A stretch of 64,000 bases of DNA from Thalassobaculum sp. OXR-137. Lineage in GTDB: Bacteria; Pseudomonadota; Alphaproteobacteria; Thalassobaculales; Thalassobaculaceae. Both the position numbers and the translations under genes were made by a program. The stretch spans positions 1,720,001-1,784,000 of the forward strand of contig NZ_CP139715.1 in assembly GCF_034377285.1 (NCBI RefSeq), given 5' to 3'. The notes below the pieces were generated by a model. It was not told where the DNA came from. It was given only the letters and a program-made list of their open reading frames with translations, and did no database searches. This document shows, one piece after another, positions 1-64,000 of the stretch (the first letter of the stretch is position 1; the number at the start of each line of letters is the position of its first letter).

Positions 1-1
1 G

Positions 2-307
2 GCGGCGGTGCTGGCCCACGCACTCGGGCGTCTATCCGGGGTGAATGTTGTCGACAGTTTACTGCTGCGGACGCGTCAAACCCCCAGCCAGGGTCGAAAG
101 TCGGCCTCGCAACGAACGCTAAACGTGCGTGGAGCATTCGCGCTACGGAATAACTGCGGTGGGATGGCGGAAGCGATCAAGGGGCGTCGCGTCGTCCTCG
201 TTGACGATGTTTTTACAACGGGAGCCACGGTTTCCGCGTGTACACGCGTGCTCAGGAGGTCCGGCGCACGTGCCGTCGACGTGCTGACTCTGGCCCGCGT
301 GACATAA
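2..307 (+). CDS. comF: ComF family phosphoribosyltransferase-like protein, C-terminal part (5' end outside window)
   Basis: The reading frame is open from the left edge, so only about the last 100 residues of a protein usually near 240 residues are present. The PRPP-binding loop VVLVDDVFTTGAT is clear, followed by a short strand-helix and ALxLARV-type ending typical of ComF. ComF proteins are linked to DNA uptake in competent bacteria, but in alphaproteobacteria their role is not established. It lies directly upstream of grxC and a nitrilase-family gene, a common alphaproteobacterial arrangement. Codon use is less GC-biased at third positions than in the genes that follow. Confidence 0.85.
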   Translation, partial: AAVLAHALGRLSGVNVVDSLLLRTRQTPSQGRKSASQRTLNVRGAFALRNNCGGMAEAIKGRRVVLVDDVFTTGATVSACTRVLRRSGARAVDVLTLARVT

Positions 308-392
308 CTCACGCAAATGAGAGCGCTTTGCAAAAAACCGGACTTTTCTTATCTACATGGCAGCGGCATGTGCTTCACAGGAGGGGACCGAG

Positions 393-668
393 ATGGCCAA
401 AGCGGCCAGGGTTGAAATCTACACGACCATGTTCTGTCCGTATTGCTATCGCGCGAAGTCGTTGCTGGCGAACAAGGGTGTGGATTACGTGGAATACGAC
501 GTCGGCGGATCGAACGACGCTCGTCTGAAGATGAGCGAGCGGGCCGACGGTCGGAAGACCGTTCCCCAGATCTTTATCGCCGGCGAAGGCATTGGCGGTT
601 CGGACGAACTTGCGGAACTGGAGCGGACCGGTAAGCTGGACCATCTGCTCGGCGTTTCCCTGGTCTGA
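393..668 (+). CDS. grxC: Glutaredoxin 3
   Basis: This 91-residue protein has the glutaredoxin fold signature: an N-terminal strand (VEIYTT), the dithiol active site CPYC near residue 13, the cis-proline segment TVPQIFI, and the GGSDEL glutathione-binding motif. It reduces disulfides and glutathionylated proteins in the cytoplasm using glutathione. The ATG at 393 is preferred over an in-frame ATG at 357 because an AGGAGGGG ribosome-binding site lies just upstream and the family normally starts there. It is followed by the nitrilase-family gene, most likely in one transcript. Confidence 0.95.
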   Translation: MAKAARVEIYTTMFCPYCYRAKSLLANKGVDYVEYDVGGSNDARLKMSERADGRKTVPQIFIAGEGIGGSDELAELERTGKLDHLLGVSLV

Positions 669-721
669 GGCACCCGCCTCCCGGGTCCGAGCGTTCGACC
701 GAGACGCCCGGAGGTCTTGAG

Positions 722-1579
722 ATGACCCGACTGACTGTCGCCTGCGTTCAGACCAACACCACCCGCGATCCGCTCGACAATATCGAGCGGGTCAGCCCGT
801 TGATTCGGGAAGCCAAGGCGCGCGGCGCGCAGCTCATCACCACGCCGGAAGTGGTGGGGATGATCGAGCCCCAGCGCGATCAGGCGCTGGTCAAGGCGAA
901 GCCCGAGGAGACCCACGAGGTCCTCGCCGCCTTCCGCGGTCTCGCCGCAGAACTGGGCGTGTGGCTGCTGGTCGGATCGATCTCGATCAAGGTCTCCGAC
1001 GACAAGATGGCCAACCGCAGCTTCCTGCTGGACGACCGCGGCCAGATCGTTGCCCGCTATTCCAAGATGCACATGTTCGACGTGCAGGTCGGCGACGGCC
1101 AGACCTACCGCGAGAGCAACACCTATCGGGCCGGGGACGAGGCGGTGATCGCCGAGACGCCCTGGGGCCGGATGGGCATGACCATCTGCTACGACATCCG
1201 CTTCCCCTACCTCTACCGCAAGTTGGCCCAGGCCGGGGCTGAAGTGATCTTCGCGCCCGCCGCCTTCACCAAGGTCACCGGCGAGGCGCATTGGCACGTG
1301 CTGCAGCGCGCCCGGGCGATCGAGACCGGCTGCTATGTGATCTCGGCCGCCCAGACCGGCGAACATGCCGAGGGTCGCAAGACCTACGGCCATTCCGTGA
1401 TCGTCGATCCCTGGGGCGCGGTCGTGGCCGATGCCGGCGAGGAGGTCGGCGTGATTACCGCCGAGATCGACCTCGCCAAGGTCGCCGAGGCCCGCGGCAA
1501 GGTGCCGTCGCTCACCCATGACCGGGTCGTCGGCGACCCGGTCATCTACGGCAGCGAACTGCGCCAGGCCGGCGAGTAA
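722..1579 (+). CDS. Carbon-nitrogen hydrolase (Nit/deaminated glutathione amidase type)
   Basis: This 285-residue nitrilase-superfamily enzyme has the expected catalytic triad: Glu43 (TTPEVVG), Lys115 (YSKMHMFD) and Cys156 (ICYDIRFP). The closest known relatives by motif are the Nit1/Nit2 omega-amidases, which hydrolyse deaminated glutathione, so a repair role beside grxC is plausible but inferred. A GGAGG sequence precedes the ATG. In many alphaproteobacteria the next gene is a DUF1178 protein. Here that gene is at 4467, separated by a palindromic repeat and two opposite-strand genes. Confidence 0.9.
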   Translation: MTRLTVACVQTNTTRDPLDNIERVSPLIREAKARGAQLITTPEVVGMIEPQRDQALVKAKPEETHEVLAAFRGLAAELGVWLLVGSISIKVSDDKMANRSFLLDDRGQIVARYSKMHMFDVQVGDGQTYRESNTYRAGDEAVIAETPWGRMGMTICYDIRFPYLYRKLAQAGAEVIFAPAAFTKVTGEAHWHVLQRARAIETGCYVISAAQTGEHAEGRKTYGHSVIVDPWGAVVADAGEEVGVITAEIDLAKVAEARGKVPSLTHDRVVGDPVIYGSELRQAGE

Positions 1580-1589
1580 TAAATTCCTC

Positions 1590-1684
1590 CGACTTCCTGG
1601 ACGCCCGCTAGGGCGATCCAGGACCCTGATGCCGGCGGCACGGTCCTGGATAGACAGCCCTCTGGGCCGCCTTCAAGGAAGTCG
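1590..1684. repeat. Nested palindromic repeat, family B (single copy)
   Basis: The outer arms read CGACTTCCTGG and, with one mismatch, CTTCAAGGAAGTCG. The inner arms read GATCCAGGACC and CGGTCCTGGAT. The same architecture occurs four times in tandem at 27737-28440 and in shortened form at 37746-37787. This copy fills the gap between two convergent genes and could act as a transcription end or mRNA-stabilising hairpin. Confidence 0.8.
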
Positions 1685-1704
1685 AACTATATTGGAATGG
1701 GGAT

Positions 1705-2253
1705 TTACCCCGCCCGGACCGCCACGACGCGCTGCCTGACCGCCGGGCGGGGCACCTGCTCTTCCAGATCCTCGAAGGCCATCACCTGCAGCTCCGGGCG
1801 GACCGCGATAAGAAGCTCCTTGCGGTGCAGCAGGAAGTCCGGATTGCTCGGCTTCCCGAACCGCTCGTTGCCGACCGCGAAGGTCTCGTAGATCAGCACC
1901 CCGCCGGGGGCGACCGAGCGCACCAGGGCCGGAAACAGCGGCCGGTGCAGATAGTTCACCACCACCACCCCGGCAAAGGTCCGACCTTCCAATGGCCAGG
2001 GACGGCCGCTCTCCAGGTCGCGGGCGACGATCTCCACGTCGGGATCGACCGCCATGTCGCTGACCTGCACCACGTCGCGGTCGAGCACGACGACCGGATG
2101 GCCGCGGTCGCGGAACATCCTGGCGTGGCGGCCGGACCCGCAGGCGACGTCGAGCACCGTCCCGCCCTCGGGCACCATCGGCGCGAACCGTGCGACCCAG
2201 GGGGACGGCTCCTGCTGGACGGCGTCGGGACGGGCATCGGCGTCGGCGCTCAT
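1705..2253 (-). CDS. Class I SAM-dependent methyltransferase
   Basis: This 182-residue protein has the SAM-binding motif I VLDVACGSGRHA and a following acidic strand (VVVLDRD), typical of small Rossmann-fold methyltransferases related to TehB/UbiE. A later segment VVVVNYLHRPLF fits the motif IV region. The substrate cannot be read from the sequence. Its ATG lies two bases after the stop of the upstream aminotransferase-dehydrogenase gene, so the two are probably translationally coupled. It converges on the nitrilase gene, separated by a palindromic repeat. Confidence 0.85.
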   Translation of the reverse strand: MSADADARPDAVQQEPSPWVARFAPMVPEGGTVLDVACGSGRHARMFRDRGHPVVVLDRDVVQVSDMAVDPDVEIVARDLESGRPWPLEGRTFAGVVVVNYLHRPLFPALVRSVAPGGVLIYETFAVGNERFGKPSNPDFLLHRKELLIAVRPELQVMAFEDLEEQVPRPAVRQRVVAVRAG

Positions 2254-2255
2254 GT

Positions 2256-4370
2256 CTACACCTCCACACTGGCCGGCACCCGCGCGCCCGAGAAGCTGCA
2301 GGCGGGGCTGGCGAGGCGCACGAAGACGCCGGTGATCTCCTCCGGCACCGGCAGACGGGTGGGATCCTCCTGCGGGAAGGCGGCGGCGCGCATCCCGGTA
2401 CGCACCTCGCCTGGATCGACCAGGTTGACCCGCACCCGGCTGGACCGCGTCTCCGCCGCATAGGCCCGCGCCAGGGCCTCCAACCCGGCCTTGGACGCCG
2501 CATAGGCGCCCCAGTCGGGCATGGCGCCCTGGGCCGCCCCGGAGGTCACCAGCAGAACCCTGCCGTTGGGAGCGGCGCGCAGCAACGGGTCGAGCTCGCG
2601 CAGCAGCCGGAAGCTGGCGGTGAGGTTCACCGCGACGGCCTGGTCGAACACGGCGTCCGATACCTCAGGCAGCGGCGCGATCTCGCCGAGCACCCCGTGA
2701 TTGGCCACCACCACGTCCAGCCGTCCCAATTTCTCGCCGATCCGCGCCGCCAGTCCGTCGGTGGCGGCCGGGTCGCCGAGGTCGAGGGCGAGCGTGGCGA
2801 CCTGTCCGCCGGCCTTGCGGATGCGGGCGGCCACGCGGTCCAGATCCGCCTGGGAGCGGGCGGCCAGCACCACCCGGGCCCCCTCGGCCGCGTAGCGCTC
2901 GGCGACAGCGGCACCGATCCCGCGCGATGCGCCGGTGACGAGGCACGTCAGGCCTTTCAGCGCGCCGCCGCCGGCGGTGATCTCGGCGAGCGCCCGGTCG
3001 TCGCCGACCACGCCGATCTGCTCCAGGATGTCGTCCAGGACGAGGCGCAAGGTGTCGGCGATCCGGTCGATCTCGCGATGGGTGACGACCAGGGGCGGGG
3101 CGATGACCAGGGCGTCGCGCACGGCGCGGACGATCACGCCCCGGTTCTGCATCTGATCGCGCACCACCGCCCCGACCAGACCTTCCGGGTCGTAGAGGAT
3201 CTTCGGGTCGCGCTGCTGCACCAGTTCCACCGCGCCGATCAGGCCGAGGCTGCGCACCTCGCCCACCATCGGATGGCCGGCGAGCCCGCCCAGGGCCGTG
3301 GCGAAATAGTCGGACAGGTCGTCGCGCACCCGGGCGATCAGGCCCTCGCGCTCGATGATCTCCAGGTTGGCCAGCGCCACGGCGGCGGCCACCGGGTGGC
3401 CGGCATAGGTGAAGCCATGGGCGATGCCGCCGCTCTTCTCGATCAGGGTCTCGGCCACGCGGCTGCCGACCATGACCGCCGAAATCGGTTGGTAGCCGGA
3501 CGAAAGGCCTTTCGCCAGGGCCATGAAGTCGGGGGCGAGGCCGAATTTCTCCGCCGCCGACCAGGCGCCGAGCCGACCGAAGGCGCTGACCACCTCGTCC
3601 AGGGCGAACAGCACGTCGTGGCGACGGCAGATCTCCTGCACCCGGGCCAGATAGCCAGCCGGCGGGATGATGACGCCGCCCGCCCCTTGCACCGGTTCGA
3701 CCACCACGCCGGCCACCCTGTCGGCACCCAGCTCCAGGATCTTCGCCTCGATCCAGCCCGCCGCGCGTTCGGTGAAGGCCTCGTCGCTCTCGCCCGGCGC
3801 GCCGTGGCGGAATTTGTAGGCGGTATTCACATGCTCGAACCCGGCCAGCGGCAGCCCGCCCTGGGCCTGCATGGCGAGCGTGCCGCCCAGGCTGATCGTC
3901 GCCAGGGTGGAGCCGTGATAGCCCTCCTCCCGGCCGATCATGATCTTCTTGTCCGGCTGGCCCTTGAGCTCCCAGAACAGCCGGCAGAACCGTACGATGG
4001 TGTCCAGCGCCTCGGAGCCGGAATTGGCGAAGACCACATGGTCCAGCCCGTCGGGCATCAGTTCGGCCAGTTTGGCGGACAGGGCCGCGGCAGGCGCCGT
4101 CGTGGTCTTGAAGAAGGTGTTGTAATAGGCCAGCCGCTCCATCTGGTCGGCGGCGACCTCGGCCAGCTCCTTGCGGCCGTATCCGACATTCACGCACCAC
4201 AGACCGGCCAGGGCGTCGAGATAGAGTTTACCGTCCTCGTCCCACAGGGTGCTGCCCTTGCCGCCGGCCATGACGATCGGCGCGTCGTCCTGCAGCACCT
4301 TGGGATCGGTGAAGGGGTGCAGGTGATGATCGCGGTCGAGGCGCGCCAGATCGGACGGGGTCGCGGGCAT
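2256..4370 (-). CDS. Fused class III aminotransferase - short-chain dehydrogenase, 704 residues
   Basis: One uninterrupted frame encodes two complete enzymes. Residues 1 to about 455 form a PLP-dependent class III (omega) aminotransferase, with ANSGSEA for phosphate binding, LDEV (Asp258) and ALAKGLSSGYQP (Lys287, the PLP Schiff base). Residues about 465 to 700 form a short-chain dehydrogenase, with TGASRGIG (from Thr479) and YAASK (Tyr623, Lys627). The linker has no internal Met, stop or obvious ribosome-binding site. The ATG at 4370 is chosen because AGAGG precedes it and the N-terminus then matches the family. An amine could be converted to an aldehyde or ketone and then reduced, but the substrate is unknown. 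Confidence 0.85.
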   Translation of the reverse strand: MPATPSDLARLDRDHHLHPFTDPKVLQDDAPIVMAGGKGSTLWDEDGKLYLDALAGLWCVNVGYGRKELAEVAADQMERLAYYNTFFKTTTAPAAALSAKLAELMPDGLDHVVFANSGSEALDTIVRFCRLFWELKGQPDKKIMIGREEGYHGSTLATISLGGTLAMQAQGGLPLAGFEHVNTAYKFRHGAPGESDEAFTERAAGWIEAKILELGADRVAGVVVEPVQGAGGVIIPPAGYLARVQEICRRHDVLFALDEVVSAFGRLGAWSAAEKFGLAPDFMALAKGLSSGYQPISAVMVGSRVAETLIEKSGGIAHGFTYAGHPVAAAVALANLEIIEREGLIARVRDDLSDYFATALGGLAGHPMVGEVRSLGLIGAVELVQQRDPKILYDPEGLVGAVVRDQMQNRGVIVRAVRDALVIAPPLVVTHREIDRIADTLRLVLDDILEQIGVVGDDRALAEITAGGGALKGLTCLVTGASRGIGAAVAERYAAEGARVVLAARSQADLDRVAARIRKAGGQVATLALDLGDPAATDGLAARIGEKLGRLDVVVANHGVLGEIAPLPEVSDAVFDQAVAVNLTASFRLLRELDPLLRAAPNGRVLLVTSGAAQGAMPDWGAYAASKAGLEALARAYAAETRSSRVRVNLVDPGEVRTGMRAAAFPQEDPTRLPVPEEITGVFVRLASPACSFSGARVPASVEV

Positions 4371-4466
4371 CACGGGCCTCTGTCTGGTGCGGCGGCGGCA
4401 GCTTTCGTCGCTGGAACGGCCGCGGATGCTCGCTATATTACAGACATGTCCGCGAATGGTTGACCG

Positions 4467-4922
4467 ATGATCCATTACCGCCTGCGCTGCAACGCCGAGC
4501 ATGAGTTCGAGGCGTGGTTCCAGAACAGTTCGGCCTTCGAGAAACAGGCCGAATCGGGCCTGCTGTCCTGTCCGGACTGCGGGTCGTCCGAGGTTTCGCG
4601 CGCCCTGATGGCCCCGGCCCTCCAGGGCACCCACCGGGAGACGGTTCCGGTCCCCGCGCAGAGCCCGGAGCAGAAGCAGGTCGCCACCCAGTCACAGGCC
4701 CAGGCGCTCGCACTCAAGCAGCAGCTTCTCACCCTGCGCCGGAAGATCGAGCAGAATTTCGACAATGTCGGGGACCGTTTCGCCGAGGAGGCGCGCAAGA
4801 TCCATTACGGCGACAGCGACGTCCGCGGGATCTACGGCGACACCACCCCGCAGGAGCGTGAGGCGCTGGCCGATGAGGGGATCGAGGTCGGCACCGTTCC
4901 CTGGCTGCGCGACGACGCCTGA
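4467..4922 (+). CDS. DUF1178 family protein
   Basis: This 151-residue protein starts MIHYRLRC, has the conserved segment EFEAWFQNS and a CPDCG zinc-knuckle-like pair near residue 33, all typical of DUF1178. The family is widespread in alpha- and betaproteobacteria and has no established function. The predicted protein is cytoplasmic, with a Gln-rich middle and an acidic C-terminus ending VPWLRDDA. It is normally found after the nitrilase gene of the comF-grxC cluster, and here it is displaced about 2.9 kb downstream. It is transcribed divergently from the aminotransferase fusion. Confidence 0.85.
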   Translation: MIHYRLRCNAEHEFEAWFQNSSAFEKQAESGLLSCPDCGSSEVSRALMAPALQGTHRETVPVPAQSPEQKQVATQSQAQALALKQQLLTLRRKIEQNFDNVGDRFAEEARKIHYGDSDVRGIYGDTTPQEREALADEGIEVGTVPWLRDDA

Positions 4923-4937
4923 GGCGGGGTGGATAGC

Positions 4938-5258
4938 ATGCATGTGGTGATCTTCGAGGTGGAGCCGAAGGACGGTTGCCGCGACAGCTATTTCGAGATG
5001 GCGGCCGCCTTGCGCGCCGAGCTGCAGACCGTGGAGGGCTTCATCTCGGTGGAGCGGTTCGAGAGCCTGGTGACGCCGGGCAAGATCCTGTCGCTCTCCA
5101 CCTGGGAGGACGAGGCGGCGATCCAGCGCTGGCGCGAGCGCTCGGCCCATTACGCCGCCCAGTCGGCGGGCCGGGACACTATGTTCGCCCGCTACCGCAT
5201 CCGGGTCGCGGAGGTCGGCCGAGACTACGACCGCGAGACCTCGCCCTGGCGGACGTGA
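4938..5258 (+). CDS. Antibiotic biosynthesis monooxygenase (ABM) domain protein
   Basis: This protein of about 106 residues has the ferredoxin-like ABM pattern: MHVVIFEVEP, then GFISVERFES, SLSTWEDEAAI and a C-terminal FARYRIRVAEV strand. ABM proteins form dimeric alpha-beta barrels. Some are heme- or quinone-active, but many are uncharacterised, so the reaction is unknown here. The ATG at 4938 is preferred. A GTG at 4929 is in frame but overlaps the only purine-rich stretch. It follows the DUF1178 gene by 15 bases and is probably cotranscribed with it. Confidence 0.8.
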   Translation: MHVVIFEVEPKDGCRDSYFEMAAALRAELQTVEGFISVERFESLVTPGKILSLSTWEDEAAIQRWRERSAHYAAQSAGRDTMFARYRIRVAEVGRDYDRETSPWRT

Positions 5259-5279
5259 CGCCCTGCCTCAACCACCCCT

Positions 5280-5380
5280 CGTCATCCTGAACTCGTTTCA
5301 GGATCAAGTTTCTGACCGCTCCGAGGCCTATGGATCCGGACCCGTCCACGCGTTGGTCCTGAAACAAGTTCAGGACGACG
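5280..5380. repeat. Double-hairpin intergenic repeat, family A
   Basis: Two short palindromes, TCCTGAACTCGTTTCAGGA and TCCTGAAACAAGTTCAGGA, are arranged head to head. They are bounded by CGTCATCC on the left and GGACGACG on the right, so the whole unit is itself an imperfect inverted repeat. Related copies lie at 16436, 16551, 26331 and 44620. The layout resembles REP/BIME elements of other proteobacteria. Confidence 0.8.
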
Positions 5381-5456
5381 GTACGCGTTTGAGGAATGCG
5401 CCACACCCCGCTGAATTCGCCTTTCCTTTCCCTGCCGACAGCTTATCTATCCCTGC

Positions 5457-6815
5457 ATGAGCGACATCGATTCCGAACGCAATTCGTTGGGTGGGCGCGT
5501 GCGCCGCTATGCCCGTGTCGGCACCGCCGTGGGCGGCCTTGCCGCGCGGCTGGCCGGTGAGCGCTACCTAGGCCTCAGCGTGGACAAGGCGGAGCACGCG
5601 GCCGACCTGAAGGCGGCGCTGGGTGGGCTCAAGGGGCCGCTGATGAAGGTGGCGCAGATCCTGTCCACCGTGCCCGACGCCCTGCCGAAGGAATATGTCG
5701 ACGAGCTGAGCCACCTTCAGTCGAACGCGCCGGCCATGGGCTGGCCCTTCGTGAAACGGCGGATGACCACCGAACTCGGGGCCGGATGGCAGAAGAAATT
5801 CGCCGAGTTCGAGCGCGAGGCCGCCTCGGCCGCCTCCCTCGGTCAGGTCCATCGCGGCGTCCTTCATGACGGCCGCAAGGTCGCGGTCAAGCTGCAGTAC
5901 CCGGACATGTCCTCGGCCGTGGAGGCCGACCTGCGCCAGCTCGACTGGGTGTTCAAGCTGTACCGGCGCTACGACACCGCCATCGATCCGTCGCTGATCC
6001 ACACCGAGCTTTCGGCCCGGTTGCGTGAGGAGCTGGATTACGGCCGCGAGGCCCGGCACATGGCGCTGTACCGCCACATGCTGGCCGACGAGCCGGCGGT
6101 GCACATTCCCGAGGTGGTCGACGAGCTGTCCACCAGCAGGCTGATCACCATGACCTGGCTGGACGGTACGCCGTTCATGAAGTTCCTGGAGGAGAACCCG
6201 GACATCGAGACCCGCAACCGGGTCGCCCACAACATGTTCCGGACCTGGTACGTGCCGTTCTATTTCTACGGCGTGATCCACGGCGACCCGCATCTGGGCA
6301 ACTACACGATCCGCGACGACGGCTCGATCAATCTGCTGGATTTCGGCTGCATCCGGGTGTTCCCGCCGGCCTTCGTGAAAGGGGTCATCGACCTCTACCG
6401 CGCGCTGCGCGACGACGACGAGGAACTGGCGGTCCAGGCCTATGCGAGCTGGGGCTTCACCGATCTCGACCGCGAGACCATCGACGTGCTGAACGTCTGG
6501 GCGCGCTTCCTCTACGGCCCGCTGATGGAGGACCGCACCCGCAAGATCCAGGAGAGCGGCTCCGGCCTCTACGGCCGCGAAATCGCCGAGAAGGTGCATG
6601 GCGAGCTGAAGCGGCTGAGCGGCGTGCGCCCGCCGCGCGAGTTCGTGCTGATGGACCGCGCCGCCCTCGGTCTGGGCTCGGTGTTCATGCACCTGAAGGC
6701 GGAGGTGAACTGGTACCGCCTGTTCCACGAGCTGATCGGCGAGTTCGACGTGGAGACGCTGACAGAGCGCCAGGATGCCGCCCTGGCCGCGGTGGGGCTC
6801 GAGCGACCGGAATAG
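5457..6815 (+). CDS. ABC1/UbiB-family atypical kinase
   Basis: This 452-residue protein carries the ABC1 (AarF/UbiB/COQ8) signatures: the KxGQ-like segment GPLMKVAQILS, the Ala-rich loop AASLGQVH that replaces the protein-kinase glycine loop, VAVKLQYP (ATP-site Lys), HGDPHLGNY (His275 region) and LLDFG (Asp295). UbiB-type proteins are ATPases needed for ubiquinone synthesis or lipid handling. This gene is not next to ubiE, so it may be a UbiB paralogue and no symbol is given. No C-terminal transmembrane pair is obvious. It stands alone between a family A repeat and the transporter operon. Confidence 0.88.
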   Translation: MSDIDSERNSLGGRVRRYARVGTAVGGLAARLAGERYLGLSVDKAEHAADLKAALGGLKGPLMKVAQILSTVPDALPKEYVDELSHLQSNAPAMGWPFVKRRMTTELGAGWQKKFAEFEREAASAASLGQVHRGVLHDGRKVAVKLQYPDMSSAVEADLRQLDWVFKLYRRYDTAIDPSLIHTELSARLREELDYGREARHMALYRHMLADEPAVHIPEVVDELSTSRLITMTWLDGTPFMKFLEENPDIETRNRVAHNMFRTWYVPFYFYGVIHGDPHLGNYTIRDDGSINLLDFGCIRVFPPAFVKGVIDLYRALRDDDEELAVQAYASWGFTDLDRETIDVLNVWARFLYGPLMEDRTRKIQESGSGLYGREIAEKVHGELKRLSGVRPPREFVLMDRAALGLGSVFMHLKAEVNWYRLFHELIGEFDVETLTERQDAALAAVGLERPE

Positions 6816-7052
6816 TCTTCCGTCGGTAGTCGGGACAGATTGTCGCGGGGTCGCCCGCCGTCGGTCAGACGGTGTAGGCGTGCGTCCGGGCGTCGGTCCC
6901 GCCGTGCCGGTTCCGTTGCCGCCGGCCTGACCGCACTTGCCGGAAGCCGGATTTCGCGATTTTCCCCCTAGACGCGCATGCCGCCGATGCTACCGTTGGC
7001 GGATCAAAGACGACAAATAACCAAAAAAATCCAATACCGGAGGAAACAGCAG
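6816..7052. other. Intergenic region upstream of the transporter operon
   Basis: No convincing gene, terminator or repeat was seen in these 237 bases. An A-rich stretch, CCAAAAAAATCC at 7021-7032, lies just before the strong ribosome-binding site of the next gene, so the operon promoter is probably here. Confidence 0.4.
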
Positions 7053-8027
7053 ATGAAACGCACCTTTATGGTTGCTTGGGCAATGGTTGCCATGGCGACG
7101 GTCGCCCTGGTCAACGGTCCCGCCCGCGCCGAATATCCCGAACGCCCGATCCAGGTGATCGTGCCCTGGTCCGCCGGCGGCGGCACCGACGCCACCGGCC
7201 GGATGATCGCGAAGATCATGCAGGACGAGCTCGGCGTGCCGGTGAACGTGGTGAACCGGACGGGCGGCGGCGGCGTCGTCGGCCACCAGGCCATCGCCTC
7301 GGCCAAGCCGGACGGCTACACGATCGGCATCGTCACGGTCGAGATCGCGATGATGCATTGGATCGGCCTGACCGAGCTCAGCTACAAGGACTACACCCCG
7401 ATCGCGCTGTACAACGCCGATCCGGCCGGCGTGTCCGTCAACATCGACTCCAAGTACAACGACGTCGGCGCCCTTCTGGCGGACGCCAAGGCGAACCCGG
7501 GCAAGATGAAGGCTTCGGGCACGGGCCAGGGCGGCATCTGGCACCTGGCGCTGGCCGGGATGCTGGTCGAAGCCGGAATGGAGTCGAGCGCCATCGGCTG
7601 GGTCCCGTCCCAGGGTGCCGCACCGGCCTTCGCCGATCTCGCCGCCGGCGGCATCGACACGGTCACTGCCTCGGTGGTCGAGGCCCGCGCGCTGATGGAG
7701 GCCGGCAAGGTCAAGGTGCTCGCCGTCATGAACGACAAGCGCCTGGACGCCTTCCCGAACATCCCGACCCTGACCGAGGCCGGTGGCCCGAACTGGCAGA
7801 CCGCCGCCTGGCGCACCGTGGCCGGCCCGAAGGGCCTGCCGGCGGACGTCCAGGCCAAGCTCGCCGCCACGGTGGAGAAGGTCTACAACAGCCAGGAGTT
7901 CAAGGACTTCATGGCGGGGCGCGGCTTCGGCATGATCTGGGGCGGCCCGGACGCGCTCGCCAAGCACTACGAGACCTCGGATGCCGACTACGGCAAGGTT
8001 CTGAAGGCGGTCGGTCTGGCCAAGTAA
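7053..8027 (+). CDS. tctC: Tripartite tricarboxylate transporter substrate-binding protein (TctC/Bug family)
   Basis: This 324-residue periplasmic solute receptor begins with a Sec signal peptide (positive MKR start, hydrophobic core, cleavage after GPARA near residue 26). The mature protein starts EYPERPIQVIVPWSAGGG, the Bug-family hallmark. Such proteins bind small carboxylates and deliver them to the TctA-TctB permease. The start at 7053 is supported by GGAGGAAA. An upstream in-frame ATG at 6978 lacks a signal peptide at its N-terminus. It is the first gene of a tctCBA operon. The specific ligand is unknown. Confidence 0.93.
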   Translation: MKRTFMVAWAMVAMATVALVNGPARAEYPERPIQVIVPWSAGGGTDATGRMIAKIMQDELGVPVNVVNRTGGGGVVGHQAIASAKPDGYTIGIVTVEIAMMHWIGLTELSYKDYTPIALYNADPAGVSVNIDSKYNDVGALLADAKANPGKMKASGTGQGGIWHLALAGMLVEAGMESSAIGWVPSQGAAPAFADLAAGGIDTVTASVVEARALMEAGKVKVLAVMNDKRLDAFPNIPTLTEAGGPNWQTAAWRTVAGPKGLPADVQAKLAATVEKVYNSQEFKDFMAGRGFGMIWGGPDALAKHYETSDADYGKVLKAVGLAK

Positions 8028-8073
8028 GGCCCGACCCGGCCCACCTTCCACAAAACCTCATCCGGGTGGCGAC

Positions 8074-8547
8074 ATGCGGTTCAACGACGCGATCCTCGGG
8101 ATCGTCCTGATCGGCTTTGCGGCGCTCGCCGCGGTCGGCACCCTGGATTTCCCACAGGTGCCGGGCCAGGACTACGGCTCGGCACTCTTCCCCCGCCTGC
8201 TCTGCGCCGGTTTCGCCATCGGCGGCCTGCTCCTGATCCTGTCGGGCTGGCGCAACCGGGCGATCCAGCCGCTGCTGGATACCGACGAATGGGCCCGCAC
8301 GCCCGGGCATCTCCTGACCCTGGCGCTCGCGGTCGGCGGTGTCCTCTTCTACATCCTTGTCTCCGACTGGCTCGGCTTCATTCCCACCGCCTTCCTGGTG
8401 GTGTTCACGCTGATGGTGCGCCTGCGCGGCCGATGGATCAGTTCCTTCGTGATCGCCGCCGCGGTGACCGCCGCCATTCACCAGATCTTCTACGGCCTGC
8501 TGCTCGTGCCGCTGCCCTGGGGCGTGCTCGAGTCCGTGGTCTACTGA
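8074..8547 (+). CDS. tctB: Tripartite tricarboxylate transporter small permease (TctB)
   Basis: This 157-residue protein has about four hydrophobic segments and the TctB layout: a short N-terminal helix (AILGIVLIGFAAL), a charged loop, then paired helices (FYILVSDWLGFIPTAF). TctB works with TctA in the inner membrane for secondary transport driven by an ion gradient. It lies 46 bases after tctC and 7 bases before tctA, which fits a single operon. Confidence 0.92.
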   Translation: MRFNDAILGIVLIGFAALAAVGTLDFPQVPGQDYGSALFPRLLCAGFAIGGLLLILSGWRNRAIQPLLDTDEWARTPGHLLTLALAVGGVLFYILVSDWLGFIPTAFLVVFTLMVRLRGRWISSFVIAAAVTAAIHQIFYGLLLVPLPWGVLESVVY

Positions 8548-8554
8548 GGTTTCG

Positions 8555-10060
8555 ATGGACCCCTTCCTGCAAGCCCTGCCGCTGGTCTTCAATCTCGAAG
8601 TCCTGAGCACCATGGCGATCGCCGCGATCTTCGGCCTCGTCGTCGGCTCGGTCCCCGGTCTGACCGCGACCATGGCCACCGCCCTGCTGGTGCCGCTCAC
8701 CTTCTTCATGGACCCGGTGCCGGCCATCGCCTCGATGGTGACGGCAACCGCCATGGCGATCTTCGCCGGCGACATTCCTGGCGCCCTGCTGCGCGTTCCG
8801 GGCACGCCGGCCTCGGCCGCCTATGCGCACGAGGCCTTCGCCATGACCCGCAAGGGACTGGCGGAGCGGGCGCTCGGCACCAGCCTGGTCGGGTCGGCCA
8901 TCGGCGGCATGTTCGGGACGATCGTTCTGGTCCTGTCGGCGCCGCAGCTCGCCGAGGTGGCGCTGCAGTTCACCCAGTTCGAATATTTCTGGCTCGCCTG
9001 CCTGGGCCTGACCTGCGCCGTCTTCGTGTCCACGGCCAGCCCGCTGAAGGGCGCGATCTCGCTGATCATCGGCCTGTTCATCGCCACCGTCGGCATCGAC
9101 ATCACCGCCGGTTATCCGCGCTACACGCTGGGCATTCCCGACCTGCTGGGCGGCGTCGCCTTCATCCCGGCGATGATCGGCATGTTCGCCATCGCCGAGA
9201 TCCTGCGCAACATGGTCGCCGGACCCAGCGAGGCACCGCCGAAGTTGAGCCGGCTTATGCAGCTCTTCAGCGGCCTCGGTGGCGTGTTCCGGCGCTACTG
9301 GAGGGGCGTGGTGCGGGGCAGCGTGCTCGGCACCGCCGTGGGCATCCTGCCGGGGGCTGGCGGCGACATCGCCGCCTGGGTGTCCTACGCGCTGAGCAAG
9401 AAACTGTCGAAGGAGCCGGAGAAGTTCGGCACCGGCCACGTGGAAGGCATCGTCGATGCCGGTTCGGCCAACAACGCCGCGCTCAGCGGCGCCTGGGTTC
9501 CGGCCCTGGTCTTCGGCATTCCGGGCGACTCGATCACCGCCATCGTCATCGGCGTGCTCTACGTGAAGGGCATGAACCCGGGACCGACCGTGTTCATCCA
9601 CTCGCCGGAGCTGATCTACGGCGTCTTCATCACCTTCTTCCTGGCCAATATCGTGCTGATCCCGTTCGGCTTCGCCGCCATCGGCCTTGCCCGGCACATC
9701 CTGCGCATTCCGCGCGGCATCATCTGGCCGATCGTGCTGCTGTTCTCCACCGTCGGCGCCTATGCGATCGACAACAGCCTGTTCGGCGTCGTGATCATGC
9801 TGGTCATGGGCATCCTCGCCTTCGTCATGGAAGAGAATGGGTTCCCGGTCGCCCCGGCCATCCTCGGCCTGGTGCTCGGCCCCATGCTGGAAGGGAACTT
9901 CATGACCGCGATGATCAAGGCAGACGGCAACCTGCTGGCCTTCTTCGAGCGGCCGATCGCCGCCGTTCTGGGGGTCATAACCCTGGCGGTCTGGTTCCTG
10001 CCCCTGCTGCTGAAGTTGTGGCGCGGACGGGCGGCGGAGCCGGCCAGCCCGCCGGTCTAA
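8555..10060 (+). CDS. tctA: Tripartite tricarboxylate transporter large permease (TctA)
   Basis: This 501-residue integral membrane protein has around 11-12 hydrophobic segments. TctA signatures include VGSVPGLTATMATALL near the N-terminus, GILPGAGGDIAAWVSY in the middle, and VPALVFGIPGDSITAI. It forms the transport channel of the TTT system. Its 3' end overlaps by four bases the convergent transglutaminase-like gene, with no room for a separate terminator. Confidence 0.94.
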   Translation: MDPFLQALPLVFNLEVLSTMAIAAIFGLVVGSVPGLTATMATALLVPLTFFMDPVPAIASMVTATAMAIFAGDIPGALLRVPGTPASAAYAHEAFAMTRKGLAERALGTSLVGSAIGGMFGTIVLVLSAPQLAEVALQFTQFEYFWLACLGLTCAVFVSTASPLKGAISLIIGLFIATVGIDITAGYPRYTLGIPDLLGGVAFIPAMIGMFAIAEILRNMVAGPSEAPPKLSRLMQLFSGLGGVFRRYWRGVVRGSVLGTAVGILPGAGGDIAAWVSYALSKKLSKEPEKFGTGHVEGIVDAGSANNAALSGAWVPALVFGIPGDSITAIVIGVLYVKGMNPGPTVFIHSPELIYGVFITFFLANIVLIPFGFAAIGLARHILRIPRGIIWPIVLLFSTVGAYAIDNSLFGVVIMLVMGILAFVMEENGFPVAPAILGLVLGPMLEGNFMTAMIKADGNLLAFFERPIAAVLGVITLAVWFLPLLLKLWRGRAAEPASPPV

Positions 10061-10941
10061 AGAACCGGCTGTTCTGCGAGCCTGTCGTCCACCACGCTGA
10101 GGACGGTGGCGCCCGGCAGGGCGCCGGGGAAGCCGGATAGCAGGGCATAGGCGGCGGCGCGCGTCGACGGCGGATGAGCGAAGGCGGCGGCGACGCTGTC
10201 GAACCAGGCAAGGTTCTCCTCCGCCACGTGCCGGTCGCGCACCGCCTGGGCCGCCGGCCCCCAACTGTCCCAGGGCAGCAGCTCGAGCCCCGCCACCGCG
10301 GCGGCATCGCGCAGCAGGCTGCCGGCGGCGAACCACGTGCCGGAAATACCGATCGCCGAAACTCCGACGGTGGACGGGTCGAGCGTCCCCGCGCGGGCGG
10401 CCCGCCAGGCCTGAGCCCCGGTCATGAACCGTCGGCGCGGAAGGTCCGTGGGGTTGAAGGAAATGCCGAAGCGGTGCCGCATCCGGGGGCCGAGTTCCGG
10501 GTCGAACAGTTTCCAGTCGCCGCCGCGCCGGTACTCGCAGATCCAATGATCGTCCCAGAAGCCGTCGGAGAAGTAATCGGCGAACCCGACGCGGATCCGG
10601 GTTTCGACCCCGGCCTTGCGCAGGACGCCGGCGGCGAACAGGGCGAAGTCGTGACAGGTTCCGTACAGCAGATGCGCCGGCTCCCGGCGCTCGGTCAGCG
10701 GACGCGGATCGCGCGACAGGGCGATCTCCAGCAGCCGGGACAAGGTTCGGGCATTGGCATCCGCCTTGGCCGCCTCCGGTACGCCCAGCCCTTCGGCATA
10801 GGCGACGCCAACATGGATCAGGACGTTCTCGAGCGCATCGGCCAGGGCGACCGGTTCCGCGGGCAGGGCGGCCAGACTGCCTGTATACGGACCCGGGTCG
10901 CTCCAGGCGGTCTGGGTTGTGTGACTCACGGATGGCCTCAT
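10057..10941 (-). CDS. Transglutaminase-like domain protein
   Basis: This 294-residue protein has the papain-like core of bacterial transglutaminase-like proteins: GTCHDFA (Cys96), DDHWICEY (His132) and WKLFDPEL (Asp147), in the right order for a Cys-His-Asp triad. The bacterial family is mostly of unknown function and may act as proteases or amidases rather than cross-linkers. No signal peptide is seen, so it is probably cytoplasmic. The gene converges on tctA and starts about 70 bases from the end of the dehydrogenase pair, which is on the same strand upstream. Confidence 0.75.
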   Translation of the reverse strand: MRPSVSHTTQTAWSDPGPYTGSLAALPAEPVALADALENVLIHVGVAYAEGLGVPEAAKADANARTLSRLLEIALSRDPRPLTERREPAHLLYGTCHDFALFAAGVLRKAGVETRIRVGFADYFSDGFWDDHWICEYRRGGDWKLFDPELGPRMRHRFGISFNPTDLPRRRFMTGAQAWRAARAGTLDPSTVGVSAIGISGTWFAAGSLLRDAAAVAGLELLPWDSWGPAAQAVRDRHVAEENLAWFDSVAAAFAHPPSTRAAAYALLSGFPGALPGATVLSVVDDRLAEQPVL

Positions 10942-11011
10942 CTACCGCGACGGTTGAGTCACTATACGATGAATACCGGCGACCGGTGTAGGCGAACTGA
11001 GGCGTCCGCCG

Positions 11012-11965
11012 TCAGTAGCCCCGGTTCAGATCGACCAACCCGGTCGGCGTCTCGCCGGCGCGGACCAGGGCGATGTTCTTGGCGAACACGATGGAGGCCG
11101 TGGCCGGATTCACCTCCGCGGCGATATGCGGCGTGATGTAGATGCGGTCGTCGGCCCAGAACGGGTGGTCGGACGGCAGCGGTTCCTGGCGGAACACATC
11201 CAGCGCCGCGGCGGAGAGCTGGCCGGAATCCAGGGCCGGGATCAGGTCTTCTTCCACCAGGTGCCCGCCGCGCCCCACATTCACCACCAGCGCCCCTCGG
11301 GGGAGCTTGGCGAACAGCTCGGCGCAGAGCACGCCCTCGGTCTGGGCCGTCAGCGGCAGCAGGCAGACCACGACATTGGAGCGGCCCAGCAGCGCGTCCA
11401 GAGCTTCGGCGCCCGACACAGACGCCACGCCCTCGACCGACCGGGGAGAGCGGGTCCAGCCGGTATTGGCGATCTCCAAGGCTGTGAGCGACCGGCTCAG
11501 ATGCTCACCCAAAGTGCCGAGCCCCAGGATGGCGACATGCAGCTTGCGGTGATCGAAAGCCTCGCTCATCGCCCAGAAGTGATCGGCCCGGAACCGCTCG
11601 TACTTATCCGCCTGACGGTGCCAGCGCAGGATCTGCAGCACGATGTGGTGGGTCATCGAGCCGGCCATGAACGGGTCGATCAGCCGGGCGATCGGGACGT
11701 GCGTCGGTCGCTGCGGATCCTCCAGGATATGATCGACGCCGGCGCCGATCGACTGGGCCAGCTTGAGGTTGGGAAAGCTCGCCATGACCCCGTGCGGCAG
11801 GCGCCAGGAGATCGAGACATCGACACGCGCGAGGTCGTCGCCGGCGATCTCGAGAGCGGGACGGGCGTCCACGCCCGGCATCTCCGCCTTCAGGGCCGCG
11901 ACCCAGGCCGAGGGACCGTCGCCTGTGCTGTGGACGGCGACGATCGGGGTGTCGACCGTGCCCAT
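11012..11965 (-). CDS. D-2-hydroxyacid dehydrogenase (second of a tandem pair)
   Basis: This 317-residue NAD(P)-dependent dehydrogenase resembles the GhrA-type glyoxylate/hydroxypyruvate reductases. It has the nucleotide-binding loop ILGLGTLGEHLS, the NVGRGGHLVEEDL segment and the catalytic His in ITPHIAAEVN. It would reduce 2-keto acids such as glyoxylate, hydroxypyruvate or phenylpyruvate. Its ATG overlaps the stop of the preceding dehydrogenase by one base (TGATG), so the two are translationally coupled. Confidence 0.88.
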   Translation of the reverse strand: MGTVDTPIVAVHSTGDGPSAWVAALKAEMPGVDARPALEIAGDDLARVDVSISWRLPHGVMASFPNLKLAQSIGAGVDHILEDPQRPTHVPIARLIDPFMAGSMTHHIVLQILRWHRQADKYERFRADHFWAMSEAFDHRKLHVAILGLGTLGEHLSRSLTALEIANTGWTRSPRSVEGVASVSGAEALDALLGRSNVVVCLLPLTAQTEGVLCAELFAKLPRGALVVNVGRGGHLVEEDLIPALDSGQLSAAALDVFRQEPLPSDHPFWADDRIYITPHIAAEVNPATASIVFAKNIALVRAGETPTGLVDLNRGY

Positions 11966-12897
11966 CAGTATTTCCGCTCGCGGCTGACCACGTTGATCGG
12001 CGTCTCGCCGGCGAAGATCCGGCGGATGTTCTCCGCCACCTGGTCGGCGCCGCTCTCGGCATTGGTCTGGGCCGAGACATGCGGCCAGACCTGCACCTTG
12101 GGATGGGTCCAGAACGGATGGTCCTGGGGCAGCGGTTCGGTGCGGAACACGTCCAGGGACGCGCCGGCGATATGGCCGCTCTCCAGGGCAGCGAGCAGAT
12201 CCTCCTCCACGAGCTGGGCGCCGCGGCCGGAGTTCACCACGAAGGCGCCCTTCGGCAGTTTGGCCAGGGTCTCCGCGTTGATGATGTCCGTGGTCTCCGG
12301 CGTCAGCGGCAGCAGGCAGCACAGGATGTCGGTGCGCGCCAGGAAGGTATCGAATTCGTCTTCCCCGGCGAAGCTCTTCACCCCGGCGATCTCCTTGCGG
12401 GTGCGCGACCAGCCGGCGACGTCGAAGCCCAGGGCGGCGATTGTGGTCGCCGCCTGGGCGCCGAGCGCGCCCATGCCGAGGATGCCGACCCGCTTGGTCG
12501 AGGTCTCCGGTGCCGGTAGCTTGACCCAGCGGCCCTCGCGCTGGAACTGCTCGTACTCCATGCCCTGGCGGAGGAAGCGCAGCACCTGCAGCAGTACCCA
12601 CTCGGCCATGGCCTGGGCCATCCAGGGATCGACGATGCGCAGGATCTGCGCGCCCTCGGGCAGGTTCGGCTCGGCGAAGATGTGGTCGACGCCCTGGCCC
12701 AGCGAGCAGATCGCCTTCAGGTTGGCCATGCCGTCATACGCCCCGGCCGGCGCCTTCCACACCAGGGCGAACTTGATGTCCTCCTTGTTGCCGACATCGG
12801 GCCAGACCCGGAAATCGAGGCCGGGGATTCGCTTGGCCAGCGCCTCGCGCCACTGGTCGGGGCTGTCGTTGTCGGTACGGAAGAGGACGGCGGGCAT
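11965..12897 (-). CDS. D-2-hydroxyacid dehydrogenase (first of a tandem pair)
   Basis: This 310-residue paralogue of the next gene has the loop ILGMGALGAQAA, the NSGRGAQLVEEDLL segment and WPHVSAQTN in place of the usual catalytic-His PH segment. Both proteins share GQGVDHI/GAGVDHI and the ending GETPxxxV, consistent with local gene duplication followed by divergence. The ATG at 12897 is preceded by GGAATAA, a weak ribosome-binding site. Substrate preference is not readable. The Lrp-type regulator about 0.5 kb away could control the pair, but this is only inferred. Confidence 0.87.
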   Translation of the reverse strand: MPAVLFRTDNDSPDQWREALAKRIPGLDFRVWPDVGNKEDIKFALVWKAPAGAYDGMANLKAICSLGQGVDHIFAEPNLPEGAQILRIVDPWMAQAMAEWVLLQVLRFLRQGMEYEQFQREGRWVKLPAPETSTKRVGILGMGALGAQAATTIAALGFDVAGWSRTRKEIAGVKSFAGEDEFDTFLARTDILCCLLPLTPETTDIINAETLAKLPKGAFVVNSGRGAQLVEEDLLAALESGHIAGASLDVFRTEPLPQDHPFWTHPKVQVWPHVSAQTNAESGADQVAENIRRIFAGETPINVVSRERKY

Positions 12898-12948
12898 GGT
12901 TATTCCTTCGGAGTCGGCCTTGAGGGACGCATGCGGGATCCTGAGACC

Positions 12949-13218
12949 TTAGGCAGGACGGCCGGTTCTGTCGACGGTCATGGTGCGGTGCAGCGCCGGA
13001 GGCGGTGTCGGGCTCTCGCCGCGCCGGATGCGTTCGACATCGTTCTGGTCGAGTCCAACATCGGCCAGCAGGTACGGCGGCTGGTCCGCCAGATGCTCGG
13101 CGTCCAGGATCGCCTGCCAGCGGCGTCGCAGGGGCTCGACCAGGGCCAGGAGGATCCTGCCGAATGCCGGCGGTCGGTGGGCCGCGAGGATGCGGGATAT
13201 CTGGGAGTGGGCGGTCAT
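12949..13218 (-). CDS. DUF1127-like small protein
   Basis: This 89-residue protein contains YLLADVGLDQNDVERIRRG, which matches the conserved C-terminal half of DUF1127 (leucine-rich, then ADIGL and a basic helix). It is preceded by an Arg- and Leu-rich helix (PLRRRWQAIL). Such proteins are common and often duplicated in alphaproteobacteria. Known examples affect phosphate and RNA metabolism, but most are unstudied. A GGAAAG site precedes the ATG at 13218. The gene is divergent from the Lrp regulator. Confidence 0.75.
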   Translation of the reverse strand: MTAHSQISRILAAHRPPAFGRILLALVEPLRRRWQAILDAEHLADQPPYLLADVGLDQNDVERIRRGESPTPPPALHRTMTVDRTGRPA

Positions 13219-13325
13219 GGTGCTTTCCTTTCATCTTCGGAGCGGGAAGCCCGCGCTGTCCCTTAAGAGTTGGGCCGGGCGCATGCGGACGGTTCGCGCA
13301 GACCGGCTCGGGACGATAGAATTTC

Positions 13326-13372
13326 GCAAAATCGGGGGTCCAAGCGCTTCGGGCTCGCACGAAGCGTTTTGC
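13326..13372. promoter_or_regulatory. Candidate operator between DUF1127-like gene and lrp-type gene
   Basis: Two nested inverted repeats occur just upstream of the Lrp-type start: GCAAAA/TTTTGC as outer arms and CGCTTCG/CGAAGCG as inner arms. Lrp-family regulators often bind symmetric sites in their own divergent promoters, so this is a reasonable candidate. The arms are not perfectly concentric. Confidence 0.3.
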
Positions 13373-13385
13373 ATGGGGACTGGCA

Positions 13386-13826
13386 GTGATCGATCTGGAT
13401 GATTTCGACCGGCGCATCCTGGCGCTGTTGCAGGAGAACAGCCGACGCACCGGTGCCGACCTGTCGGCGGCGGTCGGATTGTCGCCTGCCGCCTGCCTGC
13501 GCCGACTTCAGCGGCTGCGCGACGAGGGGGTGATTGCTCGGGAAGTGGCCCTGGTGGCGCCGGAATACCGCGAGCGGAAGGTCACGGTCTTCGTCCTGCT
13601 GACCTTCGAGCGCGACCGTCCGGACCGCGAGGATCAGTTCACCCGGCGCATGCGCGAGGCTCCCGAGGTGGTCCAGTGCTACCATGTCACCGGATCCGCT
13701 GATTACCTGCTCGGCATCGAGGTCGCCGACCTTGAGGATTACCAGCGGTTCACCAAGCTCCATTTCTATGAGAGCTACGTGAAGCGGTTCGAGACCCATG
13801 TGGTCCTGAAGGACCTGATGCGCTGA
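13386..13826 (+). CDS. Lrp/AsnC family transcriptional regulator
   Basis: This 146-residue protein has an N-terminal helix-turn-helix (DDFDRRILALLQENSRRTG, then LSAAVGLSPAACLRRLQRL) and a C-terminal RAM effector-binding domain with the GSADYLLGIEVADLEDY pattern. Lrp/AsnC proteins form octamers and respond to amino acids. The start is a GTG. Neighbouring hydroxyacid dehydrogenases on the opposite strand are possible targets. clpS follows 38 bases downstream. Confidence 0.92.
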   Translation: MIDLDDFDRRILALLQENSRRTGADLSAAVGLSPAACLRRLQRLRDEGVIAREVALVAPEYRERKVTVFVLLTFERDRPDREDQFTRRMREAPEVVQCYHVTGSADYLLGIEVADLEDYQRFTKLHFYESYVKRFETHVVLKDLMR

Positions 13827-13864
13827 GGTTCGCCCGGGCCGGGACCCGGGCCGGAGACGCTGCG

Positions 13865-14170
13865 ATGAGCGACACCGATACCCGCTCGAAGACCCGGGTG
13901 AAGCCCAAGGTCGAGCGGCCGAAGATGTACAAGGTCATTCTGCTGAATGACGACTTCACGCCGCGCGAGTTCGTCGTGAAGGTGCTGAAGGCCGAGTTCG
14001 GCATGGGCGAGGACCGGGCCTATGCGGTGATGCTGACGGCTCACCGCAAGGGTGTGTGCGTGGTCGCCGTCTACGCCCGCGACATCGCCGAGACGAAGGC
14101 CGACCGGGCCAACGACATGGCGAGGCAGGCCGGGTTTCCGCTGCGTTTCACGACCGAACCGGAAGAGTAG
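13865..14170 (+). CDS. clpS: ATP-dependent Clp protease adaptor ClpS
   Basis: This 101-residue protein matches ClpS: a flexible N-terminus, then YKVILLNDDFTPREFVV, MLTAHRKGVCVVAVY and YARDIAETK. ClpS binds N-degron substrates (bulky N-terminal residues) and delivers them to ClpA. The NDD motif and hydrophobic pocket residues are present. clpA is not adjacent, which suggests a second ClpS copy as often seen in alphaproteobacteria. This cannot be confirmed from this window. Confidence 0.93.
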   Translation: MSDTDTRSKTRVKPKVERPKMYKVILLNDDFTPREFVVKVLKAEFGMGEDRAYAVMLTAHRKGVCVVAVYARDIAETKADRANDMARQAGFPLRFTTEPEE

Positions 14171-14172
14171 GG

Positions 14173-14772
14173 CTAGACCAGTGCCGCCACCCGCGCCCGC
14201 AGATCCGGCAGCAGATCGGCCTCGAACCACGGGTTCTTGCGGATGATGTTGCCCGAGCGCCAGGACGGGTGCGGCACCGGGAAGAAGCGCGGACCGTAGT
14301 CGCGCCAGTGCTTCACTGTCTCGGTCAGGGTCCTATGCCGGGCCGCGCCCAGGTAGTGGGCCTGGGCGTACTGGCCGGCGAGGATGATCAGCTCGACATT
14401 GGGGAGATGCTCCAGCACCGGCGCGTGCCAGGTGGGGGCGCATTCCGGCCTGGGCGGGGCGTCGCCGCCGCTCCTGCCGTTCTTCGACGGCAGCACGCCG
14501 GGGTAGCACAGGCCCATGGGCAGGATGGCGATCCGGGCCGGGTCGTAGAAGGTTTCCCGGTCGACCGCCATCCAGCCCCGCAAGGTATCGCCGGAGCGGT
14601 CGTTCCAGGGGATGCCGGTCTCGTGCACCTTGGTTCCGGGCGCCTGGCCGATAATCAGGATCCTGGCGCTCGGCTCGACCACCAGCACGGGCCGGGGTCC
14701 GAGCGGCAGGTGCGCGGCGCACAACCGGCAGGCGCGAATGGTCGCCAGGAGGGTTTCGAGTTGATCCGTCAT
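14173..14772 (-). CDS. Uracil-DNA glycosylase superfamily protein
   Basis: This 199-residue protein has the UDG-fold motif 1 GQAPGTKVHETGIPWND and motif 2 PHPSWRSGN, typical of a family 4-like group often annotated as uracil-DNA glycosylase family protein. Cysteines at CRLC near the N-terminus, plus two more around residues 90 and 110, could bind an iron-sulfur cluster as in family 4 enzymes, but the spacing is unusual. It probably removes deaminated bases from DNA. It converges on clpS with two bases between stop codons. Confidence 0.75.
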   Translation of the reverse strand: MTDQLETLLATIRACRLCAAHLPLGPRPVLVVEPSARILIIGQAPGTKVHETGIPWNDRSGDTLRGWMAVDRETFYDPARIAILPMGLCYPGVLPSKNGRSGGDAPPRPECAPTWHAPVLEHLPNVELIILAGQYAQAHYLGAARHRTLTETVKHWRDYGPRFFPVPHPSWRSGNIIRKNPWFEADLLPDLRARVAALV

Positions 14773-14884
14773 GATGGCACTCCATGTCTACCCAGGGGTA
14801 ACGCAGAGAGCAACGTCCGGGCACCCGCATGGACGCCGCGTCAGGCGCGTTGACACCATTCCGATTTCGGCGTACCGAATCCCC

Positions 14885-14941
14885 ACTGCGCCGATTTGAG
14901 CCTCCAGCTTGCGGGCGCGTTACAAATGCAGCTAAAGCGGC
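14885..14941 (+). promoter_or_regulatory. SAM-II riboswitch aptamer
   Basis: The segment matches the SAM-II (metA motif) consensus. GCGCC pairs with GGCGC around a loop beginning GATTTGAGCC. The conserved GCTTGC segment follows, then CAAATGCAGCTAAAGCGG, which forms the pseudoknot and the SAM pocket. SAM-II switches occur almost only in alphaproteobacteria, upstream of methionine genes, exactly as here before metY. Binding of S-adenosylmethionine would lower metY expression. Confidence 0.88.
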
Positions 14942-14952
14942 GGTCGTAACGG

Positions 14953-14986
14953 ACCCGCTGGCTCGCTTGGCGGGTTTTTTCTTTTT
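14953..14986 (+). terminator. Intrinsic terminator in the metY leader
   Basis: Stem arms ACCCGC and GCGGGT enclose an 11-base loop and are followed by TTTTTT, one C, and TTTTT. It starts about 12 bases after the SAM-II aptamer and about 100 bases before metY. This suggests control by premature termination rather than only by blocking translation. Confidence 0.75.
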
Positions 14987-15089
14987 CCGCCATAGCGAAC
15001 CGGTCCGTCCGGCGCCTCCGTCCCGGCTGCATTTGGTCCCTTTGACCAAGGCGGGCTGCTGCTCGCCGACTGCTAAACGGAGACGACCG

Positions 15090-16409
15090 ATGTCCCTCAA
15101 CACCACCAATCCTCAGACCCTGGCCCTGCATGCCGGCTACCGCGCCGACCCGACCACCGGGTCCGTGGCCGTGCCGATCTACCAGACAACCTCCTACCAG
15201 TTCCGCGACACCGAGCATGCGGCGAACCTCTTCGCGCTGAAGGAGCTGGGGAACATCTACACCCGGATCATGAACCCGACCTGCGACGTGCTGGAGCAGC
15301 GGGTCGCGGCCCTGGAAGGCGGCGTTGCCGCCCTCGCCGTGGCCTCCGGTCAGGCGGCCAGCGCCTTCTCGATCCAGAACCTGGCCAAGGCCGGCGACAA
15401 CATCGTCAGCTCCACCGATCTCTACGGCGGGACCTGGAACCTGTTCGCCAACACCCTGAAGGACCAGGGCGTCGAGGTCCGCTTCGTCGATCCGTCCGAT
15501 CCGGAGAACTTCGCCCGCGCCACCGACAAGCGCACCCGCGCCTATTACGCCGAGACTCTGCCGAACCCGAAGCTGCAGGTCTTCCCGATCAAGGAAGTGT
15601 CCGATATCGGCCGTGGCTTCGGCATTCCGCTGATCATCGACAACACGGCCGCCCCGATCCTGTGCCGGCCGTTCGACCATGGTGCTGCGGTCATCGTCTA
15701 TTCGACCACCAAGTATATCGGCGGTCATGGGACCTCCATCGGCGGCCTGATCGTCGATGGCGGCAACTTCCCCTGGGCCGACCACAAGGAGCGCCAGCCG
15801 GCCCTGAACACGCCGGACCCGAGCTACCACGGTGCGGTGTGGACCGAGGCGACGGCGCCGCTCGGCCCGGTCGCCTACATCATCAAGGCCCGCACGACCC
15901 TGCTGCGCGACCTGGGTGCGGCGCTGAGCCCGTTCAACGCGTTCCAGATCATCCAGGGGCTCGAGACTCTGCCGCTGCGCATCCGCGCCCATGCGGAGAA
16001 TGCGGTCAAGGTCGCCGAGTTCCTGAAGGGCCATGAGGCCGTGGCGACGGTCATCCATCCGAGCCAGCAGGACGGCGAGGCGCGCAAGCGGGCCGACACC
16101 TACCTGAAAGGCGGCTATGGCGGGCTGGTCGGCTTCGAGATCAAGGGCGGCAAGGAGGCGGGCCGCGCCTTCATCGACAAGCTGAAGCTGTTCTATCACG
16201 TGGCCAATATTGGCGACGCCCGCTCGCTGGCGATCCACCCGGCGAGCACGACCCACAGCCAGCTCAGCCCGGAGGACCAGATCGCCACCGGCGTCAGCGA
16301 CGGCTATGTGCGCCTGTCGGTCGGCATCGAGCATATCGACGACATCCTCGCCGATCTCGGCCAGGCGCTGGATGCGGTCGGCGGCACGGTGGCCGCCGCG
16401 GCGGAGTAG
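15090..16409 (+). CDS. metY: O-acetylhomoserine (thiol)-lyase
   Basis: This 439-residue Cys/Met-metabolism PLP enzyme makes homocysteine from O-acetylhomoserine and sulfide, bypassing cystathionine. Key features are [15 protein letters not shown], the aspartate of IIDNTAAP and the PLP lysine in [16 protein letters not shown]. The length and the long [10 protein letters not shown] insertion fit MetY rather than MetB or MetZ. The ATG at 15090 follows a weak ribosome-binding site (CGGAGAC). The SAM-II riboswitch upstream ties it to methionine feedback control. Confidence 0.93.
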
Positions 16410-16435
16410 CGCCGGCGCGCCACTTCTCACCCTAT

Positions 16436-16532
16436 GTCATCCCGGGGCCCTGAACGCGTTCAGGGTGCCCGGGACCCGGCTGTCAACGTATTGGTTGGGT
16501 CCCGGCCTCGCCTGTCGGCGAGCCGGGATGAC
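16436..16532. repeat. Double-hairpin intergenic repeat, family A
   Basis: The element is bounded by GTCATCCCGG and CCGGGATGAC, with internal palindromes CCCTGAACGCGTTCAGGG and CTCGCCTGTCGGCGAG. It lies just after metY and is a diverged copy of the element at 5280. Confidence 0.75.
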
Positions 16533-16550
16533 GGAGGGGATAGGGGGAGG

Positions 16551-16635
16551 CTTGGTCCTAACTTTCGTCAGGACGACGGGAAAAGAAGGATCACAAACCA
16601 ACCCCAGCCGTCATCCTGATGCAAATCAGGATCAA
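16551..16635. repeat. Family A repeat, two half-elements in swapped order
   Basis: A right half (CTTGGTCCT then CGTCAGGACGACGG) is followed by a left half (CGTCATCCTGATG then CAAATCAGGATCAAG). The halves appear in reverse order relative to the intact copies, as expected if two neighbouring copies lost their outer parts. Confidence 0.6.
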
Positions 16636-17651
16636 GAGCCCGGCGGCGGCCTATGTTCACCCACCGCCACCGGCGCCGGGGCCTGCACCGAGGCCTTGGC
16701 GGCCGGCTGCTTGCCCAGTTTCGCCTCGCGCAGGGCGATGTACAGGGTGCTCGCCACGATCAGCACCGCCCCGGCCAGCGTGTTCAGCGTCGGCACGTTC
16801 CCGAACAGCATGTAGCCGAAGATCCCCGCGAACAGCAGTTGAGAGTACTCGAACGGCACCACCGCCGTCGCCTCGCCGACGCGGAATCCGCGGATCATGC
16901 AGGACTGGCCGGACGCGCCCAGCGAACCGATCAGCACCATCAGCGCCATCTCGGTCCAGGTCGGGGTCTGCCAGACCAGGGCCGCCGGCAGGGCCGAGGC
17001 GATGGTCGAGACCACGCCGAAGGTGAACAGGATGGTCAGCGGCGCCTCGGTCGCCGACAGCCGCTTGACCAGCACCACCACCACGGCGACGCAGAGCGTG
17101 CCGGCAAGGGCGGCCGCCATCGCCGGGTCCAACCCGTTCTCGCCCGGGTTGATCATGATCAGCACACCGAGGAAGCCGATGATCGTCGCCGACCAGCGGC
17201 GCCAGCGCACCACCTCGCCCAGGAACAGCACCGCCAGGACGATCATGAACAGCGGCTTGGCGAAGGTGATCGCCGTCGCGTCGGCCAGCGGCAGGTGGGT
17301 GATCGCGTAGAAGCCGCAGAACATCGCCATCAGGCCGGTCAGCGAGCGCACGACATGCAGCACCGGCCGCTTTGTCTTGAACACATGCGGGCCGACCCGG
17401 ACCATGAACGGCAGGATGACCAGCAGCCCGACCAGACAGCGGAAGAACGCGATCTGGAAGATGTCCAGCCTCCCGCCCACGGTCTTCACCGCTGCCGACA
17501 TGATCGAGAACAGGATCGACGCTGCCAGGATCCAGAACGCGCCGCGGACATTGCCGGGCAGGGCGAGCCACCGGGTGCTCCACGGGCGGTCGGCCTCGGG
17601 CTTCAGGGTCGGATTGGGGCTCGATGACGGGGCGGCGGCGGGGTCTGGCAT
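16632..17651 (-). CDS. DMT superfamily (EamA) transporter
   Basis: This 339-residue membrane protein has about ten hydrophobic segments in two EamA repeats, with internal features ADATAITFAKPLF and LGASGQSCMIRG matching the RhaT/YdcZ-like EamA exporters. It probably exports small metabolites or amino acids, but the substrate cannot be told. The ATG at 17651 is chosen because upstream in-frame sequence is Cys- and Arg-rich and unlike the family. It is divergent from the acetoacetyl-CoA synthetase gene. Confidence 0.87.
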   Translation of the reverse strand: MPDPAAAPSSSPNPTLKPEADRPWSTRWLALPGNVRGAFWILAASILFSIMSAAVKTVGGRLDIFQIAFFRCLVGLLVILPFMVRVGPHVFKTKRPVLHVVRSLTGLMAMFCGFYAITHLPLADATAITFAKPLFMIVLAVLFLGEVVRWRRWSATIIGFLGVLIMINPGENGLDPAMAAALAGTLCVAVVVVLVKRLSATEAPLTILFTFGVVSTIASALPAALVWQTPTWTEMALMVLIGSLGASGQSCMIRGFRVGEATAVVPFEYSQLLFAGIFGYMLFGNVPTLNTLAGAVLIVASTLYIALREAKLGKQPAAKASVQAPAPVAVGEHRPPPGS

Positions 17652-17669
17652 GTCGGGCTCACAATAGTC

Positions 17670-17684
17670 TGCTGCACTGCAATA
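17670..17684. promoter_or_regulatory. Candidate PhaR-type operator (TGCTGCACTGCAATA)
   Basis: The sequence TGCTGCACTGCAATA resembles the TGC/GCA-rich sites recognised by PhaR, the polyhydroxyalkanoate regulator of alphaproteobacteria. It sits between the divergent EamA exporter and acetoacetyl-CoA synthetase genes. The match is from memory of the motif, and no phaR gene is present in this window. Confidence 0.3.
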
Positions 17685-17792
17685 ACAAGCGCCCGCGCGC
17701 ATGCCGCCGTTGCGCCTGTCCGGTGCTGGCGATACGAATGAACGGAACAGTCCGGCGGGATCGGCCGGGAGACGCACCTACCGGAGGACGTG

Positions 17793-19751
<1,959 letters not shown>

Positions 19752-19766
19752 GGGGCGCACGGCGCG

Positions 19767-20693
19767 ATGGTCATCCCGGACGCCGCCTCCCACCGAAGCC
19801 GCCATGAGGCGATCGTCAACGCGATCGAGAAGGCGGTGCGGGGGGTGGACGACCGGCTGCAGCGGTTCCACCGCTCCGCCATTTCCAAGGTGCGACCGGA
19901 CGAGGATCTGCTGCAACTGGGCTCGCACGGGGCGTCGGAGTTCGGCCGGTGGTACGAGGACCGGCGCCAGAACCCGCCGCTCGACCAGCCGGCCTTCGAG
20001 ACCCTGGTGGCGCTGCACGAGGCGCTGCTGAACCATCTCGCACTTCTGGCCGAGCGGGCCTGGAAGTCCGACAAGGTGCCGGTCGAGGAATACGACGCCC
20101 TGCTGGAGAAGGTGTCGGCCTTCCACGACCACGCCCAGCGGCTGGCCAAGGCGTTCCAGGCGGCGATCAGCGATATCGACCCGCTGACCGGCGCGCAGAC
20201 CCGTCAGGTGATGCAGCGCGACCTCAAGCGCGAGATCGTCCGGGTCCGGCGTTCCGGCTCGCCCGCCTGCATCGCGCTGGCCGATATCGATCATTTCAAG
20301 GCGATCAACGACACCTTCGGCCATGGGGTGGGCGATCAGGTGCTGGCCTCCGTCTCCACCGCCCTGATCGACAACCTGCGGCCCTATGACAGCGTCTACC
20401 GCTACGGCGGCGAGGAGTTTCTCCTCTGCCTGCCGGATACAGGGCCGGAGGAGGCGCGCCGGGTGCTGGACCGGGTGCGGGCGCGGATCGCCAAGGAGGA
20501 GTTCGCCACCGAGGACGGCCGCACCGTGGCGCTGACCGTATCCTTCGGCGTCACCCTGCTCAATCCGCGCCGCCCGATCCCCGAACTGGTCGAGCGGGCC
20601 GACAAGGCGCTGTACACGGCGAAGGAGCAGGGGCGGAACCGGGTCGAGGTCTGGCGGGCGGAGAAAGCCGCACCGGACGGTGGCACGCCATGA
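19767..20693 (+). CDS. Diguanylate cyclase with N-terminal CZB-like domain (DgcZ-like)
   Basis: This 308-residue protein pairs an N-terminal CZB-like helical domain (about residues 10-130) with a GGDEF domain. The active site GGEEF (residues 214-218) and the inhibitory RxxD site (RPYD, residues 205-208) are intact, so it should make cyclic di-GMP with product inhibition. The layout is that of E. coli DgcZ (YdeH), whose CZB domain binds zinc. Aligned without gaps around FGRW, the zinc ligands Cys52 and His83 of DgcZ become Ser57 and Leu88, while His84 is kept. It follows the ligase gene by 15 bases. Confidence 0.85.
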   Translation: MVIPDAASHRSRHEAIVNAIEKAVRGVDDRLQRFHRSAISKVRPDEDLLQLGSHGASEFGRWYEDRRQNPPLDQPAFETLVALHEALLNHLALLAERAWKSDKVPVEEYDALLEKVSAFHDHAQRLAKAFQAAISDIDPLTGAQTRQVMQRDLKREIVRVRRSGSPACIALADIDHFKAINDTFGHGVGDQVLASVSTALIDNLRPYDSVYRYGGEEFLLCLPDTGPEEARRVLDRVRARIAKEEFATEDGRTVALTVSFGVTLLNPRRPIPELVERADKALYTAKEQGRNRVEVWRAEKAAPDGGTP

Positions 20694-20795
20694 CCGGCTG
20701 CATCGATAACCCCTTTGAACGGAGGCGGTTTTTGTCTAAATCTCGCCTTTGGGGAAACAAACGGGGCGATTGCCCTTCACCATCGGAGTTCGGCT

Positions 20796-21083
20796 GTGAC
20801 AGTTGATGCGATGCGCATAAAAGAGCTCGACGGCATGGTCCGTCGGATGGGTGCCATCGTTTCGGTCTTCGATGTCCGATCGGGTACCGTGGGCAATCAC
20901 GCGTTTTCCGCCTTCCGCGAGCTCATGGACGTCTATGTCGACGCGTGCGGGCGCAACCTGCGGCAGGGCGAGGACTTCATCGAGAAGGGCGTGGCGCTGA
21001 ACAGCGACGACATTCTGAAACTGAACGAGGCGTTCCGCAAAGTGTTCGGGGCCGAGCCGATGGGGCTCGCCCCGAAGGACTGA
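20796..21083 (+). CDS. Conserved-looking hypothetical protein, 95 residues
   Basis: I do not recognise this family. The GTG start at 20796 has GGAG eight bases upstream and gives a soluble, mostly helical protein with the segments GNHAFSAFRELMDVYVD and KLNEAFRKVFGAEP. Codon use and third-position GC match the neighbouring genes, which supports it as a real gene. It lies between the diguanylate cyclase and a convergent LysR gene. No signal peptide or membrane segment is visible. Confidence 0.65.
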   Translation: MTVDAMRIKELDGMVRRMGAIVSVFDVRSGTVGNHAFSAFRELMDVYVDACGRNLRQGEDFIEKGVALNSDDILKLNEAFRKVFGAEPMGLAPKD

Positions 21084-21088
21084 GCCGG

Positions 21089-22030
21089 TCAGACCGGCGG
21101 CGCCTGATCCGCGCTCTGCTCCGCCTGGGGGCTGCGGTGGTCGCGGGCGGCCTCCTCGTGCAGCCAGTCGCTGAATGCCTTGATCTTCGGGCGGTCGCCG
21201 GCGTTTTCGGAATGAACGACGTAATACGCGGACTGGGTCGGTAGCTGCAGGTCGAACGGCTTCACCAGCCGTCCGGCGGCTAAATCGTCCGCCACCAGCG
21301 CACTCCGGCCCAGGGCCACGCCGAGGCCGTCCGCCGCGGCCTGCAGCACCATTTCTGAGTGGTTGAACACCAGGTCGCCCCGGGCCCGGACCTTGACCGC
21401 GTCGTCCACGCCCGCGGCGTCGAGCCAGGTGCTCCAGTCCTCCGGCAGGTCGTCGTGCAGCAGGGTGTGGTGGCGCAGGTCCGACGGCTCGCGCAGCGGA
21501 TGCTCGCCCTCCAGAAGCTTCGGACTGCACACCACGAAGACCTCCTCGGTCATCAGCAGTTCCTTGTGCACGCCGCGCCAGTCGCCGCGGCCGTAGCGCA
21601 CGCCGACATCGACATCGTCGGAAGCGAAGTCGAGCAGGGTGTCGTTGATGCCCAGCCGGATCTCGATCTCCGGATGGCTCGACGTGAAGCGGCCGAGCCG
21701 GGGCATCAGCCATTTGGCGGCGAAGCTGGTGAAGGTGGAGACGTTCAGCGCCCCGCTGCGGTCGCGCTGGTGCAGCTTGGCCGTGGCCTGATGCATGAGG
21801 TCGAACGCATCGCGCATGGCCGGCAGGTAGGACTGGCCCGCATCGGTCAGCAGCAGGGCCCGGTTCTGGCGCCGGAACAACGGCATGCCCAACCAGTCCT
21901 CCAGCGCGCGGATCTGGTGGCTGATCGCCGCCTGGGTGACGTTGAGCTCGCCGGCGGCCTTGGTGAAGCTGAGATGCCGGGCCGCCGCCTCGAAGGCGCG
22001 CAGGGCATTCAGCGGCGGGAGACGACGCAT
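21089..22030 (-). CDS. LysR-type regulator, GcvA-like
   Basis: This 313-residue protein has the LysR N-terminal winged helix (LNALRAFEAAARHLSFTKAA, then LNVTQAAISHQIRALEDWLG) and a C-terminal periplasmic-binding-like effector domain with GVRYGRGDWRG. The LPPLNALRAFEAAARHLSF start and DVDVGVRYG segment are typical of GcvA and AmpR-like subgroups. Target genes are unknown. It is divergent from the DUF1127 gene at 22194, which is a candidate target. Confidence 0.9.
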   Translation of the reverse strand: MRRLPPLNALRAFEAAARHLSFTKAAGELNVTQAAISHQIRALEDWLGMPLFRRQNRALLLTDAGQSYLPAMRDAFDLMHQATAKLHQRDRSGALNVSTFTSFAAKWLMPRLGRFTSSHPEIEIRLGINDTLLDFASDDVDVGVRYGRGDWRGVHKELLMTEEVFVVCSPKLLEGEHPLREPSDLRHHTLLHDDLPEDWSTWLDAAGVDDAVKVRARGDLVFNHSEMVLQAAADGLGVALGRSALVADDLAAGRLVKPFDLQLPTQSAYYVVHSENAGDRPKIKAFSDWLHEEAARDHRSPQAEQSADQAPPV

Positions 22031-22084
22031 TAACAGCCCCTTTACGGATAAGATTATCTAATAGATATGATGAGAAAGTATCGT

Positions 22085-22113
22085 TTGTGAACGGGCAATT
22101 CAATCCGTAAATA
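22085..22113 (+). promoter_or_regulatory. Candidate sigma-70-type promoter for the DUF1127 gene
   Basis: TTGTGA and TAAATA are separated by 17 bases, in the AT-rich gap between the divergent LysR and DUF1127 genes. The match to consensus is partial. Confidence 0.3.
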
Positions 22114-22193
22114 CACTCCCAGACAACGAGTTAAGAGGGCGCCGCGCCCTTGCTCGTTACCCAAAATATTAACTCTTTGTGAAGGAGGTTCCT

Positions 22194-22433
22194 ATGAGCC
22201 GGACCCTGACCCAGACCGCTCGCCCGATGTTCGGGGCCTCCGCCGAGCGCGGAGCCCACACCTCGATGGCGGATCGCGTTTTCGCCACCGTCGTCGGCAC
22301 GCTGACGCTGTGGAGCTCGCGCATCAAGGATCGCGAGACCCTCGCCGATCTGGACTCGCGTCTCCTGGCAGATATCGGCGTGACCCGCGATGAGGCGAAC
22401 TACGAGGCCAACAAGCCGTTCTGGTCCGCCTGA
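22194..22433 (+). CDS. DUF1127 small protein
   Basis: This 79-residue protein ends with the DUF1127 core: LTLWSSRIKDRETLADLDSRLLADIGVTRDEANYE. AAGGAGG lies six bases before the ATG at 22194, which is preferred over the GTG at 22179 that overlaps this site. DUF1127 proteins are basic, short and often stress- or phosphate-related in alphaproteobacteria. It is divergent from the GcvA-like LysR gene, and a strong intrinsic terminator lies about 100 bases after its stop. Confidence 0.88.
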   Translation: MSRTLTQTARPMFGASAERGAHTSMADRVFATVVGTLTLWSSRIKDRETLADLDSRLLADIGVTRDEANYEANKPFWSA

Positions 22434-22534
22434 GGCGTTCTATCCGGGACCGGAGGCGCCACCCAGTCTCCGATCCCGATCCCTGCCTCGAGCCGCTTCC
22501 CCTCCCCCCTCGGGAAGCGCTTGAGGCAAGTCAG

Positions 22535-22565
22535 CGGCCTGACGCGAGTCAGGCCGTTTTCTTTT
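22535..22565 (+). terminator. Intrinsic terminator after the DUF1127 gene
   Basis: A perfect nine-base stem (CGGCCTGAC / GTCAGGCCG) with a GCGA tetraloop is followed by TTTTCTTTT. The stop codon of the convergent gene at 22549 lies inside the second arm. Confidence 0.9.
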
Positions 22566-22860
22566 GCGCCGACGGATCGTGGCGCGCCGCGTCCCGCTGG
22601 CGGACCGGGCGTCCATGCCGGCGCAGGAAATCGCTGCCCGAACCAGTGACATGGACGACGGCGCCGCCCTCCCGTCCGGCAACCCGGCGCACATAGCCGC
22701 GATCCACCGCCTCCTCCCAGACCGGAAGGCGCGGACAGGAGGTCCGCCAGGCGTCGAGCACGTCGGCATAGGGCCGCGGCTCCTCGGCGATCCAGGCGAC
22801 GAGGTCGAGCAGCAGGCGCTCGACGGTGAAGTCGGTCTGTTCAGCGGTCTGTTGGGACAT
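22549..22860 (-). CDS. Hypothetical protein, 103 residues, in operon with TauE/SafE exporter
   Basis: The family has no function I can name. The sequence has LLLDLVAWIAEEPRPYADVLD, then WRTSCPRLPVWEEAVDRG, suggesting a small helical, possibly winged-helix-like fold. The basic, polar tail ends SAQKKTA. The ATG at 22860 follows GGAGGAACGTGGC, and the gene lies 14 bases after the exporter gene, so it is probably cotranscribed. Its stop falls inside the terminator hairpin of the convergent DUF1127 gene. Confidence 0.75.
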   Translation of the reverse strand: MSQQTAEQTDFTVERLLLDLVAWIAEEPRPYADVLDAWRTSCPRLPVWEEAVDRGYVRRVAGREGGAVVHVTGSGSDFLRRHGRPVRQRDAARHDPSAQKKTA

Positions 22861-22874
22861 GCCACGTTCCTCCT

Positions 22875-23636
22875 TCAGGCGCCGGCGGTCACCAGGGGTG
22901 CCGCCAGCAGGTAGCCGCCATGGGCGACATAATACACCGAGATGCCGACGATGATGCGGTCGGCCCAGCGCCGGTACTGCGCATCGCTCATCGCCTCCAG
23001 CACCTTTTTCGACAGGCCGGTGCCGATCATCGAGGCGGTGATCGCGACGGCGGCCAGCAGGGGATCGACGCTGGCCGAGTTGTCGATCAGCAGGCCGAAA
23101 TAGGCCAGCTTGAAGGTATGGCCGAAGACCTGGCAGACCCCTTTGGTCGCGATGATCTGCCGCCGGTCGAGGCCGCCGCCGAGGAAGAACTGGTCGAGCT
23201 GCGGTCCGGCCACGCCGGTCAGCAGCATCAGCATCATCGACACTGCCCCCTGGCCGATGCCGTGGCCGAAATGCTCCGGCCGCGCCCGCAGATGGGCCGG
23301 CACGAAACGGGTGGCGAGCGGCAGGGCGCCGAGACCGATCAGGGCGAGCGCCTTGCTCGGCACGTAGAGCCACAGGCTCCACACCCCCACCGCGATCGCG
23401 CAGCCCACCACATAGGCGCCGACGATCCGCCAGCGCACATGCGCCCGCCAGATCAGCGCGCGCCAGGCGTTGGAGGCCATCTGGGTGATCGCGTGCAGGG
23501 CCATCGCCGTGGGCACCGGCAGGATCGCCAGCAACACGCCGACCAGCACCATCCCGCCGGCCATGCCGAAGATTCCCGACAGGAACGAGGTGGCGACCAT
23601 CACGAGGGCGATGCCGGCAATGAGAAGCGGGGTCAT
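22875..23636 (-). CDS. TauE/SafE family sulfite exporter-like membrane protein
   Basis: This 253-residue protein has about eight hydrophobic segments in two repeats, with FLSGIFGMAGGMVLVGVLL near the N-terminus and LLTGVAGPQLDQFFLGGG in the second half. These are TauE/SafE hallmarks. Members export sulfite, sulfoacetate or other organic anions; the substrate here is unknown. It is divergent from a LysR-type regulator at 23750, which may control it. Confidence 0.87.
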   Translation of the reverse strand: MTPLLIAGIALVMVATSFLSGIFGMAGGMVLVGVLLAILPVPTAMALHAITQMASNAWRALIWRAHVRWRIVGAYVVGCAIAVGVWSLWLYVPSKALALIGLGALPLATRFVPAHLRARPEHFGHGIGQGAVSMMLMLLTGVAGPQLDQFFLGGGLDRRQIIATKGVCQVFGHTFKLAYFGLLIDNSASVDPLLAAVAITASMIGTGLSKKVLEAMSDAQYRRWADRIIVGISVYYVAHGGYLLAAPLVTAGA

Positions 23637-23749
23637 GGCAGGAGCGGGGTCAAGGGCGGATCTCCAGACGATGCCGGCACTCTGCGCGCATTGCGGGAAT
23701 GGGGCAAACTGGGTTATCTTATGCTAGCGATAGATTTATTGAGGCTAAT

Positions 23750-24622
23750 TTGCGTCAATTGCCATCCTTAAATGGCGTTAAGGCCTTTGAATCCGCAGCA
23801 CGTTTCGAGAGCTTTGCGAAGGCCGCCGAAGAATTGAATGTCACGCCGGCGGCGGTCAGTAGGCTTGTCCGCCTGCTGGAGGACAGCCTGGGCGTGGTGC
23901 TGTTCGAGCGCACCCCGAACCGGCTGACGCTTACCGGCGCCGGGCAGAGCTACCGCGCGGGGCTGACGCCGGCTCTGGACCAGATCGCCGCGGCGACCGA
24001 ACAGGTGACGGCGGCGGGCCGGCCCAAGGTGCTGACCGTGGGCGTCGGCCCGACCTTCGCCATCCGCTGGCTGATCCCCCGGCTGTCCGATTTCGCCGCC
24101 GTCGCCCCGGATGTGGAGGTGCGGCTGACCACCGGCGGGGCAACCTCGGCGTTCGGCGCCGACTGGAGCTGCGGCATCTCGCTCGGCGACGGCCGCTGGC
24201 CGGACCTGAAGGCGGAGGAGATGATCCGGGCCGAGCTGACCCCGGTCTGCGCGCCGCAACTCGCCCGCAACCTGCTGCATCCCCGGGACCTGGCGGGGGT
24301 TCGGCTGCTGCATGTGGGCCACGCGCCGGAGGAATGGTCGCGCTGGCTCCAGGCGGTCGGCATCGCCACCCCGCCGGCCAGCGGGCTGACGCTGGCCTAT
24401 TACGGCCAGGCGCTGCAGGCGGCGGCCGACGGAACGGGGGTCGCCATGGGCATCCGCCCCTATATCGACGACGACCTCGCCGCAGGCCGGCTGGTGGCAC
24501 CGTTCAAGCAGGCGGTGCCGAAGGGCCATAGCTGGTACCTGCTGGTCCGTCCGGGCCGCGAGACGGAACCGTCGTTCCAAGCCTTCCGAAGCTGGATCCT
24601 GCGCGCGGTGACCCTGCGGTAG
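23750..24622 (+). CDS. LysR-type regulator, GcvA-like
   Basis: This protein of about 290 residues starts LRQLPSLNGVKAFESAARF and has the helix-turn-helix LNVTPAAVSRLVRLLED, then an effector domain with WSCGISLGDGRWPDL. The most likely start is a TTG at 23750 with GAGG five bases upstream; no in-frame ATG gives a better N-terminus. It resembles the LysR at 21089 in type but not closely. It is divergent from the TauE/SafE gene, its most likely target. Confidence 0.86.
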   Translation: MRQLPSLNGVKAFESAARFESFAKAAEELNVTPAAVSRLVRLLEDSLGVVLFERTPNRLTLTGAGQSYRAGLTPALDQIAAATEQVTAAGRPKVLTVGVGPTFAIRWLIPRLSDFAAVAPDVEVRLTTGGATSAFGADWSCGISLGDGRWPDLKAEEMIRAELTPVCAPQLARNLLHPRDLAGVRLLHVGHAPEEWSRWLQAVGIATPPASGLTLAYYGQALQAAADGTGVAMGIRPYIDDDLAAGRLVAPFKQAVPKGHSWYLLVRPGRETEPSFQAFRSWILRAVTLR

Positions 24623-24701
24623 GGGACCTTCTTTTCTTTCTCCCTCCCCACCCCAAACTCTCCCTCTTGGCAGCCCCCCGCCGCTGCTGTCGAATGACGG
24701 C

Positions 24702-26318
24702 ATGGAGGCAACACAAAACATCCCGGCGGCGGACTACGTCGTCGTGGGCGCGGGGTCGGCCGGATGCGTCGTCGCCGCGCGATTGAGCGAGAGCGGAGCC
24801 AGCGTCGTTCTGCTCGAGGCAGGGCCGAAGGACTGGAACCCGTTCATCCACATACCCGCCGGCGTGCTCTACATCATGCGCAACGGCTGGGTGAACTGGG
24901 GCTATGCCAGCGAGGGCGAGACCGGGACCGCGGGGCGGCCGATCAACTGGCCGCGCGGCAAGGTGCTGGGCGGCACGTCCTCGATCAACGGCATGCTCTA
25001 CGTGCGCGGCCAGCCCGCCGATTTCGATGGCTGGGCCCAGCGCGGCTGCCGCGGCTGGTCGTTCTCCGAGGTGCTGCCGTATTTCAAGGGATCGGAGACC
25101 TACGCCAATGGCGGCGATCCCGAACTCCGGGGCTCCAACGGCCCGCTGCAGGTGCGCGACTACGACACCGTCCTGCCGCTCACCCACCGCTTCGTGAAGG
25201 CCGCCCAGGAAGCGGGCCATCCGTTCAGCCCCGATCTCAACGGCGCCAAGCAGGAGGGTGTCGGCTACTCGCAGATGACCCGGATCGGCCGCCGGCGCGG
25301 GTCGACCGCCCAGACCTATCTGGCCGAGGCCCGGCACCGCAAGAATCTGCGGGTGGAGACCGACGCCACCGCCACCGGCCTGATCCTTGACGGCAAGCGC
25401 TGCACCGGCGTGCGGTTCCGCCAGGGCGGGGTGGATCGCGCGATCTCCGCCCGGCGCGAGGTGATCGTCTGCGGTGGGGCGGTGAACTCGCCCCAGCTCC
25501 TGCAGATCTCCGGCATCGGCACGCCGGAGCACCTGAAATCGATCGGGGTGGAGGTGGCCCACGAGTTGCCCGGCGTCGGCCGCAACCTGCACGACCACTA
25601 TGTCGTCCGCGTCGCCCACCGGATCCGCAACGAGACCTCCATCAACCAGCTCGCCCGCGGCTGGCGTCTGGCCCGCGAGATGGTGCGCTACGCCACCGCC
25701 GGCAACGGCGCGCTTACCTTCGGCATCACCAGCGCCCAGGTGTTCAGCCACAGCCGCGAGGGGCTGGCCGCACCCGACATCCAACTGCTCTTCACCCCGG
25801 CCAGCTACTCCATCGACAAGGTCGGCTTCCTCGACAAGGAGCCGGGCATGGCGGTCGCCGTCTGCCCGGTGCGCCCGCGCTCGCGCGGCACGATCCTGGC
25901 GACCTCGGCCGATCCCTTCGCCAAACCGGCGATCCGGCCGAACTATCTGGAGGACGACGACGACGTCCGTGTGCTCGAGGCCGGCATCCGCCAGACCCGG
26001 GCGATCTATGCCTCGCCGTCGCTGGCGGAGATCAGCATGGGCGAGAAGGTGCCGGGAGACGGCGGCGCGCTGGACCGCGATGCGGTGCGCGAGTTCGCCC
26101 GCAACCACGGCACGACGATCTACCACCCGGTGGGCACCTGCCGCATGGGCGAGGATCCGGGGGCCGTGGTCGACAGCCGCCTGCGGGTGCACGGAATGGA
26201 GGGGCTGCGGGTGATCGACGCCTCGGTCATGCCGGAGATCACCACCGGCAACACCAACGCGCCGACCATCATGATCGCCGAGAAGGGTGCCGCGATGATC
26301 CGGGAGGACGCGGCGTAG
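24702..26318 (+). CDS. GMC-family FAD-dependent oxidoreductase (choline dehydrogenase-like)
   Basis: This 538-residue flavoprotein has the FAD-binding [16 protein letters not shown], the GMC signature 1 region ([19 protein letters not shown]), signature 2 ([15 protein letters not shown]) and the catalytic C-terminal [10 protein letters not shown]. Such enzymes oxidise alcohols such as choline, polyethylene glycol or aliphatic alcohols. There is no adjacent betaine aldehyde dehydrogenase or BetI, so a BetA symbol is not justified. A family A repeat follows it. Confidence 0.9.
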
Positions 26319-26330
26319 GAGGGGCATCCC

Positions 26331-26405
26331 CGTCGTCCTGACGCACGTCAGGACCAAGCCGCTGGCGTGGCCGGATGCAGGATCCTGATTTGCATCAGGA
26401 TGACG
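26331..26405. repeat. Double-hairpin intergenic repeat, family A
   Basis: The element is bounded by CGTCGTCCTGA and TCAGGATGACGG and contains palindromes TCCTGACGCACGTCAGGA and TCCTGATTTGCATCAGGA. It sits between the GMC oxidoreductase and the PPOX-fold gene. Confidence 0.8.
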
Positions 26406-26452
26406 GGGTGGAGTGAGAGAGGGCGGATAAAACAGATTTAAGGGGAGGGACC

Positions 26453-27076
26453 ATGCTGCCGGACGACATCTCCTACGTGACCGACGAGGCCGCGCTGCGG
26501 GCGATGCATCACAAGATGATGAGCCGCTCCAGCGACAAGGTCATCCGCCGGCTGGACAAGCACTGCCGGGACATCCTGGCCCTGGCCCCGTTCTGCGTGA
26601 TCGCCACCCAGGGGCCGGGTGGGGCCGACGCCTCGCCGCGCGGCGATCCGCCGGGCTTCCTGCGGGTGCTGGACGACACCCACATCCTGCTGCCCGACCG
26701 GGTCGGCAACAACCGGCTCGACAACTACGCCAACCTGCTGGCCAACCCGCGGATCGCGATGCTGGTCCTGGTGCCGGGCATGGGCGAGACCCTGCGGATC
26801 AACGGCACGGCGAAGCTGACGGACGATCCCCGGCTGCTGGAACCCTGCGCGATCCGCGACCGGGCGCCGAAGATCGGCGTGCTGATCACCGTGGAGGAGG
26901 CCTTCGTCCACTGCTCCAAGGCATTGGTCCGCTCCGACCTGTGGAACCCGGACAAGCGGATCGACCGCAAACAGCTCGCCTCCTACTCGCAGATGCTGAT
27001 CGACCATGTGGAGGGGCTGACCGAGGAGGAGTCCGAGCGCCAGGGCAAGGTCATGGCCGAGCGCGGGCTGTACTGA
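26453..27076 (+). CDS. Pyridoxamine 5'-phosphate oxidase-fold flavoprotein
   Basis: This 207-residue protein has the split-barrel FMN-binding pattern of PPOX-class enzymes: FCVIATQGPGGADASPRGD, then LPDRVGNNRLDNYANLLANP and LLITVEEAFVHCSKALVRS. These features match the DR_2398/MSMEG_1061-type group. It probably uses FMN or F420-like cofactors in a redox reaction, and the substrate is unknown. GGGAGGGACC precedes the ATG. The next gene begins two bases after its stop. Confidence 0.85.
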   Translation: MLPDDISYVTDEAALRAMHHKMMSRSSDKVIRRLDKHCRDILALAPFCVIATQGPGGADASPRGDPPGFLRVLDDTHILLPDRVGNNRLDNYANLLANPRIAMLVLVPGMGETLRINGTAKLTDDPRLLEPCAIRDRAPKIGVLITVEEAFVHCSKALVRSDLWNPDKRIDRKQLASYSQMLIDHVEGLTEEESERQGKVMAERGLY

Positions 27077-27078
27077 CG

Positions 27079-27702
27079 GTGACCCGGTTCTCGCTGCTCG
27101 CCTATGACGGGATCGAGCCGATCGACATCGGTGCGACCTATGGCGTGCTCTCCATGGCGAAGCGGATCGTGCCGGACTTGGCGTTCCATGTGGTTTCGAA
27201 AGCCGGCGGCGAGATCGTCATGGCCAACGGCCTGCGGCTGATCGCCGATCACGGCTTCGACGACGTGCCGCCGGCCGATATCCTGATGGTCCTGGGTGGG
27301 CCGGGCTGGAGCCAAGCGGCCGACGATCGGGCGCTGCTCGACCATATCCGCGCGTTCCATGCCGGCGGCGGCACGGTGGCGGCGGTCTGCACCGGCGGGA
27401 TGATCCTGGCGGCGACGGGACTGCTCGACGGCCGGCGGGCGACCACCAAGCGCGAGATCGTCCCCGGTGAGGCGCGGCCGCTGGACCTGCTGGCGCAGCG
27501 CCACGAGGCGGTCGATACGATTGAGGCCAGGCTGGTGGACGAGGGCGACCTGCTCACCGGCGGCGGGGTGTCGCTGGGCATGGACATGACCCTGCACCTG
27601 ATCGCCCGGGAATGCGGCGCCGAGGCGGCGGCCGAGACGGCGCGGATCCTGGAATACACAACGGCCTGGGAGGCGAACCGCCGGGCGTTTGCCGCAGTGT
27701 AG
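27079..27702 (+). CDS. DJ-1/PfpI family protein
   Basis: This 207-residue protein resembles the glutamine-amidotransferase-like domain of the DJ-1/PfpI superfamily: LLAYDGIEPIDIGATYGVL, ILMVLGGPGWSQA, and the nucleophile-elbow cysteine in AVCTGGMILAATG. Many relatives are isonitrile hydratases or regulator sensory domains. This one lacks an AraC domain and could be either enzyme or chaperone. The GTG start lies two bases after the preceding stop, suggesting an operon with the flavoprotein. Confidence 0.82.
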   Translation: MTRFSLLAYDGIEPIDIGATYGVLSMAKRIVPDLAFHVVSKAGGEIVMANGLRLIADHGFDDVPPADILMVLGGPGWSQAADDRALLDHIRAFHAGGGTVAAVCTGGMILAATGLLDGRRATTKREIVPGEARPLDLLAQRHEAVDTIEARLVDEGDLLTGGGVSLGMDMTLHLIARECGAEAAAETARILEYTTAWEANRRAFAAV

Positions 27703-27736
27703 GCGGGTCGGCGGGTCGCTCATAGGTTCCTCTATC

Positions 27737-28440
27737 CGACTTCCTGGACGCGAAGGCGTTAGGCCGCAGCGATCCAGGACCTTGATGCGGACGCCTGCGG
27801 CGCGGTCCTGGATAGCGCCTTCGCCGCTTCCAGGAAGTCGGAGAGGGGAGGGATTTGGGTGGGAAAAGCGATCTTGATCACGGTGTGATCTACCTCCTTC
27901 ACGCTTCCACCCGCTGGGTGCCTCTAACCCTCAATCGACTTCCTGTACGCGAAGGCGGCACGCCGCAGCGATCCAGGACCTGGTGCGGACGCCTGCGGCG
28001 CGGTCCTGGATCGCTGCGGCGCTTCCAGGAAGTCGGGGAGGGGAGGGATTTGGGTGGGAAAAGGCATCTTGGTCACGGTGTGATCCACCTCATTCACCCT
28101 TCCACCCTCTGGGTGACCCTAACTCTCAATCGACTTCCTGGACGCGAAGGCGGCACGCCGTCGCGATCCAGGACCTTGATCCGGACGCCTGCACCAAGGT
28201 CCTGGATAGCGCCTGCGGCGCTTCCAGGAAGTCGGAGAGGGGGAGGATTTGGACGAGAATAGGGATCGTGGTCACGGTGTGATCGACCTCATTCACGCTT
28301 CCATCGTCTGGGTGCCTCTAACCCTCAATCGACTTCCTGGACGCGAAGGCGGCATGCCGTAGCGATCCAGGACCTTGATGCGGACGCCTGCGGCACGGTC
28401 CTGGATGGCGCCTGCGGCGCTTCCAGGAAGTCGGAGAGGG
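27737..28440. repeat. Tandem array of four family B palindromic repeats
   Basis: Four copies of a ~104-111-bp nested palindrome (outer arms CGACTTCCTGGA / CCAGGAAGTCG, inner arms GATCCAGGACC / GGTCCTGGAT) begin at 27737, 27936, 28131 and 28330. They are separated by three similar spacers of roughly 90 bp, giving a period of 195-199 bp. Each spacer carries a GATCAC-GGT-GTGATC-like palindrome. The array fills most of the 780-bp gap between the convergent PfpI-like gene and the methyltransferase gene at 28481. Confidence 0.92.
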
Positions 28441-28480
28441 GGTAGAAGCGCCGGGGGCGCGAGGGTAAACCTCCCCCCTG

Positions 28481-29716
28481 CTACCGGGTCTCCCGCACCA
28501 GCATCCGGTTGATCGCGTGAAACGCCGCGAAGGTGCCGCGGACATGGTCGGCGAAGCGGGTCGGGTCGGCCGGTTTCAGCTCGGCGCGGATCTCCGCCAC
28601 CGACCGCTTGCCGTCGAGCCGGGCGATGATCGCAGACGCGATCGCCGGCAGCGGCGCCTGCCACGGAGCCCCGCCGAGATCCGCCTTCAGCGCCCCGCCG
28701 GGCAGGCCCTTGGCCACCGCCGCCGGGTCCAGGTCCCGCAGCACCAGCACCGCCCCATCCTCGCCCGGATCGGGCACCGGCAGATCGGGACGCGCGGCCG
28801 GCAGGGCGTAGACGATATGCTTGGCCATAGCGCCGGACAACCGTTCCGCCAGGGCGGCGCGGGCCAGCGGGTCGAGGCCCGAGGCCACCTTGCGCAGTCC
28901 CGGATCGCTCAGATAAGTGTCCGGGTCGTAGCGCGCCGGTTCGATCCAGCTTCGGATCGACAGCCCGCCGGAGGCGACGAACGCGGCGAACTCGTCCACC
29001 CGATACGCCCGGTCGCGCGGGTGCAGCAGCAGGTCGTAGAGCCCGGCATCGCCGCCGGTCAGGTGGTCGCCGACGAAGGGGTTGCGCTTCAGCCAATGGG
29101 TCTTGGGCAGGCCGGCGACCAGCTTCTTGGCCACCGCCACACGATCCCTCTCACCCAGATCGCCGCTGAGCTGGGTCAGCGCCTCCTGCACCGGATAGAC
29201 GCCGGTGCGCCCGAGCGTGCCGTAGACCATCAGCCCCATGCCGCCCTGGGGCTTCAGCACGCCGGCCAGCGCCTTCAGCCCGGCCTCGGGGCTGTCCAGG
29301 TGGTGCAGCACGCCGCAGCAGTCGATGTAGTCGTAAGGGCCGGGGGCGATCTCGGCCACACGTTCGATCGGACCGTCGGCGAAACGCAGGTTGGTCAGCC
29401 CGCGGGCCTCCGCCCGCTTCATCGCGACGGCGCGCGAGGCGGAGGAGATGTCGAGATGCACGACCTCCGCATCGGCGGCACCGGCATCGGCGAGCTGTTG
29501 GGCCAGCATGATCGCCGCATCCCCCGTCCCGCCGCCGGCCACCAGGGCGCGGAACGGCGTCGACAGGTCGAGGCGGCCGGCGAAGACGTAGTGCCGTATC
29601 TCGTCCAGATGGCTGGGCGAGCCGGTGATCAGCCGCTTCGCCTCGTCGCGCGGGTCGCGGGCCGGGTAGGGGTAGGTTTCGTACTGGGCGCGAACCTTGC
29701 GGTCGGTCTCACTCAC
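28481..29716 (-). CDS. SAM-dependent methyltransferase with C-terminal extension
   Basis: The first ~200 of 411 residues form a class I methyltransferase with LVAGGGTGDAAIMLAQQL (motif I), VHLDIS and YDYIDCCGVLHHL. The remaining part, ending RLDGKRSVAEIRAELK and MLVRETR, is a separate mostly helical region that may bind the substrate or a partner. The KVRAQYETYPYPARDP start is shared by a group of tRNA- or protein-type methyltransferases, but I cannot name the substrate. It is just downstream of asparaginase on the same strand. Confidence 0.82.
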   Translation of the reverse strand: MSETDRKVRAQYETYPYPARDPRDEAKRLITGSPSHLDEIRHYVFAGRLDLSTPFRALVAGGGTGDAAIMLAQQLADAGAADAEVVHLDISSASRAVAMKRAEARGLTNLRFADGPIERVAEIAPGPYDYIDCCGVLHHLDSPEAGLKALAGVLKPQGGMGLMVYGTLGRTGVYPVQEALTQLSGDLGERDRVAVAKKLVAGLPKTHWLKRNPFVGDHLTGGDAGLYDLLLHPRDRAYRVDEFAAFVASGGLSIRSWIEPARYDPDTYLSDPGLRKVASGLDPLARAALAERLSGAMAKHIVYALPAARPDLPVPDPGEDGAVLVLRDLDPAAVAKGLPGGALKADLGGAPWQAPLPAIASAIIARLDGKRSVAEIRAELKPADPTRFADHVRGTFAAFHAINRMLVRETR

Positions 29717-29724
29717 GCCCTGCC

Positions 29725-30795
29725 TCAGAACGCCAGGTCGGGGGCCGGGCGGACATGGCCGACGAGGCGGCCTTCCCAGTTATGCACCGGCTGCACCAGC
29801 TTGTCGGCCAGGCGCTGGGCCATGGCGTCGTCGATCACGCCGAGATGGCGCAGGATCGCCCCCATGGCGGTGCTGGCGGCGCGGCCGTTGCCGTCGTCGG
29901 TCTTCAGGCAGATGCCGTAGCCCTGACCCGGCACGGCGCCGGCGAACACGCCCTCCGCCCCGCTCTTCAGCAGGCAGGCCTCGCCGGTCTCGCCCAGGAT
30001 CGCGCTGTTGAACCGGCCGGTGCCGGCGATCAGCAGCGGGTGCTTCGCACAGGCGGCGACGATCCGCCGGGTGGCGGCGGCCCGGTCGGGGGAAAGACGC
30101 GAGGGATCGGCGAACTGGGCCATGGCGGTCGCCATGCCCTTCAGCGGCACGCCATAGACCGGGATACCGCAGCCGTCGTAACCGGTCGGCACGCCGGACA
30201 GGTCGCAGCCGCTCATCTCCTGCATGGTGGCGCGCAGCCGCTTCTGCACCGGGTGCTCGTCGCGGATATAGCCCTTGGTGGGCTCGCCCAGATGCACGGC
30301 GGTGGTCAGCATGCCGGAATGCTTGCCCGAGCAGTTGTTATGCGCCCGGGTCGGCTTCTCGCCCGCGGCCAGCATGGCATGGGCCGAAGCCTCGTGGGTC
30401 GGGATCTGCGGGCCGCATTCCAGGTCCTCGGCGGAGAGGCCGAGCCGGCCGAGCCAGGCGTTGACCCGGTCCACATGCATCGCCTCGCCGGAATGGCTGG
30501 CGCAGCACAGGGTGACCTCGTCCTCGCCGAGATTGAAGGCGTCGGCGGCCCCGCTCTCCAGCACCGGCAGGGCCTGGATCGGCTTGATCGCCGAGCGGCC
30601 GTAGACCAGACGGTCGATATCGCCCCAGGCCATCACCGGCTTGCCGGCCGCGTCGGTCACCGCCGCGATCACCCGGTGGACGCTCTCCACCATCGAGCCG
30701 CGGGTCACCTCCACGACGATGGGGGCGGCGGCGTGGCCGGCATGGACGCGCAGGATGCGGTCGTCGGGCAGGGCGATGGGGGTGACGTCGTTCAT
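29725..30795 (-). CDS. L-asparaginase II (rhizobial AnsA type)
   Basis: This 356-residue protein is of the thermolabile asparaginase II family typical of rhizobia, unrelated in fold to E. coli AnsB. Family features are GSMVESVHRV, the catalytic RSAIKPIQALP (Ser-x-x-Lys), HNNCSGKHSGML and GYDGCGIP, the two cysteines of which bind zinc in the known R. etli enzyme. It hydrolyses asparagine to aspartate and ammonia in the cytoplasm. The ATG at 30795 is chosen over an upstream in-frame start that lacks family similarity. It is divergent from the TrmH-type gene. Confidence 0.9.
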   Translation of the reverse strand: MNDVTPIALPDDRILRVHAGHAAAPIVVEVTRGSMVESVHRVIAAVTDAAGKPVMAWGDIDRLVYGRSAIKPIQALPVLESGAADAFNLGEDEVTLCCASHSGEAMHVDRVNAWLGRLGLSAEDLECGPQIPTHEASAHAMLAAGEKPTRAHNNCSGKHSGMLTTAVHLGEPTKGYIRDEHPVQKRLRATMQEMSGCDLSGVPTGYDGCGIPVYGVPLKGMATAMAQFADPSRLSPDRAAATRRIVAACAKHPLLIAGTGRFNSAILGETGEACLLKSGAEGVFAGAVPGQGYGICLKTDDGNGRAASTAMGAILRHLGVIDDAMAQRLADKLVQPVHNWEGRLVGHVRPAPDLAF

Positions 30796-30890
30796 CTGAG
30801 GTCTCCGACTGAAAGGCCACGCAGCTTGCCTCCACACCCGGCCTGGGGCAAGGTCCGCCGCCGTCGCGACAGTCCAGATGAAGGATCGGC

Positions 30891-31487
30891 ATGAGAGGGT
30901 ATTTCGGCATCGGCGCCGACCGGATCAACAAGGCACAGAACATGGGCGCGCTCATGCGCACCGCCCATGCCTTCGGCGCCAGCTTCGTCTTCACCGTGGG
31001 CGAAACCTACAACAGCCGCGAGCTGCGGCATGCCGACACGTCGGGGACGACCGGCAACCTGCCCTATTACCGGTTCGGCTCACCGGACGAGATGCTGCTG
31101 CCCCAAGGCTGCGCGCTGGTCGGGGTGGAGATCACCGACGACGCGATCGAGCTGCCGAGCTTCCACCACCCGAAGAACGCCGCCTACATCATGGGGCCGG
31201 AGCGCGGCCATCTCGACCCGGAGCTGGTCGAGCGCTGCGAGCATGTGATCAAGATCCCGACGCGCTTCTCGGTGAATGTCAGCCTGGCGGGCGGCATCGT
31301 GATGTACGACCGGATGCTGTGCCTGGGCCTGTTCGCGCCGCGCCCGCACCGTCCGGGCGCGCCGACCGAGCCGGCGCCGGTGCCCGCCTTCGGGGCGCCG
31401 CTGTGGGTGCGCAAGCAGCGCCGCCGCGACCGCAAGGCGGAAGAAGCCAGGCTGAAGGACGCGAAGACGGATCGGGGCGAAGTCTGA
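30891..31487 (+). CDS. TrmH/SpoU-family RNA 2'-O-methyltransferase
   Basis: This 198-residue SPOUT methyltransferase has the family motifs: NMGALMRTA (motif 1), IMGPERGHL (motif 2) and IPTRFSVNVSLAGGIVMYD (motif 3), which build the trefoil-knot SAM site. The C-terminus is basic (RKQRRRDRKAEEARL), consistent with RNA binding. The target, rRNA or tRNA, is unknown. GAAGGATCGGC precedes the ATG. It converges on the ChrR gene. Confidence 0.9.
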   Translation: MRGYFGIGADRINKAQNMGALMRTAHAFGASFVFTVGETYNSRELRHADTSGTTGNLPYYRFGSPDEMLLPQGCALVGVEITDDAIELPSFHHPKNAAYIMGPERGHLDPELVERCEHVIKIPTRFSVNVSLAGGIVMYDRMLCLGLFAPRPHRPGAPTEPAPVPAFGAPLWVRKQRRRDRKAEEARLKDAKTDRGEV

Positions 31488-31530
31488 GCCTGCCGGGGGA
31501 GATCAGCCCAGTCTGGCCGGCGCGGTCTGG

Positions 31531-32208
31531 TCAGCGCGGCATCAGCGGATTGAGCAGCCGCGAGAACGGACCGGTGAATTTCAGTCCGCCTTCCACCACG
31601 ATCAGGCAGAGGCATTCCTCGGACATGTCCGCGACCGGCGTGTGGTCGATCTCCGGGGTCGCGACGCAGACATCGCCCCGGGCATAGCGTCCGATGCCGT
31701 CGGAATAGGCGCCCTTCAGCACCAGGGTGTGCTCGACATCCCCGTGGGTGTGCGACAGGACGCGGCCGCCGGGCGCGATCCGCACGAGCGAGGTCCGCAC
31801 CGCGGGGTCGCCGATATCGAGCATCGCCTCGCGCACGCCGATTCCGCGGGTCTTCCACGGAAGAGCGTCGATTCCGGCGCTCAGGAAGCTGCGCAGGGGC
31901 TCAGGCACCAGCCTGACGGTTTCCGGATCCAGGGGCTGCATCGGCCGGGGCAGATCCTCTGCTTCGTCGATACTGTCGTCCAGCCGGGCAAGGACCGCCG
32001 AGAGCGCGCCGTCGGACAGGCTTTCCGGGGGCGTCGTTTCCATCAGCAGACCGCCGAGCGACTCGTAGTCGCGCACCTCGCGGCGGCAGGTCGGGCACAG
32101 GGCGAGGTGGGTGGCGACCAGCACGGATCCCGCCTGCGAGGTCTTGCCCGCCGCATAGTCCAGCAGCAGGTCCGCTTCGGGATGATGATGGGGGCCGATG
32201 TCAGCCAA
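31531..32208 (-). CDS. chrR: ChrR-type anti-sigma factor
   Basis: The 225-residue protein has the ChrR layout: an N-terminal zinc-binding anti-sigma domain with HHH near the start and HLALCPTC (His34, Cys38, Cys41), and a C-terminal cupin domain (HTHGDVEHTLVLKG). In Rhodobacter, ChrR holds RpoE inactive until singlet oxygen is present. The most likely start is a TTG at 32208, nine bases after GAGAGG inside the rpoE end; a TTG at 32217 is also in frame. It overlaps rpoE. Confidence 0.9.
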   Translation of the reverse strand: MADIGPHHHPEADLLLDYAAGKTSQAGSVLVATHLALCPTCRREVRDYESLGGLLMETTPPESLSDGALSAVLARLDDSIDEAEDLPRPMQPLDPETVRLVPEPLRSFLSAGIDALPWKTRGIGVREAMLDIGDPAVRTSLVRIAPGGRVLSHTHGDVEHTLVLKGAYSDGIGRYARGDVCVATPEIDHTPVADMSEECLCLIVVEGGLKFTGPFSRLLNPLMPR

Positions 32209-32773
32209 GATCGTCAACCTCTCGCCGCATGCGGCCCAGGGCCAGGCGGATACGGGATTTCACGGTTCCGAGCGGCAGATCCTTCTCAGCGGCGATCTCC
32301 GCATGGGACTTGTCATCGAAATACGCCATCCGGATCAGTTCGGACTGCTCCGCCGGCAAATTTTTTATCGCGGTCAGGATGCGCACCCGCGACTGGTTCG
32401 CTTCGACCGAGCGGTCGGCCTGCGGTTCCGCATCGGGCACCAGCGCCGGATCGTTCGGATCCAGCTCCGGCCGACGCTCGCGGCGCAGGCGGTCGATCCG
32501 CTTGTTCCGGGCGATGGTGAAGATCCAGGTGCTGGCGCTGGCCTGCCGGCGGTCGAAGCTGTCCGCCTTGCGCCAGACCATGACCATCGCCTCCTGCACC
32601 ACCTCCTCGGCCGCAGCACCGTCGGTACCGAGGCGCATCAGATAGGATTTCAGGCGCGGGGCGAAATGTTCGAACAGTTCGGCGAATGCCGCCTTGCTGC
32701 GGTCGACGGCCACCGCCTCGATCAGGGAGTCGAAGGACGCCGGCTCTTCGGCGATGTCGGGGGCGGACGTCAT
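32201..32773 (-). CDS. rpoE: ECF sigma factor, RpoE (ECF11-like)
   Basis: This 190-residue sigma factor has region 2 (FAPRLKSYLMRLGTDGAAAEE, ADSFDRRQASASTWIFTIARN) and region 4 (LIRMAYFDDKSHAEIA, then LPLGTVKSRIRLALGRM). Pairing with ChrR points to the group that controls the singlet-oxygen response. The start at 32773 is the first in-frame ATG with family similarity. A candidate ECF-type promoter lies upstream, consistent with autoregulation. Confidence 0.92.
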   Translation of the reverse strand: MTSAPDIAEEPASFDSLIEAVAVDRSKAAFAELFEHFAPRLKSYLMRLGTDGAAAEEVVQEAMVMVWRKADSFDRRQASASTWIFTIARNKRIDRLRRERRPELDPNDPALVPDAEPQADRSVEANQSRVRILTAIKNLPAEQSELIRMAYFDDKSHAEIAAEKDLPLGTVKSRIRLALGRMRREVDDLG

Positions 32774-32880
32774 GCAGTCATGTAACGGGAGCCGCCGACG
32801 CAACGCAACCATCGCCGCGGGACCCCCTCCCGCCGGCTGTGTCGATTCGCCTTCGTACCAGCATCGTGCTTCCATGCCCC

Positions 32881-32909
32881 CTCTACGCGGCGCCGAGACG
32901 CCCGGATCA
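32881..32909 (-). promoter_or_regulatory. Candidate RpoE-dependent promoter upstream of rpoE-chrR
   Basis: Read on the minus strand, TGATCC (32909-32904) is followed after 18 bases by TAGAG (32885-32881). The TGATCC element is the one I remember for the RpoE of photosynthetic alphaproteobacteria. The -10 match is weak. Confidence 0.35.
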
Positions 32910-33082
32910 CCGGGCTCGGATACATCGCCATTTATCTGCCACATCCATCGATTTGGATCCGTGCTGGTGCTCGGCAATTGAAATCGTCGGGCGGTGATGG
33001 CATCGAAGACGGGCTCCGCATTCGATCCGCTGCGTCGTGGGCGCTGGATCGGGTCGGACGTGGGCGCGGAGGGAAATGAGCA

Positions 33083-33598
33083 ATGAGCTGGACTACCCGA
33101 GCGATGATGATGGCCCTGGCGGTGATCGGGGCAATGGCGGCGCAGCCGGCGACGGCGGCCGAGCCGGAGCGGATCGGCCGGAACGGCGACTGGACCGCGT
33201 TCACCCTGTCTCGGGGCGGCGGCAAGGTCTGTTACATGGCGTCCTCTCCGACCAAGGCAGAGGGCGACTACAGCGCGCGCGGCGAGGTGTTCGCCCTGGT
33301 CACCCATGACCCCAAGGCCGGCATTCACGACGAGGTCAGCATCGTCACCGGCTATACCTATCGCAAGGACAGCGAGGTGACCGTGCAGATCGGCGGCGCC
33401 ACCTTCGACATGTTCACCAGCGGCGACCGGGCCTGGACCCAGGGACCCGAGGAGGACGGACCGCTGGTCCAGGCGATGGTGCGGGGCGCCGACATGGTGG
33501 TGAAGGGCGTGTCGTCGCGCGGGACGCTGACCACCGACACCTACTCGCTGAGCGGCTTCACCGCGACCAAGGCACTGATCGACAAGGCCTGTCCGTAA
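33083..33598 (+). CDS. IalB-like (invasion-associated locus B) family protein
   Basis: This 171-residue protein has a signal peptide ending near residue 26 ([10 protein letters not shown]), followed by [22 protein letters not shown] and a C-terminal KALIDKACP. These match the IalB family, periplasmic proteins of alphaproteobacteria named after Bartonella IalB but usually unrelated to invasion. The role is unknown. GGAGGG sits about nine bases before the ATG. It is divergent from rpoE, so it may be a member of that regulon. Confidence 0.82.
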
Positions 33599-33665
33599 GG
33601 CATTTCGGGCGGGGCGTCGCACAGGACACTTGCGTTGCGGCGGTCGCGGCGCCATTTTGCGCCGC

Positions 33666-34841
33666 ATGACGCAAGCTGCCATCACGACCGTCTCGGCCGA
33701 GCAGGCCGCCGCGGACCTGCGCGCCTTCGCCGCGCGCGGGCCGATGCCGGCCGATTCGCGCGCCGATCTGATCGGCCTCGACCGCGCCGAACTCGCAGCC
33801 CTGTTCGCCGAGGCCGGGCTGCCGAAGTTCCGCGCCAACCAAGTCTGGCAGTGGATCTACCACAAGGGTGCGATCGCGTTCGAGGGCATGACCAACCTGG
33901 CCAAGCCGCTGCGCACCGATCTGGAGCAGCGGTTCCGGATCTCGCGACCGGGCATCGCCACCCGCCAGGACAGCATCGACGGCACCATCAAGTGGCTGCT
34001 GCGCTTCGCCGACGGCAACGAGGCGGAGATGGTGTTCATCCCGGAAGAGGACCGCGGCACGCTGTGCATCTCTTCCCAGGTCGGCTGCACGCTCACCTGC
34101 TCGTTCTGCCATACCGGGACCCAGCGTCTGGTGCGTAACCTGACGGCGGCGGAGATCGTCGGTCAGGTCATGCTGGCGCTGGACGAACTGGACGGGTTCC
34201 CGACCGCCGGGACCGAGCGCCGGCTGACCAACATCGTCCTCATGGGCATGGGCGAGCCGCTGTACAATTTTGACAACGTGGCCAAGGCGCTGCGCATCGT
34301 CATGGACAACGAGGGCGTGGCCCTGTCGCGCCGCCGCATCACCCTGTCGACCTCGGGCGTCGTCCCGATGATGGAGCGCTGCGGCGAGGAGATCGGCGTC
34401 AATCTGGCGATCTCGCTGCACGCGACCACCGACGACACACGCGACATCCTGGTGCCGATCAACAAGAAGTGGCCGATCCAGGAGCTTCTGGACGCCTGCC
34501 GCGCCTATCCCGGCGTCAACAACGCCCGGCGCATCACCTTCGAATACGTGATGCTGGAGGGGATCAACGACAGCGTCGAGGATGCCAAGCGTCTGGTGTC
34601 GTTGATCCGCGGCATCCCGGCGAAGATCAACCTGATCCCGTTCAACCCGTGGCCCGGCTCGAACTACGTCTGCCCGAGCGACGAGAAGATCGAGCAGTTC
34701 GCCCAGGTGGTGCTGAAGGCCGGCTACGCCTCGCCGGTGCGCCGGCCGCGCGGCCGGGACATCCTGGCGGCCTGCGGTCAGCTCAAGAGCGAGAGTCGCA
34801 AGCAGACCCGCCGCGAGTTGCGGGCCGAGGCCGCCGAATAA
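33666..34841 (+). CDS. rlmN: 23S rRNA/tRNA adenine-C2 methyltransferase RlmN
   Basis: This 391-residue radical-SAM enzyme has the C-x3-C-x2-C cluster motif (CTLTCSFC, Cys141, Cys145, Cys148), the GMGEPLYN segment and the C-terminal methyl-carrier cysteine region ([12 protein letters not shown]). RlmN methylates C2 of A2503 in 23S rRNA and A37 in some tRNAs. The ATG at 33666 gives the normal N-terminus. Length and motifs fit a functional enzyme. Confidence 0.96.
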
Positions 34842-34853
34842 CGATCTTGTGAT

Positions 34854-35195
34854 CTAGCTCTCGGCGCTCTCCGTCGGGGCCTTTTCATTGCCCACTGTCC
34901 GGATCCAGTAGCCGGGACCGTAATCGGTCGTGATCGGCTTCATGGAGTCGATCACGCCGCTGCGCCGCGCCTCCAGCAGCTGCCGGCCGATCGGCTGGAA
35001 CAGGTTTTCTGGGCCGCCCGGGAACGGATCGCCCAGGGTCACCAGGATCGTGCGCGGGGCGCGAAATCTATTACGCTCAAGCATTTGGCGCACGGACTCC
35101 GTCGCGTGAGGTATGTCGAGCCCGCCCAGGTCGAGCTGATACTCGGCATCGTCGGGACCGGAGACCAGTCCATCCAGCAGGCGTTCCTCGTCCAT
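34854..35195 (-). CDS. Hypothetical protein with Smr-like fold features
   Basis: This 113-residue protein contains YQLDLGGLDIPHATESVRQML and TILVTLGDPFPGG, which resemble the LDLHGL and following strand of Smr domains, and it ends GPGYWIRTVG. The LDxH motif and TGxG motif of true Smr nucleases are altered, so any nuclease activity is doubtful. The ATG at 35195 is preferred over an upstream TTG at 35261. It converges on rlmN. Confidence 0.6.
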   Translation of the reverse strand: MDEERLLDGLVSGPDDAEYQLDLGGLDIPHATESVRQMLERNRFRAPRTILVTLGDPFPGGPENLFQPIGRQLLEARRSGVIDSMKPITTDYGPGYWIRTVGNEKAPTESAES

Positions 35196-35365
35196 TCTCG
35201 CGATCTCTCGTCTTCGGGGCGCGGTCGGCGGGTCTAGAACCCCTGGCGATATAGAGTCCAAAGTCCTGGGACAACCGGTTTTGGACGAATTAAAAAATTC
35301 CGTGGAAAAGTATGGTCCGGCGGAAGAATCGCCCTGCGCCGCAGTTGAATGAAAGGCTCTTCGTC

Positions 35366-35418
35366 CTTACCTTACGAGGGTATGCCGGCAGGGGCCGGGG
35401 CAGATGAAGAGGGTTCTC
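35366..35418 (+). promoter_or_regulatory. Candidate structured leader of the YbhL-type gene
   Basis: A small hairpin, TTACCTTACGAGGGTA (35367-35382), is followed by the GC-rich CCGGCAGGGGCCGG hairpin and the AAGAGGG ribosome-binding site. A ybhL RNA leader motif is known upstream of ybhL genes in some alphaproteobacteria, and this could be a form of it. I could not recall the exact consensus. Confidence 0.4.
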
Positions 35419-36150
35419 ATGAATTACGATCGTCAGACGATGTCGCGGTCACAGGCCGATGTCGCCCAATACGACGTCGGTCTGCGCCAGTACATGCTCG
35501 GCGTATACAATCACATGGTGGCGGCGCTCGCGTTCACCGGACTGATCGCGTTCGGCACCACCATGCTCGCCGTCCAGGACGGCTACCTGACGCCTCTCGG
35601 CGAGACGCTCTACGCCTCGCCGCTGCGCTGGGTCGTGATGCTCGCGCCGATCGGCATGGTGTTCCTGATCTCCGCGCGGGTGACGAGCATGTCGCTCTCC
35701 GCCGCCCGGATTTCTTTCTACGTCTTCGCGGCGCTGATGGGCCTGTCCCTATCGTCGGTGTTCCTCGTCTACACGGGTGAGAGCATCGCGCGGGTGTTCT
35801 TCATCACCGCCGCCGCCTTCGCCGGGCTGAGCCTCTACGGCTACACCACGAAGAAGGACCTGTCCGGTCTCGGCACCTTCGCGATCATGGGCGTGTTCGG
35901 CGTGCTGATCGCCAGCATCGTGAACATCTTCCTCGCCTCCACGGCACTGCAGTTCATGATCTCGGTCGGTGGCGTGCTGGTCTTCTCGATCCTGACCGCC
36001 TACGACACCCAGCGGATCAAGGAGATGTACAACGAGATCGACGCCTCCGACGTCGCCGGCAAGAAGGCGATCATGGGCGCGTTGACCCTGTATCTCGACT
36101 TCATCAACCTGTTCATGTTCCTGCTGCAGCTCTTCGGCAACCGCGAGTAA
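35419..36150 (+). CDS. Bax inhibitor-1/YccA family membrane protein (YbhL-like)
   Basis: This 243-residue protein has about seven hydrophobic segments and the Bax inhibitor-1 signature AYDTQRIKEMY near the C-terminus, with a final FINLFMFLLQLFG. Such proteins are calcium-leak channels or protease-interacting membrane proteins in bacteria. ATG 35419 is preferred over ATG 35404 because AAGAGGG precedes it with normal spacing. A terminator follows. Confidence 0.9.
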   Translation: MNYDRQTMSRSQADVAQYDVGLRQYMLGVYNHMVAALAFTGLIAFGTTMLAVQDGYLTPLGETLYASPLRWVVMLAPIGMVFLISARVTSMSLSAARISFYVFAALMGLSLSSVFLVYTGESIARVFFITAAAFAGLSLYGYTTKKDLSGLGTFAIMGVFGVLIASIVNIFLASTALQFMISVGGVLVFSILTAYDTQRIKEMYNEIDASDVAGKKAIMGALTLYLDFINLFMFLLQLFGNRE

Positions 36151-36191
36151 CGCTCGCGGCGGCTTCGGCCGCGGTTCAGGAAAAGGTTGCA

Positions 36192-36226
36192 CGGCCCCGT
36201 CGGTTTCGGCGGGGCCGTTTTGTTTT
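36192..36226 (+). terminator. Intrinsic terminator after the YbhL-like gene
   Basis: Stem CGGCCCCG / CGGGGCCG encloses a ten-base loop and is followed by TTTTGTTTT. Confidence 0.9.
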
Positions 36227-36327
36227 GGTTAAGATCCCGGATGTTAAGATAGAACCATTCGGCTGACTTCCCGGGGACCTTCGCTTAGTATCCCGCGTAC
36301 TCAGCAAGACCTGCCGAGAGGGGAGCA

Positions 36328-36759
36328 ATGGCGCAGTCACTGTACGAGGTACACACGCTGAAAGGTGGCCAGTGGGTCATCGATTCGACGTACCCTGACA
36401 AGGACTCCTCGATCGAGGTCGCCAAGCAATTGCATGGCGAAAAGCGCTTCGAAGGCATCAAGGTCATCAAGGATACGTTCGACCCGAAGACCGGCCAGGG
36501 CAAGGAACTGGTGGTGTTCGATACGTCGAAGACGGCCAGGGAACGGCCCACGCCGCCGTCGCCTGCCGCCAAGGCCGCAGACGCTCCCGCAGCCGCGGCT
36601 CCCGCCGCCGCCGCAGCCCGGACCAAGAAGAAGCCGAAGAATCAGGACGTGTCGGTGGCGCTCAAGGCGACGGGATGGCTCCTGGTCATCGTGATCGGCG
36701 GGCTCGGCGTGCTGTTCCTCATCAACAAGGCGGGCGCCCTGTTCTCCCAGGGATTCTGA
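36328..36759 (+). CDS. Hypothetical protein with C-terminal membrane anchor
   Basis: This 143-residue protein has a soluble N-terminal region (about residues 1-68) starting MAQSLYEVHTLKGGQW. An Ala-Pro-rich linker and a Lys cluster (RTKKKPKNQD) follow, then one hydrophobic segment (WLLVIVIGGLGVLFLI) near the C-terminus. This is the layout of a tail-anchored protein. AGAGGGGAGC precedes the ATG. I do not recognise the family; it converges on the next gene. Confidence 0.75.
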   Translation: MAQSLYEVHTLKGGQWVIDSTYPDKDSSIEVAKQLHGEKRFEGIKVIKDTFDPKTGQGKELVVFDTSKTARERPTPPSPAAKAADAPAAAAPAAAAARTKKKPKNQDVSVALKATGWLLVIVIGGLGVLFLINKAGALFSQGF

Positions 36760-36772
36760 GCGGACCGGCGGC

Positions 36773-37270
36773 TCAGGGCCAGGCCGCGGTGTCGGCCCGC
36801 ACCATCCCGCACTCCTTGAAATACGAGTCGTAGTCCGTCGGCGGCCCGGCCAGGGCATGGATCAGCCGGATCAGGCTGAACTGCGCCGTCGGCACGGCGA
36901 TCGGCGGCTCCCAGGACTGCGGCAGGGGAAGCAGACACCGGTGGCGGTCGATGCTGATCACCGTCTCGCGATGCACCAGCCGGCCTTCGTAGAAGATGTC
37001 CAGATACATCGACCGCGCGTTTTCCCGACCGAAGGGATGGTCGGCCGGGAGGGGGACGGCCGCCTGATCCACCAGGCCGTAAGCCATGGTGATGGCGATG
37101 TCCGGCCGGTAGCAGAACGAGACCCGGTGCTCGTCTACGAGCAGCTGTTCCCGCTTGCCGGCCTCGTCGAGAATTTCGGTGAACCGGTGGCGCATGGTCG
37201 GCCGGAAGATGGTCTGCCAGTCGGCCACCTTGCTGGACGCGATCGTCGCGAGGAGCTCCCGGATCTGCAT
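36773..37270 (-). CDS. Hypothetical protein, 165 residues
   Basis: I do not recognise this family. It is soluble with no signal peptide and has conserved-looking segments: WQTIFRPTMRHRFTEIL, FCYRPDIAITMAYGL and SMYLDIFYEGRLVHRETVI. It lies 19 bases downstream of another hypothetical gene on the same strand, suggesting an operon. Codon use is like the neighbours. Confidence 0.7.
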   Translation of the reverse strand: MQIRELLATIASSKVADWQTIFRPTMRHRFTEILDEAGKREQLLVDEHRVSFCYRPDIAITMAYGLVDQAAVPLPADHPFGRENARSMYLDIFYEGRLVHRETVISIDRHRCLLPLPQSWEPPIAVPTAQFSLIRLIHALAGPPTDYDSYFKECGMVRADTAAWP

Positions 37271-37289
37271 GGGCTTCGGGCCGCCGGGA

Positions 37290-37649
37290 TCAGGTCGATT
37301 CGAGGCGGGTGTCGTGCGGATCCCGCTTCGGCCATTCCGGCAGCTTGCGGCCGGTGACCTCCTCCAGGGTGGTGCGGGCGTTCTCGATGATCATCCGCGA
37401 CTTGGCCGAGATCCGGTCGCAGCCCTGGATCGCCGCCACCACCTCGGGCTGGCAGACGATCAGCATCAGCTCTTCCATGCTTTCGCTGAGATCCACCGAG
37501 CCGGCGATGATCCGGGCGTTGCCGTCGCGCTCGTCGGCGGCACCCGTCCAGGAAACGGTCCCGATCTGCGCAGGGTTGCCGCCGCGCCGATAGGACCAGA
37601 GTTCGCCGTTCGGGCGCATCTTCCAGGGGCCGGGCGTATACCGTGGCAC
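37290..37649 (-). CDS. Hypothetical protein, 119 residues
   Basis: The GTG start at 37649 is preceded by GGGAGGATTC. The protein begins MPRYTPGPWKMRPNGELWS and contains GNARIIAGSVDLSES and EELMLIVCQPEVVAAIQ. This pattern, with an opening TPGPW and later NARLIA-like core, is often seen in phage- or plasmid-derived small proteins of unknown role, but no other phage genes are nearby. It is the first gene of a probable two-gene operon. Confidence 0.72.
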   Translation of the reverse strand: MPRYTPGPWKMRPNGELWSYRRGGNPAQIGTVSWTGAADERDGNARIIAGSVDLSESMEELMLIVCQPEVVAAIQGCDRISAKSRMIIENARTTLEEVTGRKLPEWPKRDPHDTRLEST

Positions 37650-37745
37650 GTCGAATCCTCCCTCGATGGTTCAGCCATCGTAGGGCGGGGGAGGCCCGGG
37701 CTCAATCGCCGTAGGATACTCCGTCCTCTCATCGATTTCTCTTTA

Positions 37746-37787
37746 CCGACTTCCTGGATCGTCCCTTCGGGCCGTCCAGGAAGTCGG
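37746..37787. repeat. Short family B palindrome
   Basis: Only the outer arms of family B are present: CCGACTTCCTGGA and TCCAGGAAGTCGG, separated by a short GC-rich loop. It lies between the hypothetical operon and the DUF4340 gene. Confidence 0.8.
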
Positions 37788-37839
37788 TGATGGGGAAGAG
37801 AGAGGAACAGGTGGACGCGGAAAGGCGAGGTCGAGCCCC

Positions 37840-38913
37840 TCAGCTCGCCTCGGCCGGCTTGGTCAGGCTCTCGACCGTGGCCGTCAGGCGCTCCATCTCC
37901 CAGTCGGAGATCCGGAAGGCCCAGGTGTCGGTCTGCTGGCGGTGCTTCTCCGCCAGGGCGCGCGCCTCCTCGGGGGCGCCTGAGGGCACGGTGATGCGTA
38001 CCCGCATCCAGCGGACGGTGTCGGCCGCGCCGGCTTCTGTCGGCGCCTCGGCGAATTCCACCGTGTAGAGCACCCCGTCCTTGGTGGTGAACTCGGCATG
38101 GCCGAGCGCCGGATCGAAGGTCAGCCCGTCGGCGGTGCGCACGTCGTCGAACATCAGCTTGTCGAGCACGGTGGCGGCGTTGTTCACCGCGTACTGGGAG
38201 TCGATCTTGCGGCCTTCCGGCAGGTCGGCGATCCCGAAATCGCGCCCGTCCGCGCTCGCCCGCTCGAGCTCCATGCGGTCGCCCTGGGCGGTGACGATGG
38301 TCGCCCGCTGCACCGAGGCCTGGGGCACGTCCACCACCTCGCGGAACAGCCAGAGCGGTGCCTTGCCCTTCAGCTCCAGCGCGCCCTCGGCGAGGTAGGT
38401 CTGGGTTTCGTCGGTGCGGCGGACATAGACCATCGGCTCGCCGCCGGACAGGCTGTCCCGGCCCTTGCCCACATGCAGGTCGACCAGGGTTTCGCCGTCG
38501 GCCGTGGTGATGACCAGGCGGGAGGCCATGGATTCCGGCTGGGCGACGTCGCGCAGCTCCAACCGGTCGAACTTGCCCGGATCGGCGGTCTTGCGCTCGA
38601 TGAGTTCCAGCTGGCCGATGTCGAACAGCAGCTTGCGGACCGTGTCCGTGCGGGCCGGGTAGCCGTCGCGCTGCTGCAGGATCCAGCCGTCGCCGGTGCG
38701 CACGATGGAGATCATGCCGTCCGGGTTGTCCTCCGACCGGATGACCTCGATCTGGCGGACCTCGCCGGCGCGCCGTTCGAAGTCGGGATAGAGCACCTCG
38801 GCCGCAACTTCGGTGCGGATCTCGGACAGCCGGTCGACCATGGCCACCGACGCGCCGATGGCGGTCAGCAGGGTGAGCGATCCCAGCAGGGTGACGGTGC
38901 GTCGGGTGATCAT
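37840..38913 (-). CDS. DUF4340 domain protein (Gld-type ABC operon)
   Basis: This 357-residue protein has one N-terminal membrane segment (VTLLGSLTLLTAIGASVAMV) and a periplasmic region with repeated beta-rich DUF4340 units, for example IVRTGDGWILQQRDGYPARTD. DUF4340 proteins follow GldG-like genes in many bacteria, and their role is unknown. It starts ten bases after the gldG-like gene and is the last gene of the operon. Confidence 0.85.
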   Translation of the reverse strand: MITRRTVTLLGSLTLLTAIGASVAMVDRLSEIRTEVAAEVLYPDFERRAGEVRQIEVIRSEDNPDGMISIVRTGDGWILQQRDGYPARTDTVRKLLFDIGQLELIERKTADPGKFDRLELRDVAQPESMASRLVITTADGETLVDLHVGKGRDSLSGGEPMVYVRRTDETQTYLAEGALELKGKAPLWLFREVVDVPQASVQRATIVTAQGDRMELERASADGRDFGIADLPEGRKIDSQYAVNNAATVLDKLMFDDVRTADGLTFDPALGHAEFTTKDGVLYTVEFAEAPTEAGAADTVRWMRVRITVPSGAPEEARALAEKHRQQTDTWAFRISDWEMERLTATVESLTKPAEAS

Positions 38914-38923
38914 CGCAGCCTCC

Positions 38924-40912
38924 TCACGCGCCGGCGTCGGCGGTTTCGATCCGCCGCCGGCGCCGCCGTGCGCGGATGACGGACAGGACGAGGGCGAACA
39001 GCGCCACCAGGATCGGCATCAGCGCGATATTGACGAACTGCAGCTCGCGCTCCAGCCGCTCCACGTCGGAGCGCAGGGACGCCTGCACCCCGCGCAGCTC
39101 GCTGCGGATCCGCAGCACGTCGCCCTGAAGCTGGCGCATGGTGGCCTGCTCCTCTTCGCTCAGCACCACCGGTCCGCCGGTGGCGCCGTTGCGTTCGCGC
39201 AGGCTGCGCAGCTTCTTCTGGGTCTCGTCCAGGGTCTGGCGCAGTTCCTGCTCCTTCGCCTGGTAGGTGCGATCGGCCTCGCGCTTCAGCGTCTCCATGA
39301 CCTCGAACGGCCGGTAGGTGCTGCCCTGGCCGCGCAGGTCGAGCAGCGCCGAGGAGCCGGTCATGGCGTCGAGCACGTTGGCGACGAAATCGCCGTTGCC
39401 CGCCCCCGGGATCGCCACCCGCTGGCCCTGGAAGTTCTGGTAGGTCACCCAGTACCGGTCGTCCAGCAGGTCGGTATCGGCGACCACGACCACGTCGATC
39501 GGTCCGTCCGATTTGTCGCGGACCACGTCGAAATCGTGGCGCAGCTCCGGATTGCCGCCCTCGATCGCCTCGGGCTGACCGTTCGGGAAGGCGGTCGGCG
39601 CCTCTCCGGTCAGCGTTCCGGCGATGACGAAGCGTTCCGGCCCGGCCTGGTAATCGTTCAGGAGCGCCTGGGGGTTCGGGCGCTGGGTGGCCACCTGCTT
39701 GACGTCGAACAGGGTCGAGCCGGGGCTCGAGGTCAGCAGCGGCTCCAGGGTGAGGGGCGAGCCGTCCTTGAGCTTCAGGTAGCCCGCACTGGCCACGGCG
39801 ACGCTGTCCACCTGGGCGGTGATCGGCGAGTCCTTGTCCAGGTTCGGGCCGCGCAGCAGCAGCCAGGGCACATAGGTGACGTAGCCGGTGCCGGTCGCGT
39901 TGCCGACCCGGCGGCCGGCGAAGCGGTCGGCCACGACCTTGTCGGTCGGCATCTCCAGGCCCCAGGCGGCGAACATCTCGTCCAGGGCACTGGCCGCCCC
40001 GTTGACCGGGCCGTTCGCGGCCTGCCAGCCGTCGGCCTCGGAATAGGGGTCGACGAAGATCACCGCCTTGCCGCCACCGAGGATGTACTGGTCGATGGCG
40101 AAGCGGGTGCGCTCGGACAGCCGTTTGGGGTGGATGATCATCAGGATCGAGATGTCGTCGGGGATGACCTCGACCTCCTCGTCCAGCTCCTCGACCTCCA
40201 GGACCTCCTCGATCCGCGTGGTCACCAGGGCCGGCGGGAGATGTTCCGGCCGGCCGTTCTGGCCCATGCGCACGTCCATCGTGATCTTCTTGTTGCCGAG
40301 GATGCCGACCTTGCCGGTCGTCCCCTTCGACAGGGCGTAGATCATCTTGGTGATGTCGTATTCCAGGAACGCCTCGCGGTCCGGCTGGAAGAACGGCACC
40401 TGCTCCACGTCGTCGGTGGTGTTGGTGCCGACCAGGCCGAAGAACACGCTGCCGTCCACGCCTTCCAGCGAGACGGACTGAAGACCGAAGGACACCGCAC
40501 GGTCCTCCACCGGAGTGAAGGGCTCCGGATCGTAGATCTCCAGCACGATCTTGCCGGCCGAGCGGTCGGCGTATTCCTGCAGCATGTCGCGCACCCGGTC
40601 GGCATAGACGCCGTAGTTCGGGTACTGGCTGCCCAGACGCTTGGAGTAATAGAACCGCAGGGTGATCGGCTCCTCCACCTCGCTCAGCACGCGCTGGGTG
40701 GCGGGCGACAGGGAGTAGAGCTGGTCCTGGGTCAGGTCGACCCGGAAGCTGGTCATCGAGAAGGCGGCCAGCACGTTGATCGAGATGAACAGGCCGGCCA
40801 GCAGGAACAGGGCGATGGCGGTCAGCCGGCCCTGGGAGCCCGGTCGGGGCTCCCGCTTCTTGCGCTTGCGGGCGTGCTTTCCGGCGGGGGCGTCGACGGT
40901 TGCCATGGTCAT
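38924..40912 (-). CDS. GldG-like ABC transporter auxiliary protein
   Basis: This 662-residue protein has an N-terminal membrane helix (LTAIALFLLAGLFISINVLA), a large periplasmic region with VDLTQDQLYSLSPATQRVL and AIDQYILGGGKAVIFVDPY, a coiled coil near the end (RTLDETQKKLRSLRE-like and ELQFVNIAL) and a second membrane helix before a basic tail. These are the features of GldG-like (ABC-2, DUF4350) proteins. It overlaps the permease gene by four bases (ATGA). Confidence 0.88.
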   Translation of the reverse strand: MTMATVDAPAGKHARKRKKREPRPGSQGRLTAIALFLLAGLFISINVLAAFSMTSFRVDLTQDQLYSLSPATQRVLSEVEEPITLRFYYSKRLGSQYPNYGVYADRVRDMLQEYADRSAGKIVLEIYDPEPFTPVEDRAVSFGLQSVSLEGVDGSVFFGLVGTNTTDDVEQVPFFQPDREAFLEYDITKMIYALSKGTTGKVGILGNKKITMDVRMGQNGRPEHLPPALVTTRIEEVLEVEELDEEVEVIPDDISILMIIHPKRLSERTRFAIDQYILGGGKAVIFVDPYSEADGWQAANGPVNGAASALDEMFAAWGLEMPTDKVVADRFAGRRVGNATGTGYVTYVPWLLLRGPNLDKDSPITAQVDSVAVASAGYLKLKDGSPLTLEPLLTSSPGSTLFDVKQVATQRPNPQALLNDYQAGPERFVIAGTLTGEAPTAFPNGQPEAIEGGNPELRHDFDVVRDKSDGPIDVVVVADTDLLDDRYWVTYQNFQGQRVAIPGAGNGDFVANVLDAMTGSSALLDLRGQGSTYRPFEVMETLKREADRTYQAKEQELRQTLDETQKKLRSLRERNGATGGPVVLSEEEQATMRQLQGDVLRIRSELRGVQASLRSDVERLERELQFVNIALMPILVALFALVLSVIRARRRRRRIETADAGA

Positions 40913-41655
40913 TCCGCCTTCTTCAGGTCGACGATCAGCGCATTGGCGGCCAGCGCCAGGACGATCACGGAAGCGAAGAAGATCGCATCGCGCAGATCGA
41001 TGACGCCGCGGGCGATCGACTGGAAGTGGGTCAGGAAGCCGAAGCCGGCGACGATGTCGACCACGGTGTCCGGCAGGAAGGACCGGATCGCGTCCAGCAC
41101 GACGTTGGAGCCGGCGAGAGTGAAGACGAACAGGACGGCCGTCGTCACCACGAAGGCGATGACCTGGTTCTTGGTGGTGGCCGAGATCATCGAGCCGACC
41201 GCCAGGAAGGCCCCCGCCATCAGCAGGCTGCCGATATAGGAGGCGGCGATCACCCCGTTATCCGGGTTGCCGAGCTCGTTGACCGTGATCCACAGCGGGA
41301 AGGTGAGCGCCAGGGCGATGCCGGTGAAGATCCAGGCGGCCAGGTATTTGCCGACCACCGCCTCGATCATGGTCACCGGCAGGGTCAGGAACAGCTCGAT
41401 CGTGCCGGTCCGCCGCTCCTCCGCCCACAGCCGCATGGACAGCGCGGGGACCAGGAACAGGTAGAGCCACGGATGGAAGGTGAAGAACGGCTGCAGGTCG
41501 GCCTGACCGCGCCCCATCCAGCCGCCGACGAAGAAGGTCATCGCGCCGGCGAGGATCAGGAAGATGACGATGAAGATATAGGCGAGCGGCGTGGCGAAGT
41601 AGGCCTTCAGCTCTCGCGCCGTCACCAGCCAGACATTGCGCCCGGTCCTAGACAT
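40909..41655 (-). CDS. GldF-like ABC-2 permease
   Basis: This 248-residue protein has six hydrophobic segments and the ABC-2 permease pattern (YIFIVIFLILAGAMTFFVGG, RRTGTIELFLTLPVTMIEAV, then GSNVVLDAIRSFLP). GldF permeases pair with GldA ATPases. In Bacteroidetes they are needed for gliding motility, while the role in proteobacteria is unknown. Its start overlaps the stop of the ATPase gene by eight bases. Confidence 0.88.
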   Translation of the reverse strand: MSRTGRNVWLVTARELKAYFATPLAYIFIVIFLILAGAMTFFVGGWMGRGQADLQPFFTFHPWLYLFLVPALSMRLWAEERRTGTIELFLTLPVTMIEAVVGKYLAAWIFTGIALALTFPLWITVNELGNPDNGVIAASYIGSLLMAGAFLAVGSMISATTKNQVIAFVVTTAVLFVFTLAGSNVVLDAIRSFLPDTVVDIVAGFGFLTHFQSIARGVIDLRDAIFFASVIVLALAANALIVDLKKAE

Positions 41656-42385
41656 TGGCCGTCACCTCGCGGAATACGTCGTCCAGATTGCCGCTGGCGG
41701 AGCGGCCGCGCAGGTCGGCGGGGGTGCCGTCGGCGACGATCCGCCCGCGGGCGATGATCACCGCGCGGGTACACACCGCGTCGACCTCTTCCAGGATGTG
41801 GGTGGAGATCACGATCGCCTTGGTGGCGGCCATCTCCTGGATCAGCTTGCGGACCTCGAACTTCTGGTTCGGGTCGAGGCCGTCGGTCGGCTCGTCCAGG
41901 ATCAGCACCGGCGGGTTGTGCAGCAGCGCCTGGGCCAGGCCGACCCGGCGCTTGAAGCCTTTGGACAGGGTCTCGATCGGCTGGTGCGCCACTTCGCGGA
42001 GCTGCGTCTTGGCCATGGCCGCCTCCACATGCTCCCGGCGCTCCGCCCCGTCGAAGCCGCGGACGGCGCCGATGAAGTCGAGGAATGCGATGACGGTCAT
42101 GTCGGGATAGGCCGGCGCCCCTTCCGGCAGGTAGCCGATGGCACTCTTGGCGGCGATGGGATCGCTCAGAACGTTGTGGCCGCAGATGACCGCGGTGCCG
42201 GCATCCGGCGCCAGGAAGCCGCAGATCATTTTCATGGTCGTCGATTTTCCGGCGCCGTTCGGGCCGAGAAATCCGAGGACCTCCCCCTGTTCCAACTCGA
42301 AGCTGAGCCCGTCGACCGCGGTCTTTCGGGCATTGGCCGGTCCGAAACTCTTACTCAGTCCGCGCACGGACAATGCTGTCGTCAT
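41648..42385 (-). CDS. GldA-like ABC transporter ATP-binding protein
   Basis: This 245-residue ATPase has Walker A GPNGAGKSTTMK, the signature LSKGFKRRVGLAQAL, Walker B VLILDEPTDGLDP and the switch His in STHILEE. It is the first gene of the gldA-F-G-DUF4340 operon, so the complex is likely complete. The substrate is unknown. It is divergent from the adenylate cyclase gene. Confidence 0.93.
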   Translation of the reverse strand: MTTALSVRGLSKSFGPANARKTAVDGLSFELEQGEVLGFLGPNGAGKSTTMKMICGFLAPDAGTAVICGHNVLSDPIAAKSAIGYLPEGAPAYPDMTVIAFLDFIGAVRGFDGAERREHVEAAMAKTQLREVAHQPIETLSKGFKRRVGLAQALLHNPPVLILDEPTDGLDPNQKFEVRKLIQEMAATKAIVISTHILEEVDAVCTRAVIIARGRIVADGTPADLRGRSASGNLDDVFREVTANV

Positions 42386-42498
42386 GGGACGCTCATTTGG
42401 TGTGCGTGACGTAACCGTTGGTTGGGTTCGTCATTTATCGAAATTACAGCGAAATTCAAGACATTAGGCTATTGTCCATGCGTGACGGGAGCAGAGCG

Positions 42499-44223
42499 AT
42501 GACGGCAGTCGACACGCAGCGGCGGCTGAACCGCCCGGAACGGCGGATCTCCTGGTCGCCGATCATCTCCCGTCTCCGTCTTTATACCGGTCTGGTGCTG
42601 TTCACTTACGTGAGCGCACACTTGGTTAATCATGTGGCGGGATTGTGGTCGATCGCCGCGCTGGATGCCGGGCTCGCCCTGATCGAGGGTGTGGTGCGCA
42701 CCCAGGCCGTATCGATCCTGCTCTACGGCAGCATCCTGCTGCACATGCTGATCGCCCTGCGGGCGATCTATTACCGCGACTCCCTGAAGGCGATGGCGGT
42801 GCCCGAGGTCGTTCAGCTCGCGCTGGGCCTGGCGATCCCGCTGCTGATCCTGCGCCACGTGCTGAGCAACCGGCTGATGCACGAGCTCTACGGGCTGGAC
42901 GACGACCATACCTGGGTGCTGCTGAATCTCTGGGTGTTCGATCCGGTGGGCGCGCTGAACCAGTCGGCGGCCGTGCTGGTCGCCTGGGGGCATGGCTGCA
43001 CCGGCCTGCACCTGTGGCTGCGCTATGCATCCTGGTACGACCGGGCGAAGCCGTGGCTGCTGTCGGCCGCGGTGCTGCTGCCGGCCCTGTCGCTCGCCGG
43101 CTTCGTCGCGGCCGGGATGACCGTGGCGGACCTGACGGCCACGCCGGGATGGCTGCCGCTGGCGATCCGGTCCGCAAACCTGCCCGACAACGAGACCATC
43201 GCCCTGTGGATCCAGCGGTTCGACGAGATCAAGGCCGGGTATGCGGTGGTGGTGGTCGCGGCCTTCGCCGCCCGCTGGATGCGCATGGCGTTGCACCGGC
43301 GCAGCCAGGGGGTGCGGGTAGGCTACGGCGCCGGTCGCTCCGTGCAGGCGATCCGGGGCATGACCCTGCTGGATGTCAGCCGGATGCACGGGATTCCCCA
43401 CGCCTCGGTCTGTGGCGGTCGCGGGCGCTGCTCGACCTGCCGGGTGCGGGTGTCGCGCGGGCTGGAGAATCTGCCCCCGCCCGACGATGCGGAGGCCAAG
43501 GTGCTGCACCGGATCTCGGCGGCGCCGAACGTGCGGCTGGCCTGCCAGACGCGCGTGGTCGAGGATCTGGAGATCACGCCGTTGCTTCCGCCGCACAATA
43601 CCGGCATGGCGGAAACCCGCGGCGGGCCGAGCTATCTGCAGGGGCGCGAGCTGGAGATCGCGGTGCTGTTCGCCGATATCCGCGGCTTCACCACCTTGTC
43701 GGAGGAGCGGCTGCCCTATGACGTGGTGTTCATCCTGAACCGGTACTTCGCCGAGATGGGGGCTGCGATCGAGGGGGCCGGCGGACGGATCGACAAATTC
43801 ATCGGCGACGGGATCATGGCCCTGTTTGGCGTGAACGGCGACCCGGAGGAGGGCGCGCGCCAGGCGGTGGCGGCGGCGCGGGAGATGGCGCGGCGGCTCG
43901 TGGACCTGAACGAGTCCCTGGCCGGCGACCTGGAGGCGCCCCTGCGGATCGGCATCGGCCTGCATCTGGGTCCGGCCATCGTCGGCGAGATGGGCTACGG
44001 GCGGGTGCGCGGGGTGACGGCGGTGGGCGACACGGTGAACACCGCCAGCCGGCTGGAGTCCCTGACCAAGGAATTCGGCGCGCAGCTCATCGTGTCGGAC
44101 GCGCTGGCGCGGGCCTCAGGGGTTGATTTCAGCCGCTACCCGAGCCATGAGATCGAGGTGAGGGGCCGAGACCAGGCGATGGCGATCCGGGTGATCGCCG
44201 ATGCCACCGAGGTGGGGGTGTAG
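42499..44223 (+). CDS. Membrane-anchored ferredoxin-adenylate cyclase
   Basis: This 574-residue protein has three parts. Residues ~15-270 are a six-helix membrane domain with paired histidines (YVSAHLVNH, LLHML, WGHGCTGLHLW) that look like heme-b ligands of succinate dehydrogenase-type anchors. Residues ~280-355 are a [2Fe-2S] ferredoxin domain, C-x5-C-x2-C ... C (Cys305, Cys311, Cys314, Cys349). The C-terminus is a class III cyclase with metal-binding Asp393 (FADIRGFT) and Asp437 (FIGDGIMAL), and DTVNTASR as in adenylate cyclases. It would make cyclic AMP in response to redox state. ATG 42499 follows GGGAG. Confidence 0.88.
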   Translation: MTAVDTQRRLNRPERRISWSPIISRLRLYTGLVLFTYVSAHLVNHVAGLWSIAALDAGLALIEGVVRTQAVSILLYGSILLHMLIALRAIYYRDSLKAMAVPEVVQLALGLAIPLLILRHVLSNRLMHELYGLDDDHTWVLLNLWVFDPVGALNQSAAVLVAWGHGCTGLHLWLRYASWYDRAKPWLLSAAVLLPALSLAGFVAAGMTVADLTATPGWLPLAIRSANLPDNETIALWIQRFDEIKAGYAVVVVAAFAARWMRMALHRRSQGVRVGYGAGRSVQAIRGMTLLDVSRMHGIPHASVCGGRGRCSTCRVRVSRGLENLPPPDDAEAKVLHRISAAPNVRLACQTRVVEDLEITPLLPPHNTGMAETRGGPSYLQGRELEIAVLFADIRGFTTLSEERLPYDVVFILNRYFAEMGAAIEGAGGRIDKFIGDGIMALFGVNGDPEEGARQAVAAAREMARRLVDLNESLAGDLEAPLRIGIGLHLGPAIVGEMGYGRVRGVTAVGDTVNTASRLESLTKEFGAQLIVSDALARASGVDFSRYPSHEIEVRGRDQAMAIRVIADATEVGV

Positions 44224-44256
44224 CGGGGCATTCCCTTACACTGAGCCCGCGGCGGT

Positions 44257-44408
44257 CGGCCCTTCGACACGCTCCCGGATCAAGTCCGGGTGCTGCTAAG
44301 GGCGAGGTCTTTAGGTCAGGGCGAGGTCTTTAGGTCAGGGCGAGGTCTCTAGGAAGGATAACTTTGACCTCGTCCTGAGCAGCCCCGGAGGGGCGTGTCG
44401 AAGGGCCG
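44257..44408. repeat. Inverted-repeat pair around short tandem repeats
   Basis: CGGCCCTTCGACACGC (44257-44272) and its perfect inverse (44393-44408) form a 16-bp inverted repeat. Between them, a 19-bp unit, GGGCGAGGTCTTTAGGTCA, occurs 2.8 times at 44300-44352. Confidence 0.85.
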
Positions 44409-44463
44409 GGACCAGGCGATGGTGATCCACACGATGGCCGATGCGGCCGAGGTGGGGGTGTAG
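44403..44463 (+). pseudogene. Duplicated 3' end of the adenylate cyclase gene
   Basis: These 61 bases repeat the last 61 bases of the cyclase gene (44163-44223), including the final TAG, with about nine differences. The copy begins inside the right arm of the 16-bp inverted repeat. It is too short to be functional and marks a local duplication. Confidence 0.8.
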
Positions 44464-44619
44464 GGGGACTCGGCCCTCCTCTCACCCATCCGTCTCCCCG
44501 CTTCCGCGCCGGGGCCGAGAGTGACGCTTGCCGGCGCGTTTCGGGACAAACTCCAGCTCGCCAGCGGCCCCTAGCCTGGGTCCCGGCGCTAGGCCGGGAA
44601 GGCCTCAACTCTCAGGTTT

Positions 44620-44692
44620 GTCATCCCGAACTTGTTTCGGGACCTCATCCCGGACCGATGCCTAGTAGGTCCCGAAACGAGTTCGGGATGAC
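44620..44692. repeat. Double-hairpin intergenic repeat, family A
   Basis: The element runs from GTCATCCCGAAC to GTTCGGGATGAC, with internal palindromes TCCCGAACTTGTTTCGGGA and TCCCGAAACGAGTTCGGGA. It is the cleanest copy of this family in the window and lies just after the end of cysS (on the opposite strand). Confidence 0.85.
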
Positions 44693-44716
44693 GATAATGG
44701 TAAAATGGTGAGGGCC

Positions 44717-46114
44717 CTACCCCGCCCGCTTCCAGGTGGTGCCGCCGGCGCCGTCTTCCAGTTCGATGCCGCGGGCCTTCAACGCGTCGCGGATACGGTC
44801 GGCTTCCGCAAAATCCCTGGACTGGCGGGCGGCGACGCGGGCGGCGATCAGCGCCTCGATCTCCTCGGCGTCGTCGCCGGCCTCGCCCTTGAACCAGGCT
44901 TCCGTCTCGCCCTGGAGCAGACCGAGCAGCGCGCTCCAGTCCAGCAGCTTGCCCATCAGTTCCGGGATCTGCCGGTTGCGGCCCTTGTCCAGCGCGATGT
45001 TCAGCTCGCGGGCGATCTGATGCAGGGCGCTGACGGCCAGGGGCGTGTTCAGGTCGTCGCAGAGGGCGGCCAGCACCGGATTGTCGGTGCGGTCGAAGTT
45101 CCAGTCCGGATAGTGCCCGTCATTGGCCGCCCGGTGCAGGGCGCCGTACAGCTTGTCGAGCTGGGTCTTGGCTTCCTTCAGCCCGGCCTTCGAGAAGTCC
45201 AGCGGCTGGCGGTAATGGGCCGAGAGCAGCAGCAGGCGGATCGCCTCGCCGGGCCATTCCTCCAGCATGTCGTGGACGGTGTAGAAGTTGCCCAGCGACT
45301 TCGACATCTTCTCGCCTTCGACCGTCACGAAGCCGTTGTGCATCCAGTAATTCGCCATGGTCTCGTGGCCGAAGGCGCAGCGGGTCTGGGCGATCTCGTT
45401 CTCATGGTGCGGGAAGATCAGGTCGAGCCCGCCGCCATGGATGTCGAACACCTCGCCCAGATGCTCCGCCGCCATGGCCGAGCATTCGATGTGCCAGCCC
45501 GGCCGGCCGCGGCCCCAGGGACTGTCCCAGCCCGGCTGGTCCTCGGCACTCGGCTTCCACAGAACGAAATCGGCCGGGTCGCGCTTGTAGGGGGCGACGT
45601 CGACCCGGGCGCCGGCGATCATGTCGTCCCGGTCGCGGCGGGAGAGCTGGCCGTAATCCGCCATCGACGGCACGTTGAACAGCACGTGGCCCTCGGCGAC
45701 ATAGGCGTGGCCGCGCTCGATCAGCCGCTCGGTCAGCGCGATCATCTGGCCCACATGGCCGGTGGCGCGCGGCTGCACGTCCGGCCGGTTGACCCCGATC
45801 GCCGCCATGTCGGCGTTGTAGATCTCCGTCGTCTCGCCGGTCAGCGCCTCGATCTCGACCCCGCGCTCCTTGGCGCGGGTCATGATCTTGTCGTCGATAT
45901 CGGTGATGTTGGCGACGTGGGTGACGTGCTCGGCACCGTAGAGATGGCGCAGCACGCGGATCAGCACGTCGAAGACCACGGCGGGCCGGGCGTTGCCCAC
46001 ATGGGCGTAGTCGTAGACCGTCGGGCCGCAGACATAGACGCGCACGTTCGACGGGTCGATCGGGGTGAAGACCTGCTTCTCGCGCAGGAGCGTATTGGTG
46101 ATCTTGAGATCCAT
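44717..46114 (-). CDS. cysS: Cysteinyl-tRNA synthetase
   Basis: This 465-residue class I synthetase charges tRNA-Cys. It has the HIGH-type motif in [16 protein letters not shown], the zinc-binding [11 protein letters not shown] and FPHHENE, and KMSKS in EKMSKSLGN. The length is normal. It lies downstream of gltX on the same strand, with a possible 22-residue leader peptide between them. Confidence 0.96.
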
Positions 46115-46173
46115 GTCTCGGACTCCGGTGGGTCTGGTTCAGGCTGTCGGCGGGCGCGAAAGCGCAGGCGCGA

Positions 46174-46242
46174 TCAGCGACAGACCTCGGCCGTCGTGTA
46201 GAACGCTGTGCCGATCGACGTGAGCGGGCGGCGCGCGAACAT
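46174..46242 (-). CDS. Possible leader peptide upstream of cysS
   Basis: A 22-codon frame starts with ATG at 46242, eight bases after GAGAGGA, and ends TTAEVCR-stop, 59 bases before cysS. The cysteine codon near its end could couple its translation to charged tRNA-Cys. No clear terminator or alternative hairpin was found, so this is tentative. Confidence 0.35.
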   Translation of the reverse strand: MFARRPLTSIGTAFYTTAEVCR

Positions 46243-46270
46243 GGATTCCTCTCGGTTAATCGGTGGGCGT

Positions 46271-47614
46271 CTAAGCCGTCTGGCCGCGCAGGCGGGAGAC
46301 GACCCGCGCGCGACCGAGGAGAGGTAGCAGATCGCCGAGCTCCGGTCCACGCTCACGTCCGGTGAGCGCCTTGCGCAGCGGCATGAACAGGCCCTTGCCC
46401 TTGCGGCCGGTCTCCGCCTTCAGGGTGCCGGTCCACACCCCCCAGGTCTCGGCGGTCGGCTCGCCCTCCGGCAGCAGGTCGGCGGCGGCGGCGCAGAACG
46501 CCGTGTCGTCCTCGGCGATCACCGGCGGGACCGGCGTATTCACCACCACCCACCATTCGCCGGCCTCGGCCAGCTTGGCGATGTTGCCGCGCACCGCGTT
46601 CCAGAACGCCTCCCCGCCTTCCACGCCCAGATCGGCGAGGCGGCCGGCGATATCGGCATAGGCCGTCTCGTGCAGGATCTTGGCGTTCATCTGCGCCAGC
46701 TCGGCCGGATCGAAGCGCGGGGTGGCGCGTCCGTAGCGGGTGATGTCGAAGCCGTCCACCAGCCGATCCAGCGAGGTGGCGGCCACCACCTCGTTGGTGC
46801 CGAGCCCGGCGAGCAGGGAGTTGACCGCCATCGCCTCGAGCCCGTCGGTCTCGCGCAGATCCTGCAGGCTGAGGCTGCCCAGGCGCTTGGACAGGCCGGC
46901 GCCGTCGGCGCCGACGATCAGCGAGGTGTGGCCCAGCACCGGCGGCTCAGCGCCCAGCGCGCGGAAGAGCTGGATCTGGGTGGCCGAGTTGGTGACGTGG
47001 TCCTCGCCGCGGATGATGTGGGTGATCGCGAATTCGATGTCGTCCACCACCGAGGCCATGGAATAGACCGGGCTGCCATCGGCTCGGATCAGCACCGGGT
47101 CGGACTGGGAGGCCATGTCCTGCCGGCTCTCGCCGCGCACCAGGTCGTCCCAGGTGACCACCTCGTGGTCGAGCCTGAAGCGCCAGTGCGGCCGGATGCC
47201 CGCCGCTTCCTTGGCGGCCTTCTCGGCGTCGGTCAGGGACAGGGCGGCGCGGTCGTAGACCGGCGGCTTGCCGGCGGACAGCTGCTGCTTGCGCTTCAGC
47301 GCCAGTTCCTCGGCGGTCTCGTAGCAGGGGTAGAGCCGGCCCATCTGCTTTAGCCGCTCGGCCTCTTCGGCGTAGCGGTCGAGGCGGTCGGACTGGCGGG
47401 CGAACAGATCCCAGGTCAGGCCGAGCCAGTTCAGGTCGCGCTCGATCTTCTCGGCGAACTCGGCGGTGCTGCGCTCGAGGTCGGTATCGTCGGAGCGCAG
47501 CATGAACGCGCCGCCCTTCGCCCGGGCGAACAACCAGTTGATCAGCGCCTGACGGGTATTGCCGACGTGCAGAAGCCCCGTCGGGCTCGGCGCGAAACGG
47601 ACGCGTACGGTCAT
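46271..47614 (-). CDS. gltX: Glutamyl-tRNA synthetase
   Basis: This 447-residue class I synthetase starts with [20 protein letters not shown] (HIGH motif) and has [14 protein letters not shown] in the KMSKS position, the alphaproteobacterial form. Many alphaproteobacteria have two GltX enzymes with different tRNA-Glu/tRNA-Gln preference, and this may be one of them. It is followed on the same strand by cysS and preceded by nadE, 43 bases away. Confidence 0.94.
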
Positions 47615-47657
47615 GAGGTCCCCGTTGGGTCGGTGTGCCGCCTACTTGGCGATATGC

Positions 47658-49349
47658 CTATTCGGCCGCCTGCTGCGTCTTCTTCGGGCGGTAGACGCCG
47701 ACGAACGCGTTGGTGATCGGGTAGCGCCGTTCCTTGCCGAAGGACCGGCTGGTCAGCTTCACGCCCGGCGGGGCCTGGCGGCGCTTGTACTCCGCGCGGT
47801 CCAGCAGGCGCCAGACCCGCAGCACGGTCTCGCTGTCGTAGCCCTTGGCGACGATGTCGGCGACCGGCGTCTCGTTCTCGATCAGCTCGGTCAGGATTCC
47901 GTCCAGCACCGGATAGGGCGGCAGGCTGTCCTCGTCCTTCTGGTCCGGGCGCAGCTCGGCCGAGGGGGGCTTGGTGATGATCCGCTCCGGCATCACCGCA
48001 CCCTCGGGACCGAGGCAGTCGGCCGGTTTGTTGGCGTTGCGCCAGCGGCAGAGCTCGAACACGGTGGTCTTGTAGACGTCCTTGAGCACCGAATAGCCGC
48101 CGCACATGTCGCCGTAGAGGGTGGCGTAGCCGACCGACATTTCCGACTTGTTGCCGGTGGACAGCACCATGTGGCCGAACTTGTTGGACAGGGCCATCAG
48201 GGTGATGCCGCGCGAGCGCGCCTGGACGTTCTCCTCGGTGATGTCCGGCGACGTGCCGGCGAACTGGTCGGCCAGCATGGTCTCGAAGGCCTGCATCGCC
48301 GGGCCGATATTGATCGTCGTGTAGTCCACACCCAGCAGCTTCGCCGCGGCGGCGGCATCCTCCAGGCTGTGATCGCTGGTATAGGGCGAGGGCATCATCA
48401 CGCAGCGGACTTTGTCCGGGCCGAGCGCGTCGACCGCCACAGCGGCGGACAGGGCGCTGTCGATGCCGCCGGACATGCCGAGGATGACGCCGGGGAAGCC
48501 GTTCTTGGTCACGTAATCGCGCAGGCCGACGACCATGGCGCGGTAGGTCGCCTCCAGCCCGGTCTTAGGCTCGACCGTCTGCGTCTTCGCACAGGACCAG
48601 CCGTCGGGACCGCGGGTCCAGGTCGTGGTGACGACCGCCTCTTCCCAGGCCGGCAGGGTGGCGGCGACGGTCCGGTCGGCATTCAGCACGAAGGAGGCGC
48701 CGTCGAACACCAGCTCGTCCTGGCCGCCCACCTGGTTGAGATAGACCATCGGCAGCCCGCTCTCGACCACGCGGGAGGTGGCGTGCTGCAGCCGGTTGTC
48801 GAGCTTCTGGCTGTCGAAGGGCGAGCCATTCGGCACCAGCAGCATCTCGCCGCCGGTCTCGCTGACGCATTCGACCACGTCGGGGGTCCAGATATCCTCG
48901 CAGATCGGTACGCCGATGCGCACGCCGCGCACGTCCATCGGACCCGGCATCGGGCCGGCGTCGAACACCCGCTTCTCGTCGAACACGCCGTAGTTCGGCA
49001 GGTCGACCTTGTATCGGGCGGCCTGGACCGTGCCGCCGTCGAGCAGCAGCAGCGCGTTGTACAGTTTGTCGCCCTCGGCCCAGGGCGCGCCGAGCAGAAT
49101 CGCCGGGCCGCCATCGGCGGTCTCGGCGGCCAGCGCTTCCACCGCGTCGCGGATCTCGGCGACGAACATCGGCTTCAGGACCAGATCCTCCGGCGGATAG
49201 CCGCAGGCGTAGAGTTCCGGGGTCAGGATCACGTCCGCACCCTCGGCCGTCGCCTGGGCGCGCACGCGCCGCAGCTTGGCGAAATTACCCTCGACGTCGC
49301 CGACGCGCGGGTTGAGCTGGGCCAGGGTGATGATGAGCGTGTCTGTCAT
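47658..49349 (-). CDS. nadE: Glutamine-dependent NAD+ synthetase
   Basis: This 563-residue protein has an N-terminal nitrilase-like glutaminase domain (LTPELYACGYPPEDL, VPICEDIW) and a C-terminal synthetase domain with the P-loop SGGIDSAL and GNKSEMSVGYATLYGD. It makes NAD+ from deamido-NAD+ using ammonia from glutamine. The ATG at 49349 is preferred over an upstream start that adds a poorly conserved extension. Confidence 0.95.
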   Translation of the reverse strand: MTDTLIITLAQLNPRVGDVEGNFAKLRRVRAQATAEGADVILTPELYACGYPPEDLVLKPMFVAEIRDAVEALAAETADGGPAILLGAPWAEGDKLYNALLLLDGGTVQAARYKVDLPNYGVFDEKRVFDAGPMPGPMDVRGVRIGVPICEDIWTPDVVECVSETGGEMLLVPNGSPFDSQKLDNRLQHATSRVVESGLPMVYLNQVGGQDELVFDGASFVLNADRTVAATLPAWEEAVVTTTWTRGPDGWSCAKTQTVEPKTGLEATYRAMVVGLRDYVTKNGFPGVILGMSGGIDSALSAAVAVDALGPDKVRCVMMPSPYTSDHSLEDAAAAAKLLGVDYTTINIGPAMQAFETMLADQFAGTSPDITEENVQARSRGITLMALSNKFGHMVLSTGNKSEMSVGYATLYGDMCGGYSVLKDVYKTTVFELCRWRNANKPADCLGPEGAVMPERIITKPPSAELRPDQKDEDSLPPYPVLDGILTELIENETPVADIVAKGYDSETVLRVWRLLDRAEYKRRQAPPGVKLTSRSFGKERRYPITNAFVGVYRPKKTQQAAE

Positions 49350-49411
49350 GGCGAAACAGTTAGCGCGCCCAGGGGGCGGGGGCAATGCGGATCAGGCGTA
49401 ACGGGCGGTTG

Positions 49412-49918
49412 TCAGCCGCTGGATGCCAGGGTTTCCAGGTCGCTGCCGCCCACCGTATAGGGCAGCCAGGTACCGCTCCGGCTCAGGCCGAGGCGCGAGT
49501 AGAAGTCGCGGGCCTTGTTGTCGGTCTTCACCGAGAGGTCGAGCTTGACGCAGCCGTGATCGATCGCGACCCGGGCGAGCGAGGCCATCAGCCGGCGGCC
49601 GAGGCCGGTGCCGCGCAGGTCGCCGTCCACATACAGGTCCTCGACATACAGTTTCGGCCGGCCGGCCCAGGTCGAGTAGACGAAGTAATAGACCGCGAGG
49701 CCGACCGCCGTGCCGTCCGCCCGCTCGGCGATCATCGCCCGGAAGTAGGGGCGGTCGCCGCTGCCGTCCCGGCGCAGGTCGTCGGCGCTGCCGGTGACAT
49801 AGTCGGCGGCCTCCTGCACCTGGGCCAGCGCGCGCACCAGGCCGCGGACGGTTTCGGCATCGTCGTCTCCGGTCTCCTCGGGAGCGCGGAAGCGGGCGGG
49901 TCTGATCGTGATGTCCAT
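49412..49918 (-). CDS. GNAT family N-acetyltransferase
   Basis: This 168-residue acetyltransferase has the acetyl-CoA-binding RGTGLGRRLMASLARVA and KLDLSVKTDNKARDFYSRLGL segments. The overall form is like spermidine/diamine acetyltransferases. The substrate is unknown. It lies 62 bases upstream of nadE on the same strand. Confidence 0.9.
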   Translation of the reverse strand: MDITIRPARFRAPEETGDDDAETVRGLVRALAQVQEAADYVTGSADDLRRDGSGDRPYFRAMIAERADGTAVGLAVYYFVYSTWAGRPKLYVEDLYVDGDLRGTGLGRRLMASLARVAIDHGCVKLDLSVKTDNKARDFYSRLGLSRSGTWLPYTVGGSDLETLASSG

Positions 49919-50049
49919 GCCTGTGATGCTATGCCCAGGCGGGCCGCGACGCCAACCGCTTTCCTTGGGACGCCGTCAGGTCTTTGACGGATCGCGGATC
50001 GTCGCTAAGCTGCCGTCTCTGTTGCGTTTCCCGGCGGGTCCCCGCATTC

Positions 50050-51819
50050 ATGGCGAACCGGTACATCCAAGACTTGAAGCGGCTGGTCGGCAACGACCAG
50101 GTCGTCATGGCTGCCGTCGCGGTAGCGGTCGGCGGGGCTGCGGCCGGCGGCGCCATCGTTTTCCGCGAGTCCATCGATTTCCTGCAGCTGCTGTTCCTCG
50201 GCTTCCGATCCGACCGGGTGGCGACCTACGCCGCGGAGACGGAGTGGTGGCGGCTGATCCTGGCACCGGCGATCGGCGGGTTGCTGGTCGGTCTGTTCTG
50301 CAAGTTCGTGATGCCCGGCGGGCGACCCCAGGGCGTGGCCAACGTCATCGAATCCAGCGCCCTGCGGGCCGGGCGGATGTCCATGCGTCAGGGGCTTGGG
50401 GCCGCAATCATCAGCGCGACGTCGATCGGCTGCGGCGCGTCGGTCGGGCGTGAAGGTCCTGCGGTGCATCTGGGCGCGTCGCTGGCCAGTTTCCTTGGCC
50501 GCCAGCTCAACCTGACCCGCAGCCAGGCGCGTACCCTGCTGGGCTGCGGCGTGGCGAGCGCGGTGGCGGCCTCGTTCAACGCGCCGATCGCCGGGGTGTT
50601 CTTCGCCCTGGAAGTGGTGATCGGGCATTATGCGCTCTCGGCCTTCGCGCCGATCGTCATCGCCTCGGTCTTCGGCACGATCCTGTCGCGAATCTGGTTC
50701 GGCGACTTCCCCGCCTTCGAGGTGCCGGGCCATCACATCACCTCGTTCTTGGAATTCCCGGCCTTCGTCATCCTCGGCGGGGTCTGCGCCGTGGCCGCCG
50801 TGGCGCTGATGCGGGTCGCCGCCTTCGTCGAGGTGCAGGGGCAGCGCCTGCCGCTGCCCCGCTGGCTGCATCCGGCGGTGGCCGGGTTGGTGGTCGGCGT
50901 GGTCGCCCTGTGGTTCCCGGAGATCCTGGGCGTCGGCTACGAGGCGATGGACGGGGCTCTCAATGAGGTCGAGGGCTACGGCCTCGAGCTGATGCTGACC
51001 CTGGCGGTGCTGAAGATCCTGATGACGGCGCTCTGTCTCGGGGCCGGTTTCGGCGGTGGGGTGTTCTCGCCGTCGCTGTTCATCGGCGCGATGATCGGCG
51101 GCGCCTACGGGATCGTCGCCGCCATCCCGTTCCCGGACCTGGCCTCGGGCCACGGCGCCTACACGCTGATCGCCATGGGGGCGGTGGCGGCGGCCACGCT
51201 CGGGGCGCCGATCTCCACGATCCTGATGATTTTCGAGATGACCGGCGACTACAAGCTGACCGTCGGCGTGATGGTCGCGGTGGTCATCGCCTCGGTCATC
51301 ACCCGGGTCTGGCACAGCCCGTCCTTCTTCACCGACCAGCTCCGGCGGCGGGGGGTGCATATCCATGGCGGCCACGACGTCACCGCCCTGCGCAACCTGA
51401 AGGTCCACGACCTGATGCAGCAGGATCACGTTTCGGTGAACAAGGATGCCGGGCTCGACAGCCTGCGCAATCGGCTGCGTCTGGCGCCGATGAACGAGCT
51501 GTTCGTGGTCGATTCGGAGGAGAAGCTGGTCGGCACCATCACCCTGGCGGATCTGGGCGAGGTGGCCTTCGACCTGTCCCATGACCGCGAGTACACGGCG
51601 ATCGACCTGGCGCGCAAGCATCCGCCCTTCCTGGAGATCGGCGACGATGTGGAGAAGGCGATCCGACGGTTCTCGGAAGCCGAGGAAGGGCTGCTGGCGG
51701 TGGTCGACTCGGCCGAGCGGATGCGGCTGATCGGCTGCCTGCACGAGCGCGACGTGATGCGGGCCTACAACCAGGCGCTCATCACCCAGCAGGCCGAGGA
51801 ACACGGCGAGACGATCTGA
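50050..51819 (+). CDS. ClC family chloride channel/antiporter with C-terminal CBS domains
   Basis: The first ~400 of 589 residues form the ClC membrane domain, with GCGASVGREGPAVHLGAS (the gating glutamate of GREGP) and GAGFGGGVFSPSLFIGA. The rest contains two CBS domains (MNELFVVDSEEKLVGTITL and RMRLIGCLHERDV). CBS domains often bind adenine nucleotides. The ATG at 50050 is preferred over an upstream start. Whether it is a channel or a proton-coupled antiporter is not shown by these motifs alone. A perfect 11-bp hairpin follows. Confidence 0.93.
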   Translation: MANRYIQDLKRLVGNDQVVMAAVAVAVGGAAAGGAIVFRESIDFLQLLFLGFRSDRVATYAAETEWWRLILAPAIGGLLVGLFCKFVMPGGRPQGVANVIESSALRAGRMSMRQGLGAAIISATSIGCGASVGREGPAVHLGASLASFLGRQLNLTRSQARTLLGCGVASAVAASFNAPIAGVFFALEVVIGHYALSAFAPIVIASVFGTILSRIWFGDFPAFEVPGHHITSFLEFPAFVILGGVCAVAAVALMRVAAFVEVQGQRLPLPRWLHPAVAGLVVGVVALWFPEILGVGYEAMDGALNEVEGYGLELMLTLAVLKILMTALCLGAGFGGGVFSPSLFIGAMIGGAYGIVAAIPFPDLASGHGAYTLIAMGAVAAATLGAPISTILMIFEMTGDYKLTVGVMVAVVIASVITRVWHSPSFFTDQLRRRGVHIHGGHDVTALRNLKVHDLMQQDHVSVNKDAGLDSLRNRLRLAPMNELFVVDSEEKLVGTITLADLGEVAFDLSHDREYTAIDLARKHPPFLEIGDDVEKAIRRFSEAEEGLLAVVDSAERMRLIGCLHERDVMRAYNQALITQQAEEHGETI

Positions 51820-51856
51820 CAGCGCTGCGTCGATGTAAGGCTGCGTGGATGTAAGT

Positions 51857-51884
51857 ACGGGGGGTGCCGAAGCACCCCCCGTTT
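51857..51884 (+). terminator. Hairpin terminator after the ClC gene
   Basis: A perfect 11-bp stem (ACGGGGGGTGC / GCACCCCCCGT) with a CGAA tetraloop is followed by only TTT before a GC-rich tail. The rest of the gap up to uvrD is AT-richer and holds the hairpin at 51985. Confidence 0.7.
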
Positions 51885-51984
51885 CCCCGTGAACCGCAGG
51901 CACATGGGACCGGCTCAAGACTGCACCGAGCGATCCGGGGGAATCCGCTCATGGGCCGGACGGCCTGGGCCGCCAGCCTGCAAC

Positions 51985-52000
51985 TTACCCTACGAGGTAA
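51985..52000 (+). promoter_or_regulatory. Conserved hairpin TTACC-CTACGA-GGTAA
   Basis: Arms TTACC and GGTAA enclose CTACGA. The core TTACCYTACGAGG also occurs at 35367, upstream of the YbhL-like gene. It lies about 170 bases before uvrD in an AT-rich stretch. Confidence 0.5.
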
Positions 52001-52168
52001 CCCGCGATCTGGATTTGTAAGGCAAACGTTATAATAAAAGGTTAAATTCGATTAATGTCGCAATCCTGTTTGTAGGGACGATCCGGCGGCGGTTCGAGGC
52101 CGGGCCGAGGCACCAGCCGTGCGACTTAGGCCTGCGGATCGCCCCTCGGAATGCTATATGCTGGGGTC

Positions 52169-54604
52169 ATGGCGGATCTGTTTTCAAAAGACGATGACGG
52201 CGGGATCGACCCGGCGGCGTACCGGCGTCCTTCCGGTCCGGCCCCGGCCTATCCCGGCCCTGGACATGTACCGGCGATCGGCGCGCGCGGCGGCTATCTC
52301 GACGGGTTGAACGAGGGCCAGAGGGCGGCGGTGGACGCGCTGGACGGACCGGTGCTGGTGCTGGCCGGGGCCGGTACCGGCAAGACGCGGGTGCTGACGA
52401 CACGGCTGTCCCACCTGATGGCGATGGGCAAGGCCAAGCCCTGGAACGTGCTGGCGGTGACCTTCACCAACAAGGCCGCGCGAGAGATGAAGGAGCGGGT
52501 CGGCCGAATCGTCGGCCCGGCGGCGGAGCAGGTCTGGCTCGGCACCTTCCACGCGCTCTGCGCCCGCATCCTGCGCCGCCACGCCGAGCTGGTGGGGCTG
52601 AAGTCGAACTTCACCATCCTCGACACCGACGACCAGATCCGGCTGCTGAAGCAGGTGCTCCAGGCCGAGAACGTGGACGACAAGCGCTGGCCCGCCCGCG
52701 TGGTGATGGGCGTGCTGCAACGGTGGAAGGATCGGGGCCTGACCCCCGACAAGATCGGCGTGGCCGAGGCCGGCGACATGGCCGGCGGCAAGCTGCAGGA
52801 CATCTACAGGCAGTATCAGGACCGGCTGACCACCCTGAACGCCGCCGATTTCGGCGACCTGCTGCTGCACTGCCTGACCCTGTTCCAGACCCGTCCCGAG
52901 GTGCTGCAGCAGTACCAGACCCAGTTCCGCTACATCCTGGTGGACGAGTATCAGGACACCAACGTCGCCCAGTATCTCTGGCTGCGGCTGCTGGCCCAGA
53001 GCCACAGGAACATCTGCTGCGTGGGCGATGACGACCAGTCGATCTACGGCTGGCGCGGGGCCGAGATCGGCAACATCCTGAAGTTCGAGAAGGACTTTCC
53101 CGGCGCCAAGGTCGTCCGGCTGGAGCAGAACTACCGCTCCACCTCACGCATCCTGGCCGCCGCCTCCGACCTGATCGCCCATAATGAGGGGCGGCTCGGC
53201 AAGACCCTGTGGACCGAGGGTGCGGACGGCGACCAGCTCACCGTGCGCGGCGTATGGGACGGCGAGGAGGAGGCAAGGGTCGTCGGCGACCGGATCGAGG
53301 ATTATCAGCGCGCCAAGGTGCCGCTGCGCGAGATGGCGGTGCTGGTCCGCGCCGGCTTCCAGACCCGCGAATTCGAAGAGCGGCTGATCACGCTGGGCGT
53401 GCCCTATCGGGTGGTCGGCGGCGCCCGGTTCTACGAGCGCAAGGAGATCCGCGACGCCATCGCCTATCTGCGGGTGATCGCCCAGCCGGATGACGACCTC
53501 GCCTTCGAGCGGATTATCAACACTCCCGCCCGCGGCATCGGCAAGACCACCGAGCAGGTGCTGTTCCAGCACGCCCGCTCCACCAACATCCCGCTCACCA
53601 TCGCCGCTGAACAGCTTGTGCAGAGCGACGAGCTGAAACCGGCGGCGCGCCGGGCGGTCGGCGGGTTGATGGGCGATTTCGCGCGCTGGCGCGAGGCGTC
53701 GCAGAGCGAGGATCCCTCCGACCTCGCCCGCATGGTGCTGGACGAGAGCGGCTATACCGCCGCGCTGCAGAAGGACAAGTCGCCGGAAGCGCCGGGCCGC
53801 CTGGAGAACCTGAAGGAACTGGTCACCGCCCTGGAGGAGTTCGAGAGCCTGGGCGGGTTCCTGGAGCACATCTCCCTGGTGATGGAGAATGCCGAGGCCG
53901 CCGATGGCGAGCAGGTCAGCCTGATGACCCTGCACGCGGCCAAGGGCCTGGAGTTCGACGTGGTCTTCCTGCCGGGCTGGGAGGAGGGGATGTTCCCGAA
54001 CCAGCGCGCCCTGGACGAGAACGGGGCGGCCGGCCTGGAGGAGGAGCGGCGGCTCGCCTATGTCGGCCTGACCCGGGCGCGCAAGAAGGTGGAGATCGTC
54101 TTCGCCGCCAACCGCCGTGTGCACGGACTGTGGCAAAGCGCCATCCCGTCGCGCTTCGTCTCCGAGCTGCCGAGCGAACATGTTGAGATGATCAGCGAGG
54201 CCGGGCTCTACGGCTCGGGCAGCAGCGGCTACGGCGCCGGCGGCTACGGTTATGGCGGCGGTCGCACCGGCTACGGGCGCGGCGACGGCATGAGCTACGA
54301 CCGCGACGACGACGCCAAGCTTCCCACCTGGGACAGCGCCGGACGCGCCGGCAAGGTGGCCGGCCGTGGCCCCGGCTACATGCGGCGCGGCGGCGGATCG
54401 ATCCGCACCCGCGCGCCGGTGATCGACGGCGAGGGCTATACGGTCGACCGATCCAAGCCGGCGAAATACGCCGTGGACGAGCGGGTGTTCCACCAGAAAT
54501 TCGGCATGGGCACCGTCACCAAGGTCGACGGCGACAAGCTGGAAGTCGAATTCGACCACGCCGGGCACAAGAACGTGGTCGACACCTTCGTCTCCAAGCC
54601 GTAA
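52169..54604 (+). CDS. uvrD: DNA helicase II (UvrD/PcrA)
   Basis: This helicase of about 811 residues has Walker A AGAGTGKTRVL, DEYQDTN (motif II), VGDDDQSIYGWRGA (motif III), QNYRSTSRIL (motif IV) and MTLHAAKGLEFDVVFLPG (motif V). The C-terminal region is Gly- and Tyr-rich (about residues 680-712), then ends in a Tudor-like domain (FHQKFGMGTVTKVDGDKLE) that in UvrD/PcrA contacts RNA polymerase. ATG 52169 is chosen over an in-frame ATG at 52151; neither has a strong ribosome-binding site. Confidence 0.94.
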   Translation: MADLFSKDDDGGIDPAAYRRPSGPAPAYPGPGHVPAIGARGGYLDGLNEGQRAAVDALDGPVLVLAGAGTGKTRVLTTRLSHLMAMGKAKPWNVLAVTFTNKAAREMKERVGRIVGPAAEQVWLGTFHALCARILRRHAELVGLKSNFTILDTDDQIRLLKQVLQAENVDDKRWPARVVMGVLQRWKDRGLTPDKIGVAEAGDMAGGKLQDIYRQYQDRLTTLNAADFGDLLLHCLTLFQTRPEVLQQYQTQFRYILVDEYQDTNVAQYLWLRLLAQSHRNICCVGDDDQSIYGWRGAEIGNILKFEKDFPGAKVVRLEQNYRSTSRILAAASDLIAHNEGRLGKTLWTEGADGDQLTVRGVWDGEEEARVVGDRIEDYQRAKVPLREMAVLVRAGFQTREFEERLITLGVPYRVVGGARFYERKEIRDAIAYLRVIAQPDDDLAFERIINTPARGIGKTTEQVLFQHARSTNIPLTIAAEQLVQSDELKPAARRAVGGLMGDFARWREASQSEDPSDLARMVLDESGYTAALQKDKSPEAPGRLENLKELVTALEEFESLGGFLEHISLVMENAEAADGEQVSLMTLHAAKGLEFDVVFLPGWEEGMFPNQRALDENGAAGLEEERRLAYVGLTRARKKVEIVFAANRRVHGLWQSAIPSRFVSELPSEHVEMISEAGLYGSGSSGYGAGGYGYGGGRTGYGRGDGMSYDRDDDAKLPTWDSAGRAGKVAGRGPGYMRRGGGSIRTRAPVIDGEGYTVDRSKPAKYAVDERVFHQKFGMGTVTKVDGDKLEVEFDHAGHKNVVDTFVSKP

Positions 54605-54615
54605 ATCCGGCGTCC

Positions 54616-55491
54616 ATGAGCTCTCTTTGGCGCATTGCCCTTACCGTGCCGGCCAAGGCTTCAGAAGTCGTGGCCGATGCCCTGTCGCCTTTCGTGTCCG
54701 CCGTGACCGCGCTGGAGGATTCCCCCGGCGGCACCTGGACGGTCGAAGGGATTTCCGAGGACGAGCCCGAGCGGCCGGCGATCGTCGCCGCCCTGGCTTT
54801 GGCCGCCGCGACGGTCGGCACGCCGCCGCCGGACACGGTGATCGAGCCGCTGCCGGACGTCGACTGGCTGGCGCTGAACCGGCAGTCCTTCCCGCCGATC
54901 CGAGAGGGTCGTGTGTGGATCCGCGGCTCCCATGTGGAGGAGGCCGCACCGGCCTCCAGCGTGGAGCTGCTGATCGACGCCGCCCGCGCCTTCGGTTCCG
55001 GCAGCCATCCGACCACTGCGCTCTGCCTGCGGGCGATTCAGGATCTGGTGAAGCGGCGCACGCCGCGCAACGTGCTGGACCTCGGCTGCGGCTCCGGCAT
55101 CCTGGCGATGGCGCTGGCCAAGCTGGTGCCCTCGGCCCGGACCCTGGCGGTCGATCTCGATCCGGTGTCGGTGGCGACCGCGCAGGAGAACGCGCAGATG
55201 AACCGGGTCGCCCGGCGGATCGAGACCCGGGTTTCCAACGGCTGGCGCTCGCCGGCGGTGCGGGCGAAGGCGCCGTTCGATCTGGTGGTGGCGAATATCC
55301 TGGCGGGGCCGCTGGCGGAGATGGCGCCGTCCCTGAAGCGCGGCCTCGAGCCGGGTGGCATCGCCATCCTGTCGGGCCTGCTGAACCAGCAGGAGCGTTG
55401 GGTCATTTCGGTGCACCGGACCCAGGGGCTGCGGCTGATCCGGCGTTACCGGCGCAACGGCTGGAGCGCGCTGGTCTTCGCCCGTAGCTGA
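54616..55491 (+). CDS. prmA: Ribosomal protein L11 methyltransferase PrmA
   Basis: This 291-residue methyltransferase has an N-terminal L11-binding region (MSSLWRIALTVP) and a SAM domain with GSGSHPTTALCL, VLDLGCGSGILAMAL and FDLVVANILAGPL, the NxxxxP-type catalytic motif. It methylates ribosomal protein L11. It starts 11 bases after uvrD and is probably in the same transcript, with a bidirectional terminator after it. Confidence 0.93.
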   Translation: MSSLWRIALTVPAKASEVVADALSPFVSAVTALEDSPGGTWTVEGISEDEPERPAIVAALALAAATVGTPPPDTVIEPLPDVDWLALNRQSFPPIREGRVWIRGSHVEEAAPASSVELLIDAARAFGSGSHPTTALCLRAIQDLVKRRTPRNVLDLGCGSGILAMALAKLVPSARTLAVDLDPVSVATAQENAQMNRVARRIETRVSNGWRSPAVRAKAPFDLVVANILAGPLAEMAPSLKRGLEPGGIAILSGLLNQQERWVISVHRTQGLRLIRRYRRNGWSALVFARS

Positions 55492-55511
55492 TCGTTCATA
55501 CCGCAGTGCAC

Positions 55512-55549
55512 AAAAAGCAACGGCCGGCACACGAGGTGCCGGCCGTTTT
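55512..55549. terminator. Bidirectional intrinsic terminator between prmA and the DUF1127 gene
   Basis: A perfect 12-bp stem, AACGGCCGGCAC / GTGCCGGCCGTT, with an ACGAG loop has an A-tract on the left and a T-run on the right. It can therefore end transcription of prmA and of the convergent small gene. Confidence 0.9.
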
Positions 55550-55576
55550 GCATCAGGCCGCTCTAGGGGGAGCGGG

Positions 55577-55963
55577 TCAGGCGGCGTGACGCACGTCGGT
55601 ATTCGCGGCGGTGCCGAGGGTCGTGGCGCGCAGGTGCGGCTCGACCGGATTGGCGGTCTTCGGCGCCACGGCGGTGGCATAGCTCTCGCTCGGGGTGCCG
55701 ACGACTTCGACATCGACGCGGCGGACAACGCCGGCCCGCAGGGCGGACAGGTCGATGCCGATATCGGCGAGCATGCGCGGGCTCAGGTCCTCGACCGCCG
55801 CCATCGTGCGGCGGTGGGCCAGGCTGGCGCCGAGGCTGCGGAAGCCGCGGACGATCAGGCCACGGATGTAGGCGCTCTGCATGGCCCGGGCCCGAGCGAC
55901 CAGCGCGGACGGGTCCTCCGGCAGAGCCGAAGACACGCGCAGGATATCGTTCTGGGTGGACAT
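55577..55963 (-). CDS. DUF1127-containing small protein (extended form)
   Basis: This 128-residue protein has the DUF1127 pattern AAVEDLSPRMLADIGIDLSAL in the middle, preceded by a basic helical region (AYIRGLIVRGFRSLGASLAHRR) and followed by a low-complexity tail ending VRHAA. AAGGAGAAACCCG precedes the ATG at 55963. It is longer than most DUF1127 proteins. A perfect 11-bp inverted repeat lies 114 bases upstream. Confidence 0.82.
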   Translation of the reverse strand: MSTQNDILRVSSALPEDPSALVARARAMQSAYIRGLIVRGFRSLGASLAHRRTMAAVEDLSPRMLADIGIDLSALRAGVVRRVDVEVVGTPSESYATAVAPKTANPVEPHLRATTLGTAANTDVRHAA

Positions 55964-56076
55964 CGGGTTTCTCCTTGGAACATCAGACCGGGTCACTGCC
56001 CGGCTGTTACTGTCCCTAATCTGGTCAGAAACGCGCGGCGCACCACGCAAAGTTTTGCGCTGCAGCATTGCGTTTG

Positions 56077-56105
56077 ACGCATACCTATGGGTGTTAGGTA
56101 TGCGT
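56077..56105. promoter_or_regulatory. Perfect 11-bp inverted repeat upstream of the DUF1127 gene
   Basis: Arms ACGCATACCTA and TAGGTATGCGT enclose the seven-base loop TGGGTGT. No T-tract follows on either strand, so it is more likely an operator than a terminator. A second palindrome, CGCAAAGTTTTGCG, lies between it and the gene. Confidence 0.55.
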
Positions 56106-56200
56106 TAACCAGCCATCAGACATGCGAGAAAGAAAATTACGCCGCGGCGCGCATTGGCAAACCGGCGCAGCAATTCTCATGGCGTGGGAGAGTTGAGGCG

Positions 56201-59975
<3,775 letters not shown>

Positions 59976-59979
59976 GGGG

Positions 59980-60804
59980 TTAGAACGGACCGACGCCCCA
60001 GCCGAACCAGCCGTCGTCGCCGGACTCCGCCGTGGTGCGTGCGCGGCCCTTGGTCGCCAGCGAGTAGGCGTCCTCGTACCAGTCCGTGCCCGGGTAGTTG
60101 TACCCGAGCACCGAGGCGGTCCGCTTCGCCTCCTCCTCCAGGCCGAGCGCCATGTAGCACTCGGTCATGCGCAGCAGGGCTTCGGGCACCTGCTCCGTCG
60201 TGTCGAATTCGGTGGTGACCCGCTGGAACCGGTTGATCGCGGCGAGATACTGGCCCTGGCGCATATACCAGCGACCGATGCTCATCTCCTTGCCGGCGAG
60301 GTGATTGCGGGCGAGGTCGATCTTCAGCCGGGCGTCGCGGGCGTATTTCGAGTTCGGGAACCGTTGAACCACTTCCTCGAAGGACGACAGCGCCTCACGG
60401 GTCAGCTTCTGGTCGCGGCCCACATCGACGATCCGCTCGTAGTAGCACAGGCCCTTCAGATAATAGGCGTAGTCGACGTTCGGATTGCCCGGATTGAGCT
60501 GGATGAACCGGTCGAGGGCGGCCACGGCGTCGTCGTAGTCGTTCGACTGGTACAGCGCATAGGCCGACATGAGCTGGGCCTGGGTCGCCCACACCGAGTA
60601 GGGATGCTGACGCTCAACCTCGTCGAACAGCGGGGCGGCTTCCTTGAATTCGCCCGCGAGCGCGGCGTTGTAGGCGTCGTTATACAGCTCGGCGACCGGC
60701 CGCTCGACATACTCGGCCTCGTCGTCGGTGGAACTGCATGCGGCCAGGGCTGCGACCAGAGCGATCGCGGCGAGGCGCGGGAGAGAAATTCTGAGCGGCG
60801 ACAT
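59980..60804 (-). CDS. bamD: Outer membrane assembly lipoprotein BamD
   Basis: This 274-residue lipoprotein has a signal peptide ending in the lipobox LAAC (Cys23) and TPR-like repeats, for example AELYNDAYNAALAGEFKEAA and YAYYLKGLCYYERIVD. BamD is an essential part of the BAM complex that inserts outer-membrane proteins. It is the first gene of the bamD-recN-ligA set. In many relatives lpxC and ftsZ come before it, but here a 59-residue gene and a FemAB-like gene do. Confidence 0.94.
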   Translation of the reverse strand: MSPLRISLPRLAAIALVAALAACSSTDDEAEYVERPVAELYNDAYNAALAGEFKEAAPLFDEVERQHPYSVWATQAQLMSAYALYQSNDYDDAVAALDRFIQLNPGNPNVDYAYYLKGLCYYERIVDVGRDQKLTREALSSFEEVVQRFPNSKYARDARLKIDLARNHLAGKEMSIGRWYMRQGQYLAAINRFQRVTTEFDTTEQVPEALLRMTECYMALGLEEEAKRTASVLGYNYPGTDWYEDAYSLATKGRARTTAESGDDGWFGWGVGPF

Positions 60805-60946
60805 CAGCGGGACACGTCCGGTTGCGCGGATGAGCGCAATGTAAGGCGACGGGGGGATGGAGGGAAGGGGAAGTGGGTGGGCCTCCGGATCCCGGCGGTT
60901 TCCGGACCTTTAGGCCCCGGTTCGAGCAGCGGAACGCCTCACCCGG

Positions 60947-60974
60947 AAAATCGAAAGCCCCGCCGAAGCGGGGC
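60947..60974 (-). terminator. Intrinsic terminator after the 59-residue gene
   Basis: Stem GCCCCGC / GCGGGGC with a four-base loop is followed, on the minus strand, by TTTCGATTTT. Confidence 0.85.
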
Positions 60975-61006
60975 CTGCGATTAAGGTTTCGTCGATCCGG
61001 ACAGGA

Positions 61007-61186
61007 TCAGGCAGCCAGCTTCACACCGTTAGCCGCAGTGGCCAGGGCCCACGGATCAATCCGCAGGGTCTCGCCGTTCGTCTCGGCGACCGAATCGGTC
61101 GTGGCGGCCAGGTTGAGGATCGTGTCGAGATCCAGACCGGTCTGCTCGGCCGCTTCGAGCGGCGTAAGCACGTAGGTATCGCGCAT
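61007..61186 (-). CDS. Small hypothetical protein, 59 residues
   Basis: The ATG at 61186 has GGAGG about seven bases upstream. The protein starts MRDTYVLTPLEAAEQTGL and ends AANGVKLAA. The first half has an helix-turn-helix-like spacing (LTPLEAAEQTGLDLDTILN). It is followed by its own terminator and sits upstream of bamD on the same strand. Third-position GC is high, as in real genes here. I do not know its function. Confidence 0.7.
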   Translation of the reverse strand: MRDTYVLTPLEAAEQTGLDLDTILNLAATTDSVAETNGETLRIDPWALATAANGVKLAA

Positions 61187-61391
61187 TGTGCGACCTCCAT
61201 GGTGATAATCATCAATGGGTCATTTGTGGCCCATGGTAGGCGACTGCGCTGCAGGAGCGCGTTGCGGGGTCGCCTCACCGGGTGTTGCTATGCACTTTAT
61301 GTCCGGTTGCCCGGCTCGCAAGGGTTTCGTGACGAAAATCTTGCGAACGGCGTTCCCTGTGACATTGAAGCAACAATTCCCGAAGAAACTG

Positions 61392-62567
61392 TTAATCGTC
61401 TTTTCGAAACGGCGATTCTTCTAACAGCAGCTCTTTTTCGTGGGAAATCTGCCGGCGTTCGCGCGCCAGGAAATCCTCCACAGCATCGCGGAAACCGTCG
61501 TCCAGGATCAGGTGGTTGCTGTAGGTCTCCACCGGCAGGTAGCCGCGCTGGATCTTGTGCTGGCCCTGGGCGCCGGCCTCGACCTTGGCCATGCCGCGCT
61601 CGATGGCGAAGTCGATGGCCTGATAATAGCAGGCCTCGAAATGCAGGAACTTGTACTCCTCCGTGCAGCCCCAGTTGCGGCCGTAGAGCGTGTCGCTGCC
61701 GATCAGGTTCAGGGCGCCGGCGACCGGCCGGCCGTCGCGCTCGGCGACCACCAGAAGCACCCGCTCCGCCATCCGCTCGCCCAGCAGCGAGAAGAAGGTG
61801 CGGTTCAGGTAGGGCGAGCCCCATTTCCGGTCCGAGGTGTCCATGTAGAAGGCGAAGAACGCGTCCCAGTGGCGCTCCTCGATGTCCTTGCCGACCAGCC
61901 GGCGGATGACGAGGTCGCTCTCGGCCACCTGGCGGCGCTCCTTGCGGATCGCCTTACGCTTGCGCGAGGACAGGGCGTCGAGGAAGTCGTCGAAGCTGGC
62001 ATAGCCGTTGTTGTGCCAGTGGTACTGCAGGCCCTTGCGCTGCAGGAACCCGAACTCGCCCAGCCGGTCCCATTCGCCCTGAGGCACGAAGTTCACATGG
62101 GCGGTCGTGACGTTGAGCTGGTTCATCAGCGCGACGATGCCGCCGGCCAGGATCTCCTGGGCCCGCCCCCGGTCGATGTCCGGGCGGATCAGCATGCGCG
62201 GGCCGGTCACCGGCGTGAACGGCACGGCGGAGAGCAGCTTGGGGTAATAGCGCCCGCCTGCCCGCTCATAGGCATCGGCCCAGCCCCAGTCGAACACGTA
62301 TTCGCCCTGGGAATGGCCCTTCAGGTAGAGCGGCATGGCGGCGGCGAGGCGGCCGTTGGCGTCGTTGACCGCCAGGTGGCGCGGCAGCCAGCCGGTCTGT
62401 GCCCGCACCGACCCGCTTTCCTCCAAGGCGTTCAGGAAGTCGTGGGAGAGAAACGGATTGGCCGCGCCGGCGCAGGCGTCCCACTCCTCCGCCGCGACCG
62501 CGGAGATCGCGGGCAGGACGGAGACCTCTTCGGCCAGGTCGGTCTGGATATCGGTGCCGTCGGGCAT
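61392..62567 (-). CDS. FemAB-like/DUF482 acyltransferase-fold protein
   Basis: This 391-residue protein has the DUF482 (peptidoglycan biosynthesis/recognition) features: NPFLSHDFLNALEESGSV, GYASFDDFLDALSSRKRKAI, TSDRKWGSPYLNRTFF and GAQGQHKIQRGYLPVETYS. These belong to the GNAT-like FemAB superfamily, but the reaction is unknown. It lies 42 kb from any peptidoglycan gene in the window. It is followed on the same strand by the 59-residue gene. Confidence 0.86.
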   Translation of the reverse strand: MPDGTDIQTDLAEEVSVLPAISAVAAEEWDACAGAANPFLSHDFLNALEESGSVRAQTGWLPRHLAVNDANGRLAAAMPLYLKGHSQGEYVFDWGWADAYERAGGRYYPKLLSAVPFTPVTGPRMLIRPDIDRGRAQEILAGGIVALMNQLNVTTAHVNFVPQGEWDRLGEFGFLQRKGLQYHWHNNGYASFDDFLDALSSRKRKAIRKERRQVAESDLVIRRLVGKDIEERHWDAFFAFYMDTSDRKWGSPYLNRTFFSLLGERMAERVLLVVAERDGRPVAGALNLIGSDTLYGRNWGCTEEYKFLHFEACYYQAIDFAIERGMAKVEAGAQGQHKIQRGYLPVETYSNHLILDDGFRDAVEDFLARERRQISHEKELLLEESPFRKDD

Positions 62568-62684
62568 GGGCGGGATCCGCTGCGGTCCTCCACTGGCATC
62601 GAGGTGGGGCGGCCGTGCCGCGAAGCAAGGCCGCCCCCGATCGATGTGCTCCGCCGTCCGGCGGCGGAAGGCTTTCCGGCGGGA

Positions 62685-63152
62685 TCAGGCGAGTTCGAAC
62701 ACCGCTTCCACTTCGACCGCGACGCCGCGCGGCAGGGCATTGGTGCCGACCGCGAAGCGCGAATGGCGGCCCTTGTCGCCGAACACCGCGACCATCAGGT
62801 CGGAGGCGCCGTTCACCACCTCCGGCTGCTCGGTGAACTCCGGGGTGCAGCGCACGAAGCCGCCGAGCTTCACCACGCGGGCGACCTTGTCCAGGTCGCC
62901 GTCGCAGGCGGCCTTGGCCTGGGCGATCAGGTTCTTGGCGCAGATCTCGGCGATCTTGCGCGCGTCGTCGGTGGAGAGATCCTTGCCGACCACGCCGATG
63001 CCTTCGATCTTGCCGTCGACCATGGGGATCTGGCCGGAGACGAAGACGAGCTTGCCGCTCTTCACATAGGGGACGTAGTTGGCGGCGGGACTCGCCGGCG
63101 TGGGGATGTCGATGCCGAGTTCGGCCAATCGGGCGTCAATGGTGCCGGCCAT
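62685..63152 (-). CDS. RidA family protein
   Basis: This 155-residue protein has RidA features (YVKSGKLVFVSGQIPMVDGK, KLGGFVRCTPEF and EVEAVFELA at the end). RidA proteins hydrolyse reactive enamine/imine intermediates. This one is of the longer YjgF/TdcF-like type. The ATG at 63152 follows AAGGAGACTC. It is upstream of the FemAB-like gene on the same strand. Confidence 0.9.
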   Translation of the reverse strand: MAGTIDARLAELGIDIPTPASPAANYVPYVKSGKLVFVSGQIPMVDGKIEGIGVVGKDLSTDDARKIAEICAKNLIAQAKAACDGDLDKVARVVKLGGFVRCTPEFTEQPEVVNGASDLMVAVFGDKGRHSRFAVGTNALPRGVAVEVEAVFELA

Positions 63153-63287
63153 GGCAGAGTCTCCTTCGATGGACGCTGGAAAAGGATCGAAGGCCGAGCC
63201 TAGCCGGGCGGCGCCGCACATGCCAGAGCCGCAATCGAACCGACCGCCCTGCCTCGCGCCGTCTCCGGGCGGGACAGCGGGGCACCT

Positions 63288-63327
63288 GAAAAAGCCGGGT
63301 GCGCCAAGTCTCAGGCGGGCGCACCCG
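63288..63327 (-). terminator. Intrinsic terminator on the minus strand upstream of ridA
   Basis: A perfect ten-base stem (CGGGTGCGCC / GGCGCACCCG) with a 12-base loop is followed on the minus strand by GCTTTTTC. No annotated gene lies to its right on this strand, so it implies a leftward transcript of unknown identity starting between here and 63711. Confidence 0.75.
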
Positions 63328-63711
63328 CTAGGCTGGACGGAGAACCGCCCTTAGGAGCTTCACAGGGTGGTGGGAGAGGGCGCGAAACGAGCCGTGGCCT
63401 CTCCCGCTTCCGCCGCCGGGGAAGCGACGGAACTCTGCGCGCCGGGCGATCCGCTCCTTCAAAGAGATCGCAGCGCAATCCTGTTCCGATTCGTTATATA
63501 TAGTGCCGAAAAATCCTTCGGAACACAATATATATTCGATTTTCCCGTGTGGCTCCGAAGGATTGTGTCTCGCGCTCTCTTTCGTCTTTTCGGCGCCGGT
63601 CCGCGACGATGCAGGGCCGGTCGACGAGCGAATATTCCGGTCCACCGGTGAGGTCTTGGCGCGGGCAGGGCGGCGGGCCACTATGATCCCCTCTTCTTCC
63701 TGGGGGCCGCC
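63328..63711. other. Intergenic region with AT-rich inverted repeat
   Basis: The segment lies between the leftward terminator and the aminotransferase start. It holds a hairpin-forming GGGAGAGG/CCTCTCCC pair (63371 onward) and a 10-bp inverted repeat ATCCTTCGGA / TCCGAAGGAT at 63513-63522 and 63554-63563 in an AT-rich stretch. A leftward frame ends at 63328 next to the terminator but has no convincing start. Confidence 0.5.
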
Positions 63712-64000
63712 ATGTCCAGCTTGCTCAGAAACGATCTCGACGTCCTGCCGCCGCTCGGCACCCTGGCCCGCGGAGAGCCCATCCAGGTCTTTGCCGCCCC
63801 GCCGGGCACCCCCGCCAAGCCGCAGATCGCCCGGGCCATGGGCATCGAGATGTGGGACACCGCCGGCAACCGCTATCTGGATGCCAGCTCGGGCCCGGTG
63901 GCCTGCAACCTGGGCTACGGCAACCGGCGGGTGCTGGACGCCCTGACCTCCCAGGCGGAGGCGGCGGCCTTTGCCAACGTCTCGCATTTCGAAAGCAAGG
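63712..64000 (+). CDS. Class III aminotransferase, N-terminal part (runs off window)
   Basis: The frame begins at ATG 63712 and is open to the right edge, giving about 96 residues: IARAMGIEMWDTAGNRYLD and GPVACNLGYGNRRVLDAL. These are the N-terminal features of PLP-dependent class III (omega) aminotransferases, before the PLP lysine. The substrate cannot be told from this part. It is not closely similar to the N-terminus of the fused aminotransferase at 4370. Confidence 0.82.
   Translation, partial: MSSLLRNDLDVLPPLGTLARGEPIQVFAAPPGTPAKPQIARAMGIEMWDTAGNRYLDASSGPVACNLGYGNRRVLDALTSQAEAAAFANVSHFESK

Follow-up and report, generated by a model that had tools for sequence, protein, structure and literature searches.

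Among the closest described systems is the adenylate cyclase CyaC (SMc01818) of S. meliloti, for which the relevant part of Klein et al. (2023, PMC10463352) describes a hexahelical membrane anchor with two hemes b, whose arrangement is likely that of diheme succinate dehydrogenases, marks a [2Fe-2S] cluster in the scheme of the protein and reports activation of the enzyme after oxidation by quinones. According to the same text, which cites Wissig et al. (2019) on this point, ubiquinone oxidises or reduces the CyaC hemes and affects the cyclase activity in this way; excerpts of PMC9552081 and PMC13259868 likewise cite the 2019 work on CyaC. The gene is preceded by a TetR gene and adjoined by a LysR gene in S. 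meliloti, again as given in that part of PMC10463352. At the level of families, Beltz et al. (2016, eLife, PMC4821796) defined ferredoxin-associated class IIIb adenylate cyclases as cluster 1, whose members, in the sections of that article devoted to them, show the order anchor, ferredoxin and cyclase, four intramembrane histidines and an anchor akin to the cytochrome b subunits of succinate:quinone and quinol:fumarate reductases (SQR/QFR).

We analysed a window of 64,000 nucleotides from the genome of Thalassobaculum sp. OXR-137 (5.65 Mb in 3 contigs), which contains a complete gene for a putative CyaC-type redox adenylate cyclase on the forward strand (42499..44223, including the stop codon), as judged from the open reading frame, Pfam matches and relatives. 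The frame is open from 42418 to 44223 (601 codons), and a TTG codon at 42418 would give a protein of 601 amino acids; the ATG codon at 42499 yields 574 amino acids and matches the gene start in the 90% identical locus of Thalassobaculum litoreum DSM 18839 (L001). Two Pfam models pass their cut-offs on the 574-amino acid protein, namely Fer2 (PF00111, E 3.3e-9) and Guanylate_cyc (PF00211, E 8.8e-20), and the N-terminal part gave no Pfam domain match. Taken together, Pfam and AlphaFold models place a six-helix membrane (6TM) anchor, then a ferredoxin domain and then a class III cyclase in one chain, as the first-pass annotation had claimed for this single open reading frame. The structure prediction of the full protein that it had also proposed indeed returned all three parts, the anchor being helical (mean pLDDT 83.8, pTM 0.54); because the pTM value is low, the placement of the domains relative to each other is not fixed by this model.

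By its published description, CyaC of S. meliloti has the same architecture as the window protein, a likeness drawn at the level of domains, and the members of cluster 1 of Beltz et al. (e.g., Q132R4 of Rhodopseudomonas palustris) are alike as well, with no difference apparent from the description alone. The window protein is therefore an additional member of the already described CyaC-type enzymes. The earlier suggestion of a little-described sensor has to be given up, since the cluster was defined in 2016 (PMC4821796) and CyaC is reported, in the text available for PMC10463352, to contain diheme B and a [2Fe-2S] cluster and to respond to quinones.

Conservation was assessed in an alignment of 81 sequences, consisting of the window protein and 80 relatives, with at least 80 relatives existing and the family being larger. 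Two of the rows (L068 and L073) had one stop each inside the match, which was removed before alignment, and both were retained; further alignments covered 45 of the 80 loci (A1), 29 of the 80 together with L092 and L093 (A2), and 53 of the 80 (A3).

The membrane anchor comprises residues 21–269 (42559..43305, forward strand) and was modelled separately with high confidence (AlphaFold, mean pLDDT 95.4, pTM 0.89). Its long helices span residues 21–49, 69–92, 101–131, 149–174, 180–212 and 231–269 in protein numbering, which equals the model numbering plus 17. A simple hydropathy analysis marks only three to four membrane segments, and the count of six is taken from the AlphaFold anchor model. We compared this model with known structures using VIA-align, which re-aligns Foldseek candidates only, and obtained the best match with chain C of the fumarate reductase of Wolinella (2bs3_C; Z 15.0, 201 residues, rmsd 3.5, 14% identity). 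The four Wolinella entries reached Z values of 14.4–15.0, followed by D. gigas 5xmj_C (Z 14.2) and the Chloroflexus succinate dehydrogenase 9lay_C, whose Z of 12.2 lies below the value of about 13 that VIA-align states to be reachable by chance for helical bundles. All of the top six rows are anchors of fumarate reductases or succinate dehydrogenases and stand far above the remainder, which after the diheme anchors begins with a mycobacterial succinate dehydrogenase (Z 7.4) and cytochrome b561 (Z 7.0). Foldseek alone detected the similarity to 5xmj_C weakly (E 2.3, probability 0.66, rank 18) and gave no match at E ≤ 0.001 for the anchor model; used with the full model, it listed only cyclase structures among the best 50 of 742 matches. 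On the sequence level, an anchor profile searched against the PDB sequences found no relative (a single chance match at E 1), and the Pfam model Sdh_cyt was reached faintly by two of 54 anchors (best E 0.0071). As far as the model goes, the anchor shows the SQR/QFR diheme cytochrome b fold. Compared with the Wolinella chain C, which it resembles in predicted fold, the window protein has one more long helix, which leads to the ferredoxin and cyclase parts.

Heme ligands of fumarate reductase sit in the first four long helices. In the anchor model, the corresponding helices 1 to 4 each contain one histidine that is invariant in the alignment (81/81 each), namely H41 (42619..42621), H82 (42742..42744), H120 (42856..42858) and H165 (42991..42993), all on the forward strand, which we predict to be heme b ligands and presume by homology to be paired as H41/H120 and H82/H165. 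Together with the predicted fold, this set suggests that the anchor probably binds two b hemes. The six-helix cytochrome b-like anchor postulated in the first-pass annotation is thus upheld by fold and conservation, and not by hydropathy alone. It had also been called histidine-rich, of which the four invariant histidines remain; because the other membrane histidines vary (H128 in 36/81, H171 in 62/81, H137 in 5/81, and H266 in about 6%), these four are set apart and richness by itself means little. Position 137 (42907–42909) is occupied by histidine in the window protein and by tyrosine in 76 of the 81 sequences. A further histidine, H45 (42631–42633), occurs in 80 of the 81 cyclase-linked anchors; because it is missing from the two stand-alone 6TM-ferredoxin modules that span the position (see below), it is probably no heme ligand. 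H41 is also present in both stand-alone modules that cover its position.

The ferredoxin domain (43330..43557, forward strand) carries the complete [2Fe-2S] cluster motif C305-x5-C311-x2-C314-x34-C349 in addition to its Fer2 match, and all four cysteines are invariant (81/81), which bears out the full cluster motif noted before. The class III nucleotidyl cyclase catalytic domain follows at 43654..44178 on the same strand and is likewise intact, as had been proposed, with D393, K433, D437, T507, N514 and R518 each conserved in 81 of 81 sequences. We take K433 and T507 to serve ATP recognition and D393 and D437 to serve metal binding, with N514 and R518 completing the class IIIb set. The top Foldseek match of the cyclase part was the class III adenylyl cyclase 1wc1 (TMt 0.83, 34% identity), which is the soluble CyaC of S. 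platensis; this enzyme is alike in the catalytic fold and otherwise shares only its name with the CyaC-type proteins, and its solved chain consists of the catalytic domain alone.

The gene neighbourhood in the window differs from that of cyaC in S. meliloti with its TetR and LysR genes. Divergent from the cyclase gene lies an ABC transporter set on the reverse strand (37840–42385) coding for an ATPase, a permease, an auxiliary protein and a DUF4340 protein, and cysS is convergent with the cyclase gene on the other side. TetR and LysR genes are not immediate neighbours of the window gene, and no clear TetR and LysR pair was seen in 12 loci inspected by eye on their ORF starts, which may nonetheless contain one. 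Among the loci of the 80 relatives, with at most 6 kb considered on each side, the genes of the ABC transporter set occur in 22 to 32, depending on the gene, and cysS, gltX and nadE in three, all of these counts being lower bounds as the flank lengths differ. The proximity of the ABC set may be plain synteny, and we give it no functional weight. In contrast to the anchor of a quinol:fumarate reductase, the window gene is not directly flanked by genes for flavoprotein or iron-sulfur subunits. An assignment as an anchor subunit of succinate dehydrogenase or fumarate reductase was considered and rejected, the neighbours being the ABC transporter genes and cysS. Between the cyclase gene and cysS lies a tandem repeat of 19 bases at 44299–44353 (2.9 copies, 97% alike).

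Conservation and predicted fold support a redox-controlled adenylate cyclase with a heme anchor and a [2Fe-2S] domain as the best reading of this protein. We are confident that it is a membrane protein of the CyaC type, namely a class IIIb adenylate cyclase with a predicted diheme anchor, probable redox control by the quinone pool and cAMP as output. The first-pass annotation had regarded the electron route from quinone via heme and iron-sulfur cluster to the cyclase as not established, which no longer applies to the quinone control, since this is reported for CyaC in the corresponding part of PMC10463352, and still applies to the iron-sulfur step alone. By analogy with CyaC, we infer the same behaviour for the window protein, including the direction of the response. 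Two b hemes held between H41/H120 and H82/H165 would trade electrons with the ubiquinone pool, and a change in the hemes would be relayed via helix 6 and the [2Fe-2S] domain to a homodimeric cyclase, such that an oxidised ubiquinone pool would lead to a higher cAMP output. CRP-type regulators of the cell would then respond to cAMP; the host genome carries nine places for cNMP-binding proteins. Any electron flow through the [2Fe-2S] cluster is a step that we infer within this scheme. It is very likely that the enzyme senses, by means of its hemes and iron-sulfur cluster, how heavily the respiratory chain is loaded with electrons and responds with cyclic AMP.

Class III cyclases in general are regulated via helical linkers, and the ferredoxin domain might accordingly transmit the signal structurally, its cluster accepting no electrons, with the hemes sensing quinone and control being exerted by helix movement only. 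This variant, which does not exclude the reading given above, would agree with the attribution of the quinone effect on CyaC to the hemes rather than the cluster in the pertinent text of PMC10463352. We consider it rather unlikely, because the invariance of the cluster cysteines, all four of which are also present in three stand-alone modules without a cyclase, suggests a working cluster. It is also conceivable that the anchor chiefly senses another ligand instead of quinone, either oxygen, nitric oxide or CO at the heme, or a lipid, given that heme is able to bind gases and that a role as lipid receptor is reported for other 6TM anchors of cyclases. The four invariant histidines, however, suit two six-coordinate hemes, the predicted fold is that of quinone-reactive anchors and the relative CyaC is reported to respond to quinones, which makes sensing of another ligand improbable and leaves redox control by the quinone pool as the preferred reading.

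The 6TM-ferredoxin unit was found in 111 of 385 sampled alphaproteobacterial genomes, including that of the window (E ≤ 1e-45), and a sample of the phylum gave matches in 60 of 398 genomes at 1e-15. Among the rows listed for these 60, 45 match over almost all of the unit, and the other 15 lie mostly in the ferredoxin part. At most five candidates were scored per genome in the class and phylum samples, and at most the three best in one further scan, so that further copies or stand-alone genes may exist in these genomes. The host genome itself has 11 class III cyclase matches and one 6TM-ferredoxin place among the five of 34 candidates that were scored. Of 72,556 plasmid records, 166 contain a place where the match extends over 80% or more of the protein; the best 40 of these 166, from Rhizobium and one Sinorhizobium, carry relatives with 44–48% identity over 91–98% of its length. 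The count of 111 in 385 genomes shows how common the sensor module is, and regulation of cAMP by the respiratory chain may accordingly be widespread in the class.

The module also occurs in stand-alone genes followed by a gene for an MscS-type protein. The class sample gave two such genes, in the genomes G154 (374 amino acids; both genes at L155:3767-7095) and G060 (386 amino acids; L156:6920-10008), and a family search added a third in G746 (L161:2-2467, cut at the contig end). In all three cases the downstream MscS-type gene overlaps the stand-alone module by 4 nt if translation of the MscS frame begins at its earliest start codon; alternative starts lie a few bases downstream. The MscS-type identity was assigned by Pfam MS_channel models in the partners of G154 and G060, which are 35% identical over 608 amino acids and alike outside the channel part too; the partner of G746 is 37% identical to that of G060 over 449 amino acids. 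Within the stretch that each of them covers, the stand-alone modules keep the membrane histidines and the cluster cysteines. Other short frames of the class sample were not counted as stand-alone: a cyclase piece adjoins those in G079 and G348, and those in G217 and G287 either reach a contig end or stop short of it by about 130 bases at most. In L154 (G348) and L157 (G079), the 6TM-ferredoxin and cyclase parts are located in separate adjacent frames, which may be a true split or result from a frameshift or from an error in the assembly.

The sample is small and, because G060 and G746 share one family and G154 belongs to another, support for the pairing comes from two families. Among 100 sampled genomes of the G154 family, matches to the 6TM-ferredoxin protein of G154 occur in 11, and of these G154 alone is without a long cyclase-sized frame; G832 of the same genus has a frame of 584 amino acids, so the pairing is not general even among relatives. 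In the family of G060, 15 of 39 genomes match, of which G060 and G746 have stand-alone modules and G744 shows a partial match. An order-wide search, in which the genomes were almost entirely those already covered, yielded no further stand-alone module. Searching the plasmids with the stand-alone protein gave seven records, the two annotated ones being cyclases, and the channel protein of G060 matched 365 plasmid records, none of them over 80% of its length. Among the best open-access literature matches, we found no description of a pairing of MscS, ferredoxin and heme proteins, and we do not claim its absence from print.

The occurrence of 6TM-ferredoxin genes without a cyclase might be taken to indicate that the window protein is primarily a redox enzyme, whose anchor and ferredoxin hand electrons to a soluble partner with the cyclase as a side reporter, but this is highly improbable, as such genes are rare (two of the 111 module-bearing genomes and one from the family search) and each of them precedes an MscS-type channel gene rather than one for a redox enzyme. 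Next to the CyaC-type adenylate cyclase, the stand-alone modules with their MscS-type genes hint at a second output of the redox module, i.e., a redox-controlled channel. We tentatively suggest that anchor and ferredoxin together form a portable quinone-reading module, which drives a cyclase in nearly all of the sampled alphaproteobacteria that possess it and might, in a few, gate a co-made MscS-type channel according to the respiratory redox state. Two other combinations of these domains were encountered. A protein of 503 amino acids in G258 (L159:5211-6722) joins CDGSH, Fer2, class III cyclase and Rieske domains, with three kinds of iron-sulfur domain surrounding a single cyclase, and a Fer2-cyclase protein of 333 amino acids in G066 (L158:4508-5509) has no membrane anchor.
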